Position numbers and translations under genes: made by a program
Shown: positions 1 through 42,269 of the stretch, in pieces
Numbering within the stretch: the first letter of the stretch is position 1
Layout of the letters: each line of letters starts with the position of its first letter
Source of the DNA: a virus
Length of the DNA stretch: 42,269 nucleotides
IMG/VR virus record: IMGVR_UViG_3300030098_004965
Span: 1 to 42,269 of that record
Strand: one strand, 5' to 3'
The notes under the pieces: model-generated
The model's input: only the letters and a program-made list of their open reading frames with translations
Database searches by the model: none
Told to the model about the DNA's origin: nothing

Positions 1-525
1 GTATTCTTGGGTTGGCTCCTGTTGACTGAGCGCTTGCTCGAGTGCAACAAGCTGGTCTGCGTATCGTTGACGATCCGCATGCACGGCTTCCAGTTCCGCT
101 TCGGCTGCTTTACGCGCCTCAGCGACTTGCTGTGTTTTCCGCGTGTAGTCTGATTGCCTCATATAGGAATTTGTCAGTTCCGTTAATGGAACCTCCAGCT
201 CCTCATCCCCTACCCTTACGCGGTAGGTTTGCTCGGCAGCTTGGACTACTTCATCCGCGTCCTCTTCTTCCTCGGATTCGGCTTCGTCGGATTCGACTTC
301 CTCATCCTCGTCTTCAGGTTCTTCGGTTTCGACCTCCGCCTCATCGGCTTCGTCGTCAGGCTCATCAACAGGAAGTTCGTTTTGTACTTCTGGCTGATCT
401 GCCTGTGGCTCTTCGCTGGCTTTAACCGTGTCCGTTTCCGGGGTTGCAGCTTGTGCTAAGAGTAAGTCAACAGCGCTATGCGTTGACAGGTTAGAAGTCT
501 CCGCGTTGGGAGTTGCTTCTGCCAT
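1..525 (-). CDS. Scaffold-like head assembly protein, N-terminal part (copy A, runs off the left edge)
   Basis: An open frame of 175 codons starts with ATG at 525 behind GGAG and continues past base 1 without a stop. It begins MAEATPNAETS. A very acidic stretch follows (runs of E and D at about residues 55-95), then a motif with YMRQSDYTRKTQ and an alanine/glutamate-rich helical region. The complete gene at 33048-34088 has the same plan (acidic region, then a YSREQDYTRKTE motif, then coiled coil), so the two are homologous. Position just downstream of a portal gene fits a capsid scaffold that guides coat assembly and is lost before DNA packaging. The role is inferred from place and composition; no catalytic motif is present. 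Confidence 0.6.
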   Translation of the reverse strand, partial: MAEATPNAETSNLSTHSAVDLLLAQAATPETDTVKASEEPQADQPEVQNELPVDEPDDEADEAEVETEEPEDEDEEVESDEAESEEEEDADEVVQAAEQTYRVRVGDEELEVPLTELTNSYMRQSDYTRKTQQVAEARKAAEAELEAVHADRQRYADQLVALEQALSQQEPTQEY

Positions 526-593
526 TTTAATCTCCAAAATAATTTAAGTTAGACTGCCCTTTCGGGCTTAGTCATCTCGTCAGAATGACGAAA

Positions 594-866
594 TTAATGA
601 ACGGGCCTGGATGCTCTGCCCGCTTCAATCTGTTCGGTGGCCATCTTGCCCGTCATCATTATGCTCTCTAAGTGCATTTTGATGTGAGACAGTGTGCCGA
701 CCGCAATGTATAAACGCTCTCTGAGCTTTTCCTCGTCAGGCTCAGAGCGTTGCCATTGTTCGATGTAGTATTCGGCAAGGTCTTCGAAAGCGTTCTGAAA
801 CTGTTCATTGCGTAGAACTTCAGCCGCCTTGTTTCCCTTGGCAATCTCTTCTTCCAGATCGTACAT
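594..866 (-). CDS. Small protein between portal and scaffold (copy A), unknown function
   Basis: This 90-residue acidic, helical protein starts with ATG at 866, overlapping the TGA of the portal gene (TTGATG). It is recognisably related to the 82-residue protein at 34099-34347: both have an N-terminal 'NE.FQ.AF.DL' block, a tryptophan in a 'EQW/EEW' context and a serine-containing C-terminal helix ending in 'ATEQIE' or 'ASKELQ'. Both sit immediately after the portal/accessory genes and before the scaffold. I do not know its function. The conserved position suggests a minor head-assembly or packaging role. Confidence 0.6.
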   Translation of the reverse strand: MYDLEEEIAKGNKAAEVLRNEQFQNAFEDLAEYYIEQWQRSEPDEEKLRERLYIAVGTLSHIKMHLESIMMTGKMATEQIEAGRASRPVH

Positions 867-2884
867 CAAGCCCTCGGAATATTGGTTGAGATATTAGCAC
901 CCGTCGCAGCTTCCAGACCGCGCAACTGGGCTTCAAACTCCATCTCTTGCTTTCGAAGAGCCATCTTCATTTCCAACTCTTCGCGTTTAAGCTGAAGCTC
1001 GGCCATCATCTTTTCGCGCTCTAGCTGGATTTCTGCCTCGGCCTTCATGCGCTCAACGGAATCGCCGCCTTGGCTGGCTTGCTGCATTTTCTGTTGAAAG
1101 CGTTGTTGGACATCGGGCGGCAAGTTTGCCGGGTCTAGAAAGAAGTCGTTGCCGTTTTTAAACCCGGACGACTCTAACATCTTGACCAGCGTATTGCGGT
1201 ATTGACCAAGTGTGCAAAGCGGGTTGTCCATACCCATTTGCAAGAGAATTTGCTCTTGCTTGGCGGCAACCTGTCCTAACACGGCTGCACGTTGGGCCTG
1301 ATCACCATTGCCAAGGCCCACATTAACAACGATGTCGAACTCGTTTTCCCAGGCTTGCGGGTCCATCGTTACAAAGTTGTTTCTTAAACGAACAATGCGC
1401 GGCTGTTGCTGGTGCTTCTGGACAAGTTGAAGAATGCACTTCATCAAACGCTTTACGCCCGTCTCGGCAAAGGTGCGGGCAATCATCTCAATCTTACCTT
1501 GGGCAGCGGAGACGGTCGCATTTACAGCGGCGGCAGTCGATGACTGTAGCGCGTCGGCGTCCAAGCCCATCGACGCTTTACTCATGCCCGTCCTCATCTC
1601 ACGCACTTCATCCATGTAGGTCAGAAGTGGGAAAGCTGCGTCTGCAACAGACGGTGGCGCAAGAGGCTGCACCATGCCGGGCGCTCTCATGCGGACAATG
1701 CCGCCTGGGCGGTTGGACATGAGATCATCCAAGTTTACCTGACCCTCGACCGCACCAACGCGGGAGTTGTTCATCAGATAAATGTTATCAAGTAGCTGTC
1801 GAAGGATGGCAGTCTTGGCTTGTTGCAAGTCAATGAGTAATTCGGCAACAGAGCGGCCTACCATCCGATGCGGCATAAGTATTGGCGAGATGACCGAGAA
1901 CGGCATCATGTGATACGGCTCGTTATCTACAATCTCGTATCCAGAGCCGAGAGCGACAACGCGGCGGATCTCACTCATGCCGTCGCCGTCGTAGTCTGCC
2001 TTGATGTAAACCTCGGTAACGAGAACGTCGCGTTGGCTGATATCGGAGGTGGTGTTTTCGACCTGGCTTTCCAGCGTCTCGAAGCGCTCTTGCTTTTCGT
2101 TCAGCGTGTCAATTTCAGTAGGACCAGCGTGACGCTCTACGAGGTCGCGGTCGTATCCCAACTCTACGAGGTCGCTGACCGTCATCTCGGAGCGGTGGGC
2201 GACAAAGCGGCAATCGTCTAGGCTCTTTGCCCGCTGGTTAAAAAGAAATTCTTCTGGCGGGACGTTTTCGATGCGGATGCGTCCATCGCGTTGGGTTTTT
2301 CTGATTTTGACGTTGTAGACAGTCGGCGGCGGGATAACCTCACCTTCTGGGCCGGCTGTTTCTTCGCCATACTGCACCTCTTCTTGTTCAATGACTTTTA
2401 CATCATCGTCGCTCAACAGAGCCGTTAATTCGTCTTCGGTCAGGCCGTCATACATATCTTCGATGACTTTTTCGCTCTCATCGAAGACATGCTTGACCAC
2501 ACCCATTTTGAAAAGAAGGGCATCAGTGAACCAGTTCGCCATAATGGCGAAACCTTCGTTGTCTGCGTTTAGGATATAATTGACGTATTCTGTAGCTTGC
2601 GCGGCGGCTTCTACATCTTCTGGGCCGCGTGGCTCAAATTTCACATAGTCGTCACTGGCCGCAAAGATCCGCATCAAAGACGGCTTGATCTGTTCAATCA
2701 CGTCGGCAACTTCGGTCTGAACTACTTGAGATCGCCCAGCCTGTTCGTTGCCCAGGGGATTGCCCAGATAGTAATCCAATGCCTCAATGCGGTCGCCCGC
2801 ATATTCGGCATCGTGATAGTTCACGGCCTGTTCAACTTCATTCCGTATAAGAGAATGAAATTCTATGTCGTCCATTTTTGCCAT
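866..2884 (-). CDS. Portal protein (copy A)
   Basis: The 672-residue protein is a podovirus-type portal, the dodecameric ring at the capsid vertex through which DNA enters and leaves. It starts with ATG at 2884 behind AGGAAACTAAT. It shares many blocks with the 719-residue portal at 35959-38118, for example 'ALDYYLGNPLGNE..GRS', 'VKFEPRGPED', 'EDMYDGLTEDE' and 'SNRPGGIVRMRAPGMV'. The last 100 residues are a charged, glutamine/glutamate-rich coiled coil (about 575-650), as in the other copy. Length and blocks fit portals of P22-like and SU10-like phages. This is one of two portals in the window, which is not expected in one virion. Confidence 0.88.
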   Translation of the reverse strand: MAKMDDIEFHSLIRNEVEQAVNYHDAEYAGDRIEALDYYLGNPLGNEQAGRSQVVQTEVADVIEQIKPSLMRIFAASDDYVKFEPRGPEDVEAAAQATEYVNYILNADNEGFAIMANWFTDALLFKMGVVKHVFDESEKVIEDMYDGLTEDELTALLSDDDVKVIEQEEVQYGEETAGPEGEVIPPPTVYNVKIRKTQRDGRIRIENVPPEEFLFNQRAKSLDDCRFVAHRSEMTVSDLVELGYDRDLVERHAGPTEIDTLNEKQERFETLESQVENTTSDISQRDVLVTEVYIKADYDGDGMSEIRRVVALGSGYEIVDNEPYHMMPFSVISPILMPHRMVGRSVAELLIDLQQAKTAILRQLLDNIYLMNNSRVGAVEGQVNLDDLMSNRPGGIVRMRAPGMVQPLAPPSVADAAFPLLTYMDEVREMRTGMSKASMGLDADALQSSTAAAVNATVSAAQGKIEMIARTFAETGVKRLMKCILQLVQKHQQQPRIVRLRNNFVTMDPQAWENEFDIVVNVGLGNGDQAQRAAVLGQVAAKQEQILLQMGMDNPLCTLGQYRNTLVKMLESSGFKNGNDFFLDPANLPPDVQQRFQQKMQQASQGGDSVERMKAEAEIQLEREKMMAELQLKREELEMKMALRKQEMEFEAQLRGLEAATGANISTNIPRA

Positions 2885-2885
2885 A

Positions 2886-4055
2886 TTAGTTTCCTAGCAA
2901 ACCTGTTGGCTTACCATCGCGTTCTAAAATTTTGATGCGGTCTAGGACGTCTTGGTCCCAGGTGACGTAGTTGCGGGTGCCTTCGCTCCCTGCGCGACTG
3001 CCCTGGTCAAAATATTTGAGGCCAGGGATGCCAGCTTTGCGGAGAGCTTCAGTCGCGGCCTCCTCCTGTAAAGCTCGTTTGGCAGATGGTAGCCAGGCGT
3101 CGGGGTGTGAACTCACGTCCTTTTCGAAACTAACAGCGAGATGATCTTGTAAATCTTCGCCTGTCTTTTTCATAAAATCATCGTATGAGATCAGCGTGGC
3201 GTCATCGCCAAAACGCCTGATACGATCAGCATTAATTGTCTTTAACAGGTCTGGCAGCGCTGCCTGTACGTTGGGCGGCTGCTGACTTAACGGCGCGTCA
3301 TAATCTAAAAATTTAGCGGCGTCGGCGTCGGGGATGTCGAGCTTGTAAAGGGTGCCGCCCGACGCTGTTTGACCGCCTACCATTTTATCAATACCCGAAA
3401 CAACTTCTTGAAGGCCTTTTATCTTTGGTTCCTCAAGCCAATACTGGCCCTCTTTAGCGGCAACCTTGCGCTCCGCTTCTGCAATCCTACCTAAAAAATC
3501 CTGACGCACCTCGTCGGCTTGCCCAGCGTTTACTTTATTGGCAACCCAACTAGGGATTTTTGTGTTATCCTCAAGCGTTTGATTGCCTGTCCGATCTGCT
3601 AAACGCACCTTGTAGTCAGTCGCTACTCCCGGCGCTTCCGCACTATAGAACCCACGCCCATACGCTTGAGCGCCCTCGCCGGTTCCCATCTTATCCATGC
3701 GTGGACGCCCTTGTGGAAACCCTGGCTCTGATGCCCATCTATGTGGGCCACCGTGGAAGACGTTGATGCCTAATAAGCCGCGCACGTCGCCGGTTGGAAT
3801 TGCGCGGCTTAACAAACCGCCACCGCCCATCGTGTCTAAAGCCATTTTTGTGACGTCGTCGGCCGATATGTTTTCGCCGCGCAGCGCGCGCCCTGGCAGC
3901 TCCATACGCTTGATGGCGTCTACAAAAAACTGCGGCGCAACCCAATTGCTCCAATCAATCGGACCTTTCTGCCCCGATAAAGCTCCTTGTGGGTACGGGT
4001 ACAGCCCCAAACGCCGCACGTTTGGGTCAAAACGGTCAGATAGCAGACCAGTCAT
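2886..4055 (-). CDS. ADP-ribosyltransferase-like virion-associated protein (copy A)
   Basis: The 389-residue protein has an N-terminal head-associated segment (MTGLLSDRFDPNVRR...), then a region like the ART-type domain of phage polyvalent proteins: 'INVFHGGPHRW' (about 115), 'GTGEGAQAYGRGFYSAE' (about 143), 'LYKLDIPDADAAKFLDYDAP' (about 245) and 'AGIPGLKYFDQGSR...RNYVTWDQDVLDRI' near the C terminus. The H/G and Y/S spacing suits an ADP-ribosyltransferase fold; activity is inference. It starts with ATG in a TAATG overlap with the upstream small gene and ends 1 nt before the portal start. A second version at 40991-42269 keeps these blocks, but the stretches between them are unrelated. Confidence 0.55.
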   Translation of the reverse strand: MTGLLSDRFDPNVRRLGLYPYPQGALSGQKGPIDWSNWVAPQFFVDAIKRMELPGRALRGENISADDVTKMALDTMGGGGLLSRAIPTGDVRGLLGINVFHGGPHRWASEPGFPQGRPRMDKMGTGEGAQAYGRGFYSAEAPGVATDYKVRLADRTGNQTLEDNTKIPSWVANKVNAGQADEVRQDFLGRIAEAERKVAAKEGQYWLEEPKIKGLQEVVSGIDKMVGGQTASGGTLYKLDIPDADAAKFLDYDAPLSQQPPNVQAALPDLLKTINADRIRRFGDDATLISYDDFMKKTGEDLQDHLAVSFEKDVSSHPDAWLPSAKRALQEEAATEALRKAGIPGLKYFDQGSRAGSEGTRNYVTWDQDVLDRIKILERDGKPTGLLGN

Positions 4056-4237
4056 TACGCTCTCTTTGCGGTTTTCTTGGCAGCTCTGAATGCGGCGGCG
4101 GTCGGTGCGCCTTTGGACCCAGCTTTGCGCTTGGTTTTCGTTTTACCGGCTCCCAACTTCTTCAGATTAATGTTGCGGTATAGGCCCGGTTTTTGGGCTT
4201 TGAGCCGCGCGATTTTCTGCTTTTTGGTGCGTGCCAT
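4055..4237 (-). CDS. Small lysine/arginine-rich protein
   Basis: This is a 60-residue very basic protein (MARTKKQKIARLKAQ...KTAKRA) with repeated KKxK and KRK clusters. I chose ATG 4237 because it overlaps the stop of the upstream gene as TAATG; an in-frame ATG at 4243 is an alternative. It is encoded between the terminase and ART/portal genes together with another basic protein. Function unknown; nucleic-acid binding or association with packaged DNA would fit the charge. Confidence 0.55.
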   Translation of the reverse strand: MARTKKQKIARLKAQKPGLYRNINLKKLGAGKTKTKRKAGSKGAPTAAAFRAAKKTAKRA

Positions 4238-4509
4238 TACCATTTCACCTTGTTTGCCCAATAAGCCGCCGACATTTTGCCCTTGGCTATGTTGCTGGCG
4301 TGCCTTGCTTTAAAAGACTTGCGCCGCGCCTTTTGTTTTGACGTTTGCGGATTTTTGCCAGCTCCCGATACGCCCTGCTGGCCGAACCTAATTAGCTTTA
4401 CCTGATCGCCTGACTTAGCCAGGACGGCGTGCGACTTGGTTTTGTGACCGGGGGTGCGTTTCGGTTTGTTGTAGCCGCTGAATGATTCCGAGCCGCGCTT
4501 GACGGTCAT
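4237..4509 (-). CDS. Small basic phage protein of a widespread type, unknown function
   Basis: The 90-residue protein reads MTVKRGSESFSGYNKPKRTP, then a 'KSHAVLAKSGDQVKLIRFGQQGV' type block, and ends 'KMSAAYWANKVKW'. I recall this sequence type from many tailed-phage head regions, where it is annotated only as hypothetical. It is rich in K/R and in a 'RRKSFKARHASNIAKGK' stretch, so nucleic-acid binding is plausible. It overlaps the next gene by TAATG and lies downstream of the terminase genes, consistent with a head or packaging accessory. Confidence 0.65.
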   Translation of the reverse strand: MTVKRGSESFSGYNKPKRTPGHKTKSHAVLAKSGDQVKLIRFGQQGVSGAGKNPQTSKQKARRKSFKARHASNIAKGKMSAAYWANKVKW

Positions 4510-4536
4510 TTTTTCTTTTTGCCGCCTTTGGCTGGC

Positions 4537-5082
4537 TTACGCTTTACCGGCTTTTTTTTGCCCATTGGGCGACGTCCTACTGCCATTGCTCAGTTTCCTT
4601 CTGTTTTGCACTGCTGCTTTAAATTCCGGCGACGCATTGTCGTAATACCCCGCCCTCTCTAACTGCTCGCTGGCGCGGTTGAGACCGCCCAGGCGCTGGA
4701 TGAAGATGAGCAAATACTCATCCTCAATACTCGATTGCCATTCGTTCTCGGCCGCAAACGTGTCGTCAGACGCGACCGGCGCGTCGGGGTGGAACAGGAT
4801 CAGATGCAGATCTCTTTGCGCCAGACAAGCGTTTAAACGCTCTACACGGCGTGCCTGATGCTCATATGTTCCGACCTTAAACGACGGCCAGATTGTGATC
4901 TCTGTTTTCGCAGCTCTGATCGCGGTTATCAGCCGGTCAGCGCTCGATACCTGCACCTGATTATTTTTCCACGCCTGGGCCGCATATGGACACGCGGACA
5001 TGCCGTGATGGGGGCTGTATTGCTCCGCGATTTCGCGGGACCAGCTCCTTATATCCTCAAACAAATTGGGCTGGGTTTTCAT
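4537..5082 (-). CDS. Hypothetical protein downstream of terminase
   Basis: The 181-residue protein starts MKTQPNLFEDIRSW with ATG 5082; upstream in-frame extension to 5121 would need a TTG start. It overlaps the 3' end of the large terminase gene by 26 nt. It contains 'MSACPYAAQAWKNNQV' near residue 30, a region predicted as alternating strand/helix with 'IWPSFKVGTYEHQ', and 'DLHLILFHPD'. The C-terminal 25 residues are basic and low complexity (SRTSPNGQKKAGKA). I do not recognise a characterised family. Its conserved place next to terminase suggests a packaging or head role. Confidence 0.6.
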   Translation of the reverse strand: MKTQPNLFEDIRSWSREIAEQYSPHHGMSACPYAAQAWKNNQVQVSSADRLITAIRAAKTEITIWPSFKVGTYEHQARRVERLNACLAQRDLHLILFHPDAPVASDDTFAAENEWQSSIEDEYLLIFIQRLGGLNRASEQLERAGYYDNASPEFKAAVQNRRKLSNGSRTSPNGQKKAGKA

Positions 5083-6379
5083 ATTCCAGCGGTTGATCCC
5101 AAGGTTTTCTGTAGCTGCCAAAACTGCTCATGCCCTCGCGATAGCCTATCGCTAAGTAGCGCATGGCGTCGGCAAAATGACTGTTCACGTCGTGCAGCGG
5201 CAGGCCGCTGCTCTCTTTTACGCGGTACTGTTTAAGGGCGCTAAGCGCCTCTTTGCAGTTTTCCTCATCTATCCATGTTCTGGGCAGGATCGCTCGCACC
5301 GCCTCGATGCCCTCGGCCACCTTTCGCATGGGCACGATGGTTGGCATGATGCCGAGCTGCCTTAATATGTCACTGCGGCGTTGGGCGGTTGCTGCCAGGA
5401 CACGGGTGTCGGTGTCGTGTGGGAACAGGTGGTCGCCGTAACTGTACCCTTTATCAAATGCGCGCTGCTGCAGCACTTGCACATAGTGTGCGAGACCCTC
5501 GCCGGAGGCTTGGTAGCAGTCGATCAGCCGGATGCTCGCGCCTGCTGATTCTTGCCAGAATATGATTGTCGTTTTGTCTCTGACGCCGAGATCCCAGCTC
5601 GTATTTACGAGCATGGTCTCGTCGTGGGGTATGTTGCCTATTCTTCCCTCGGCTTCTGCCTTGCTGAGCTGCTCGCCGTAGTATGCGCCGGTGATGTGGG
5701 CACCCCAATCGCAGAGTAGCTCGGCTCTATATTCGTTGTCCGACATTTGATCGCGCAGCTCGTTTAGCTCGGCTTTTGTGAGGCTGTTCGTTTTGTCGGC
5801 TGGCAGGTAAACGCAGTGCCAGTCGGGGTTTTCGGCCGCGACCTCCTTGACCGCCTTGTCGTATATCGCCTTAAACGCGTCGTCACCCTTGGGGGTGCCG
5901 ATCCAGAGGCAATTGCCACGCCTATCTGCGAGAGCTGGTCTCACGATCTGTGGGAACACTTTTGCGGGGATGTCTGCGTATTCGTCAAAAATCACCTGAT
6001 CGAGCGCAAGGCCGCGAATCTGTTCGCTGGAGTCGTTGGAGCCGCTGAGCAGGTGAATCGTGATCTTGTTTCGGTCGCCTATCGGGATCTCAACCCGTAA
6101 TTTAGCTTTGTTGTATTTGACGCCTGGGAACATCTCGGTCGCTTGGCGTACATATTCGAAAGCGATTCTTTCCGCTTGGCTGAAAGTCGGGGCTATATAA
6201 CAGCCAATCGGGTTGGGGTGTGGGCACTCCACAAGGCCGCGTATGAGCCAATGAACCGCCATGTATGTTTTACCTGCGCGCCGGTGGCAGACGGCGACGT
6301 TCCAGCGGCGTGCGTTCTCATGAAACTGCTTTTGAAACGGTCGCGGCTTATATGGGATCGTGATGTGCGTTGGGGCCAT
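5057..6379 (-). CDS. terL: Terminase large subunit
   Basis: The 440-residue packaging motor contains a Q-motif-like 'PFQKQFHE' (about 14-21), Walker A 'CHRRAGKT' (31-38), Walker B 'QVIFDEYAD' (about 130) and a C-terminal RNase H-like nuclease domain with 'SWDLGVRDKTTIIFW' (about 240) and 'HFADAMRYLAIGYREG' near the end. It translocates DNA into the prohead through the portal and cuts the concatemer. Start ATG 6379 gives the normal family length. It is transcribed leftward after the small subunit but is separated from it by an unusually long 197-bp gap. Confidence 0.93.
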   Translation of the reverse strand: MAPTHITIPYKPRPFQKQFHENARRWNVAVCHRRAGKTYMAVHWLIRGLVECPHPNPIGCYIAPTFSQAERIAFEYVRQATEMFPGVKYNKAKLRVEIPIGDRNKITIHLLSGSNDSSEQIRGLALDQVIFDEYADIPAKVFPQIVRPALADRRGNCLWIGTPKGDDAFKAIYDKAVKEVAAENPDWHCVYLPADKTNSLTKAELNELRDQMSDNEYRAELLCDWGAHITGAYYGEQLSKAEAEGRIGNIPHDETMLVNTSWDLGVRDKTTIIFWQESAGASIRLIDCYQASGEGLAHYVQVLQQRAFDKGYSYGDHLFPHDTDTRVLAATAQRRSDILRQLGIMPTIVPMRKVAEGIEAVRAILPRTWIDEENCKEALSALKQYRVKESSGLPLHDVNSHFADAMRYLAIGYREGMSSFGSYRKPWDQPLEYENPAQFV

Positions 6380-6491
6380 GTGTTTGACGAGTCCGTTTGT
6401 ATCCTACCGTTAGCGCTGCCCCCGACCCCGCCGCTGCGGGGGGTGCCGATCGCGAACGGGGGGGCCGAATCCTCAGTTTCTCCCGATCGAG

Positions 6492-6528
6492 CAGACTCCG
6501 AGCAGACTCAAACCCTCTAAGTCATTGA
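6492..6528. repeat. att-arm-like repeat cluster in the terminase intergenic gap
   Basis: The 197-bp gap between terS and terL (6380-6576) holds no gene. It contains two CAGACTC copies exactly 11 bp apart (6492-6498, 6503-6509), followed by CTAAGTCATTGA (6517-6528). The same pieces occur beside the tRNA half at attP: CAGACTC at 19563 and 19574 (also 11 bp apart), and CTAAGTCATTGA at 19610-19621. The gap also has a G/C-rich tract (6419-6467) with runs of C and G. It may be a remnant or duplicate of integrase arm DNA, or part of a packaging initiation site. Confidence 0.6.
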
Positions 6529-6576
6529 TATCATTGGCAGTGCGCCAGATAGATTATCTGATGCAGCTCGATCCGG

Positions 6577-7047
6577 TCAGTTGATTGCAAGGTTCGCGCG
6601 CGAAGCTGGCGTTTCATGTACATGATTTTCGGTAGCCTCGACCGGCTTCTCATCGTCGTCCTTATCGTCAGCCCAGCCTATCGTAAACTGTCCAACAGCT
6701 CCGCTTAGCTCGACGCTCGACTTCAGCTCCGGCTTGAACGCCTTGAGCAGCTTCTCACTCTTCCACCGATAATGATTGAGCGTCTTGTCGGCCTTCAGAA
6801 TCTCATCTCGCGTTGTCGCAGCCTCCATCAACTGCTCGCTTTTCTCCAACTGCGCCTCGACATTTAATAAAAGCGCATCTTGATACCGAATTTGCAGCTC
6901 GATGTCTTCCTGCCGCCACGCCCAGAAACGCTTCTGGTCAGGGTAATCGCCCTTACCGTTGCAAATGTGGACAAGCGCCTCACCAGCGCCAAAGCGCTCA
7001 AGGATCTTGGCGACTATCTCAGGCGTGCGTTTGGTTGGTCTCGGCAT
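6577..7047 (-). CDS. terS: Terminase small subunit
   Basis: The 156-residue protein begins MPRPTKRTPEIVAKILERF, a helix-turn-helix region typical of small terminases (about 1-55, with 'FWAWRQED'). A long helical oligomerisation segment follows ('QYQDALLLNVEAQLEKSEQL...YRWKSEKLLKAFKP' region, about 58-115), then an acidic C-terminal tail (WADDKDDDEK). It recognises the packaging site and loads the large subunit. ATG 7047 has the best spacing to GGAG; ATG 7050 and the longer upstream frame are less likely. It is the first gene after the promoter candidate at 7100-7129. Confidence 0.85.
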   Translation of the reverse strand: MPRPTKRTPEIVAKILERFGAGEALVHICNGKGDYPDQKRFWAWRQEDIELQIRYQDALLLNVEAQLEKSEQLMEAATTRDEILKADKTLNHYRWKSEKLLKAFKPELKSSVELSGAVGQFTIGWADDKDDDEKPVEATENHVHETPASRANLAIN

Positions 7048-7099
7048 CATCACTCCATAAAAAAAAGACGCGCGTTGCAGACGCACGTCCTCGGGCACG

Positions 7100-7156
7100 A
7101 TCCTACCCCAACACCAGATATGGTGTCAAATGGTTATATGTCACACAATATGTTGT
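7100..7156 (-). promoter_or_regulatory. Candidate late promoter with two operator-like palindromes
   Basis: On the minus strand TTGACA (7124-7129) is followed after 18 bp by TAGGAT (7100-7105), a sigma70-like promoter about 50 bp upstream of terS. The spacer contains ACACCAGATATGGTGT (7111-7126, outer six bases palindromic), and ACAATATGTTGT lies at 7145-7156. The two centres are 32 bp apart, about three helical turns. This would suit binding of a regulator that controls the switch from early to packaging genes. Read directly from sequence; activity is inference. Confidence 0.5.
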
Positions 7157-7193
7157 ATGAGCTTGACTAGCAGTACGATGATATCCATATGCC

Positions 7194-7598
7194 TCAGAAC
7201 CTCTTCAGAGCGCTCCTCATGAGCGCCAACGGGCACGCAGTACCCTCAACTATACAATTAACCACAAGCGCATGAGCGGCGCTCCCACGCCGTTCTAGCA
7301 TCTCTCTAGTCCAAACTAAATACCTCTTCACCTCACGCGGCTCCCTCTCATCACTAACGCTACGCCGCGAACCGCCAGGGACATCGAGGCTCATGTAATC
7401 GACACCCGTCTGCGCCACGTCAGCTCGCAGGTACGTCACCGCCTTGCGGATCATATGCGCGCTCTCCAGCAACACAGAGTTGAGCTGCTTATCCTGCGCC
7501 CAAACAAGTAACGGCTCCGGTCGCGACCGCTGCAGCGTCTCCCTGGTCGCAAATGCGAACGGCTCCTGACTAACCTCACTCAAATCTAATTTATTCAT
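7194..7598 (-). CDS. Last gene of the early operon, unknown function
   Basis: The 134-residue protein (MNKLDLSEVSQEPFAFATRE...) starts at ATG 7598 behind GGAGCCGCACC, overlapping the stop of the 87-codon frame upstream. It is rich in R and E, with a central 'DYMSLDVPGGSRRSVSDEREPREV' region and a helical C terminus 'HALVVNCIVEGTACPLALMRSALKRF'. I do not recognise the family. Its place, last before the terminase promoter, is where many phages keep a late-gene activator or antiterminator, but no motif here proves this. Confidence 0.55.
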   Translation of the reverse strand: MNKLDLSEVSQEPFAFATRETLQRSRPEPLLVWAQDKQLNSVLLESAHMIRKAVTYLRADVAQTGVDYMSLDVPGGSRRSVSDEREPREVKRYLVWTREMLERRGSAAHALVVNCIVEGTACPLALMRSALKRF

Positions 7599-7854
7599 GG
7601 TGCGGCTCCGGCCGGAAAGGAGACGAAACAACCGGAGCCGCGACCCTGCAGGGCCTATAATTCACTGCGCTCAAAGGCGCTCGTGTCGGGATAGTGTGCG
7701 CGCTAACTGCGCGCCAAGTGCGCACAAAAGCACTTGGCGTGCGCGTGCGCACTATACTAGTACGGGAATCTTTGCGCGCACCCATTTTTGCGCACTTTCT
7801 GCGCGCAAAGCGCGCGCTATCGCACTTCTCAAAACAACCCCATATTTGGCTCAT
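7591..7854 (-). CDS. Possible 87-residue cysteine/arginine-rich protein spanning a repeat region
   Basis: An open frame starts at ATG 7854 with a strong GGAGGTG at proper spacing and an ATGA overlap with the primase-helicase stop. It ends in an ATGAATAA-type overlap with the next gene. Such tight junctions at both ends argue that it is translated. Against this, the middle is built of GCGC-rich short repeats (7697-7806) and the protein (MSQIWGCFEKCDSARFARRK...) looks low in information. It may be a real small protein, or the frame may only be open because repeat DNA lacks stops. Confidence 0.4.
   Translation of the reverse strand: MSQIWGCFEKCDSARFARRKCAKMGARKDSRTSIVRTRTPSAFVRTWRAVSAHTIPTRAPLSAVNYRPCRVAAPVVSSPFRPEPHHE
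7697..7806. repeat. Cluster of TGCGCRY repeats with a 10-bp hairpin (candidate replication origin or regulator site)
   Basis: Eight copies of TGCGCGC, TGCGCAC or TGCGCGT start at 7697, 7708, 7719, 7740, 7746, 7773, 7789 and 7800. Within them is a perfect inverted repeat, CGCCAAGTGC (7712-7721) with GCACTTGGCG (7730-7739) around an 8-nt loop, and a TATACT at 7753. The cluster lies at the 3' end of the primase-helicase gene, a common place for iteron-type origins. It overlaps the 87-codon frame. Function is inference. Confidence 0.5.
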
Positions 7855-9710
7855 ATTTCACCTCCAGGCATCTTTGAGAAATCAACAAATAGTCCCTTCT
7901 CGTCACGTCGCCGAACGGGGTTTTTGTACAAATCAGTGAACAGCGCGCCGCTCTTTAACCACGCTCGCAGCACCGACTTTGCAGCACCCTCACCCAGGTC
8001 TAGATCGAGCAGGACGTTGCCTGCCCATCGTGACGTGCCAGCTCTGGCCGTCGCCGTGAAGCGCTGCCCATCGTCCAAGCCCTGCTCAATCATGTTGAGG
8101 GCAAACTTCGCACGCTCGACGCCCAGCCCCTCAAAAGGGTCTGGTGGCGACCAGGGAGCCATGACGCCCACATAGTCGCCATTGCTTAGCTCGACAGACT
8201 CGCGCTCATACCAATTGGCCTCGGTTGCCGGTGCGCTCATGTTGCCCTTGGCGTCATCGACGCGCACGTACCAGCCGCGCCGCGCCGGATCTATATCAAA
8301 TGAGGTCGCTTCCTTCTCGCTCATGGGTGTGACTGTGCGTGCTGAGCGTACTGCGCCAGCTAGAGCGCCTGCACCGCGAGCGGTGTTGATGTCACCGGCA
8401 GTCGCGACGAAGCCGCTTGGCGGCTTGCGGGTGTGGTGGACAAGATCGACGGCCGCGTTGCACTGCTTGGCAATGTCTCCGAACACGTCAAGCACGGCGT
8501 CGATCTGCTTGTTGTCGTTTTCCTCTGCCCAGTGTGATTTCACAAAAGGATCTACCTGCAGCACTGAAATCTTATTCTGCTGCATTTCGGCAATCACTTG
8601 GTCAACCGCAGCGGTCGCAACAACGATGTTTTTCTTCGGCTCGGCCACGATCATTTTGCAGTCGCGCCCCGAGTCTAAATACAGCCAGCCCTCCAGCTCT
8701 GTAGGGTCTATCTTAAAATGCTCACAGATGGCCCATACGCGCCGCAGCAGCTCGTCTCTGGGATCTTCGAGGTTGTAGTGCCACACGCGCACACGCTCAC
8801 GCACGGGCTTCCCTAGCAGGTCTCGACCGGTTGCCAGTGCCACGGCCTCAATCAGCTCCAGGGTCGTCTTACCCACGCCGCCTGGAGACACTGTCGCCGA
8901 CACATAGCCGCGTATGAGGTGCTTGCCATACAACCAGCTCCGGCCAGGGACGCTTGCCATATCCGCACGCCGAAAGCCTGACGCGCGCACCGGCCGCACT
9001 TGGTCATATGACTGCAGCAGGGCCATCAGGCGGTCGCTGTCATTGCGTGCTAGCCAATTACTCATGTCGGCCTTCTCGCCCATGTCCTCGCAGATGGGGC
9101 ACCAAGTGACACTAGTCGCCACGCCATCAAGCGCGTTTAAACAATCTGTCGCCTTGCGCAGGCCAGCTCGGTCGTTGTCTGGCACCACATAGACGCGCTT
9201 ACCCGCAAAGAAATGCGCTACCTCGCTCCACTTTGCGGGTCCATTGAATGAGGCAACGAAACCCAGCTCCGCAAGGGCGTCGCAGTCTTTCTCCCCTTCA
9301 ACAATAATGACGTCACGGGCATCGACAACGTCCAGCAATCGATAGGGCACGCGCTCGATGCCATCGAGACAGCCCTGGCCCTCTACCCAACCGCCATTAC
9401 CGTCGGGCCGGTCTGGCCTAAAATCCTTGGGCATGTATCGCCGCTGCCGGTACACGACCTCGCCATCCAGCGACACATAGTCATACTTAGCAACAATCAA
9501 CCTGGGCGCATTGGGCGCCGGCTCCTGCACCTCGACAGCGTCGTCTAGGTGACCGCCCTCACCCTCCTCGAAATTAAACCATGCCCCCGCCTTTTCACCG
9601 GCTACCTGCACGGCCACAGATCCCTGCCGCCCGAACCGCAGCTCAGAGCGCGTAGACAGCCGCCTATTCGGCTCGCCCCACCGATCAAATGCTTGAGACT
9701 CAATCGTCAC
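7851..9710 (-). CDS. Primase-helicase (TOPRIM plus RepA-like ATPase)
   Basis: The protein of about 619 residues starts at GTG 9710, which overlaps the upstream stop; extension to TTG 9725 is possible. It contains a TOPRIM-like block, 'VIIVEGEKDCDAL' (about 135) and 'VYVVPDNDRAG' (about 172), typical of phage primases. A RecA/RepA-type helicase domain follows, with Walker A 'SPGGVGKTT' (about 265), 'VWHYNLEDPRDEL' and the Walker B/sensor region 'VLQVDPF' and 'LVHHTRKPPSG' (about 390-425). It would unwind and prime phage DNA. It is the largest gene of the early operon and is followed by the TGCGC repeat cluster, a possible origin. Confidence 0.82.
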   Translation of the reverse strand: MTIESQAFDRWGEPNRRLSTRSELRFGRQGSVAVQVAGEKAGAWFNFEEGEGGHLDDAVEVQEPAPNAPRLIVAKYDYVSLDGEVVYRQRRYMPKDFRPDRPDGNGGWVEGQGCLDGIERVPYRLLDVVDARDVIIVEGEKDCDALAELGFVASFNGPAKWSEVAHFFAGKRVYVVPDNDRAGLRKATDCLNALDGVATSVTWCPICEDMGEKADMSNWLARNDSDRLMALLQSYDQVRPVRASGFRRADMASVPGRSWLYGKHLIRGYVSATVSPGGVGKTTLELIEAVALATGRDLLGKPVRERVRVWHYNLEDPRDELLRRVWAICEHFKIDPTELEGWLYLDSGRDCKMIVAEPKKNIVVATAAVDQVIAEMQQNKISVLQVDPFVKSHWAEENDNKQIDAVLDVFGDIAKQCNAAVDLVHHTRKPPSGFVATAGDINTARGAGALAGAVRSARTVTPMSEKEATSFDIDPARRGWYVRVDDAKGNMSAPATEANWYERESVELSNGDYVGVMAPWSPPDPFEGLGVERAKFALNMIEQGLDDGQRFTATARAGTSRWAGNVLLDLDLGEGAAKSVLRAWLKSGALFTDLYKNPVRRRDEKGLFVDFSKMPGGEI

Positions 9711-9906
9711 TGCGCGCCTCGTCAATCAGCTCGCGGAATGCCTGCGAGATATCAGTCAAAGCCTCACTTAACGCGCTGTTCTCATCCTTGGCACGCCACG
9801 ACATATGCACGCCCTTGACGTTGGCATTCTCGCTCACGTCAACGTGACAGAACACTGAGCCAAAGCCGGTCTCAACTTTCTTCGTCAGGCAATGTCTTCT
9901 ACTCAT
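9700..9906 (-). CDS. Small protein of unknown function (68 aa)
   Basis: This protein (MSRRHCLTKKVETGFGSVF...) starts with ATG 9906 behind GGAG, overlapping the HNH gene stop as ATGA. It has a beta-rich first half ('GFGSVFCHVDVSENANVKGVHMSW') and a helical second half ('ALSEALTDISQAFRELIDEA'). The strand-strand-helix pattern resembles small TSCPD-like or DUF proteins next to phage replication genes, but I cannot name it. Its stop overlaps the primase-helicase start. Confidence 0.6.
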   Translation of the reverse strand: MSRRHCLTKKVETGFGSVFCHVDVSENANVKGVHMSWRAKDENSALSEALTDISQAFRELIDEARSDD

Positions 9907-10367
9907 TTAAGATCTCCAAAATTGTAAAAGAAATTGAGTTGTTCCCCGACGTTAAAACGTCGTTTGTGCAGATCGTTGTCGTAGATCGCCTTGACGGTGG
10001 AGGCGTAGAACTTGCCCCCGCGCTTGCCTGCAACTCCAATTGCATTCAATTTTTTTGCTATTTGGTGGAGAGAAAATCCGTGCCGTTTTAATTTAAAAAC
10101 ATTATTGACCGCCTTTAATTCAGCGGGGTTATCGACCAACTTTCCATTTTTTATATCGTAGCCAAAAACCGAATGATTGTAGACAAGTCCCATGTCACGG
10201 CGGCGGTGAATTGCCGCGCGCGTAAGAGCTGACGAAGTCATTTTTCGTTCGTGAACTAAACCGTGACAAGTGAGGCAAAGCGGTAACAATTTCCTTCCAC
10301 CTTTGCTTTTAGGAACAACGTGATGAAAATGAACTTCGCCCTCTTCCCCGCATTCAAAACAAATCAT
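9903..10367 (-). CDS. HNH endonuclease with recombinase-like C-terminal domain
   Basis: The 154-residue protein starts at ATG 10367 (MICFECGEEGEVHFHHVVPK) behind AGGGATC; an upstream GTG at 10406 is possible but overlaps the zinc-ribbon gene further. The N-terminal half is an HNH nuclease: 'CFEC', 'HFHHVVPKSKGG', 'LLPLCLTCHGLVH' (about 3-55). The C-terminal half 'LKRHGFSLHQIAKKLNAIG' and 'FYASTVKAIYDND' resembles the DNA-binding domain of serine recombinases. It may be a nicking or homing-type nuclease or a recombination factor. It is AT-richer than its neighbours, a sign of separate origin. Confidence 0.8.
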   Translation of the reverse strand: MICFECGEEGEVHFHHVVPKSKGGRKLLPLCLTCHGLVHERKMTSSALTRAAIHRRRDMGLVYNHSVFGYDIKNGKLVDNPAELKAVNNVFKLKRHGFSLHQIAKKLNAIGVAGKRGGKFYASTVKAIYDNDLHKRRFNVGEQLNFFYNFGDLK

Positions 10368-10512
10368 CCTGATCCCTCTCACTCTCTGTCTCCTGTTCTC
10401 CGTCACAACAATCGGCCACTGGCCGCTTACACCTCGGGCACTGATAATGACCCCTCACAAAATTGAAGTGCGTAAACTCACCGCACCAGGGGCAGTCGGC
10501 AGGCGGTATCAC
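10354..10512 (-). CDS. Zinc-ribbon microprotein (52 aa)
   Basis: A GTG start at 10512 overlaps the upstream TGA (GTGA). The frame reads a clear zinc ribbon 'CPWCGEFTHFNFVRGHYQCPRC' split as CPWC and CPRC, followed by an acidic tail (DGEQETESERDQDD). Its 3' end overlaps the HNH start. Small zinc ribbons in phage early operons often bind nucleic acid or protein partners; the exact role is unknown. The tight overlaps and intact CxxC pairs support it being real despite its size. Confidence 0.65.
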   Translation of the reverse strand: MIPPADCPWCGEFTHFNFVRGHYQCPRCKRPVADCCDGEQETESERDQDDLF

Positions 10513-10739
10513 TGCTTGGTCTTTCTCACGCAGCGCACCTCGCTGATCGTCGCCTTGCCGCTGTAATATTTCTCAATGTATTTTTTCAGCCCGTTATAAT
10601 TTTCCTCAACGTGATCGACGCACGCCGCTTCAGATTTAAAGAAAAGTGGCCGGCCGCCCTCGTGACTAATCAAATGACCGCGACCGTCGTCATCGAGCGG
10701 GTTCCACCAAAAAAGAATAATTAAAATTGAGAATTTCAT
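10509..10739 (-). CDS. Small protein with hydrophobic N terminus (76 aa)
   Basis: ATG 10739 overlaps the stop of the 31-residue membrane microprotein as ATGA. The protein begins MKFSILIILFWWNPLDDDG, a short hydrophobic start resembling a weak signal or membrane anchor. It continues with 'HLISHEGGRPLFFKSEAACVDHVEENYNGLKKYIEKYYSG', a pattern of short phage proteins that I cannot name. The C terminus is basic. Its pairing with the preceding membrane microprotein suggests a shared membrane-related function. Confidence 0.6.
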   Translation of the reverse strand: MKFSILIILFWWNPLDDDGRGHLISHEGGRPLFFKSEAACVDHVEENYNGLKKYIEKYYSGKATISEVRCVRKTKQ

Positions 10740-10831
10740 TTTTTCATCCACACAAAATAAGCCACGACCAACCCGAGCAGCACGGCCGATAACACGGCGC
10801 TCCCGACAGATAAGATGAGAAAGTAGGTCAA
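10736..10831 (-). CDS. Single-span membrane microprotein (31 aa)
   Basis: A TTG start at 10831 overlaps the upstream TGA (TTGA), and the stop overlaps the next ATG (ATGA). The product (MTYFLILSVGSAVLSAVLLG, then LVVAYFVWMKK) is one strong transmembrane helix with a short lysine tail, predicted inner-membrane with the C terminus inside. Both ends lock into the operon's overlap pattern, which is the main support. Function unknown. Confidence 0.55.
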   Translation of the reverse strand: MTYFLILSVGSAVLSAVLLGLVVAYFVWMKK

Positions 10832-11169
10832 AACGGAATCTCGTCATCCATGTCGTCAACGCCGCGAAACCGCTCCTCGACGACGGTCGCCAGAACACAC
10901 TTTTGAAACGCAACAAGCTGCTCACGCGTTAGCTTGGCTAAGTCGGTCTCGCCCAGCTCATCGAGGTACTGACCGCCCGACTTAATGCCCTCCCAAATGT
11001 GCGTTTCCTCCGCTTCAGTCCAATCAGCCATTAATGATTTCCTTTCCACAATTAATTGGTGTCCACGACTGCAAAACCATCTTCTCTTCCCCCGCTGTCT
11101 GACGACCGCCGGATCAAACGCAAAGCCGCGCTCGGCTCGATAACAAATCCAACAAAGCGCTCGCGTCAC
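10828..11169 (-). CDS. Cysteine-containing early protein (DUF6511-like)
   Basis: The 113-residue protein starts at GTG 11169 overlapping the upstream stop (GTGA). It begins MTRALCWICYRAERGFAF, followed by 'RRWFCSRGHQ', a treble-clef/zinc-binding pattern (CxxC ... CSxxH). The second half is helical: 'MADWTEAEETHIWEGIKSGG..LDELGETDLAKLT' and the tail 'GVDDMDDEIPF'. This order (CWxC-xRxxRGF, FCS, then helical part) resembles the phage family DUF6511; that name is from memory. An internal ATG at 11031 has a good AAGGA site, so a shorter 67-residue form may also be made. Confidence 0.6.
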   Translation of the reverse strand: MTRALCWICYRAERGFAFDPAVVRQRGKRRWFCSRGHQLIVERKSLMADWTEAEETHIWEGIKSGGQYLDELGETDLAKLTREQLVAFQKCVLATVVEERFRGVDDMDDEIPF

Positions 11170-11393
11170 TTCACCCGCGCCTTCACCACCAACTCGTAAT
11201 GCCACGGCCCCACCTTGCGCTGCGCCATGAGAATATCTCCGCGCCGCTCGGCGTCCCTGAGTGGCTTCCAGGGATTACTGGTGTCTTGATAAGGGTTGAG
11301 GTCTGTGGCCTTCCAATTCCAACTAGGGCCGCTCACATGCCTGACAATTTTCTTTTCGCCCACCGGCAACCATCTATCGGTCAAAAATTCCAT
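11166..11393 (-). CDS. Small early protein, unknown function (75 aa)
   Basis: ATG 11393 lies 1 nt after the stop of the zinc-finger/membrane microprotein, with GGTGAG just upstream. The product is MEFLTDRWLPVGEKKIVRHV..., basic and tryptophan-rich, with 'WNWKATDLNPYQDTSNPWKPLRDAERRGD' in the middle and 'WHYELVVKARVK' at the end. A longer reading from TTG 11423 is less likely. Not recognised; probably soluble. Confidence 0.55.
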   Translation of the reverse strand: MEFLTDRWLPVGEKKIVRHVSGPSWNWKATDLNPYQDTSNPWKPLRDAERRGDILMAQRKVGPWHYELVVKARVK

Positions 11394-11394
11394 C

Positions 11395-11574
11395 TCACCA
11401 TCCCATAATAATTTTTGTGACAACGCTCAGAACCAGAGCGGCCACCAAGCTAAAAAACACGAGTGCCACATAGTGGCGCTCATAAAACGGTCTCCAGCGC
11501 CGCAACTCACCGCAGCGGTTGCAGAATTCGTTGCCATTGCCAATAAAGTGCCAATCATGCCGCCAGCAGCTCAT
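11395..11574 (-). CDS. Zinc-finger plus membrane-helix microprotein (59 aa)
   Basis: ATG 11574 overlaps the TGA of the preceding zinc-ribbon gene (ATGA). The product MSCWRHDWHFIGNGNEFCNRCGEL has a C/H-rich head (CWRHDWH ... CNRC), then 'RRWRPFYERHY' and a transmembrane helix 'VALVFFSLVAALVLSVVTKII'. A soluble zinc-binding head tethered to the inner membrane is therefore likely. It lies in a run of overlapping small genes. Function unknown. Confidence 0.6.
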   Translation of the reverse strand: MSCWRHDWHFIGNGNEFCNRCGELRRWRPFYERHYVALVFFSLVAALVLSVVTKIIMGW

Positions 11575-11717
11575 TCCTCGACCTCACCCCAGCCGCCGCA
11601 GCAGGGGCACTCAACCTCCTGCACGCGTATTTCCATCCAACGGTCGGGCGAATAGCCGCCCACCTCGTATTCTTCCTCGACGCGGCCCACACCCAGGCAC
11701 TCGGGGCACTTAATCAT
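11571..11717 (-). CDS. Zinc-ribbon microprotein (48 aa)
   Basis: ATG 11717 overlaps the end of the methylase gene. The product begins MIKCPECLGVGRVEEEYEVG and has a second pair 'VECPCCGGWGEVEE', giving a two-knuckle DnaJ-like or rubredoxin-type zinc ribbon (CPEC...CPCC) with glycine after each pair. Such short ribbons are frequent in phage early regions, next to nucleases and methylases. Partner and role are unknown. Confidence 0.65.
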   Translation of the reverse strand: MIKCPECLGVGRVEEEYEVGGYSPDRWMEIRVQEVECPCCGGWGEVEE

Positions 11718-12204
11718 CGTCCCGCCCCCAGATCTGATAATCGCAAACGGCGCTGTGTGGAGATGCCCAGTAAGCGACAGCCAGCGCTCGATCAGGCGAG
11801 CCGCCTTTGCCTAAATAATCGCAACGCCAGTCCATGTTGGCCCACACGGTCGGACGGTGGCGCTTCCATTGATCATGGCCCTTCTTGCACGCCCACAGGC
11901 GCTCGGGGCACACCAGCACCATAGTCGTCACGCCGATCTCAAACGCGTGATCGATAAACGGTCTAATGTCTTTAAAGGGCGGGTTAGTCACCAGGGTTGC
12001 TGCCTTGGCGCGGTCATGATGAAAGAAGTCTTGGCCGGTCGATATGTCACCGCAAATCACACTGCGCACCTTGGGCACCAACGCCTCAACAAAACGACCA
12101 TCACCGGCGCACGGCTCCCACACCTCGCCCACAAAATTGAACTGGCGTACAATCCGATCCACGATGGACTGCGGCGTCGGGTAGAAATCATTTTCACGCC
12201 GCAC
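11710..12204 (-). CDS. SAM-dependent DNA methyltransferase-like protein
   Basis: The 164-residue protein starts at GTG 12204 behind an excellent GGAGGTG and overlaps the Cas4-like gene. It contains the methylase motif I region 'VWEPCAGDGRFVEAL' (about 28) and the catalytic motif IV 'TNPPFKD' (about 73), in the order of N6-adenine methylases. No target-recognition domain is seen, and the length is short, like other phage orphan methylases. It likely modifies phage DNA against host restriction or is a degenerate member; the NPPF motif is intact. Confidence 0.75.
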   Translation of the reverse strand: MRRENDFYPTPQSIVDRIVRQFNFVGEVWEPCAGDGRFVEALVPKVRSVICGDISTGQDFFHHDRAKAATLVTNPPFKDIRPFIDHAFEIGVTTMVLVCPERLWACKKGHDQWKRHRPTVWANMDWRCDYLGKGGSPDRALAVAYWASPHSAVCDYQIWGRDDD

Positions 12205-13078
12205 AAAGCACCTCCCGCCCCGTCCACGAGCTGCAACCCGAGACCTGCTCGTCCGGTGTCAGGGTTTTCTCAAAGCGCTGACACAGCCACTGAGGCCCGT
12301 CCACGGGCTTGCTAGAGCGACAGGTGCGGCAGTTATGTTCGACCGGCGCATCCTCATGACACACGGCTTTGAAGTCGCACCACCGGCACTCAAATGCTTT
12401 GGGATTATCCGACACGCGAGCTGGCAGCTCGTCCACGTTCTCAACCATCGTGCGCATACGCTCGGCCAGGAACTCCGCTTCGCTTCGATCAAGCTCGGTG
12501 CGCGCCGAATCCCAATCGCGGCACCCTGCAGACGCGACGACAATCCAGTGCCGCTTGTAGCCGCCGTAAAGCATGTAGAGCTGCGCCTGGACCCAGTAGA
12601 CGAAGTCCCATGCCTTTAACGCGGCCTTCTCGCCCAGGTCACTTTTGAGTTTCTTAAACGCGGCAAATTTCTTTTCATTCACCACCTTGCATTCCCACAC
12701 ATGCCACGTCTTGGGCGCGGTGGGGTGATTAAAGACAAGGCCGTCAAAGTGCCCACGCACATGACCGCCAGCATCTGTTACCTCAAACTGCCGACCGGTC
12801 TCAGGGTCACTGGTCTGCAATATTAAATCCGGTACGGCCTGTATCCGAGCAGAGACAACGTCCTCGCCACGGATACCATCATCGATCGCACTCAGACCTT
12901 TAAATGGAATTGCGCGAACTGCTGCCCACAGCCAGCCGTACCACTGACGCCGCGCACACATGCCGCCGCCGCTCATACCCAAATGAAGGCGTCGAGGCCG
13001 CGCAGCTTCCCGCCGCTCCATCTCTGCCTGTGCGGCTGAGAGCGCGGGGTCAAATTGTTCTATGTCTATTTTTACCAT
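12194..13078 (-). CDS. Cas4/RecB-like PD-(D/E)XK nuclease
   Basis: The 294-residue protein starts at ATG 13078 (MVKIDIEQFDPAL), just after a terminator-like hairpin. It has the RecB-family layout: 'MSGGGMCARRQWYGW' (about 35-50, first iron-sulphur cysteine), 'GHFDGLVF' (about 130, metal-binding D), 'HVWECKVVN' (about 150, ExK) and a C-terminal cysteine cluster 'CRWCDFKAVC' with more pairs (CRTC, C). This is the Cas4/AddB-type Fe-S nuclease fold. With the adjacent RecA-like ATPase and DUF669 protein it probably forms the phage recombination module, resecting DNA ends. Confidence 0.78.
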   Translation of the reverse strand: MVKIDIEQFDPALSAAQAEMERREAARPRRLHLGMSGGGMCARRQWYGWLWAAVRAIPFKGLSAIDDGIRGEDVVSARIQAVPDLILQTSDPETGRQFEVTDAGGHVRGHFDGLVFNHPTAPKTWHVWECKVVNEKKFAAFKKLKSDLGEKAALKAWDFVYWVQAQLYMLYGGYKRHWIVVASAGCRDWDSARTELDRSEAEFLAERMRTMVENVDELPARVSDNPKAFECRWCDFKAVCHEDAPVEHNCRTCRSSKPVDGPQWLCQRFEKTLTPDEQVSGCSSWTGREVLCAA

Positions 13079-13088
13079 GATAAAAAAG

Positions 13089-13120
13089 CGCCGGTCGCCT
13101 GATGGAGCAAGCGACCGGCG
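13089..13120 (-). terminator. Terminator-like hairpin between the DUF669 and Cas4-like genes
   Basis: CGCCGGTCGC (13089-13098) pairs perfectly with GCGACCGGCG (13111-13120) around a 12-nt loop. On the minus strand it is followed by CTTTTTTATC, a classical intrinsic terminator. It sits inside the early operon 10 nt before the next start codon, so it is likely an attenuator or antitermination-dependent stop. Confidence 0.75.
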
Positions 13121-13127
13121 AGTTTTG

Positions 13128-13595
13128 TCAGCCGTTCCACGCGCCTTGCGACGTGCCGATAGCAGGGGCACTGGGCGGCGGGGCTGACGGCGGGGCCGAC
13201 GGGGCGGCTGCAGGGAGGTCAGCCGCTGATGCAGATGCGTAGGTAATGACTTCGTTTTTGGTGGGATCGTCTTTCCGCAACCCAACTTTAACGGTCAGCT
13301 CTTTGGCGAGCAGTTGCTCGGTGTCCTTGATCACGCCGAGGCCGACAGCAACGCCGATCTCGCTCAGCTTGCGCTTGGCAATGTCTACGGCCTTTGGGTT
13401 GCTGTTCCACAGGTTCAAGTTGTCCCACACGCGGCCCTTGTCAGTTTGAATTTCGACCGACAAATATTCGTTGCCCGAGGTGGACGTCTTCTGATCGACC
13501 GCAATGATGCGGCCCAGATAATCGCCTGGGGTGATGGGTCCAAAGCTGCTATCGCTGGCTGCTTCCGTGTCTACTTCAAAATTAATCTCAACCAT
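13128..13595 (-). CDS. DUF669 family protein (single-strand DNA-binding-like)
   Basis: The 155-residue protein has the DUF669 pattern: 'PGDYLGRIIAVDQKTSTSGNEYLSVEIQ' (about 22-50), 'RVWDNLNLWNSNPKAVDIAKRKLSEIG' (about 55-80) and a final strand region. A proline/alanine-rich linker ('APSAPPSAPPPSAPA') and short tail 'GTSQGAWNG' follow, like the flexible C-terminal tails of SSB proteins. This family is commonly encoded beside phage recombinases and thought to bind single-stranded DNA. It starts at ATG 13595 with AAAGGAAAG, overlapping the end of the ATPase gene. Confidence 0.8.
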   Translation of the reverse strand: MVEINFEVDTEAASDSSFGPITPGDYLGRIIAVDQKTSTSGNEYLSVEIQTDKGRVWDNLNLWNSNPKAVDIAKRKLSEIGVAVGLGVIKDTEQLLAKELTVKVGLRKDDPTKNEVITYASASAADLPAAAPSAPPSAPPPSAPAIGTSQGAWNG

Positions 13596-14343
13596 TTTTC
13601 TTTCCTTTAATTGCGTTGATCAACGCGCTCCAATCGAGCGGCAGCTCGTCAGGAATCGCGTATCGAGTTTTGGCTACAAAGTTTGGGCGCGACGCCGTGC
13701 GCAGTACGCGCTCGCCGCTCGACACTGGCTTGACCTTTTTCTTGCCAAAGTCTCCGGTCGTTTCCCGCGTCGTCGTTTTCACGTTGGCAAAGCCGACGAT
13801 GTCGCAAAATTCGGTGTAAAGATCCGACGCGCGCTTGTGCAATTTGATCTCAAAACGATCAAAGGCCTCGGTCGTCGGATCTTCAAAGCGCCTTACTTGA
13901 GAATGCGCCAGCAGCACGCACGCCATGTTTTTTTCGCGCCGGAGCTGCGTCAACTTGCCAAGTAGTTGGCGGTGGAACTCAAGAGCCTTTAAGTATCCCT
14001 TCCCATAACCACCCCCTATTTCTTCCACCGACTTCACACCAGAGTCTGCGCAAGCCTGATCCCAGGTTAGCGTCTCGAACCAATCCAAGCTGTCTATGCA
14101 GACAACTGAAAATTCATGCTTTTCATTAATAAGCTGATCGAGTGCGCTCATCACGTCACCCACTGACTCCGCAAGCGGGAAGCGGTTCATGCCAACAACG
14201 TCGGCCCCTTCCTCGGTCGCGATACAGACCACGCCTTCACCAGCTCCAGCCGCAAAGGTCGTCTTGCCCACCCCTGGGGGTCCATAAGTTAAAATGCGCG
14301 GCGGCGCGAGTGCCGTCCCGCTCAACAAATTTTCAAGTCCCAT
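13588..14343 (-). CDS. RecA-like phage ATPase (AAA_24 / Sak4-like)
   Basis: The 251-residue protein has Walker A 'YGPPGVGKTT' (about 20-29), 'IATEEGADVV' (about 42), Walker B 'FSVVCIDSLDWF' (about 80) and a later 'ACVLLAHSQVRRFEDP' sensor region (about 142). This is the AAA_24 type common in phages; several members, such as Sak4, act as RecA-like single-strand annealing recombinases. The neighbours (DUF669, Cas4-like nuclease, Holliday-junction-type nuclease) support a recombination role. It is translated from ATG 14343 with the TGAGAGGAGAGA leader. Confidence 0.78.
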   Translation of the reverse strand: MGLENLLSGTALAPPRILTYGPPGVGKTTFAAGAGEGVVCIATEEGADVVGMNRFPLAESVGDVMSALDQLINEKHEFSVVCIDSLDWFETLTWDQACADSGVKSVEEIGGGYGKGYLKALEFHRQLLGKLTQLRREKNMACVLLAHSQVRRFEDPTTEAFDRFEIKLHKRASDLYTEFCDIVGFANVKTTTRETTGDFGKKKVKPVSSGERVLRTASRPNFVAKTRYAIPDELPLDWSALINAIKGKKNG

Positions 14344-14659
14344 CAGTCTCTCCTCTCAAAAGGTTGTGAAATGTCGTTTCCTTCACGACGTATAGTCGCT
14401 CAGCTCGATCTGCTCGGACGACAACAACGTCGGCGTCGTCCTGCAAAAATGCGTCATAGATGACTTTGAACCCTGACTTGCGGCGCTTGCACTCAACGCG
14501 CAGCCCCTCGATGACAACGTCTCCGGCGAAGTCTTCGCCGAGCAGTACCTTGTGCTGGCCGCTGCCAAACACGCGCTTGGCTTCGAAGCCTGCAGCCTCG
14601 GCCGCAACAACGACCTCACGCTCCAGTTCATAGCCGCGCTGTTTATTTCTAGCGCTCAT
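14333..14659 (-). CDS. Holliday-junction resolvase-like nuclease
   Basis: The 108-residue protein begins MSARNKQRGYELEREVVVAA, matching archaeal Hjc-type resolvases: an N-terminal glutamate helix, 'FEAKRVFGSG', the metal-binding 'EDFAGDVVIEG' (D) and 'LRVECKRRKSG' (ExK). Length is right for the family. It would resolve branched DNA before packaging. ATG 14659 follows GGGAG and overlaps the Cro-like gene by 11 nt. Confidence 0.78.
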   Translation of the reverse strand: MSARNKQRGYELEREVVVAAEAAGFEAKRVFGSGQHKVLLGEDFAGDVVIEGLRVECKRRKSGFKVIYDAFLQDDADVVVVRADRAERLYVVKETTFHNLLRGETDGT

Positions 14660-14858
14660 TCGCCAGCTCCCAGCCGCGCTGTAGATCGTCGGCCGTTACC
14701 TTGCCGTCGGTCAGGTCATAGATTTGCGCTGTGTGTTTCGGCGACGGCCGCGTGCGACCGGACAGCCAGTAGCTCGCACTGACGTGCGTGCAATTCAGCA
14801 GCCGCGCCAGCTCCGCAGCAGTCATTTCAGAATCGGTCAGGTATTCTTTTAAAAGCAT
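14649..14858 (-). CDS. Cro/YdaS-like helix-turn-helix regulator
   Basis: The 69-residue protein (MLLKEYLTDSEMTAAELARL...) has a helix-turn-helix at about 12-35 with 'TAAELARLLNCTHVSASYWLSGR' and is divergent from the repressor gene, the usual position of Cro. It is the first gene of the leftward early operon. No ribosome-binding site is visible before ATG 14858. The CATCAGATG palindrome overlaps the start codon and the TTACGTT element is just upstream, so binding there would directly block the gene. Confidence 0.75.
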   Translation of the reverse strand: MLLKEYLTDSEMTAAELARLLNCTHVSASYWLSGRTRPSPKHTAQIYDLTDGKVTADDLQRGWELANER

Positions 14859-14876
14859 CAGATGAACGTAAGTTTT
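14856..14876. promoter_or_regulatory. Operator candidate at the Cro side
   Basis: CATCAGATGA (14856-14865; CATC-A-GATG is a perfect 9-bp palindrome) is followed directly by AACGTAAGTTTT (14865-14876). Both parts recur at 15570-15615 on the far side of the repressor gene, the second one inverted. Sharing of two elements by the two control regions suggests binding sites for the repressor or Cro. Confidence 0.6.
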
Positions 14877-14950
14877 TCTGACTGGTAATCAATGACGAGT
14901 TTGTGTATGGTTCGTGCCGGTTAGTCCCAAAACCAACTAATAGGGAAAAC

Positions 14951-15565
14951 ATGAAGAGAAAAAATCGTATTGCCATCTTAGCCGCTGAACACGCAATGAG
15001 CGTGAGCGAGTTGGCTCGACGCGCAGATGTCCAACCGCACAACCTGCGCCGGTACACGCGCCAGGAAGCGCAGCCGCGCCTGGAGCTGGCCGAGAAGATC
15101 GCCGCTGCGCTCGGCGTCACTGTCAACGAGGTGCTAGGCACGCAGATAGAGAACGGCCCGACGCAGGTCGCGCCTGGGCGCAAGCTGCCCGTGTACGGTT
15201 CAGCGCAAGGTGGCGCTGGCTTTGACATAACTGACGTCAGCTCACCCATCGATTTTATGAACTGCCCCACCGACCTAATGAACAGCCCTGACGCGTATGC
15301 GGTCATGGTATCCGGCGAGTCGATGGAGCCGCGCTTCCGCGCAGGCGAGACCCTGCTGGTACAGCCTGGGGTGCCCGTGCGTCCTGGCGACGACATCGTC
15401 ATCCAGCTAGAGCGGGACGACCGCATCGAGGCATTGGTCAAAAGATTTGAGCGGCGCAAAAATGGCGACGTTATATGCTCTCAGTTCAATCCAGAACGCG
15501 AGCTGGAATTCGAATCAGAGACTATCTTAAACATCCACAAAGTAGTCGGCTCCCGCCTTTACTGA
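14951..15565 (+). CDS. LexA/CI-like phage repressor with S24 autocleavage domain
   Basis: The 204-residue protein starts at ATG 14951 behind AGGGAAAAC; upstream extension to 14903 lacks a site. It has an N-terminal helix-turn-helix (about 15-40, 'MSVSELARRADVQPHNLRRY') and a C-terminal S24 peptidase domain with serine in 'SGESMEPRF' (S124), lysine in 'ALVKRFERR' (K164) and a likely Ala-Gly cleavage site 'GGAG' at 89-90. It should maintain lysogeny and be inactivated by RecA-stimulated self-cleavage. It is divergent from the Cro-like gene and flanked by operator candidates. Confidence 0.9.
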   Translation: MKRKNRIAILAAEHAMSVSELARRADVQPHNLRRYTRQEAQPRLELAEKIAAALGVTVNEVLGTQIENGPTQVAPGRKLPVYGSAQGGAGFDITDVSSPIDFMNCPTDLMNSPDAYAVMVSGESMEPRFRAGETLLVQPGVPVRPGDDIVIQLERDDRIEALVKRFERRKNGDVICSQFNPERELEFESETILNIHKVVGSRLY

Positions 15566-15569
15566 TTCT

Positions 15570-15615
15570 AAAACTTACGTTTCGTCATTTTTTGGTTGAT
15601 CTTGTCATCAGATGA
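15570..15615. promoter_or_regulatory. Operator candidate downstream of the repressor
   Basis: AAAACTTACGTT (15570-15581) is the exact reverse complement of AACGTAAGTTTT at 14865-14876, and CATCAGATGA recurs at 15606-15615. They lie 5' of the small plus-strand operon (15654-16235), suggesting that it is under the same control as the Cro promoter. Confidence 0.58.
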
Positions 15616-15638
15616 GAGTAATCGGTCTTTCTTACTTT

Positions 15639-15650
15639 TGAGAGGAGAGA
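15639..15650 (+). promoter_or_regulatory. Shared translation leader TGAGAGGAGAGA (this copy plus six on the minus strand)
   Basis: The same 12 nt occur directly before seven start codons: here (15654) and, on the minus strand, at 14347-14358, 16409-16420, 18331-18342, 18754-18765, 19083-19094 and 19439-19450. A 9-nt match precedes 38430. It contains the Shine-Dalgarno GGAG in a fixed purine context and is not found before virion genes. It helps decide the starts of small genes. Confidence 0.8.
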
Positions 15651-15653
15651 TCG

Positions 15654-15752
15654 ATGATCCAAGGTTTTCTGGAATGCTTAGCCCTAGCCTTTTTGGTTGC
15701 GGGGCTTTTTGTTGTGTACATTTTTTTGGCCTCTATGCCGGAGTTGCTTTGA
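15654..15752 (+). CDS. Single-span membrane microprotein (32 aa)
   Basis: ATG 15654 follows a perfect TGAGAGGAGAGA leader (15639-15650) at good spacing. The product MIQGFLECLALAFLVAGLFV, then VYIFLASMPELL, is one transmembrane helix. Its TGA overlaps the next ATG (TGATG), so the two are translationally coupled. The leader shared with confirmed phage genes is strong support. Function unknown; phages often encode such peptides for exclusion or lysis timing. Confidence 0.65.
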   Translation: MIQGFLECLALAFLVAGLFVVYIFLASMPELL

Positions 15753-15940
15753 TGACTGCCGGTGTTTTAGTCAGCCTTAAAGAGGCAGCAGAGCTGCTCT
15801 GGGGTAACCAGAACCGCACAAGCCGCAACCGCACGGTCGAGCTGCTCAAGTGCAACAACGTCCACATATTTAAGGATGGGAAAAAGTTTTACATCCGGCG
15901 CGCGGATCTCAAACAGTTTGAGAGAGCAGAAGATGAGTGA
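15752..15940 (+). CDS. Excisionase-like / small DNA-binding protein (62 aa)
   Basis: The product (MTAGVLVSLKEAAELLWGNQ...) has a winged-helix DNA-binding pattern of the MerR/Xis kind: 'SLKEAAELLW' helix, 'RTVELLKCNNVHIFKDGKKFYIRRADL' strand-wing region. Size and basic charge suit an excisionase or transcription factor. ATG 15752 overlaps the previous TGA; the longer reading from 15596 ignores the leader. It lies in the lysogeny region, with the integrase nearby on the other strand. Confidence 0.65.
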   Translation: MTAGVLVSLKEAAELLWGNQNRTSRNRTVELLKCNNVHIFKDGKKFYIRRADLKQFERAEDE

Positions 15941-16235
15941 ATGCGCAAAGTGCGGCGGCAATCACTTTATCCGCGTGGGCGACTCGACCGAGCTGTGTGA
16001 TGAATGCGGCACGCCCGACTATGACCCGATCACACGCCCAAGGCATTACGTCAATCGAGGCGGCATCGAGCCAATTGATTTCATCATGTCTAACGAGCTG
16101 GGGTATTGTGAGGGTAACGTCGTTAAATACATAAGTCGGTATCAGGACAAGGGCGGCGTTGTCGATCTGAACAAAGCGCGCCAATACATCGACTTTCTCA
16201 TCCAAGCCGAACTCAAAAAAGAAACGCCCCTTTAA
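15933..16235 (+). CDS. DUF3310 family protein with N-terminal zinc ribbon
   Basis: The 100-residue protein starts at ATG 15933, overlapping the previous gene by 8 nt. It begins MSECAKCGGNHFIRVGD and has a second CxxC ('LCDECGTP'), then the DUF3310 (SaV-like) region: 'PRHYVNRGGIEPIDFIMS', 'YCEGNVVKYISRYQDKGG', 'DLNKARQYIDFLI'. DUF3310 proteins are frequent in phages and related to nucleotide kinases; function here is unknown. The stop lies in the loop of the bidirectional terminator 16222-16245. Confidence 0.85.
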   Translation: MSECAKCGGNHFIRVGDSTELCDECGTPDYDPITRPRHYVNRGGIEPIDFIMSNELGYCEGNVVKYISRYQDKGGVVDLNKARQYIDFLIQAELKKETPL

Positions 16236-16245
16236 CGGGGCGTTT
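16222..16245. terminator. Bidirectional intrinsic terminator
   Basis: AAACGCCCC (16222-16230) pairs with GGGGCGTTT (16237-16245) around loop TTTAAC, with T-rich sequence on the plus side. It sits between the convergent DUF3310 gene (plus) and the 57-residue gene (minus), whose stop codons both fall in or near the loop. Confidence 0.85.
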
Positions 16246-16405
16246 TAATTTGGCTGCTGAGCGAATCTCGTAACAAATCTAAAATGTGTTCACACGCTGG
16301 ATAATCTGCATCGAGCCGCTGGATACTAATTAACTCGTCGTACAAGTCCATTAAGTCTAATTTGTTTTGAGATACCTCTCGCAAAAATTTGTTTGTTATT
16401 TGCAT
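16232..16405 (-). CDS. Small acidic helical protein (57 aa)
   Basis: ATG 16405 follows a perfect TGAGAGGAGAGA leader on the minus strand (16409-16420). The product (MQITNKFLREVSQNKLDLMD...) is helical and acidic, with cysteine in 'YPACEHILDLLRD'. Its last codons run into the terminator hairpin. Not recognised. It is too short for most gene finders, but the leader supports it. Confidence 0.6.
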   Translation of the reverse strand: MQITNKFLREVSQNKLDLMDLYDELISIQRLDADYPACEHILDLLRDSLSSQIKTPR

Positions 16406-16465
16406 TGGTCTCTCCTCTCACGATCAAGAGACCACAAAGCGTTTTTTAAAAAAACTACAAATATT

Positions 16466-16503
16466 ATCAATAATATTTATCAATAATATTTATCAATAAA
16501 TTT
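16466..16503. repeat. Three tandem 13-bp AT-rich repeats
   Basis: ATCAATAATATTT occurs at 16466-16478 and 16479-16491, followed by a degenerate third copy from 16492 (ATCAATAAATTT). The tract lies between two minus-strand genes, in the most AT-rich part of the window. It could be a promoter/UP element, a binding array for a nearby regulator, or an easily melted replication element. Confidence 0.65.
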
Positions 16504-16508
16504 TATAA

Positions 16509-17138
16509 CTACTTTTGGCTAAGCTGTTGATCTTGTTGCATTGACGTTTCAATTTTTTGCAACACTCTCTCAAAAAAACCTTCGCCAGCCGCTTCAATTT
16601 CTTCTCGCATCTCTGGCAAATTGGCTTCTTTGATGAAGTCAAACATCAAAAATGCACAGTGTTCCAACCAGCTTTTCATCATTTCAGTGGTTAAAAACAG
16701 CATTTTGACGCGCTGATCCTGTCTCCAAAATGTTTCCACTACATACCCCGCATCCACCGATTCTGCGATAATGCTACGAGCGCTCGGCTCAGAGATACCC
16801 ATGCGTTTCATCTCCCGAATGGCATCCTGATGCTTGGTGCCGACTTGGTCAGATTGTCGAAACAAAACACTGTCGGTGAGCGTCTTCAGCATTATGTAGT
16901 AGTAGATTTGATGCGCGGGTGATTTCGTAAAAAATTTTCCGCTGGTGTTGAGATCTCGGGCCAAATACTCAAGAAAAAATTGAGACCAGCTAAAAGCGTA
17001 TCTTAGGGCCAACGAAATCTCCTCGTCTTCAAAGCACAATTTTGCAAAAGCTGGGTAGGCTTCGCGCCAGCGAGACGTAGTTTTCTGTGGCGCGTTTCTA
17101 TTTTCAAAAAAAACAATTTTTTTAATGTTGTCTGTCAT
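16509..17138 (-). CDS. Winged-helix accessory protein downstream of integrase (209 aa)
   Basis: The product (MTDNIKKIVFFENRNAPQKT...) has a helical N-terminal part and a MarR-like winged helix at about 110-160 ('MGISEPSARSIIAESVDAGYVVETFWRQDQRVKMLFLT'). The C terminus is glutamine-rich. It starts 1 nt after the integrase stop, with GGGGGGA upstream. Base composition is clearly AT-richer than most of the phage, suggesting recent transfer. A transcription regulator or lysogenic-conversion gene fits; no exact family recognised. Confidence 0.6.
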   Translation of the reverse strand: MTDNIKKIVFFENRNAPQKTTSRWREAYPAFAKLCFEDEEISLALRYAFSWSQFFLEYLARDLNTSGKFFTKSPAHQIYYYIMLKTLTDSVLFRQSDQVGTKHQDAIREMKRMGISEPSARSIIAESVDAGYVVETFWRQDQRVKMLFLTTEMMKSWLEHCAFLMFDFIKEANLPEMREEIEAAGEGFFERVLQKIETSMQQDQQLSQK

Positions 17139-17139
17139 C

Positions 17140-18327
17140 TTACATTCCCCCCATTAATGTTGATATTTGATCTCCTAGCTCACTATCGTCCTGCAACTGA
17201 TCAAACCAGTGACCATACTGTCTCAGCGTGAACGAAAAATCGTGATGGCCCATTGCCCGACAAACCTTTTGCGCTGAAGTATTAAATTTAAAAATTACCG
17301 TTGAGGCATAGAAGTGGCGAAAATCATGCCATCGTATGTTATCTACTCCAGCACTCTTGCAAGCTCTGCGCAAGCCATGCCGCCGCCACGTTTCTGTGCT
17401 GGCGTAATCACCAAACCGCGTCGGGAAAACTAAATTATGTTTTTGACGTTCAATCGGTGACTGATTGACTTGCCATTTTTTCAGCAGCAACGCGAGTTTA
17501 GTCGGCAAATCAACCTTGCGCCTTCCGCGCGTGCTTTTTGGACAACCAATCAATCCAGTTTTTTTCTTAGCCTTATCGACGTTGATTTTCTTGCGCTCAA
17601 AATCGATGTCGTCCCAAGTAAGGGCGATTTGTTCACCCGCTCGCAAACCGGTGTATGCAGCGAAAATCATAGCAAGTCTGTAGCGCTCTGGTGCATGCTC
17701 AAGAACTTTGGCAATAACCTCATCGAGGTCGTTAAGCCTCTCAGTGTGAGAGACCGTGTTACCGTGAAATGGCATTTTGCCATTTTTAAAAGCGCACGGG
17801 TTTTGCTTAATTTGATCACAAGCAACCGCGTAGTCGAAGAGCTGCTTAAAATAGGTCCACTTTCGTTTGACCGTCGCCTTGGCACCCAACGCCGCTATCT
17901 TTTGCACGATGTCGGACATGATCACGCCGCGCTGCACGTCTCCAATTTTTACATCGCGCAGCTTGACACCGTCATGCTTGAACTCACCGATCTGACGTAG
18001 CGCGCACGCCTTTTCTCTCACCTCAACCATTGACAGGTCTCCAATGCTCGGCAGCGTGCGACTGGTCTCGTACTCAATAAACTTGTGACAGAAGGTTCCA
18101 GGTTCGTCCGGTGATCCAAACAGCGGTGTGTCGTTGCGGTCGGTCCACTGTTTTTTCTCAGCAGCTTGCTCCTGACACATTTGTATAAACGCCTCCGCAG
18201 CTCGACGCCCTGCTTGCGTGTTTGGAAACCACTTTGTCTTCTGGCCTTCGACAAGCTGCAGCTCTGGGCCGCTTACACAAAGCGCACGGTTCTTTGATCT
18301 CGATGGGTAGGTTCTCATTGATAACAT
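17140..18327 (-). CDS. int: Tyrosine integrase
   Basis: The 395-residue recombinase has the catalytic set of phage integrases: Arg229 in 'YTGLRAGEQIALTW', His334-x-x-Arg337 in 'WHDFRHFYAS', His361 in 'AMGHHDF' and nucleophile Tyr371 in 'LRQYGHWF'. The N-terminal arm-binding and core-binding domains precede (about 75-190). Start ATG 18327 follows the TGAGAGGAGAGA leader. It should recombine attP (19629-19677) with the 3' end of a host tRNA-Glu gene. Three small genes lie between it and attP. Confidence 0.93.
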   Translation of the reverse strand: MLSMRTYPSRSKNRALCVSGPELQLVEGQKTKWFPNTQAGRRAAEAFIQMCQEQAAEKKQWTDRNDTPLFGSPDEPGTFCHKFIEYETSRTLPSIGDLSMVEVREKACALRQIGEFKHDGVKLRDVKIGDVQRGVIMSDIVQKIAALGAKATVKRKWTYFKQLFDYAVACDQIKQNPCAFKNGKMPFHGNTVSHTERLNDLDEVIAKVLEHAPERYRLAMIFAAYTGLRAGEQIALTWDDIDFERKKINVDKAKKKTGLIGCPKSTRGRRKVDLPTKLALLLKKWQVNQSPIERQKHNLVFPTRFGDYASTETWRRHGLRRACKSAGVDNIRWHDFRHFYASTVIFKFNTSAQKVCRAMGHHDFSFTLRQYGHWFDQLQDDSELGDQISTLMGGM

Positions 18328-18339
18328 TTGTCTCTCCTC

Positions 18340-18747
18340 TCAGTTTGCCGCGTATTGGCGTGGGCTTGCCTTATGGATTTCACCGGCTTGCATCAGCCGA
18401 CGTAGTGCAATCTTGATCAGGTTGTCCTCGATGCCCAACGCCTTGCGGAGCTGACCAAAGGTGACGTGCCCGTCGTGGATCGCTCCGCGCACCTGCGCGA
18501 CCGCCGCCTTTTTGGCAGCGCTGCGTGCCTTGCTCGCCTCGCGAGCTGCGCGACGCTCGGCCAGACCGGCTGCTTCTGCCTTCTGCTTGTCGAATGCGCG
18601 CCGCCGCTTGGCTGCGACACGGTCACGCTCGCGCTGGCGGTCCCGGTCCAGAGCGCGCCAGCTCTCCGCGTGCTGTTCCCAGCGTTCCGGCGTCCACAAT
18701 TTCCTGTTCAAAAAATCGGGAATCTGTAGTAGATCTTGTGTCGTCAT
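18340..18747 (-). CDS. Basic coiled-coil protein with C-terminal winged helix
   Basis: The 135-residue protein has an N-terminal 'LLQIPDFLNRKLWTPERW', a long Arg/Ala-rich helix (about 35-90; repeated RRAA, KRRR) and a C-terminal winged-helix-like part 'TFGQLRKALGIEDNLIKIALRRLMQAGEIHK'. It probably binds nucleic acid; a transcription regulator of the lysogeny block is plausible. ATG 18747 has the conserved leader (18754-18765). Just upstream of the leader is a GC-rich hairpin. Confidence 0.6.
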   Translation of the reverse strand: MTTQDLLQIPDFLNRKLWTPERWEQHAESWRALDRDRQRERDRVAAKRRRAFDKQKAEAAGLAERRAAREASKARSAAKKAAVAQVRGAIHDGHVTFGQLRKALGIEDNLIKIALRRLMQAGEIHKASPRQYAAN

Positions 18748-18786
18748 CTTTTGTCTCTCCTCTCAAAGGTTGATAATTGGTGGCAC

Positions 18787-18816
18787 GCCCCGGCCGAGTT
18801 CACGCTCGACCGGGGC
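18787..18816 (-). terminator. GC-rich hairpin between cassette genes
   Basis: GCCCCGGCCGAG (18787-18798) pairs with CTCGACCGGGGC (18805-18816) apart from one G-T-type position. It has no long T run on the minus strand, so it may act as an attenuator or RNA processing/stability element between the 84-residue and 135-residue genes. Confidence 0.55.
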
Positions 18817-18824
18817 ACTTTCGT

Positions 18825-19079
18825 TTAAGCTGCTAGATCTAAGTGCGTGCCCAGCAGCCGCTGCAGTGAGACCAGCTCACGCCGGTCGAGGTACAACTGC
18901 ATGGCAGCTCCGGCGACCAGACGCTTAGCGCGCGCCGGATCTCCAAAGTGCGAACAGTTACGGTCCTGCAGCTCAGTCCATTCCGCGTGAGCTGCATCGG
19001 CTTGCTCGACCGTCGCGGCCGACGCCTCGATGGCGGCGACCACTTCGACAATGCGAGCTGTTAAGTCTTGTGGGTTCAT
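18825..19079 (-). CDS. Small helical protein of the lysogeny block (84 aa)
   Basis: The product (MNPQDLTARIVEVVAAIEAS...) is mostly helical, with a 'CSHFGDPARAKRLVAGA' turn and a leucine-rich C terminus. ATG 19079 has the conserved TGAGAGGAGAGA leader (19083-19094). It is followed and preceded by GC-rich hairpins, like its neighbours. Not recognised. Confidence 0.6.
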   Translation of the reverse strand: MNPQDLTARIVEVVAAIEASAATVEQADAAHAEWTELQDRNCSHFGDPARAKRLVAGAAMQLYLDRRELVSLQRLLGTHLDLAA

Positions 19080-19111
19080 TGGTCTCTCCTCTCAATAGTT
19101 GACACCCCAAA

Positions 19112-19140
19112 AGCCCCTGCGAATTTAATCGCCAGGGGCT
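19112..19140 (-). terminator. Hairpin with short T run between cassette genes
   Basis: AGCCCCTG (19112-19119) pairs with CAGGGGCT (19133-19140); inner bases extend the stem. On the minus strand it is followed by TTTTGGGG. It lies between the 90-residue and 84-residue genes and could be a partial terminator. Confidence 0.6.
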
Positions 19141-19161
19141 GGTGGGAAATGCAGGATCTGT

Positions 19162-19434
19162 TTAGCTCTTATCCGGTGTCTCGGTGTCGAGCGCATTTTT
19201 GGTCTGCATGATTGCAAAAGTATTCTGGCGGCATGTGGGGCTGGTTGCCTCGTTTTTAAATTCGATCTCCTCTAGTTCGTTCAGCACTTCCAGCGCGTAG
19301 TCCGAATTGAGGAAACCGTAGTCTGCTTTTAAACCTTCAACGATTAAGTCAGAATCGCTGCGGCTTGTGGCGCGGTAGCCAGCCTCGTAAAGAGTTGCGG
19401 CATATTCGGCGGGGGTTTGAATTGGGTTGGTCAT
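19162..19434 (-). CDS. Small acidic protein, first gene of the integrase block (90 aa)
   Basis: ATG 19434 (MTNPIQTPAEYAATLYEAGY...) follows the TGAGAGGAGAGA leader (19439-19450); the longer frame to 19515 runs back through the promoter and is rejected. The protein is acidic and helical, with 'FLNSDYALEVLNELEEIEF'. It is the first gene after the promoter candidate at 19483-19511. Not recognised. Confidence 0.62.
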   Translation of the reverse strand: MTNPIQTPAEYAATLYEAGYRATSRSDSDLIVEGLKADYGFLNSDYALEVLNELEEIEFKNEATSPTCRQNTFAIMQTKNALDTETPDKS

Positions 19435-19482
19435 TTTGTCTCTCCTCTCAAAAAAGCGGCAACAGCGCCGCCGACAAGTAAG

Positions 19483-19511
19483 ATAATAGTAATTTATACT
19501 TACTATTGCAA
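19483..19511 (-). promoter_or_regulatory. Promoter with perfect operator-like palindrome for the integrase block
   Basis: On the minus strand TTGCAA (19506-19511), 17 bp and TATTAT (19483-19488) form a sigma70-like promoter. Its spacer carries a perfect inverted repeat, ATAGTAA (19486-19492) and TTACTAT (19500-19506). A dimeric regulator bound there would cover the promoter, so the leftward block including int is probably regulated. Confidence 0.6.
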
Positions 19512-19523
19512 ACAAAAAGGTAC

Positions 19524-19863
19524 GCCAGATTCTTTGCAGACTCGCGAATCTGCGCGAGTTTACAGACTCGCAACAGACTCCGCTGCTTGAGGAGAGAGGT
19601 AAAAACCGGCTAAGTCATTGAAAATAAATGGTGACCCCTACGGGATTCGAACCCGTGTTGCCAGAATGAAAATCTGACTTTCACCATATGGGGCGTTTTG
19701 ATATTCCCCAATATTTTCAACAAGTTAGCTGTTTTCACTGGCGTCACCCACCAAAAACAACGTGGTTATTTCCTACTAAAAAAAACCAATTCAGTCAACA
19801 AGGCACCAAAACCTCGGAGACCGTTTACAGACTCATCGCAGACCCGTCTGCAAAGAATCTGGC
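19524..19863. other. attP: attP: 3' half of tRNA-Glu(UUC) flanked by integrase arm-type repeats
   Basis: Bases 19629-19677 on the minus strand are the anticodon arm (loop TTTTCAT, anticodon TTC), variable loop, T arm and acceptor end with CCA of a tRNA-Glu. The 5' half and D arm are absent, so it is an integration core, not a gene. It is flanked by a perfect 18-bp inverted repeat (GCCAGATTCTTTGCAGAC at 19524-19541; its complement at 19846-19863) and by direct repeats of GTTTACAGACTC (19558-19569, 19823-19834) with more CAGACTC copies. These are typical integrase arm sites. The 433 bases 19435-19867 hold no gene. Confidence 0.85.
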
Positions 19864-19867
19864 AACA

Positions 19868-20254
19868 TCAGTCGTGGTCGGTGATTGAGACCGTACCGTC
19901 GGCTGCGACGTAGGCAATTTTAACGCCGAGTCGCTTCTGCAACGCAGTTCTTGTTCGATAGATTCGCGAGGGGGAAATTCGACCTTTGTTGACACGCATG
20001 TTGTCTGCCTTGCTATCAAGCAGCAAGACCTCGCCGTCTTGACCGACGGCGACTAGGTCGATGGGGGAGTCGTGATTGATCACCGGAGAAAATGCCCAGT
20101 ACTGGTTTTTGATCAACCACTGGGCGAGGCGCAGCTCGCAGAGCGCGCCGATAAATCTGCGTTCATCCGCGAAGTCTTTGGGCAAGTCTTTCGGCCCTCT
20201 GGCCGACTTGTTTCGCCCAGCGAGAGTCGAGGGCTTCGGCAGCGGCGAGGTCAT
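19868..20254 (-). CDS. PD-(D/E)XK-like endonuclease
   Basis: The 128-residue protein has an N-terminal basic/flexible part and a nuclease-like core: 'IGALCELRLAQWLIKNQYWAFSP' (glutamate helix), 'HDSPIDLVAVGQDGEVLLLDSKADN' (D ... D/E-x-K) and a following helix. This pattern is shared by many phage and PD-(D/E)XK nucleases of the VRR/restriction type. It overlaps the lysozyme 3' end by 92 nt. A role in DNA processing or host DNA attack is possible. ATG 20254 follows AGGA closely. Confidence 0.6.
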   Translation of the reverse strand: MTSPLPKPSTLAGRNKSARGPKDLPKDFADERRFIGALCELRLAQWLIKNQYWAFSPVINHDSPIDLVAVGQDGEVLLLDSKADNMRVNKGRISPSRIYRTRTALQKRLGVKIAYVAADGTVSITDHD

Positions 20255-20588
20255 AGTCCTGCTCTTCCAGCGCCGCTATCATGTTTTGAAATTTGGCAAG
20301 GTTACCTGGACCCATATTAAACGCCATCTCGGTCAAGACGTCGCGACGGCGTTGGCTCAGCCAGCTCCACACCTCAGAGCCGACCACGCGCTCGGCCGCT
20401 TCCTCGAACCGCTCGATGTCGTTGGTAAGTAAATACTCTGCTTCCTCTTCAGTGATACCTGCGCCAGGAACGTCAGGGTCAATACAGCGTCCAAAGCCCA
20501 ATGTGAGCTTGTCCAAACTGCATCTATATCCGGTTCGGCTGAACCCTTCTCCTAGCTTAATCGAGTCGATAAGTTCCTGGGTAATCAT
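20163..20588 (-). CDS. Endolysin, T4-type lysozyme (GH24)
   Basis: The 141-residue protein starts at ATG 20588 (MITQELIDSIKLGEGFSRTG), overlapping the holin stop. Catalytic Glu14 lies in 'KLGEGF', followed by 'YRCSLDKLTLGFG' with the threonine of the GH24 triad, and C-terminal 'MAFNMGPGNLAKFQNMI'. No signal peptide, so it needs the holin to reach the peptidoglycan. Family length is normal. Confidence 0.92.
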   Translation of the reverse strand: MITQELIDSIKLGEGFSRTGYRCSLDKLTLGFGRCIDPDVPGAGITEEEAEYLLTNDIERFEEAAERVVGSEVWSWLSQRRRDVLTEMAFNMGPGNLAKFQNMIAALEEQDYDLAAAEALDSRWAKQVGQRAERLAQRLRG

Positions 20589-21001
20589 CGCTTCAACTTC
20601 TTCGCTACTTTCTCGCCGCTGCGGCCGACGATATACCCACCCACGCCCACGGTAAGCAGGGTCCATAATTCGTCCGGTAAATCTATAGCCAGCGGAATGA
20701 TGTTGCCGGTGGACAATTGCACACCCAACTCAATTAGCGGGGCAAACAAAAAATTCCAGGCGACTATGGCTGTGATGACCAGCATTAGTATTGGTCGCCA
20801 CGTTGCCGTAATAAAATGCTCTGACTTAGCTTCAGCTACCACAACAGATGCCGCCGCCTTCTCAATGGCCGCTGTGTTTTGCAGCACTGCCATATTTAGT
20901 TCGCGCTCTATCTCTTGCGCTTTGTTTTTGTCAGCAGGTAAGACTCTACCCACCACGTCTTTAACGATGGGGCCAAGTACTGGAAGCAATGCACCTATCA
21001 T
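20585..21001 (-). CDS. Holin (3-TM type)
   Basis: The 138-residue protein (MIGALLPVLGPIVKDVVGRVL...) has an N-terminal hydrophobic/amphipathic segment, a charged middle and two membrane helices ('ATWRPILMLVITAIVAWNFLFAPL', 'ELWTLLTVGVGGYIVGRS') with a lysine-rich tail, matching the 3TM holin family of phages and gene transfer agents. It overlaps endolysin (4 nt) and the upstream coiled-coil gene (4 nt) as a lysis operon. Confidence 0.88.
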   Translation of the reverse strand: MIGALLPVLGPIVKDVVGRVLPADKNKAQEIERELNMAVLQNTAAIEKAAASVVVAEAKSEHFITATWRPILMLVITAIVAWNFLFAPLIELGVQLSTGNIIPLAIDLPDELWTLLTVGVGGYIVGRSGEKVAKKLKR

Positions 21002-21351
21002 GTTGAATCCTTTACGCTGGGATGTGAGCCATTATGCATCGAGTGGATTCGGGCGATATCAGCAGTATTCTGCTGAGTCACACTTTCGAGCCGAGCCATC
21101 GCCATATGATCCCTACGCAAATTCTCTGGACTTGCCATCCCCGACAAAATTGAGACTCGTTGCGCCTGGGTCTCGATCTGTGTCGTCGCTCGATCAGCTC
21201 GCGAGTCTAAATCGCGCACCCGAGATTCGAGGTCTTTAATTTGGTCGAGTGCTTGCTTGATGTTTGCTTTGGCTACGGCAGCTCCACCAAACACTGAGGC
21301 CGCTACGCCGAGCAGGGTAATGATTAACTTTAGATCGACTTGGCCGTCCAT
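20998..21351 (-). CDS. Membrane-anchored coiled-coil lysis protein (possible inner spanin)
   Basis: The 117-residue protein has one N-terminal membrane helix ('LKLIITLLGVAASVFGGAAV') and a long coiled coil ('IKQALDQIKDLESRVRDLDSRADRATTQIETQ'), the layout of an inner-membrane spanin subunit or holin partner. It sits directly before the holin with an ATGA overlap. No obvious outer-membrane lipoprotein partner with a lipobox is seen nearby, so the spanin role is tentative. Confidence 0.6.
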   Translation of the reverse strand: MDGQVDLKLIITLLGVAASVFGGAAVAKANIKQALDQIKDLESRVRDLDSRADRATTQIETQAQRVSILSGMASPENLRRDHMAMARLESVTQQNTADIARIHSMHNGSHPSVKDST

Positions 21352-21926
21352 CAGTTTGACGCCTTTAAGTGCATTAATAGAAGAACCATGCCGACCAAGA
21401 ACAGGCCTACGATAATGACCTTACCTGACTCAATAGCAATTTTTTTGAGTAGTGAGCGTTGTTGAAGCGCCTCTCTTGCTCGGCGCTCATCAGCCAGCTT
21501 TTTACCCTCGGCAAGCCTCTTTTTTTGTTTGGCCTTTGCCTCGGCCTGTTTCTCGATAATGGTGTCCCAGCAGTCGGCACCAAAACGCTTATTTACAGCA
21601 ATTGAAAGCGACTTAATTTGTTGAGCCATTTGACGCTCTTGAATCTCAATACTGGCAATACTTGCCAAAGACGTTGGGTCATCGTCTCCTTCAGCCCCTA
21701 ACTTAAACCGAATTAGCTTTTCCCACGGGCTAGGCTTTTTGGACTTCGCTTTATTTTTTGCTCGGATCGCTTTTTTCGCGTTGTCGTGAGACGTCATCAG
21801 CCGATCGATCGACCCAGCAATCTCGCTTATATCCTTGGCGCTATCGAGACCCTGACGACAGAGTTGAACAGCTTTGGTGACACTTGAAATAGCCCCGCCT
21901 ATGGCTGCTAGGGTCAAAGCGTCCAT
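21351..21926 (-). CDS. C-terminally membrane-anchored protein of the lysis/tail region
   Basis: The 191-residue protein has a glycine/alanine-rich N terminus (MDALTLAAIGGAISSVTKAV), a basic central part ('AIRAKNKAKSKKPSPWEK'), a helical segment with 'AEAKAKQKKRLAEGKKLADERRAR', and a C-terminal membrane helix ('VIIVGLFLVGMVLLLMHL'). I recall similar proteins from marine phages without known function. It stands between the exported protein and the lysis genes. Confidence 0.6.
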   Translation of the reverse strand: MDALTLAAIGGAISSVTKAVQLCRQGLDSAKDISEIAGSIDRLMTSHDNAKKAIRAKNKAKSKKPSPWEKLIRFKLGAEGDDDPTSLASIASIEIQERQMAQQIKSLSIAVNKRFGADCWDTIIEKQAEAKAKQKKRLAEGKKLADERRAREALQQRSLLKKIAIESGKVIIVGLFLVGMVLLLMHLKASN

Positions 21927-22234
21927 TTTATCTTCTGCCCTTTAACCTTTGGAATTTTCAGTTTGAAATTTTCTCCCGAAGCCATCGGGCATAAAAAACC
22001 ATCGACCTTCCGAACAATCATCATCGTCCAGCTCCCAGTTTTTGGATTAGACAACAGCAACATCCCGTTCTTCTTGTCCGATCCCAGATCACCGCCAGCC
22101 ACCTCGCTCTCACCAAACTGCCTCATAAATTCCGCGAACCCATCGATGGGGTCGAAGCACACCATCGCCTTTGCTGGCGGCACAAAAAAAGCCGCCACAA
22201 GGGCGACTGTTAGGGCGGCAAGGATAAGTCTCAC
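21914..22234 (-). CDS. Exported small protein
   Basis: The 106-residue product (MRLILAALTVALVAAFFVPP...) has a classic signal peptide with cleavage near 'PAKA-MVCF'. Two cysteines follow (CFDPIDG, FLCPMA). It starts at GTG overlapping the previous stop (GTGA). The mature part 'GDLGSDKKNGMLLLSNPKTGSWTMMIVRKVDGFLCP' is a beta-rich periplasmic domain of unknown function, possibly lysis-related or an envelope modifier. Confidence 0.65.
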   Translation of the reverse strand: MRLILAALTVALVAAFFVPPAKAMVCFDPIDGFAEFMRQFGESEVAGGDLGSDKKNGMLLLSNPKTGSWTMMIVRKVDGFLCPMASGENFKLKIPKVKGQKIKWTL

Positions 22235-22524
22235 GATGGAGGGGTTGGAAAAGTTATTGTTCCCAGAATGCTCTCATCGTCGTATTGAGCCGGAAGCGCC
22301 CGTAACTCAGCGCGGTACTGGGTCCAAGCGCCACTCATGGCTGGAGAGTCCGGTAGAGACATCCAATCGCTCTCAGCTAAGAGTTGATCGCGCTGCCGCC
22401 GCAGTGCCTCAAATGCTGCGGCTGGTTTTTGCGCCTCAATCGCTGCTTCTGCGGCGTCACGCGCCGCCTCTTCCGCATCAGTAAATTGGACGCGTGTTCC
22501 CTCAATATTATGGTATCTAGGCAT
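22231..22524 (-). CDS. Tail fibre assembly chaperone-like protein
   Basis: The 97-residue protein has an acidic N-terminal half and the C-terminal pattern 'RRQRDQLLAESDWMSLPDSP...WTQYRAELRALP', which is typical of phage tail-fibre assembly chaperones. It is encoded right after the fibre gene, overlapping its stop, the normal place for such a chaperone. Confidence 0.78.
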   Translation of the reverse strand: MPRYHNIEGTRVQFTDAEEAARDAAEAAIEAQKPAAAFEALRRQRDQLLAESDWMSLPDSPAMSGAWTQYRAELRALPAQYDDESILGTITFPTPPS

Positions 22525-23827
22525 TTTTCACTCCATAGACATTGATCTGGCCGGTCTCTATGTTGCCGGAACTGAAAGACAGCCTAATTGCATCGACATC
22601 AGCGGCGCTATCTCTCACAGCTCCACCTTTTGCAATTTGCACAACACTTTCGGGCGTACTTGATTGGTACATTAAATCCCAGGTAATTTGAGTGTTTTTC
22701 GTGCTGGCTGGATCAAACAACCAAATATTTCCACCGACGCCGTGTTCGCCAGTTGCGCTCCCAATCTGGTTAGCAGCGCCTGACGAATTACCTGTTAAAC
22801 TAATTTTTGCGGCATCAAATCCGACGTCGCCATCTACACCACCATCCGAACCGTTTATTGTCGAGCTGTTGAATACCCAACTGTAGTCCGAACCGCCAGT
22901 ATCATAACTCGAACCGCCATCGGTAGATGTTAGCATGTCCAGATAGACCCCATCAGTAACTGGGGTAACATTGATCAGCATAAAGACGTAGGCATCATAG
23001 GCTGACGCATTAAATGATGTAAATGAATAAGTGGCGTCATCTGAAATTGTTGTCGCCGATATAAAGGTCCAAGCACCCCCGCCAGCTTCAGCCCACGTCA
23101 AGCCGCCAGTGTTGCCGGATTGCGCTGACAAAAAATAACCGTTCGTAGGCGCGTTCGAAACTTGCAGCCGCGCCTCATTTACTGCCTCGTCTGCAATTGC
23201 CGCCTGGACAACAGCGTCGTCTGCGATTTTAGCTGATGAGACCGCGTCGTCAGCAATCATGGCCGTAGCCACTGTTGACCAAGCCGGGTCGGTGCCATCG
23301 GTTGTCAGGACTGTATTTGCCGATCCAATCGCAAGACGCTCTGTCGCGCTTGCCCCGCGTTTTACGAGGTCGCCACGGGTCGTCAAAGGATCACTGTAGC
23401 TCGCTGTCGATACTACCGGACTCATCATCTGAAAATTTGTGCCATCGTAAATCAACGCAACCTTGGCCCCAGCAGCAATGTCGCCAGAGGCCAATGCTGT
23501 CGAAACATTTTTCTTAATTGCTTTAGCACCCAGCGCCGAGCCACCGTGAGGGGTCAAGTTAATGGTAGCTGCTCCGGTATTGCCGTTCGCGAAGTCGCCG
23601 ACAAACTCAAATCCATCATAAAGCGCGAAACCGGTATCGGCATTAATCGTAGCCGTATAAGTGTTCGTACCTGCAACAGCGACTGAGCCGTTGGTGTCCT
23701 TATGCCACCGGCTTATGCAGGCTTCGAGGCTACGAGCGCCGTTATTTAAAGTTGACGGTAATTGGTTCTCGGGAAATCGAGCTGTATTGCTATCTGCATC
23801 GACGCTGAGATCGTTAATTTCGGCCAT
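22517..23827 (-). CDS. Tail fibre / receptor-binding protein
   Basis: The 436-residue protein starts MAEINDLSVDADSNTARFPE, a common virion-attachment start of fibre proteins of this kind. A beta-repeat region ('GTNTYTATINADTGFALYDGFEFVG...') follows, then short repeats of 'IADDAV..A.IADEAV' (about 190-225) and a beta-sandwich C-terminal head (about 245-436) likely to bind the host receptor. The chaperone gene follows directly. Assignment from architecture. Confidence 0.75.
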   Translation of the reverse strand: MAEINDLSVDADSNTARFPENQLPSTLNNGARSLEACISRWHKDTNGSVAVAGTNTYTATINADTGFALYDGFEFVGDFANGNTGAATINLTPHGGSALGAKAIKKNVSTALASGDIAAGAKVALIYDGTNFQMMSPVVSTASYSDPLTTRGDLVKRGASATERLAIGSANTVLTTDGTDPAWSTVATAMIADDAVSSAKIADDAVVQAAIADEAVNEARLQVSNAPTNGYFLSAQSGNTGGLTWAEAGGGAWTFISATTISDDATYSFTSFNASAYDAYVFMLINVTPVTDGVYLDMLTSTDGGSSYDTGGSDYSWVFNSSTINGSDGGVDGDVGFDAAKISLTGNSSGAANQIGSATGEHGVGGNIWLFDPASTKNTQITWDLMYQSSTPESVVQIAKGGAVRDSAADVDAIRLSFSSGNIETGQINVYGVKNA

Positions 23828-23836
23828 GTGCTGTTC

Positions 23837-25813
23837 CTAAAACGGTGATAATTGAAATTGCTGTTCAGCTATTGTCGGCGTAACACGCCCGACCTTCTCT
23901 GACATTGCAGCAGATACAGAGCGCACCGCTTCATAGATACGGTCTACTTTGTTGCCTTTTAAAATGCTGGATATCTTCTTGGCATCAGCAACCGGTGTCA
24001 TCAGCATCTCTGCCATATACCGTGTCACGTTCTCTCGCGTTGCCTGTTCGCCATCATCACGCAATCGGGACACTAGGGAGCTTATAAAACCCTGCGGCGA
24101 CATTGCGGTAAGACCGCCTGCTTGTTTTTGCACGCGCTGAATAGCTTGGCGTAACGGTTCAGTACGTGATCCGCGCAGTATGTCGCCGGAGGTCTCTAGC
24201 ATCATCAGCTCGTCATCGAGCTTGCCTATAAATTGATTATATGCGCTCTCATCAGGTAATAGCGCGCGCAATATATCAGCACGTCCACCGGTCGTTATTT
24301 GACGCATGATGCGGGGTGCTTTGTTGTCTTTGTTCAATAAATCTTTAATTGAATAGGCGACGCCTTTTAAAACAGCGTCTTTCTCCCCGCGCGTCATCTG
24401 CTCGATGTCAGCTAACCCATATCCTAATTTTGTAGTATCCTGCGTGCGAAATAATTTGTGACCTTTTTCCATTGCTGATTTAAGAGCTGCGGGATCAGCA
24501 AAAGTGTTGCGCGCTGTTTTAAAAAGCCCTGCCGTGTCTACTTCTGGCCTATCCATAAGATCCGTAATTTCACGCTTTAATGCAGCAGCTCGCTGACCGA
24601 CCGCGCTGGTTTTACCCGTAAGCGAGTCCGTCTCATCGCCAATGACGTCGCCGAGACCCCGCCTTATCATCTCCCAAGTTCGAGGCGTAGCGTTTGCACC
24701 CAAGTCAAAATCATCCAAGCCCGATAACAGTTTTGCTTTGTTAACAGCTTTGCTGGCTATAAGCGGATCTTTGGCAAGTTTTTTGAGCTGATCCATAATG
24801 GGCAGCAGTGTCATATTATCAAAAGCGTCATTATACATTGGCGACGCAAGCTGCTGATATTTGGAAATATCGTTAAGCTCAAATGCCATGTATTTTTGAA
24901 ATGACATTTGAGTGCGCATTGCCCGTGTCAACGCGTCGTCTATTCTCGCACCTGCTCCGGCCTCGCGCGCTTTTAGTTGTGGCCTAATAATTTGCGCGCC
25001 TGGGCCACCCATAAAATTAGCGGCAGCAGTTTGTTCCTGCAGCCCCTCGGTGAGATCGCCGAGCCGCACGTCTTGGCGATTAATAGGTGAAACGTCATCT
25101 ATGCGTTGCTCCACGACGTCACTACCGTCCATCCGCGCGGTGTCTCGCACAATGTCGCGCGCTGTTTGTTTCGCCTCATTAGTACCCAACAGCCGAGCTG
25201 CACCTTTTCGCAGCGTTGGTCCCAGAACCTCTGTACCCGCGCGCATGACAGTGCCGCCAGTTGCGCCCATCAGAGCATTTTGACTTGCAGAGCGGATATC
25301 ATCTGCAATCGTGTCTTTTCCGGCCGTTTCAGACGTACCACTAACACCAGCACCATAAAGTGCGCCCTCACCGGTGCCCCTAAGTGCAGCCTGCCCCAGA
25401 CGGCCACCAAGCGACGCAGCGCGCGCCTGCCCAGCGCCAGGGATGAACATTGTCGGCAACGCGCCTGCCACCTCGGCAGCTATCGCTTTACCAGGGTTTG
25501 CCGCTCGATAGCCCTCAACACCGGCTCGCTCTTGCGCTAGGGCGTCTGCATAGGTCTCGTCTGTAAACGCTGAGCGCAAGCCGGCAATGGCTTCATCACC
25601 AAAACCAAATGACAGACCTTGACCCATTGTGCGAAAGAAATTTCCCCAGGACGATGCATCCTCGTTTAGATCGTCGAGAGAATACGCTTTACCTAATTGC
25701 TTCTTTGTTGCTTGCTGGACAAATTGATTAATCTTTTGATCCGGCACACCTCGCTTTCTTTGTTCAGCAACCTTTCTAAGCAAAAATAAAACGTGCTTGG
25801 ATGATGGTTCCAT
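23837..25813 (-). CDS. Large internal virion / ejection protein
   Basis: The protein of about 658 residues starts MEPSSKHVLFLLRKV at ATG 25813 (TTG 25819 is an alternative). It has a Gly/Ala-rich, hydrophobic region at about 55-200 ('GQGLSFGFGDEAIAGLRSAF', 'AEVAGALPTMFIPGAGQ') and a long helical C-terminal half. This is the pattern of internal proteins ejected with DNA in podoviruses. It is third in a row of such genes. Confidence 0.6.
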   Translation of the reverse strand: MEPSSKHVLFLLRKVAEQRKRGVPDQKINQFVQQATKKQLGKAYSLDDLNEDASSWGNFFRTMGQGLSFGFGDEAIAGLRSAFTDETYADALAQERAGVEGYRAANPGKAIAAEVAGALPTMFIPGAGQARAASLGGRLGQAALRGTGEGALYGAGVSGTSETAGKDTIADDIRSASQNALMGATGGTVMRAGTEVLGPTLRKGAARLLGTNEAKQTARDIVRDTARMDGSDVVEQRIDDVSPINRQDVRLGDLTEGLQEQTAAANFMGGPGAQIIRPQLKAREAGAGARIDDALTRAMRTQMSFQKYMAFELNDISKYQQLASPMYNDAFDNMTLLPIMDQLKKLAKDPLIASKAVNKAKLLSGLDDFDLGANATPRTWEMIRRGLGDVIGDETDSLTGKTSAVGQRAAALKREITDLMDRPEVDTAGLFKTARNTFADPAALKSAMEKGHKLFRTQDTTKLGYGLADIEQMTRGEKDAVLKGVAYSIKDLLNKDNKAPRIMRQITTGGRADILRALLPDESAYNQFIGKLDDELMMLETSGDILRGSRTEPLRQAIQRVQKQAGGLTAMSPQGFISSLVSRLRDDGEQATRENVTRYMAEMLMTPVADAKKISSILKGNKVDRIYEAVRSVSAAMSEKVGRVTPTIAEQQFQLSPF

Positions 25814-25819
25814 TATCAA

Positions 25820-27034
25820 TTACCCGCCATACATGAAATCGTCTGCAGAGACATTAGGTTCGCCGCCAGCTCTCGACCTGTTTAGCCTGCTGCTCGGTAT
25901 AATTACTGAATCAGGATTAAGAGCAAAACGTCCCGCCTCTGCGCGGTAGAATGTCCTTAAATTGTCTGCGTTCTGTTGCGCTTTTTGGCCTAGTTTAAGG
26001 ACCAGTTTCCGCATTTGTTTTGCCGTATCTGTGTCAATTACGCGGCCCTCGGTAATTCTTTCCATTTGTAATTGTGCCCGTTTAGCCAGAGAAATAATTT
26101 CACGGCCTAACGCAATCTCACCTTCTCTCACCACACTGTCGGGATCGAGGGCTGTAATCGTCGTATACAATGTCACCAAATCACCGACACCGCTGGTGTC
26201 CCCTGTGTCCAGCATACGTTGCGCTTCTTGCGCAGCTCCAATAATTTTTGATGTAGAGCTGATGCGCTTGCCGTATTCATCACGCAGTTTCGTCGTGTTT
26301 GCGAATTTATCTTTTCGTATAGACCCCAAAGCAGTGTTAACTGTTTTGGCATCTCCAGAAGACATTGCGACCCGTAATTGTTGGAATTCGCCATTGGTAA
26401 GTTTTAAACCAAGGCTTTCTTCAATACGCGCTTTCGCGTCTTGACCTGTTCCTCCACCCAAGCTGTCCAACATCGCTTGCTGCTGCCGCGCTGCTTCTCT
26501 GCCCTTAATTATCTCGCCAATGGCCCCAGGCACTAACGCCTCCGGCCCGTACTTTTGAATTAACGCTTGCTCTCGCGCTTTCTTTTCAGCGGCCAATTGC
26601 GACGCTTGATAGTCTGCTGCGAATTGAGTAAGCGCGGGGCCGATCTGAGATCCGAGCGACACGGGAAAGCGCGTAGGACCGCCGCCAATTTTACTAGCAG
26701 CTCCTAACAAGCCTGCACCGACGTTAGCATTCAACAACCCGCCGCCTGCGGCCGGAGCTGCAGCGGCCATCGAGGGCGCAGCGGCCGGTTTTGCTTGCTG
26801 CATAGGCTGGCGCTGCGCCATTGGCTGACGCTGCGGCATTGGCTGGATCTGCGGTGCGGCCGTTGGCATCGGTGGACGTTGTTGGCCTGGAAATACTGGC
26901 GCTGCGCTCGTAGGCACAGGGCGCGGCATTACTGCGCCAGGGATCATGCGAGGTGTCGTGATGCTGCTCATGCTGCGCGTTGCGCCAAGAGGTGGACGCA
27001 GGTCATCGACGTAAATTGGAGCCATTCTCGCCAT
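25820..27034 (-). CDS. Internal virion protein with Pro/Gln repeat
   Basis: The 404-residue protein has a low-complexity head region with repeats of 'PMPQRQPMAQRQPMQQ' (about 63-80) and alanine/proline runs, then a helical body. ATG 27034 overlaps the previous stop (TAATG). Its place and composition match internal or ejection proteins. No enzyme motif is seen. Confidence 0.55.
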   Translation of the reverse strand: MARMAPIYVDDLRPPLGATRSMSSITTPRMIPGAVMPRPVPTSAAPVFPGQQRPPMPTAAPQIQPMPQRQPMAQRQPMQQAKPAAAPSMAAAAPAAGGGLLNANVGAGLLGAASKIGGGPTRFPVSLGSQIGPALTQFAADYQASQLAAEKKAREQALIQKYGPEALVPGAIGEIIKGREAARQQQAMLDSLGGGTGQDAKARIEESLGLKLTNGEFQQLRVAMSSGDAKTVNTALGSIRKDKFANTTKLRDEYGKRISSTSKIIGAAQEAQRMLDTGDTSGVGDLVTLYTTITALDPDSVVREGEIALGREIISLAKRAQLQMERITEGRVIDTDTAKQMRKLVLKLGQKAQQNADNLRTFYRAEAGRFALNPDSVIIPSSRLNRSRAGGEPNVSADDFMYGG

Positions 27035-27912
27035 TACAGCAGCCCTCCAAGCGCACCGAGACCACCCAGTGCCCAGGTGCCGAAGTTACCAGCACCCATG
27101 CCCAGCCGACCGGCTGCGCCGAGACCGGCTAGACCGCCGGAGAGCATGTTCGCTCCTCGGTTGCTGAAATATGGCGTTGTCGTATTTTGCGTGCCACCAT
27201 AGCCACCCTGGATCATTGCTAGATACTGACCAAGCTTGTTGTACGGCTTGGTCTGCTCAAAATTAAATCTGTCGATATCAGCCGACAGCTCTGCTTGCGC
27301 CTGCGCGTCGTAGATCGATCCGACGTCACCTAGCTGCTTGATGTCGTCATAGTCGGCTTGTGCAAACGCTGGCGCGAGCTGCATCGCCTGATCTTGCAAT
27401 TGGCGCTCACGACCATAGTCGGCATATGAGAGCTGGCTTGCGACGTTGCCCAGGTTCTTTGCCAGGGTATCCTGCGCTTGATCCTGCATGGTTTGATACG
27501 CGTTTGAGCCGTAGCGGCCTGCACGCTCAAATGTAGAGTCTATGCCAGGGCGTATTGCCTCCTGATAATTGCGCGTGATACCGGAACTAGCGGCGTCGAT
27601 GGCCGACTGCAGGTAAGGGTTGTTGTTGAGGTAGTTACCCTGCATCGTGTTCATCAATTGGTCTTGGGCAGTATTTAAAAGCGGCGAACCCATATTGGCG
27701 CGCGTCTCTTGCAAATCGAGTGCCGTCTGCGTTTGCGTGCTAAACGGCGCTACCGTCGCACCCTCAAAATATTGAGGCACATCTGACTCGTAGAGGTTCT
27801 GAGCTTCCTCAAAACCTTGTTCTAAATAGGGCTGCTGCTTATCCCACGGCGCGCTGCTTGTTGTTTGCGTCACATATTGCGGGCGTCGATCACCACCACC
27901 AACACTACTCAT
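27034..27912 (-). CDS. Minor virion protein, probably ejection-related
   Basis: The 292-residue protein (MSSVGGGDRRPQYVTQTTSS...) has 'NNNPYLQSAIDAASSGITRNYQEAIRPGID' (about 95-125), a helical middle, and a very Gly/Ala/Leu-rich C terminus ('MLSGGLAGLGAAGRLGMGAG...LGGLGALGGLL') that could insert in membranes. I recall similar proteins in many podovirus-like phages just downstream of neck genes, annotated as internal or injected proteins. Confidence 0.6.
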   Translation of the reverse strand: MSSVGGGDRRPQYVTQTTSSAPWDKQQPYLEQGFEEAQNLYESDVPQYFEGATVAPFSTQTQTALDLQETRANMGSPLLNTAQDQLMNTMQGNYLNNNPYLQSAIDAASSGITRNYQEAIRPGIDSTFERAGRYGSNAYQTMQDQAQDTLAKNLGNVASQLSYADYGRERQLQDQAMQLAPAFAQADYDDIKQLGDVGSIYDAQAQAELSADIDRFNFEQTKPYNKLGQYLAMIQGGYGGTQNTTTPYFSNRGANMLSGGLAGLGAAGRLGMGAGNFGTWALGGLGALGGLL

Positions 27913-28354
27913 GATTCACTTCCTTTAACCAATTGCTATATTCCTCACCGTGCTTCTGGTGATAAAATTCGTTTAATTCTTTTGTGACCTGCACGGCGTG
28001 TTCGTGACCGCCGCAGATCTGCGCGACGGTGCCCACGATCTGTTCGAGGGCCTCGCGATACACAAACCCAAATTCATTTTTCCAGCCGTTGCTGGCATTC
28101 CAGAGAAGCATCGAGCTGCTCATAATCGGCACCAGCCAATTTGAGTAACGTATAAAAAACATGTTTTTTGGCAGCTCCACCAGCGACAGGTGCAGCAGCC
28201 GCGTCATGCTCTCTGAATCACTCACGTCGCCGTCAACAAAGTCATCGGCTATCTGCGAGATCTCACTTATATCGTGCAAAAACTTGACGGCCTGCATCTC
28301 GCCCTTGCACCACTTCACATAGAGCTGATGCTCTTCTTCAGCCGAGAACGGCAT
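27905..28354 (-). CDS. Hypothetical structural-region protein
   Basis: The 149-residue protein starts MPFSAEEEHQLYVKWCKGEM at ATG 28354; ATG 28381 would add nine residues. It is acidic and helical with a hydrophobic stretch 'NMFFIRYSNWLVPIMSSSMLLW' and a C-terminal 'EFYHQKHGEEYSNWLKEV'. It overlaps genes on both sides. Not recognised. Confidence 0.55.
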   Translation of the reverse strand: MPFSAEEEHQLYVKWCKGEMQAVKFLHDISEISQIADDFVDGDVSDSESMTRLLHLSLVELPKNMFFIRYSNWLVPIMSSSMLLWNASNGWKNEFGFVYREALEQIVGTVAQICGGHEHAVQVTKELNEFYHQKHGEEYSNWLKEVNHE

Positions 28355-28673
28355 AACTGAAGGTCCGGTCGGTTTGACCATTGTTGGCGTGCGCGATCGT
28401 GAACGTCTGCTTACCCACGCTGCTCACATACATGGTGCCAGCGCCCTGCTCGGCTGCGGCATTGGCCGTGGAGGGCATAAACAGCACCATGCTGTTACCG
28501 CCCACCCTGGCGTCAGTGACCGCTGTGGAGGCCGCAGAGGCCGTCAGCGTGACGCTGCCGGTCGCGTTGATCTTGCCATCCCGCAGCTCATTTATGGCAT
28601 TGCTCATAACGCGCCGGTGTTCGACGTCGCTGCCGTGACTAACCGGTACTGGCAGAAAACCCTGGTTGCTCAT
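28338..28673 (-). CDS. Small beta-rich virion protein
   Basis: The 111-residue protein reads MSNQGFLPVPVSHGSDVEHR, then 'DGKINATGSVTLTASAASTAVTDARVGGNSMVLFMPSTANAA' and ends 'KQTFTIAHANNGQTDRTFSYAVLG'. This is a beta-rich repeat-like fold seen in many unannotated phage head/tail proteins. ATG overlaps the previous stop (ATGA). Possibly a decoration or tail-associated protein. Confidence 0.6.
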   Translation of the reverse strand: MSNQGFLPVPVSHGSDVEHRRVMSNAINELRDGKINATGSVTLTASAASTAVTDARVGGNSMVLFMPSTANAAAEQGAGTMYVSSVGKQTFTIAHANNGQTDRTFSYAVLG

Positions 28674-30139
28674 CGAGCGCCTCGGCCCTTCCAGGTAACG
28701 TCACACCCTTGGGCGTGATCAAACCCACCACTAATATTAACCCTGACGCGGTGATAGCGATTGTCTTCGCGCACAGGCGCGTCGCCGGAGGTGTTGAGTG
28801 AAACAGCGCTGCCAAAACTGGCCGTGTCGGTGCCCTTGTTTCTGTTTGCCATCTGAACAGTAGCAACGGCGTCAGATCCCTCGATAATGGGACGCACTTT
28901 ATTTATAAAACAGCGCCGCCCTGGCAGAGGTTGAAACTCCGACGTCTCAATTGTTGCCGCCAAGCCGGTGCCGGTAAATCGCGCTAGGTTGTGGCTCGTA
29001 TCGAATGCGGTGAGCTGCAGCCTGCCACCCATCCAGGCGCGACTATCAAGCGAAAAGGCCATGCCATCGATACCCGTCGATGAATCGACAATCGCGTCTA
29101 ACCCTTCAAGGGTATAACCGCTCGTCAGCGTGCGCGCGATTATCTCGTGATTAAAGCTGCCCGTTGACCACTTATTATTGACCCAATCGTACATAATTAA
29201 TTTGTTAGGCGTGCCACTGGTGTGACCGCTGCCTGGGTAGCTGACGATGTATAAGTGATTGATTGGATCAATGGCGCTTGTAACCCGCGACAGGTACGCC
29301 TGATCGAAATCATTAGCGAATGTTTTGTCTACTTTGTTAGCCCCGATTGCGGTGGTCTTTGTGCCGTCTTCGAGCATATAGAAACCGTCATCAGACCAGA
29401 AGAAAACCATGCGGCCGAGCGCTGCGATACTGCCCGACACCTGCGTGCCTCGACTTTGTGACACTTCGTTAGAGCTAAAGATCAACGGCGTGCCTTGATA
29501 GTCGAGCCGGAAGATTGAGCGGTCTTGAAAGACCAGCCCAAATTCACCACCGACCAGTCCCGTAACGGCACCGCCGCCGCCGACAAAGTCGTTGAAATCA
29601 GCCTGCGTAGTCTGGCTCGGCGTCCACGTCTCGGCGTTATCGAGACCTGACCAATAGACGCGGTTCTGATAGGACGTGCCGCCTGATTCCGCGTCGCCCA
29701 GCATGACAAACCCGCGCACGACTGCGACGTGCCTCGCTTTGGGCGGTGAGCCGCCAAGGGCCGACCAGCTCGTGCTGCTGCCCAAGGTCCACTTCTGCGG
29801 CGCTTCATCGCGGCACACCGCAATCATGGTGTCGCCGAACTGCGCGAATTGCCAGTTGGTGTCCTCGGCTAAACTGAAACTATCGTTGGTCTCATCGAAC
29901 ACTGCGCCGTTGAGCCGGTACAAACTGGTGCCGTCTCCGGCAAACAGGTACACCGCGCCGTCACTGGCTTGTCCTGACCCCGCTCCGCGTGCCCGTGCGT
30001 TAAGTGGCGTCGTGCTAAACGCTGATATAGCGCTCAGCTCGCGATAGCCCATCGCCGTCGGGATTACGTTATTGGCTACGGTCGCGCCTGGGTTGCCGAA
30101 TGCTGGCTGGTCGGGGAGATACTCTCCAAACCTGATCAC
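28670..30139 (-). CDS. Neck/tail accessory protein, P22 gp10-like
   Basis: The 489-residue protein is rich in beta strands, with propeller-like repeats ('AVYLFAGDGTSLYRL', 'MIAVCRDEAPQKWTL', 'RVYWSGLDNAETWTP', 'LGRMVFFWSDDGFYML'). This layout and its position after the gp4-like adaptor fit the DNA-stabilisation/tail accessory factor gp10 of P22-like necks, which closes the portal after packaging. GTG start overlaps the previous stop (GTGA). Confidence 0.6.
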   Translation of the reverse strand: MIRFGEYLPDQPAFGNPGATVANNVIPTAMGYRELSAISAFSTTPLNARARGAGSGQASDGAVYLFAGDGTSLYRLNGAVFDETNDSFSLAEDTNWQFAQFGDTMIAVCRDEAPQKWTLGSSTSWSALGGSPPKARHVAVVRGFVMLGDAESGGTSYQNRVYWSGLDNAETWTPSQTTQADFNDFVGGGGAVTGLVGGEFGLVFQDRSIFRLDYQGTPLIFSSNEVSQSRGTQVSGSIAALGRMVFFWSDDGFYMLEDGTKTTAIGANKVDKTFANDFDQAYLSRVTSAIDPINHLYIVSYPGSGHTSGTPNKLIMYDWVNNKWSTGSFNHEIIARTLTSGYTLEGLDAIVDSSTGIDGMAFSLDSRAWMGGRLQLTAFDTSHNLARFTGTGLAATIETSEFQPLPGRRCFINKVRPIIEGSDAVATVQMANRNKGTDTASFGSAVSLNTSGDAPVREDNRYHRVRVNISGGFDHAQGCDVTWKGRGAR

Positions 30140-30750
30140 GTCGCAGTTACCGCTAACGGCGAGCCGCTGAGCGCCTCTGCATCATCCTGGGCCTGCACCT
30201 CTTGTATGATCTCGGCATAGCGCGACTGCCAGACGGCGAGACGCTCGTCGTTTTGCAAAAACGGCTCGGCCTCGACTAGGGCACCAAACAAAAGCGCGCC
30301 TGGGAGATCCTCGGTGATAAAATTGGTTTCGTTGCTCGTTGCGGCGAGAGCTGTCAGCTTTTTGTAGTAAGTGCCCTTGACCGTATAGTCGCTGTTGGGG
30401 AACGGGCCAAAGATAAAGCTCGCGCCCTCCCTCGCGTAATATACCGGCTTGGCGTCGGAGCTGCGCGTCGGATAGTTCTCATATATATATGACACGCTTT
30501 TACGCTGCAGCGGCTGAGCTGGGCTGGTGTCAATATAAAAGTATTTGGCCTCAACATAACCCGACGGCACACTTATGGTGCCGCTGCTGATCGTTGCGCT
30601 TAGTGCGGTTTCCATATCAGCAACGCGCAGGTCGCGATAAATACGGTTTTCGGCCATCGTTAAAAAGTCGGTGATCTGGTTTGTGAGATCCGACCGGTCG
30701 AGATAGTCAGCAACCGCCGCTTTGATGTTGGTGTAATTGTTGAGCGCCAC
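30136..30750 (-). CDS. Head-tail adaptor (P22 gp4-like)
   Basis: The 204-residue protein begins MALNNYTNIKAAVADYLDRS with 'DFLTMAENRIYRDLRV' (about 28-45), the recognisable start of gp4-like adaptors that bind below the portal ring. The middle is beta-rich ('GTISVPSGYVEAKYFYI', 'FIFGPFPNSDYTVKGTYYKKL') and the C-terminal helix has 'EAEPFLQNDERLAVWQSRYAEII'. GTG 30750 follows GGAGCTAACAA. Confidence 0.8.
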   Translation of the reverse strand: MALNNYTNIKAAVADYLDRSDLTNQITDFLTMAENRIYRDLRVADMETALSATISSGTISVPSGYVEAKYFYIDTSPAQPLQRKSVSYIYENYPTRSSDAKPVYYAREGASFIFGPFPNSDYTVKGTYYKKLTALAATSNETNFITEDLPGALLFGALVEAEPFLQNDERLAVWQSRYAEIIQEVQAQDDAEALSGSPLAVTAT

Positions 30751-30760
30751 TTGTTAGCTC

Positions 30761-31075
30761 CTACATCCGGCCGCCGCTTGTGCGCAGCCATTTGTTGTTT
30801 GGGTCGTTTAATTTTTTCCGCAAATACTTTTGACGGTCTGTCCCTTGCAGCGACAAAAAATTGACGCCGTCGTCTTTCATCCACTGCTCGATAACGACCA
30901 AGGGGATCGACGCGACGCGTTTCAGATCCTTGGACTTGCTATAGCCATTCGTGCCGTCGTTGAGCGAGCGCTTGTTGTTGTTGATAATATCCTCAACATC
31001 TTGCACTCGCTCGACGGTTACCTGACCGGCTGAATCGTCTTCGTGCCAGCGTGTTTGGACCCAATCGTTGGTCAT
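30761..31075 (-). CDS. Conserved small structural-region protein
   Basis: The 104-residue protein (MTNDWVQTRWHEDDSAGQVT...) carries 'DVEDIINNNKRSLNDG', 'VASIPLVVIEQWMKDDGVNFLSL' and a basic C terminus 'RKKLNDPNNKWLRTSGG'. I have seen similar unannotated proteins beside coat and adaptor genes of marine phages. Probably a minor head or connector component. Confidence 0.6.
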   Translation of the reverse strand: MTNDWVQTRWHEDDSAGQVTVERVQDVEDIINNNKRSLNDGTNGYSKSKDLKRVASIPLVVIEQWMKDDGVNFLSLQGTDRQKYLRKKLNDPNNKWLRTSGGRM

Positions 31076-31371
31076 ATTTCGACCGGTGTGATTGTTATGA
31101 CTGAACCGGACGCACGTTGTATGTATGCAATGTGCGTAAAGCCCTGGACGTGCAAGAAGATGGCGTCTCCAGGCTGGATCAAAATGTCATTGGCGGTCGC
31201 AGCCGTGCCCGTAAGCACCGGCTTAACATGGCAAGTGCCGTTAGCAGCAATCCGCACAACGCGAGCGGTTGACCCGCTCGCATCGTTTGGAATTGCCGTT
31301 TCAGCGCTAGAACCGCCTGACGTGACTGAAGTTCCAGCCGCGCCATTTGAGAAAAAGTGAAACGGGTGCAT
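31072..31371 (-). CDS. Small beta-rich protein, possible capsid decoration
   Basis: The 99-residue product (MHPFHFFSNGAAGTSVTSGG...) is Ser/Thr/Ala/Gly-rich and mostly beta, with 'GDAIFLHVQGFTHIAYIQR'. ATG 31371 has AGGAGCAGCCC. It overlaps the following gene by 4 nt. Together with the next gene upstream (31381-31728) it may form the outer decoration of the capsid. Confidence 0.5.
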   Translation of the reverse strand: MHPFHFFSNGAAGTSVTSGGSSAETAIPNDASGSTARVVRIAANGTCHVKPVLTGTAATANDILIQPGDAIFLHVQGFTHIAYIQRASGSVITITPVEI

Positions 31372-31380
31372 GGGCTGCTC

Positions 31381-31728
31381 CTAGCGTCTGACGATGATAA
31401 CGCCGTCAACGCTGATCGCGTTGGAGCTGGCACCGTTTGTTTCAATTTCGATTGAGCCATCCTCCAGCACCTCATTAGCTGCGGTTGGGACACAACTATC
31501 AACGTCACCGGCTGCGGAGCCGGATTGCGTGATTGTCACTGTACCGCCGGTTACAGCGGCACCGCCGATCTTGAGCGTCAGGACAGCGTCGGCTGTACCG
31601 ATAGCGCCGTTGAGGGCAGTTATTACTTTGATAATTTTTCCCCCGTCGGGCACAGGCACATAGACCTGACCGGCAGTTGAGACGTCGGTGATTTTAAAAG
31701 GAATGAAATAGTCATTAAGCGTGCGCAT
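31381..31728 (-). CDS. Small beta-rich protein downstream of the capsid gene
   Basis: The 115-residue protein (MRTLNDYFIPFKITDVSTAG...) has repeated beta segments and Gly/Ala/Thr turns ('GKIIKVITALNGAIGTADAVLTLKIGGAAVTGG'), suggesting a decoration or spike fold. It follows the capsid terminator, with its own GGAGATTATC ribosome-binding site. Function is inference. Confidence 0.55.
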   Translation of the reverse strand: MRTLNDYFIPFKITDVSTAGQVYVPVPDGGKIIKVITALNGAIGTADAVLTLKIGGAAVTGGTVTITQSGSAAGDVDSCVPTAANEVLEDGSIEIETNGASSNAISVDGVIIVRR

Positions 31729-31783
31729 GATAATCTCCTATGCCTTCGCCCACGCCTGGGCGTTCTGGCTGCTTAAAAGAAAA

Positions 31784-31804
31784 GGGCGGCCACTAGGACC
31801 GCCC
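31784..31804 (-). terminator. Terminator after the major capsid gene
   Basis: On the minus strand GGGCGG and CCGCCC (31784-31804, loop about 9 nt) are followed by TTTTCTTTT. It lies 24 bp after the capsid gene stop and would reduce transcription into the small downstream genes, keeping coat mRNA most abundant. Confidence 0.75.
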
Positions 31805-31828
31805 CTCTCGGTTGGTTGTGATCAGCTA

Positions 31829-33036
31829 TTAGCTGGTTGTCGCATCGGCAACCATGCCGGATGCTTTTTCCTGACGTGAGATCAGGGTGTACTCGACCAA
31901 CATCTGACGCTTCTCGGAATCGCCAGTCTTGCTAAGTTCATGCTGGCTGAAGGGCCGGAGGTAGGAAATTTCCCAGTGGTCCTTATCCAACACCCAAACG
32001 TCTCGGTCGCGACTGAACCTGTTTGGGACAATCTCTAGGTCACCAAAATCGGACTGATAGATATCAATCGCCGCCGTCAGTTTCTTATCTTCCCCAACGT
32101 CGAACCGCGTGCTGTTACCAGTGAAACCACTGATTACAGTTTTGTTGTGCGGTCCAACCATGACCATTGATGGCTCGCCACCCTCGGTCCAGCAGTTTTG
32201 AATTGCTGTTTTAAGGAGGCTCTCCGTCAAGGCACGTTGGGTGCCGTCGGTCCTGGCGTCGGTGCCGTCGCCCGTGGGGCTGGCGGCTGAGCCGCCACCA
32301 AGCACGTCGTTGGTGGCAATCCAAGATCCCAAAGAACCGATCTTACGAGCGGTTGTTGCGTTACCGGCGACTTGGGCTTGGTTGGCAGTAAGGGTGGCTT
32401 CTATGTCCCTTTTTAGCTCTTTGCCCCGCTTGGCAATTTGGTAAGCTAATTCTGATTTTCTGCCTGCCTTGGAAATGACCTCCTGAGTGCCGGTCGTGAC
32501 AACTGTTTTGTCAGAAATTTGTGTATAATTTCCAACGCGAACTGTTGCGACTGACGCGTCCAGAGTTGCTTCGTCACCTTCGATTACCGCATTTGCGTTT
32601 ATCTTCAAACAAGATCGCTAGTCTTGTCCCGCCTTATGGCTGCTGCACATTGCTTTTCAACCTGTGCAGACGAGATCATATCATCACCCTCTTTTGAGGG
32701 GCTGGGCGCTTCGGAACCGCTTGGCTCCTACTCCCTTTCGGGATGATCGTTGCACCTTCCTCTTGCGAGGCTTGGCTCAGGATTGTCTCTTGCGAGAGTT
32801 TCCCTGAGTTCACCCAGTTTTCAACCGCTCATTACTGAACGGCGGCACAAAATTTATGCACTTGCGGAAGCGAGGGCGTCGGTTTGCCACTCCTCGTAGG
32901 TTGCAGTGGCTTTCGCTTGTTTGCACATGGACATGAATGGCGTGTCCATAGGCGAGATCGACGTAATGATGTCGGAGAGCGACTCTCTGTTGCCCTTCGA
33001 GTCATATGTGTCGAAGGTGTTGCTCGGTTGAGCCAT
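31829..33036 (-). CDS. Major capsid protein (SU10/DUF5309 type), split by a group I intron
   Basis: Two exons, 33036-32856 and 32595-31829, together give 948 nt, exactly 316 codons including stop (315 residues). Exon 1 begins MAQPSNTFDTYDSKGNRESL and ends in 'YEEWQTDALASASA'; exon 2 continues 'NAVIEGDEATLDASVATVRV', through 'GNYTQISDKTVV' and 'AKRGKELKRDIEATL' to the C terminus 'MLVEYTLISRQEKASG'. This is the order expected for a DUF5309 coat protein with HK97-type fold. Spliced, the junction codon is Ser, giving 'ASASNAVIEGD'. Unspliced, translation stops at TAA 32854-32856. ATG 33036 has AGGAGT. No homologous coat gene is seen in the left copy, whose scaffold gene runs off the edge. Confidence 0.88.
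32596..32855 (-). ncRNA. Group I self-splicing intron in the capsid gene (260 nt, no ORF)
   Basis: The minus-strand RNA shows a group I core. P1: exon GCAU (32859-32856) with GUGC (32848-32845), giving the U-G pair at the 5' site. P2: CCGUUCA/UGAGCGG (32842-32825) with a GUAA loop. P4: CUCAGG (32808-32803) with CCUGAG (32781-32776). P5 and P6 have GCAA tetraloops (UCUC/GAGA at 32797-32786; CCUC/GAGG at 32770-32759). P7: GAUCAU (32748-32743) with AUGAUC (32679-32674). A CCCUC-AAAA-GAGGG hairpin lies at 32700-32687, and P9-type stems at 32669-32643 and 32627-32609. The final G is 32596. 'CAGGGAAAC' and 'CAAUCCUGAGCCAAGCC' resemble the IC3 introns of bacterial tRNA-Leu genes. Exact ends inferred. 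Confidence 0.88.
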
Positions 33037-33047
33037 AACACTTACTC

Positions 33048-34088
33048 CTAGAGTATATCGACAAGTGCATCGGCAGCGTCTCTGACGCTACCTGACTTCC
33101 TTGCCCGTTTCATTTTAGCAGCAATTTGCTCGGCGTCGGTGTCAACCTTTTGGGCCTGTGCTGACGGCTTAACCACTTTTGGCAACGGCCGCACTTTCTT
33201 CTCGGTCGTTGTCTTACCATCCTGCAGCTTACGCCACTGCATGGCATCGTGGATTAACTGGACGTGACGGGCATCGACTACCGAGCCAATCTCGTTGTCA
33301 TTAAATCCACCGTAGTTATTTTTGAGGAAGCTCCGCAGGTCATTTCTGAACTGCTCGCCTTTTTCCTCATCCGCATACTGAGGCAGCGCCTCGGCAAGAC
33401 GTCGGCTTTGCTCTGCCAATACTTGCTGATGTTGCTGCGCCATTTTCTGCTGCTCTTCCTGTTGGAAGTGCTGCAGCTCAGCTTGAGCTGTGCGGAACTG
33501 TTCTTGCTTGCGCTGGTGGTCTGCCCACCTCGTCGCAAACTCGACCGGATCTTCCTCTTTGAGCTGATCCCAGTCCGTTCTTTGCTCGGCCTGTAAGTTG
33601 ACCCCAACCGACTGCGCTAGTTCGTGCAGACGTTGAGCATACTGCTGCCGGTTCTGTTCGACGGCTTGTTGCGCCTGTTCGCGCTCAGCCGCCAACGCTC
33701 GGCGTTGACCCGCAAGGTCTTCGGTCTTGCGAGTATAATCCTGCTCACGCGAATAGCCTCGCTGCAATTCATCGAGGGTAACCTCCGTTTTATCGCCACC
33801 TGGAAGAGTGACTTCGTAAAACTCGGCAGGCTCCTCGGCGACTTGCACCTCGGTTTCTTCGTAGTCAGCAGAATTGTCGCTTTCGTCAGCGACAGGAGCA
33901 TCGTCTAGTTCCGCTTCCGGTTCCGGTGTGGCGGCATCTTCAACTTGCTCCGCAGGCGCGCCATCGTCGTTGGGTTGCTCTGGCTCACCGCCAAAATCCA
34001 ATAGACTCTGTAACGCGTTTGACGCCGTTTCGACGTCGGTTACCTCCACAGCTTCCGGCTGGGCCGGTGTCACCGTTTCATCGGTCAT
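33048..34088 (-). CDS. Scaffold-like head assembly protein (copy B, complete)
   Basis: The 346-residue protein has an acidic N-terminal 100 residues ('EPEQPNDDGAPAEQVEDAATPEPEAELDD'), then 'VTLDELQRGYSREQDYTRKTEDLAGQRRAL' (about 108-138), a long coiled coil rich in Q/E (about 140-225), and a basic C-terminal part ('KVRPLPKVVKPSAQ...KMKRARKSGS'). A flexible acidic head, coiled coil and basic capsid-binding tail are classic for scaffolds. It lies directly before the coat gene. It is homologous to the partial protein at 1-525. Confidence 0.65.
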   Translation of the reverse strand: MTDETVTPAQPEAVEVTDVETASNALQSLLDFGGEPEQPNDDGAPAEQVEDAATPEPEAELDDAPVADESDNSADYEETEVQVAEEPAEFYEVTLPGGDKTEVTLDELQRGYSREQDYTRKTEDLAGQRRALAAEREQAQQAVEQNRQQYAQRLHELAQSVGVNLQAEQRTDWDQLKEEDPVEFATRWADHQRKQEQFRTAQAELQHFQQEEQQKMAQQHQQVLAEQSRRLAEALPQYADEEKGEQFRNDLRSFLKNNYGGFNDNEIGSVVDARHVQLIHDAMQWRKLQDGKTTTEKKVRPLPKVVKPSAQAQKVDTDAEQIAAKMKRARKSGSVRDAADALVDIL

Positions 34089-34098
34089 AGTAAATCTC

Positions 34099-34347
34099 CT
34101 AGTTCATAAACCTTTGTAGTTCCTTGGATGCGACAGCACCGTTGCTCACGGCACTGATAAAGACTGATTGGAAACGCGGCACGATCTGCAGCATGAGCCA
34201 AAGGCTCTCGCGCACGTCCACGTCGTCGCTTGTTTTCCATTCTTCAAAAATGGCCTGTTCGAGATCTGCAAAGGCTTCTTGGAAAACCTCATTTTCCAGC
34301 ACCAAGCGCGCAGCGTCGCCGCGCCGTCTATCGGTTTCTAAGGTCAT
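34099..34347 (-). CDS. Small protein between portal region and scaffold (copy B)
   Basis: The 82-residue protein (MTLETDRRRGDAARLVLENE...) is the counterpart of 594-866: same length class, 'ENEVFQEAFADL', 'FEEW', helical tail with 'ASKELQRF'. It overlaps the 544-residue gene's end by 20 nt. Function unknown; conserved position between portal and scaffold. Confidence 0.6.
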   Translation of the reverse strand: MTLETDRRRGDAARLVLENEVFQEAFADLEQAIFEEWKTSDDVDVRESLWLMLQIVPRFQSVFISAVSNGAVASKELQRFMN

Positions 34348-35962
34348 TTATTTTCTTTCGCAGTTTTTGAAACTGTTCCACGCCGGTGAGAGCTGCGCCG
34401 GTGGTAAAGAATTGCACAGTACGCAGGTAGTAATTGATGGCGTGTTTTAGCCCTGGCTTGAGGCCGCGACCGTAGGCAATGAATGCCTTAAATTCGCCAT
34501 AATATTTTTCGGCTTTGCCACGCTCGATGGCGCGATTGCCCAGGTATTGATAACCCTTGCGGAACAGCTCACCCCACCACTTACCGTGATATTTTTTCTG
34601 GCACCAAACCTCGGCTTTGGCCTTGTCGCGCTCCGAAAAGCCGCCGGTTTTGACGCCGTGGGTTGCGATTACACACCCATCGCCACCACCGCCGCCGCCG
34701 CTGTCATCGCCAAAATAATCTTCAATGCCGCCGGTCATGCCGGATGCGCTATAAGTATCGCCCATCGCGGTGGTGCCGGTAGCACTGACATCATCGAAAG
34801 ACCCAAACGGTCCTGTTTCGTCATTGCCTACAAAACCAGCGCGGCCCATTTGGTCATCGATGCCTAGCTGGTCATTTACATCGACCGCGTTTAGGCTTCC
34901 AAAGGTGCCGTCGCTTTTAAATCCTAGCCCGTAGCCAAATGCGCCGCCCTTGGGCGTGCCGTCGTAATTAAACATTGCTGGCGTTGCTGAGATGCCAGTG
35001 TTTCCGACGGTGCCCAAGCCGTAACGGCCGGTGTAATCGTTCATCATTGGACCGCCCCACACATAGTTTTCAGGCGTGACTTGTTTACCTACCGGTGACA
35101 TCAACGTGCCCATCGGGCCAGAGGCGTTAAATCGGTAATTGTTAAACGCGTCGCGACCGTAAGGGCCAACCTCAGATAAATCACCGGCGCGGCTGGTGCC
35201 AATCATGCGAGAAAATAAAGTGCCCATAGGAAGTCCTTGGGCCAAGAAAGAGGCACCGTCGCGCAAATTGCGCGCGTCTGTAATTTCTGGGTCCAAAAGG
35301 TCTTGGCCTAGTACGTCGAACCGACCACCGCCGCGAGTGTCTTTTGATGCAATGAAACCCAGGTTTTCCAATACGCTTGGCGGCTCATCTCTTGGGTCAA
35401 GAGCTGGGGCATAAGCGCGGCCGCTTTCGTCGTATGTGACACCGCCTGGGGTGTAGCCAATGTCCATTGTTGTCGGCTCTTCTTGCGGCTCCTCGTAGTA
35501 TGGTGGAACAAGACGAAGCTCCCCTGGCTCGTAGTATGACGTTAAATCTTCCTGCGCATAATCACCAACCGGCCCCTGACCTGTGCCGTAGGTCATGCCG
35601 TAGCCAGGGTTATTTGGCTCATCTAACAATCCAGGCTGCGCAGGATTGGCGAAACGGTAGTCAATTTGCATATAAGGGTTGTCGGCTGTTTTGCCGGTAA
35701 ATTTTTGATCTGGCCGTGGCTCAACAGCAACCGTTCTTGGGTCAGAGAGAGGCTGCATGTCATCAGTGCGACCGTCGTCCATTACCTCATTCTGCCGCTG
35801 CACCACTTGCGGCAAGACTTCTGGTGCGACCTGATCGACCATGCCGGTGTCTGGGTTGCCGACGGTGACGGCGTAGTCACCAGGGGTGTAGAACGGCGTA
35901 TAGGTCGGACGTGATGCGATTATGTCGGCGCGTGCTTGCCGCCAGGGATCGAGTAAACTCAT
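34328..35962 (-). CDS. Large Gly/Pro/Tyr-rich structural protein with CVIAT motif
   Basis: The 544-residue protein has a long disordered-looking N-terminal three quarters (many G, P, D, Y; repeated 'YGTGQGPVG', 'GYTPGGVTYD', 'GYGLGFKSDGTFG'), a glycine run 'SGGGGGGDG', and a compact C-terminal domain starting 'CVIATHGVKTGGFSERDKAKAEVWCQKK' with 'GELFRKGYQYLGNRAIERG'. The C[VF]IAT motif with a helical tail recurs in other phage and bacterial proteins. It lies between portal and the small protein, where copy A has nothing. Probably an internal head protein. Confidence 0.5.
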   Translation of the reverse strand: MSLLDPWRQARADIIASRPTYTPFYTPGDYAVTVGNPDTGMVDQVAPEVLPQVVQRQNEVMDDGRTDDMQPLSDPRTVAVEPRPDQKFTGKTADNPYMQIDYRFANPAQPGLLDEPNNPGYGMTYGTGQGPVGDYAQEDLTSYYEPGELRLVPPYYEEPQEEPTTMDIGYTPGGVTYDESGRAYAPALDPRDEPPSVLENLGFIASKDTRGGGRFDVLGQDLLDPEITDARNLRDGASFLAQGLPMGTLFSRMIGTSRAGDLSEVGPYGRDAFNNYRFNASGPMGTLMSPVGKQVTPENYVWGGPMMNDYTGRYGLGTVGNTGISATPAMFNYDGTPKGGAFGYGLGFKSDGTFGSLNAVDVNDQLGIDDQMGRAGFVGNDETGPFGSFDDVSATGTTAMGDTYSASGMTGGIEDYFGDDSGGGGGGDGCVIATHGVKTGGFSERDKAKAEVWCQKKYHGKWWGELFRKGYQYLGNRAIERGKAEKYYGEFKAFIAYGRGLKPGLKHAINYYLRTVQFFTTGAALTGVEQFQKLRKKINDLRNR

Positions 35963-38118
35963 GATAACCGGTCCTTATCACCCTCAAATGTTTCATGCTC
36001 TAGGCGCTCGCGTGCCATCTCAGCCTCGACCGCCAGCTTGCTGGCTCCGGCTTCCGCGTCGGCCGCAATCTTGGCTGCGGTCTGCTCGATGTTGGCCGCT
36101 ATCTTCTCACGCTCGATGGCTAGGCGCTGGTTCATCTCGGCCATCTTCATCTCCAGCTCTTGGCCCTTCATCTGCAATTCAGCTTCCAGCTCCTGCATCT
36201 TGCGCGCCTGCTCGGCCTGGATCTCTTCGCGCCGCACGTTCAGTTTCTCACCCTCGATCTTGAGCTGGTTCTCCATAAACGTCTGATTAGGATCAGGCTG
36301 CGGCTGCGGCATGTCTGAGCCGTCGGGCGCTGGCTGGGTAAAATACTTTGCACCATCGATGCCGCCCTCTTTGGTCAGATCTGTGAGGCTGGCATATACG
36401 TTCTGACGACTGACAATTGAGCCAGGGCCAAAGCCCATGTTTCCGGCCAGCTCTTTTTGCGCATTGATGACGTTGGTCAGTGCGAGGGCACGTTTCTCAT
36501 CATTGCCATACCCGAGACCGACTTGGATGGTGACGTCGTATTGTGTGTCCCAATTACGGGGGTCCATCGGCACCCACTGATTATGAATCCTGACCATGCG
36601 CTCTTGCTGCTGGTGCATGACAACGCATTTGAGGATCTTGCTGAACACGTCTTTGACGCCGCCCTCTGCGAAGATGCGGCCGATCATCTCAATGCGCTGC
36701 TGCGCCATCCCCAGCATGAGCTTGACGCCGGTCGCGGTTGCGTTGGGGTTGAGCTGGTCCTGATGGATGCCTTGGGCGTTCTTTGTCACGCCTGTGCGCA
36801 CCTCTTTGACCTCATCAGCATAACGCATGGCCTCAAGCACGCTCGGGCCGACCGGCGAATGCTGCAGCTCGCGCACCATCCCTGGCTGTTTGACCCGCAC
36901 GATACCGCCTGGGCGGCTGTTCAACATGTCGTCCATGTTGACCATGCCCTCAACCACCTCATGGCGGTGGTTGTTGCCGATATAGACGCTGTCTAAATAG
37001 TTGCGCCACAAGCTGGTCTTGATGTCTTGGATCGTGAAGAGCTGGTCTGCCAGCGACATGCCGAAAAACCGGTGCGGCATTGGGATAGGAATGAGGCAAC
37101 TGAAAGGCGGTTCCGCGACTTCTTCTTCATCTAATATCTCGTAAGCACCTGAACCTGCAGCCAGTACCCTCACCCATTCGGCGATACCATCGCCGTTTCT
37201 ATCTACTTTGACGTATGTGTCGTATAGATAAATCTCTCTGCGGCTGGGGTCGTGTGCGTCTTCGCCGCCTTGATAGTTTCCAAAGTCGCTGTCGTCCAAG
37301 CCCTCTCGCAGGAGCTGCTCGGTGCCTAGATGCTCATCACTCACCGACGGGATGTTGTCGATGACCGACTTTTTATAGCCCATCGCGACAAGGTCACTGG
37401 CCGTGTAGCGTGCGCGGTGCGCAACGAAATTAGCTTCCTCTAAAGTGCGTGCGCGGCGCTCGATAAAGAAGTCCTCGGGCGCAACTGATTCAATGACCAC
37501 GCGACCGGTGTTCTTTTTGCGCCGGATTTTTAAATCATGTGAGCGCGAGGCGGGAGCTTCGAGGCTCAAGTCGTCTGACCCCAGGCTAACTTGCTCCTCG
37601 TTGACTGTATGCTCAACCGCCTCGACCTCTTTATCCGCGAGCATAAGGACCATTTCCTCATCGGTCAGCCCCTCATACATCTCGGTCGTGACGTCTGTCT
37701 TTTCCACCCATTGCGTCTTTAAGCATCCAAAGCCGGATAGCAGCGCGTCTTTAAACACCTCATGCAGCAGCATGACGCCAGGGTTGTCTTTCAAAAAGAT
37801 GTGGTTGCAGTAATCGCTTACCACGCCTGCGGCGGCTTCATCCTCGGGGCCGACCGGCTCAAACTTCACAACATCGTTTGTGCTGGTGAATGCTTTGAGC
37901 AGGCTGGGTAACATGCTCTCGACCGTGTCCATGACATCGGTGCTGATTACGCGGCTGCGGCCCTCGATCTCGTTGCCCATCGGGTAGCCGAGATAATACT
38001 CAAGCGCCTTCTCTCTGCGCCGCTGCAGCTCGCCGCCATAGTACCCCGCGCTATTGCGCAGGCCGTCGCTGATGATGGCTTTGAGTGCTTGTGTAGTGAC
38101 TTTTTTACGTCGTGCCAT
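35959..38118 (-). CDS. Portal protein (copy B)
   Basis: The 719-residue portal has 'KALEYYLGYPMGNEIEGRS' (about 38), 'VVKFEPVGPED' (about 82), 'TEMYEGLTDEEM' (about 145), 'SRPGGIVRVKQPGMVREL' and 'VRTGVTKNAQGIHQDQL' in the ring region, and a very long Q/E/A coiled-coil tail (about 605-705). It matches the copy at 866-2884 block by block but is longer and clearly diverged. ATG 38118 overlaps the previous stop (TAATG), and its stop overlaps the next ATG. Confidence 0.9.
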   Translation of the reverse strand: MARRKKVTTQALKAIISDGLRNSAGYYGGELQRRREKALEYYLGYPMGNEIEGRSRVISTDVMDTVESMLPSLLKAFTSTNDVVKFEPVGPEDEAAAGVVSDYCNHIFLKDNPGVMLLHEVFKDALLSGFGCLKTQWVEKTDVTTEMYEGLTDEEMVLMLADKEVEAVEHTVNEEQVSLGSDDLSLEAPASRSHDLKIRRKKNTGRVVIESVAPEDFFIERRARTLEEANFVAHRARYTASDLVAMGYKKSVIDNIPSVSDEHLGTEQLLREGLDDSDFGNYQGGEDAHDPSRREIYLYDTYVKVDRNGDGIAEWVRVLAAGSGAYEILDEEEVAEPPFSCLIPIPMPHRFFGMSLADQLFTIQDIKTSLWRNYLDSVYIGNNHRHEVVEGMVNMDDMLNSRPGGIVRVKQPGMVRELQHSPVGPSVLEAMRYADEVKEVRTGVTKNAQGIHQDQLNPNATATGVKLMLGMAQQRIEMIGRIFAEGGVKDVFSKILKCVVMHQQQERMVRIHNQWVPMDPRNWDTQYDVTIQVGLGYGNDEKRALALTNVINAQKELAGNMGFGPGSIVSRQNVYASLTDLTKEGGIDGAKYFTQPAPDGSDMPQPQPDPNQTFMENQLKIEGEKLNVRREEIQAEQARKMQELEAELQMKGQELEMKMAEMNQRLAIEREKIAANIEQTAAKIAADAEAGASKLAVEAEMARERLEHETFEGDKDRLS

Positions 38119-38321
38119 TATGCCTCAACTTGCGCTGCCTTTTGGGCGGCTTCCTTGCTATATGGGCCACTGTCTATGAGCTGGCCGCTGTTGTCCTGCA
38201 GGCCCCACTTGCCGAACCCCAAATGCTTTGGCTTTACGATCTTGGCCGGTCGTGCTGCGGCTTCTAGCGCCTCGATGCGTCGGGTCAGGTCTTGTATTGC
38301 CGCTTCCATTCGTAGGCTCAT
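38118..38321 (-). CDS. Small coiled-coil protein upstream of portal
   Basis: The 67-residue protein has an N-terminal coiled coil ('MEAAIQDLTRRIEALEAAAR') and a C-terminal segment 'FGKWGLQDNSGQLIDSGPYSKEAAQKAAQ'. It starts at ATG 38321 with AAGGAAAC. Copy A has no such gene. Role unknown, possibly a minor head component. Confidence 0.58.
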   Translation of the reverse strand: MSLRMEAAIQDLTRRIEALEAAARPAKIVKPKHLGFGKWGLQDNSGQLIDSGPYSKEAAQKAAQVEA

Positions 38322-38429
38322 GGGTGTTTCCTTTTAGGTTGGGGTCAGGTATAAATTACGCAGGCATTTGAACTTCAGCTTGTGCGCCTTGGCATCCCGC
38401 CTAAAGCACTAAAGAGAGGAGATTTCCTT

Positions 38430-38690
38430 ATGAGTGATGATGGACCTGCTTTTGTCAGTTCGCGGATGAGCCGCGAAATGATCGAAGAGTATAAAAAGTG
38501 GCACCGCAGAACATACACAGATGAATATGAGGAGGGCATGTTCGTCGGTTTATATGAAGATGGCGACGTTGCTAGTTTTTGGCTCAAAGAAGGCAAGAGG
38601 CTTACTCTGGAGCAGTATCGTCGTCTCGTGCCAGAAAGCTTGAAGTCACTGCAGCCCCACCAACTACCGGAAGACCTCGATAACCACTAG
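38430..38690 (+). CDS. Plus-strand accessory gene inside the late region (moron candidate)
   Basis: The 86-residue protein (MSDDGPAFVSSRMSREMIEE...) is acidic, with 'YKKWHRRTYTDEYEEGMFVGLYEDGDVASFWLKEGKRLTLEQYRRL'. It starts at ATG 38430 behind GAGAGGAGA (38414-38422), a near copy of the early-gene leader, and a TATAAAT lies at 38350. It is the only plus-strand gene in the late region and overlaps the opposing 736-residue gene by 89 bp at the 3' ends. Independent expression in the lysogen is likely. Function unknown. Confidence 0.65.
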   Translation: MSDDGPAFVSSRMSREMIEEYKKWHRRTYTDEYEEGMFVGLYEDGDVASFWLKEGKRLTLEQYRRLVPESLKSLQPHQLPEDLDNH

Positions 38691-40812
38691 AGGCAATGCG
38701 TTTCAACAAGCCTCGTAGCTTACCTTTGCTTACAATTTTAAGCAGTTCTTCATAGTCCTTGCGCTGACCTTTACCGCCATATTCAATTAAGCGGTCAAGG
38801 TTGGCCTGGGCTTTTTTAGATACGCCCTCGCTGTCGAGTATTTTTTCAAAATATTCCGGCGCTACCTTTTTTAGCTTCTCTAGATAAGAAACCATTTGTT
38901 TGGTGGCGCGGCCGCTGCCTTCCAGCTCCTTGGCTAAATTTTCTGCTTGATCAATATATCCGCTTTGCAATCTGCCGCGCAGAACCTCTGCCCCTGGTAA
39001 GGCTTTATTGATTTCATTAGCAAGGCCACCTTTTAATAATTTACCAACCTCGCTAAAAGTCCGGTCTTTAAAATCTAAAAATGCTACACCGTTTTCGGTG
39101 TTAGCCATGCCAAAGCCGTGTTTGGACGCCACTTTATTTGCTGCTGCCAATTCTTTTTTATTGAGCAAGCGACCCATATTTATATCAAGAGACGCCCGAT
39201 CTGTGCCCTTGACGTCGTGGGTGATGATTTTGTTCCACGCCGCACCCTCCTGCATATCAAGCAGACCACGCACAGCCTCTCCGGCGTCCATTGCTGCCTT
39301 ATCAGTTTGAGGAATTTCTAAAAGACCTTTTTTGTTTTTACTGTAAGAAACAAGCGGCTTACTTACCGTAGCCGGATTAATTTCCGGCTTGCCCTCGGAA
39401 TTTATATAATATCCTGGCCCCTGATCAGAGCGCCGCACATACATCCCCAGGTCTGAATAAATTGGGTCTCTGCCCGTCTCATCAACCCAGCTTGCCTTTT
39501 TCGAAAATTTTTCTTTCGCCGGATAACTTGACGCCTGGACGTCGTCCAGCAATCCGGTGGATTTTCCAGGCACCTGCTCAGACGTGCCATAGGCTGTATA
39601 TTTTGGCCCATAATCTGGATAGGTTTTTGACGCGATTGCCACGCCCTCTTCCTCGCTTAAATTGCGACGCGCGGCCTCTGCTTTTCCCTTTCCTGATACC
39701 CAAGGCGCGGCTTGTATTTCAGAAGCGCGCCAATCTTTCCTGCCGCCCATACCGCGTTTCTGTGCCCTATCTACGGCAAGCATTGTCTCATAATCTAAGA
39801 AACGATGCTCCTGTGGGCTTAACGCGCGTGAGAACGTGCTGCCATCCGAATTTGTGTAACCAAACTGCCGCGCGTGCCAAATGTCATTGGTGCCGGTCGT
39901 CGCTTCTACTCTTGTAGGATCTAGATGTTGACCATAGACGCCAGTTTTTTTACCCAACCTGGGGTTTACACCCTGCGCTCGCGCCTGATTGTAATTGCGC
40001 GCTTGAGCGCCCGTGCGTACCTGCGACAAGGGCACACCCGCCTCATAGGCATTATGGCCTAGCAACATGAAACCCATGTTCGTGTCTGGGTTAGCCTGCG
40101 CAGACCAGAGAGCTTCCTCAGATGCTGCAAGACTCTGCCTGTCTGCTGCTGGACCTGCAATTTCTCTGTTAAAGGCGCGTGCCCTTGTGTACCAATTTGC
40201 CCCCCCCATGCCTTTTTCAACCTCGGCATCAAATTTTTTGCGCATCTCTTCAATCTGTTTGCGCGTTTTTACGCCTCGCGGAGCGCCAATATATTGACCG
40301 GATTTATCTTGCATTAGATGAGGCTCGGATCGCGCTGCAACAACAGCATCCTTGCTGGTTAGATCACGCAAATCAGGCGTGCCTAATATTCCACGCGTCG
40401 CTGACTCGGTAGGCACCGGCGGTGGGGTTGGTAGGTCGCCGCCCGTTCCCGTCTCTTCCCTCATCATAGCGCTTGGCATTGTTGGCTGCTGGCGTGCGCC
40501 GCTTCGTATTGTTTTTGCAGTTCCTCTGGCAAACGCGCCCCCTGGCACCAATTCAGCCCCTGCGGTAGCCATCCCCGTGGCTAATAGACCTAGAGCGGTA
40601 AGGTAATTATTCCTTCTAAACTGATCTGCCGCCTGCTTGCCAAAATTCTTGCTCTCATACATGCCAGCTCCTGGCAAAAACTCCGGTATGGCTCTCACCG
40701 TGTCATATGCTGGACCGAGTAGGCCGCGCGCAAACTTGCTCGGCTTTTGATAGGCATCGCGTGCCATATCGAGCAGGCCGGTCGGTAAGTATCGGTCATA
40801 GATGTTGGGCAT
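38602..40812 (-). CDS. Large virion-injected (polyvalent-type) protein
   Basis: The 736-residue protein starts MPNIYDRYLPTGLLDMARDA and has an N-terminal region common in proteins packaged with phage DNA ('PEFLPGAGMYESKNFGKQAADQFRRNNYLTALGLLATGMATAGAELVPGGAFA', about 43-95). A long soluble middle follows ('ANWYTRARAFNREIAGP', 'RFLDYETMLAVDRAQKRG') and a basic C-terminal tail. This is the pattern of polyvalent or ejected proteins; the domains were not identified. Copy A lacks it, so it is an insertion between the ART-like and portal genes. Confidence 0.55.
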   Translation of the reverse strand: MPNIYDRYLPTGLLDMARDAYQKPSKFARGLLGPAYDTVRAIPEFLPGAGMYESKNFGKQAADQFRRNNYLTALGLLATGMATAGAELVPGGAFARGTAKTIRSGARQQPTMPSAMMREETGTGGDLPTPPPVPTESATRGILGTPDLRDLTSKDAVVAARSEPHLMQDKSGQYIGAPRGVKTRKQIEEMRKKFDAEVEKGMGGANWYTRARAFNREIAGPAADRQSLAASEEALWSAQANPDTNMGFMLLGHNAYEAGVPLSQVRTGAQARNYNQARAQGVNPRLGKKTGVYGQHLDPTRVEATTGTNDIWHARQFGYTNSDGSTFSRALSPQEHRFLDYETMLAVDRAQKRGMGGRKDWRASEIQAAPWVSGKGKAEAARRNLSEEEGVAIASKTYPDYGPKYTAYGTSEQVPGKSTGLLDDVQASSYPAKEKFSKKASWVDETGRDPIYSDLGMYVRRSDQGPGYYINSEGKPEINPATVSKPLVSYSKNKKGLLEIPQTDKAAMDAGEAVRGLLDMQEGAAWNKIITHDVKGTDRASLDINMGRLLNKKELAAANKVASKHGFGMANTENGVAFLDFKDRTFSEVGKLLKGGLANEINKALPGAEVLRGRLQSGYIDQAENLAKELEGSGRATKQMVSYLEKLKKVAPEYFEKILDSEGVSKKAQANLDRLIEYGGKGQRKDYEELLKIVSKGKLRGLLKRIASSGYRGLPVVGGAAVTSSFLARDDDTAPE

Positions 40813-40990
40813 TAATTGCGGTCCAAAATTTTAAGTTTGGTTTTTTTCAATATTCAGCTTATTCTTGAAGGGCAGGTTAGTTGGTCCTGGCGTTGTAAGA
40901 CTGCCCCTCAAGCTACGGTTTGTCGGATGTTTTACTTGGTAAACGAAAGTAGCTCGCTACTGGACACCCGAGCGACCACTGCCTGCGATT
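40813..40990. other. Structured intergenic region
   Basis: The gap between the ART-like gene and the 736-residue gene has no ORF with a ribosome-binding site. CTTGAAGGGCAG (40864-40875) pairs with CTGCCCCTCAAG (40901-40912), 11 of 12 bases, around a 25-nt loop. AGTAGCTCGCTACT nearby (about 40949-40962) is a second small hairpin. There is no T run on the minus strand, so this is not an ordinary terminator; an RNA structure or insertion scar is possible. Confidence 0.5.
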
Positions 40991-42269
40991 TTACTTTTTA
41001 AAAATCTTATTAATTACTATATCGAGTCGTTCATCGTTTTTTTTGACTACCTCGTCGTAGGATAGCCGTTTAAAACCAAATTCATCCGTACCCTTTAAGT
41101 GACCGACGTAATCCTGATACCTGCTTGGTCCTAACGTGTGATCACTTACTCGAATCTCGCCATACCTGCCGTCTGGCGCTCTAATTTTTAAATATGTGCT
41201 TTTTCCAAACCTGTTTCCCGAACGGTTTACTTCGACACTAAACCCCGCGTCTTTTAGTTTTTGAGTTGCGCGTTTAGCCTCGCTTTCCACTAGATCAAGA
41301 AATGGCTTGCCACCGGTATCAGTTACGTTGCGTTCAACAAACGGCGCTCCCGCCGCATCCACGTTACGATCTGCCAGTGGCTTACCGTCGCGTTCTAAAA
41401 TTTTGATGCGGTCCAGTACATCTTGGTCCCAGGTGACGTAGTTGCGGAGGCCTTCTCTTGTGCCGCGACTGCCTTGGTCAAAATATTTGAGGCCAGGGAT
41501 GCCAGCTTTGCGAAGAGCTTCAGTCGCGGCTTCCTCCTGTAAAGATCGTTTGGCAGATGGTAGCCAAGCATCGGGATGTGAACTTATTGCACTCTCGGCA
41601 GCATCTACAATTTTTTGATAAAGCTGTTGCCCTGTTAATGTTGATTTTTCGGCAGGTATTAATTGTTTGAAACCCTGCAAATCCTCTAACGCGCCAAATA
41701 AAGCGTCTCGCAATTCTTTCGGCTGATTTTTTATCGGCGCGTCATAATCTAAATACTTGGCGGCGTCGGCGTCGGGGATGTCGAGCTTGTAGAGGGTGCC
41801 AGGAAGTGCAACTTCTGGCAAAGTTTGGTCTGATCGTAATACTTTAACTGCGGGATTATTTTCACCACCTTTGAAAACTGAGGCATGAAAATCAGCAGCG
41901 GCTTTTCGATCACCGCCATGTCGTGCAAGTTCAAATGCCGCTGTGTGTACAGGGTTGTTACCTTCTATTGGCTTGCCATCAATAGTTGGTTTTGGCCCGC
42001 CTTGCATCGCAGAAATCTTTCCTTGGTATGTTCGCGCAACGTCTGGATGTTCCGCACTATAAAACCCACGCCCATACGCTTGATTGCCCTCGCCGGTTCC
42101 CATCTTGTCCATGCGTGGACGGCCCTCTGGAAACCCTGGCTCTGGTGCCCATCTATTTGGACCGCCGTGAAAGACGTTGATGCCTAATAAGCCGCCCACG
42201 TCGCCGGTCGGTACTGCGCGGCTCAACAAACCGCCACCGCCCATCGTGTCCATTGCCATTTTTGTGACG
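40991..42269 (-). CDS. ADP-ribosyltransferase-like virion-associated protein (copy B, 5' end cut by the right edge)
   Basis: The frame is open to the window edge; upstream codons read 'VTKMAMDTMGGGG', equal in place to 'VTKMALDTMGGGG' of copy A, so the real start lies outside. It keeps 'LLGINVFHGGPNRWAPEPGF', 'GTGEGNQAYGRGFYSAE', 'GTLYKLDIPDADAAKYLDYDAP', 'SSHPDAWLPSAKRSLQEEA' and 'RNYVTWDQDVLDRIKILERDGKP', then adds about 130 residues absent in copy A ('LADRNVDAAGAPFVERNVTDTGG...DIVINKIFKK'). Segments between the shared blocks are unrelated. Confidence 0.55.
   Translation of the reverse strand, partial: VTKMAMDTMGGGGLLSRAVPTGDVGGLLGINVFHGGPNRWAPEPGFPEGRPRMDKMGTGEGNQAYGRGFYSAEHPDVARTYQGKISAMQGGPKPTIDGKPIEGNNPVHTAAFELARHGGDRKAAADFHASVFKGGENNPAVKVLRSDQTLPEVALPGTLYKLDIPDADAAKYLDYDAPIKNQPKELRDALFGALEDLQGFKQLIPAEKSTLTGQQLYQKIVDAAESAISSHPDAWLPSAKRSLQEEAATEALRKAGIPGLKYFDQGSRGTREGLRNYVTWDQDVLDRIKILERDGKPLADRNVDAAGAPFVERNVTDTGGKPFLDLVESEAKRATQKLKDAGFSVEVNRSGNRFGKSTYLKIRAPDGRYGEIRVSDHTLGPSRYQDYVGHLKGTDEFGFKRLSYDEVVKKNDERLDIVINKIFKK

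Follow-up and report, generated by a model that had tools for sequence, protein, structure and literature searches.

Self-splicing introns as such have long been known. The locus described here raises the question of what such an element is doing inside the gene for a phage coat protein, and how that protein could still be made. The window, which is the whole 42,269-nt stretch of the viral IMG/VR record IMGVR_UViG_3300030098_004965, carries on its minus strand a major capsid gene of the SU10 family that is broken by 260 nt. In all probability, this segment is a td-like (IA) self-splicing intron that lacks a homing endonuclease gene (HEG), was recently inserted at codon 61, phase 1 (site 61.1), and is tolerated as a selfish element rather than being a known regulator.

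The interrupted capsid gene

The first capsid exon (32856..33036, minus strand) opens with the ATG at 33036 and ends in GCAU, its final base being U32856. There the frame runs into a TAA composed of T32856, A32855 and A32854, a stop codon that straddles the 5' splice site, and it reopens at C32595, where the second exon begins (31829..32595, minus strand, stop codon included). Both exons are delimited by translation, by the profile PF17236 and by alignment to intron-less relatives (L002 and L006 for the first exon). The intron between them (32596..32855, minus strand) starts with AAA, ends with AAACG and has its omega-G at 32596; it is defined by the Rfam group I model RF00028, by its exact insertion and by covariation. 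Excision of 32855..32596 produces a single frame of 315 amino acids with the junction ...ASAS|NAVIEGD, and this product matches PF17236 (SU10_MCP, DUF5309) over profile positions 4-291 of 292 (E 3.9e-99, 332 bits). The original prediction, that removing 260 nt restores 315 residues across an SNAVIEGD junction, is thus confirmed by translation and by the protein family. No endonuclease ORF is present within the 260 nt, all three forward frames of which contain stops. The proposed check with the covariance model RF00028 returns a match at 32865..32643 (minus strand) with a moderate score of 61.4 bits, above the cut-off of 50 (E 2.6e-13), and this is the only Rfam match within the window.

The closest coat genes, those of the IMG/VR loci L002 and L006, are uninterrupted and share 95-96% protein identity with the window exons. 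At the DNA level they are about 90% identical, and both exons align to them with no bases between T32856 and C32595, so that the DNA of these intron-less relatives is continuous exactly at the proposed junction. When the window is compared with the whole 40-kb L006 contig, the only break in this region is 32594-32860, and about 14 kb around it is collinear. The claim of an ORF-less group I intron at 32596-32855 in an SU10/DUF5309 coat gene is borne out, and its boundaries are exact. Judged from the sequence, the intron is real and belongs to group I; its class is ordinary and its location is new. The bases around the junction read GCAT|CAAAT in the window and ACAT|CCAAT and ACGT|CGAAT in the relatives, and the window differences add one pair to P1 and one to P10. 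These exon changes, which would favour the two helices, are suggestive only, being few differences over about twelve bases.

Site 61.1 has no further occupant among the best 80 IMG/VR coat loci or among 14 loci from prokaryote genomes, and its occupation in the window phage is so far unique. None of the nearest 80 coat genes (0/80) is interrupted at all, in a list that favours uninterrupted genes. The cellular genomes that hold the nearest coat relatives are mostly alphaproteobacterial.

The contig itself shows some peculiarities. Two SU10-type portal genes, 38% identical to each other, are found at 866-2884 and 35959-38118, and the 40-kb L006 contig, a circular permutation with respect to the window, has the second only. 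The window ends, 2886-4055 and 40991-42259, both match positions ~3121-4469 of the L006 contig, and this end repeat reflects duplication of a module or, alternatively, a contig end contributed by a variant phage. The odd second portal gene at one contig end counts against the contig; the intron region is still collinear with the L006 contig.

RNA structure and predicted splicing

The intron can be folded, on the minus strand, into a complete group I architecture. In P1, which is short (4 bp), the guide GUGC (32845..32848) pairs with the exon sequence GCAU (32859-32856) and places a U.G pair at the splice site. Just 5' of the guide, UUUU (32852-32849) can pair with the 3' exon CAAAU to form P10; like P1, this helix is read from the sequence. 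The U.G pair and the omega-G at G32596 are compatible with the exact insertion boundaries. P2 (32825..32842), identified by sequence and folding, has the form CCGUUCA[GUAA]UGAGCGG. P3 (32702..32817) joins 32817-32813 to 32706-32702 and is supported by the Rfam match and covariation. Rfam, folding and covariation together define P4 (32808-32803/32781-32776) and P5 (32797-32794/32789-32786, with a GCAA loop) within 32776..32808, and Rfam and covariation define P6/P6a at 32755..32775 (C C / G G; CCUC[GCAA]GAGG). P7, the guanosine-binding helix, spans 32674..32748 and pairs GAUCA (32748-32744) with UGAUC (32678-32674), as covariation indicates. Between its strands lie P7.1 (CCC[GAAA]GGG) and P7.2 (GGAGCC[AAGC]GGUUCC) at 32713..32742, which covary, are the same in the T4 td intron and, set between the 5' strand of P7 and the 3' strand of P3, are the additional helices characteristic of subgroup IA, and P8 (32687..32700, CCCUC/GAGGG), taken from Rfam and the fold. 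The P9/P9.1/P9.2 domain (32609..32669), based on covariation and comparison with td, consists of CUGCACA/UGUGCAG, GCC/GGC and ACAAGA/UCUUGU, and is followed by UUGAAGAUAAACG, a td-like ending. P1 with its U-G pair, P2, P4-P6, the GNRA loops (GUAA, GCAA and GCAA), P7 and P9 had all been drawn in the original prediction and are all found; P3, P7.1, P7.2, P8 and P9.2 are additional to it.

The folding energy of the intron is -100.4 kcal/mol (z = -5.2), and comparative evidence comes from 27 homologous introns of SU10 coat genes, distinct at 95%. Across this set, 92.3% of pair cells are standard and 37 of 53 pairs have changed on both sides, the count omitting P1 and P2, which MAFFT misaligned in alignment A4. 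The covariation score is 0.562, as against at most 0.149 when the partners are slid. P3 is paired in 99.3% of cells, with changes on both sides in all five of its pairs, and P7 in 100%, with two pairs changed on both sides. P7.1 (97.5%) and P7.2 (95.7%) also contain double changes, while P9 and P9.2 are paired in 98.5% and 88.3% of cells, respectively. P8 is paired in only 68% of cells in A4, where its region is poorly aligned.

Such a structure suggests the following course of events. The late capsid pre-mRNA would fold the ribozyme, and the guide GUGC would set the 5' splice site after U32856. A guanosine bound in P7 would then attack this site, and the freed exon would attack after G32596, joining the exons into the message for 315 residues. 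The TAA over the 5' splice site would halt ribosomes before they could disrupt the ribozyme. If ribosomes stop there, full coat protein would come from the spliced message only.

Capsid introns elsewhere and their movement

At its curated cut-off, RF00028 misses several introns of this clade, namely the 59.1-type introns of L246 and L291 and the second intron of L292, a sister of the window intron. Rfam-based surveys should therefore undercount capsid introns, and for this reason the survey relied on core DNA patterns and on frame restoration against a capsid HMM. Two such patterns, scanned over IMG/VR, gave at least 220 loci (L082-L201, L205-L304). Splice sites fitted by restoring the coat-protein frame have a well-fixed frame, while the exact nucleotide may be a few off in some cases; positions are given in window numbering as codon.phase. 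At least 46 introns could be mapped in SU10 coat genes at about 15 positions, which among the matches listed are 22.0, 30.0, 55.2, 59.1, 60.2, 61.1 (the window only), 81.2, 92.0, 106.0, 112.1, 118.0, 119.2, 237.2, 239.2 and 241.2. This number includes near-identical contigs, and 27 of the introns are distinct at 95%. All those among the matches listed measure 242-278 nt, and each of these mapped introns (46/46) has an in-frame stop no more than 10 codons from the 5' splice site, a pattern that would follow from a need to keep the ribozyme clear of ribosomes.

Several of these genes contain more than one intron: four in L246, three in L103 and L293, and two in L292 and L283. In L246 (minus strand, ~5792-3734) the predicted introns lie at 22.0, 59.1, 118.0 and 241.2, and their removal gives a coat protein of 354 aa that matches the family end to end. 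A whole coat protein is likewise restored when the predicted introns are taken out of L103 (three; 316 aa), L292 (two) and the cultured phage C72C1 (one). Among the relatives of the L246 coat gene (L401-L418), those that share at least 80% identity with it form a graded series, with no intron in nine contigs, one each at different sites in L404 and L411, two in L413-415, three in L412 and four in L418, which is the L246 contig. The L103 clade shows a similar series of none, one (L390-394), two (L292) and three (L103). We did not find this multi-intron pattern, with alleles from 0 to 4, described before. The literature search yielded nothing on SU10-family capsid introns or on several introns per capsid gene, and since it covered few subscription journals this is weak evidence of absence. 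Alleles of this kind form a natural series for studying the spread of introns that have no endonuclease, the splicing load that the most highly expressed gene of a virus can bear, and the number of coat genes that annotation pipelines split or miss.

Group I introns in virion genes of phages are on record. The mycobacteriophage LittleE (Cluster J) has one in its major capsid gene that, unlike the window intron, measures 819 bp, contains a LAGLIDADG-like ORF and interrupts an HK97-like capsid gene (PMC3706429). It is efficiently spliced in vivo late in infection, as shown by RT-PCR and N-terminal sequencing, and the authors did not settle its type (PMC3706429). Tuc2009 is cited in the same article as a further phage with a group I intron in a capsid gene. 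In BAKA and Optimus an endonuclease-less intron of 265 bp in a virion gene is spliced according to RT-PCR (PMC3706429); these are mycobacteriophages, the gene is a tail gene, and the likeness to the window intron is one of size, lack of an ORF and location in a virion gene. The nearest counterpart is the intron of phage C72C1 (OQ984150.1), which shares 75% identity with the window intron over 224 nt. At 251 nt it too is ORF-less and located in an SU10-family capsid gene, though at site 112.1 rather than 61.1. Its record splits the 'major head protein' (L202:1154-2355) into two CDS plus hypothetical proteins, leaving the intron unrecognised, and the spliced form would have 316 aa. The novelty that the original prediction implied for an intron in the coat gene is not supported: introns in capsid genes had been published for LittleE and, as cited in PMC3706429, Tuc2009, while no description was found for the SU10 family, although the C72C1 deposit contains one.

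The hosts of the clade, dereplicated from the at least 220 loci to 145 clusters, were classified by Pfam on the 3' side, which was available as 125 pieces. Among the matches listed, capsid families are SU10_MCP (18), Phage_capsid_2 (10), P22 coat (6), Phage_capsid_4 (6), Phage_capsid_3 (3), Gp10A (1) and Mu gpT (1), whereas non-capsid hosts include DNA_pol_A (18), ribonucleotide reductase (3) and RNA polymerase (2). Capsid hosts thus amount to 34-45 of the 125 pieces, a range given since a piece may match two capsid families, and among the matches listed they are the commonest hosts, with DNA polymerase A second. The 5' side agrees for capsids. In the same IMG/VR sample, td-like introns also occur in tail tube genes. 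The bias is a property of the introns and not of the coat genes, given that the nearest 80 coat genes, in a list that favours uninterrupted ones, are all uninterrupted. To our knowledge, capsid genes are not otherwise known as a favourite intron home. Most annotated relatives found by blastn in cultured phages interrupt DNA polymerase or terminase genes, C72C1 providing the one coat gene. A bias of phage group I introns towards genes of nucleotide and DNA metabolism has been termed mysterious (2025, PMC12350094). Against that expectation, the one clade sampled here from uncultured phages is most often housed in major capsid genes.

Sequence kinship indicates that the window intron has changed its site. 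It is 91% identical to L292:677-937 and 82% identical to L103:1160-1410, both at capsid site 119.2, which is not homologous to 61.1. The L292 coat protein is only 34% identical to that of the window, and 12 kb of L292 outside the introns has no detectable DNA similarity to it. High intron identity at a different site, in so distant a coat gene, amounts to transfer to a new position, although the intron is endonuclease-less. The guide core GUGCC is common to the window and 119.2 introns; the stretch facing the 3' exon is not the same in the two, and in each case it suits the local exon sequence. The intron tree places the window intron within the 119.2 lineage with moderate support (94/77), and in a larger tree SU10 hosting changes at least eight times on well-supported branches. 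The window intron would then belong to a family that has invaded capsid genes again and again.

Two kinds of route could account for this movement, and either is compatible with a tolerated selfish intron. Transfer at the DNA level, either through collaborative homing, in which a free-standing homing endonuclease works in trans, or through ordinary recombination, is somewhat favoured. There are known cases of ORF-less phage introns that move by collaborative homing (PMC3984707), and other introns of the clade often have ORFs for HNH, GIY-YIG or endonuclease VII proteins as neighbours. However, no HEG was found among the scanned genes beside the window coat gene, where the only candidate is an HNH-plus-recombinase fragment at 9906-10406, about 22 kb away, and an endonuclease in trans explains spread at a single site more easily than the finding of 91%-identical introns at two sites that are not homologous. 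The ORF in question (9906-10406, minus strand) gives weak matches to an HNH endonuclease and a serine Recombinase and is missing from the collinear L006 contig (gap 9906-10397). It is rather unlikely, by comparison, that compact endonuclease-less introns spread by reverse splicing into abundant late capsid mRNA at guide matches of 4-6 nt and are then copied into DNA, and the support for intron reverse splicing is circumstantial wherever it has been proposed (PMC3984707; PMC1299323). If true, this route would explain why the capsid gene is the commonest host, the presence of up to four introns per gene, the use of about 15 positions, and the 91%-identical intron at two sites.

Decay, regulation and subgroup

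A decayed intron that no longer splices, in a contig whose coat gene is broken or a minor variant, has a small chance of being the correct explanation. The absence of a HEG and the short P1 would fit it, and splicing is predicted from sequence; yet all core helices are intact, the exons are fully open with 95-96% protein identity to intron-less relatives, the core of its L292 sister is almost the same, and the contig retains a set of late genes.

Slightly less probable still is a regulatory role, in which splicing would act as a switch sensing cell state. The original prediction had suggested that the intron could couple coat output to cell state, and its location in a message that tends to be the most plentiful of the late ones, together with the general need of group I splicing for guanosine and Mg2+, makes this conceivable. 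However, coat genes at least 80% identical hold 0, 1, 2, 3 or 4 introns at different places and the nearest relatives of the window phage have none, which argues against a needed regulator. Moreover, the ribozyme fills the 260 nt, leaving no aptamer-like addition.

The original prediction also likened the intron to subgroup IC3, which would make it a bacterial tRNA-type intron that had entered a phage coat gene, and held it to be unlike the usual phage introns. The IC3 core lacks P7.1 and P7.2, and its usual home is bacterial tRNA genes. A small, ORF-less intron would resemble tRNA introns, and the general group I core is common to both, but this assignment is very improbable here. P7.1 and P7.2 exist and covary, the host is a coat gene, no tRNA is found in the window, and the introns nearest to it come from polymerase, terminase and capsid genes of phages. 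Helices such as P7.1/P7.2 are among the features that separate group I classes (PMC3984707). The compensatory pairs in both helices and the T4-td-like phage introns as nearest relatives place the window intron in subgroup IA; within it, the label IA2-like, over IA1 or IA3, is tentative. The T4 td intron (IA2) aligns with it in both its 3' and 5' halves and has in common with it the core, P7.1/P7.2, P9-P9.2, an ending GAA(C/G)ATAA..G, and an exon U at the splice site that is immediately followed by TAA. The differences lie in what surrounds this architecture, since td is 1017 nt long with the I-TevI gene and resides in thymidylate synthase, whereas the window intron is an ORF-less 260 nt in a coat gene.

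Translation of the segment as protein, be it an intein, a recoded stretch or an insertion that keeps the frame, is next to impossible. Nothing beyond the interruption of a gene speaks for it, whereas stops occur in all three frames, the first codon being TAA, the 260 nt are absent from relatives, and the RNA has a strong covarying structure; stops in all frames and empty relatives led to its rejection.

As for the phage that carries this tolerated intron, an integrase gene is found at 17140-18327 (93% identical in the L006 contig) and a GTA_holin_3TM holin gene at 20585-21001 (minus strand), and from these two genes the window phage is likely to be temperate.
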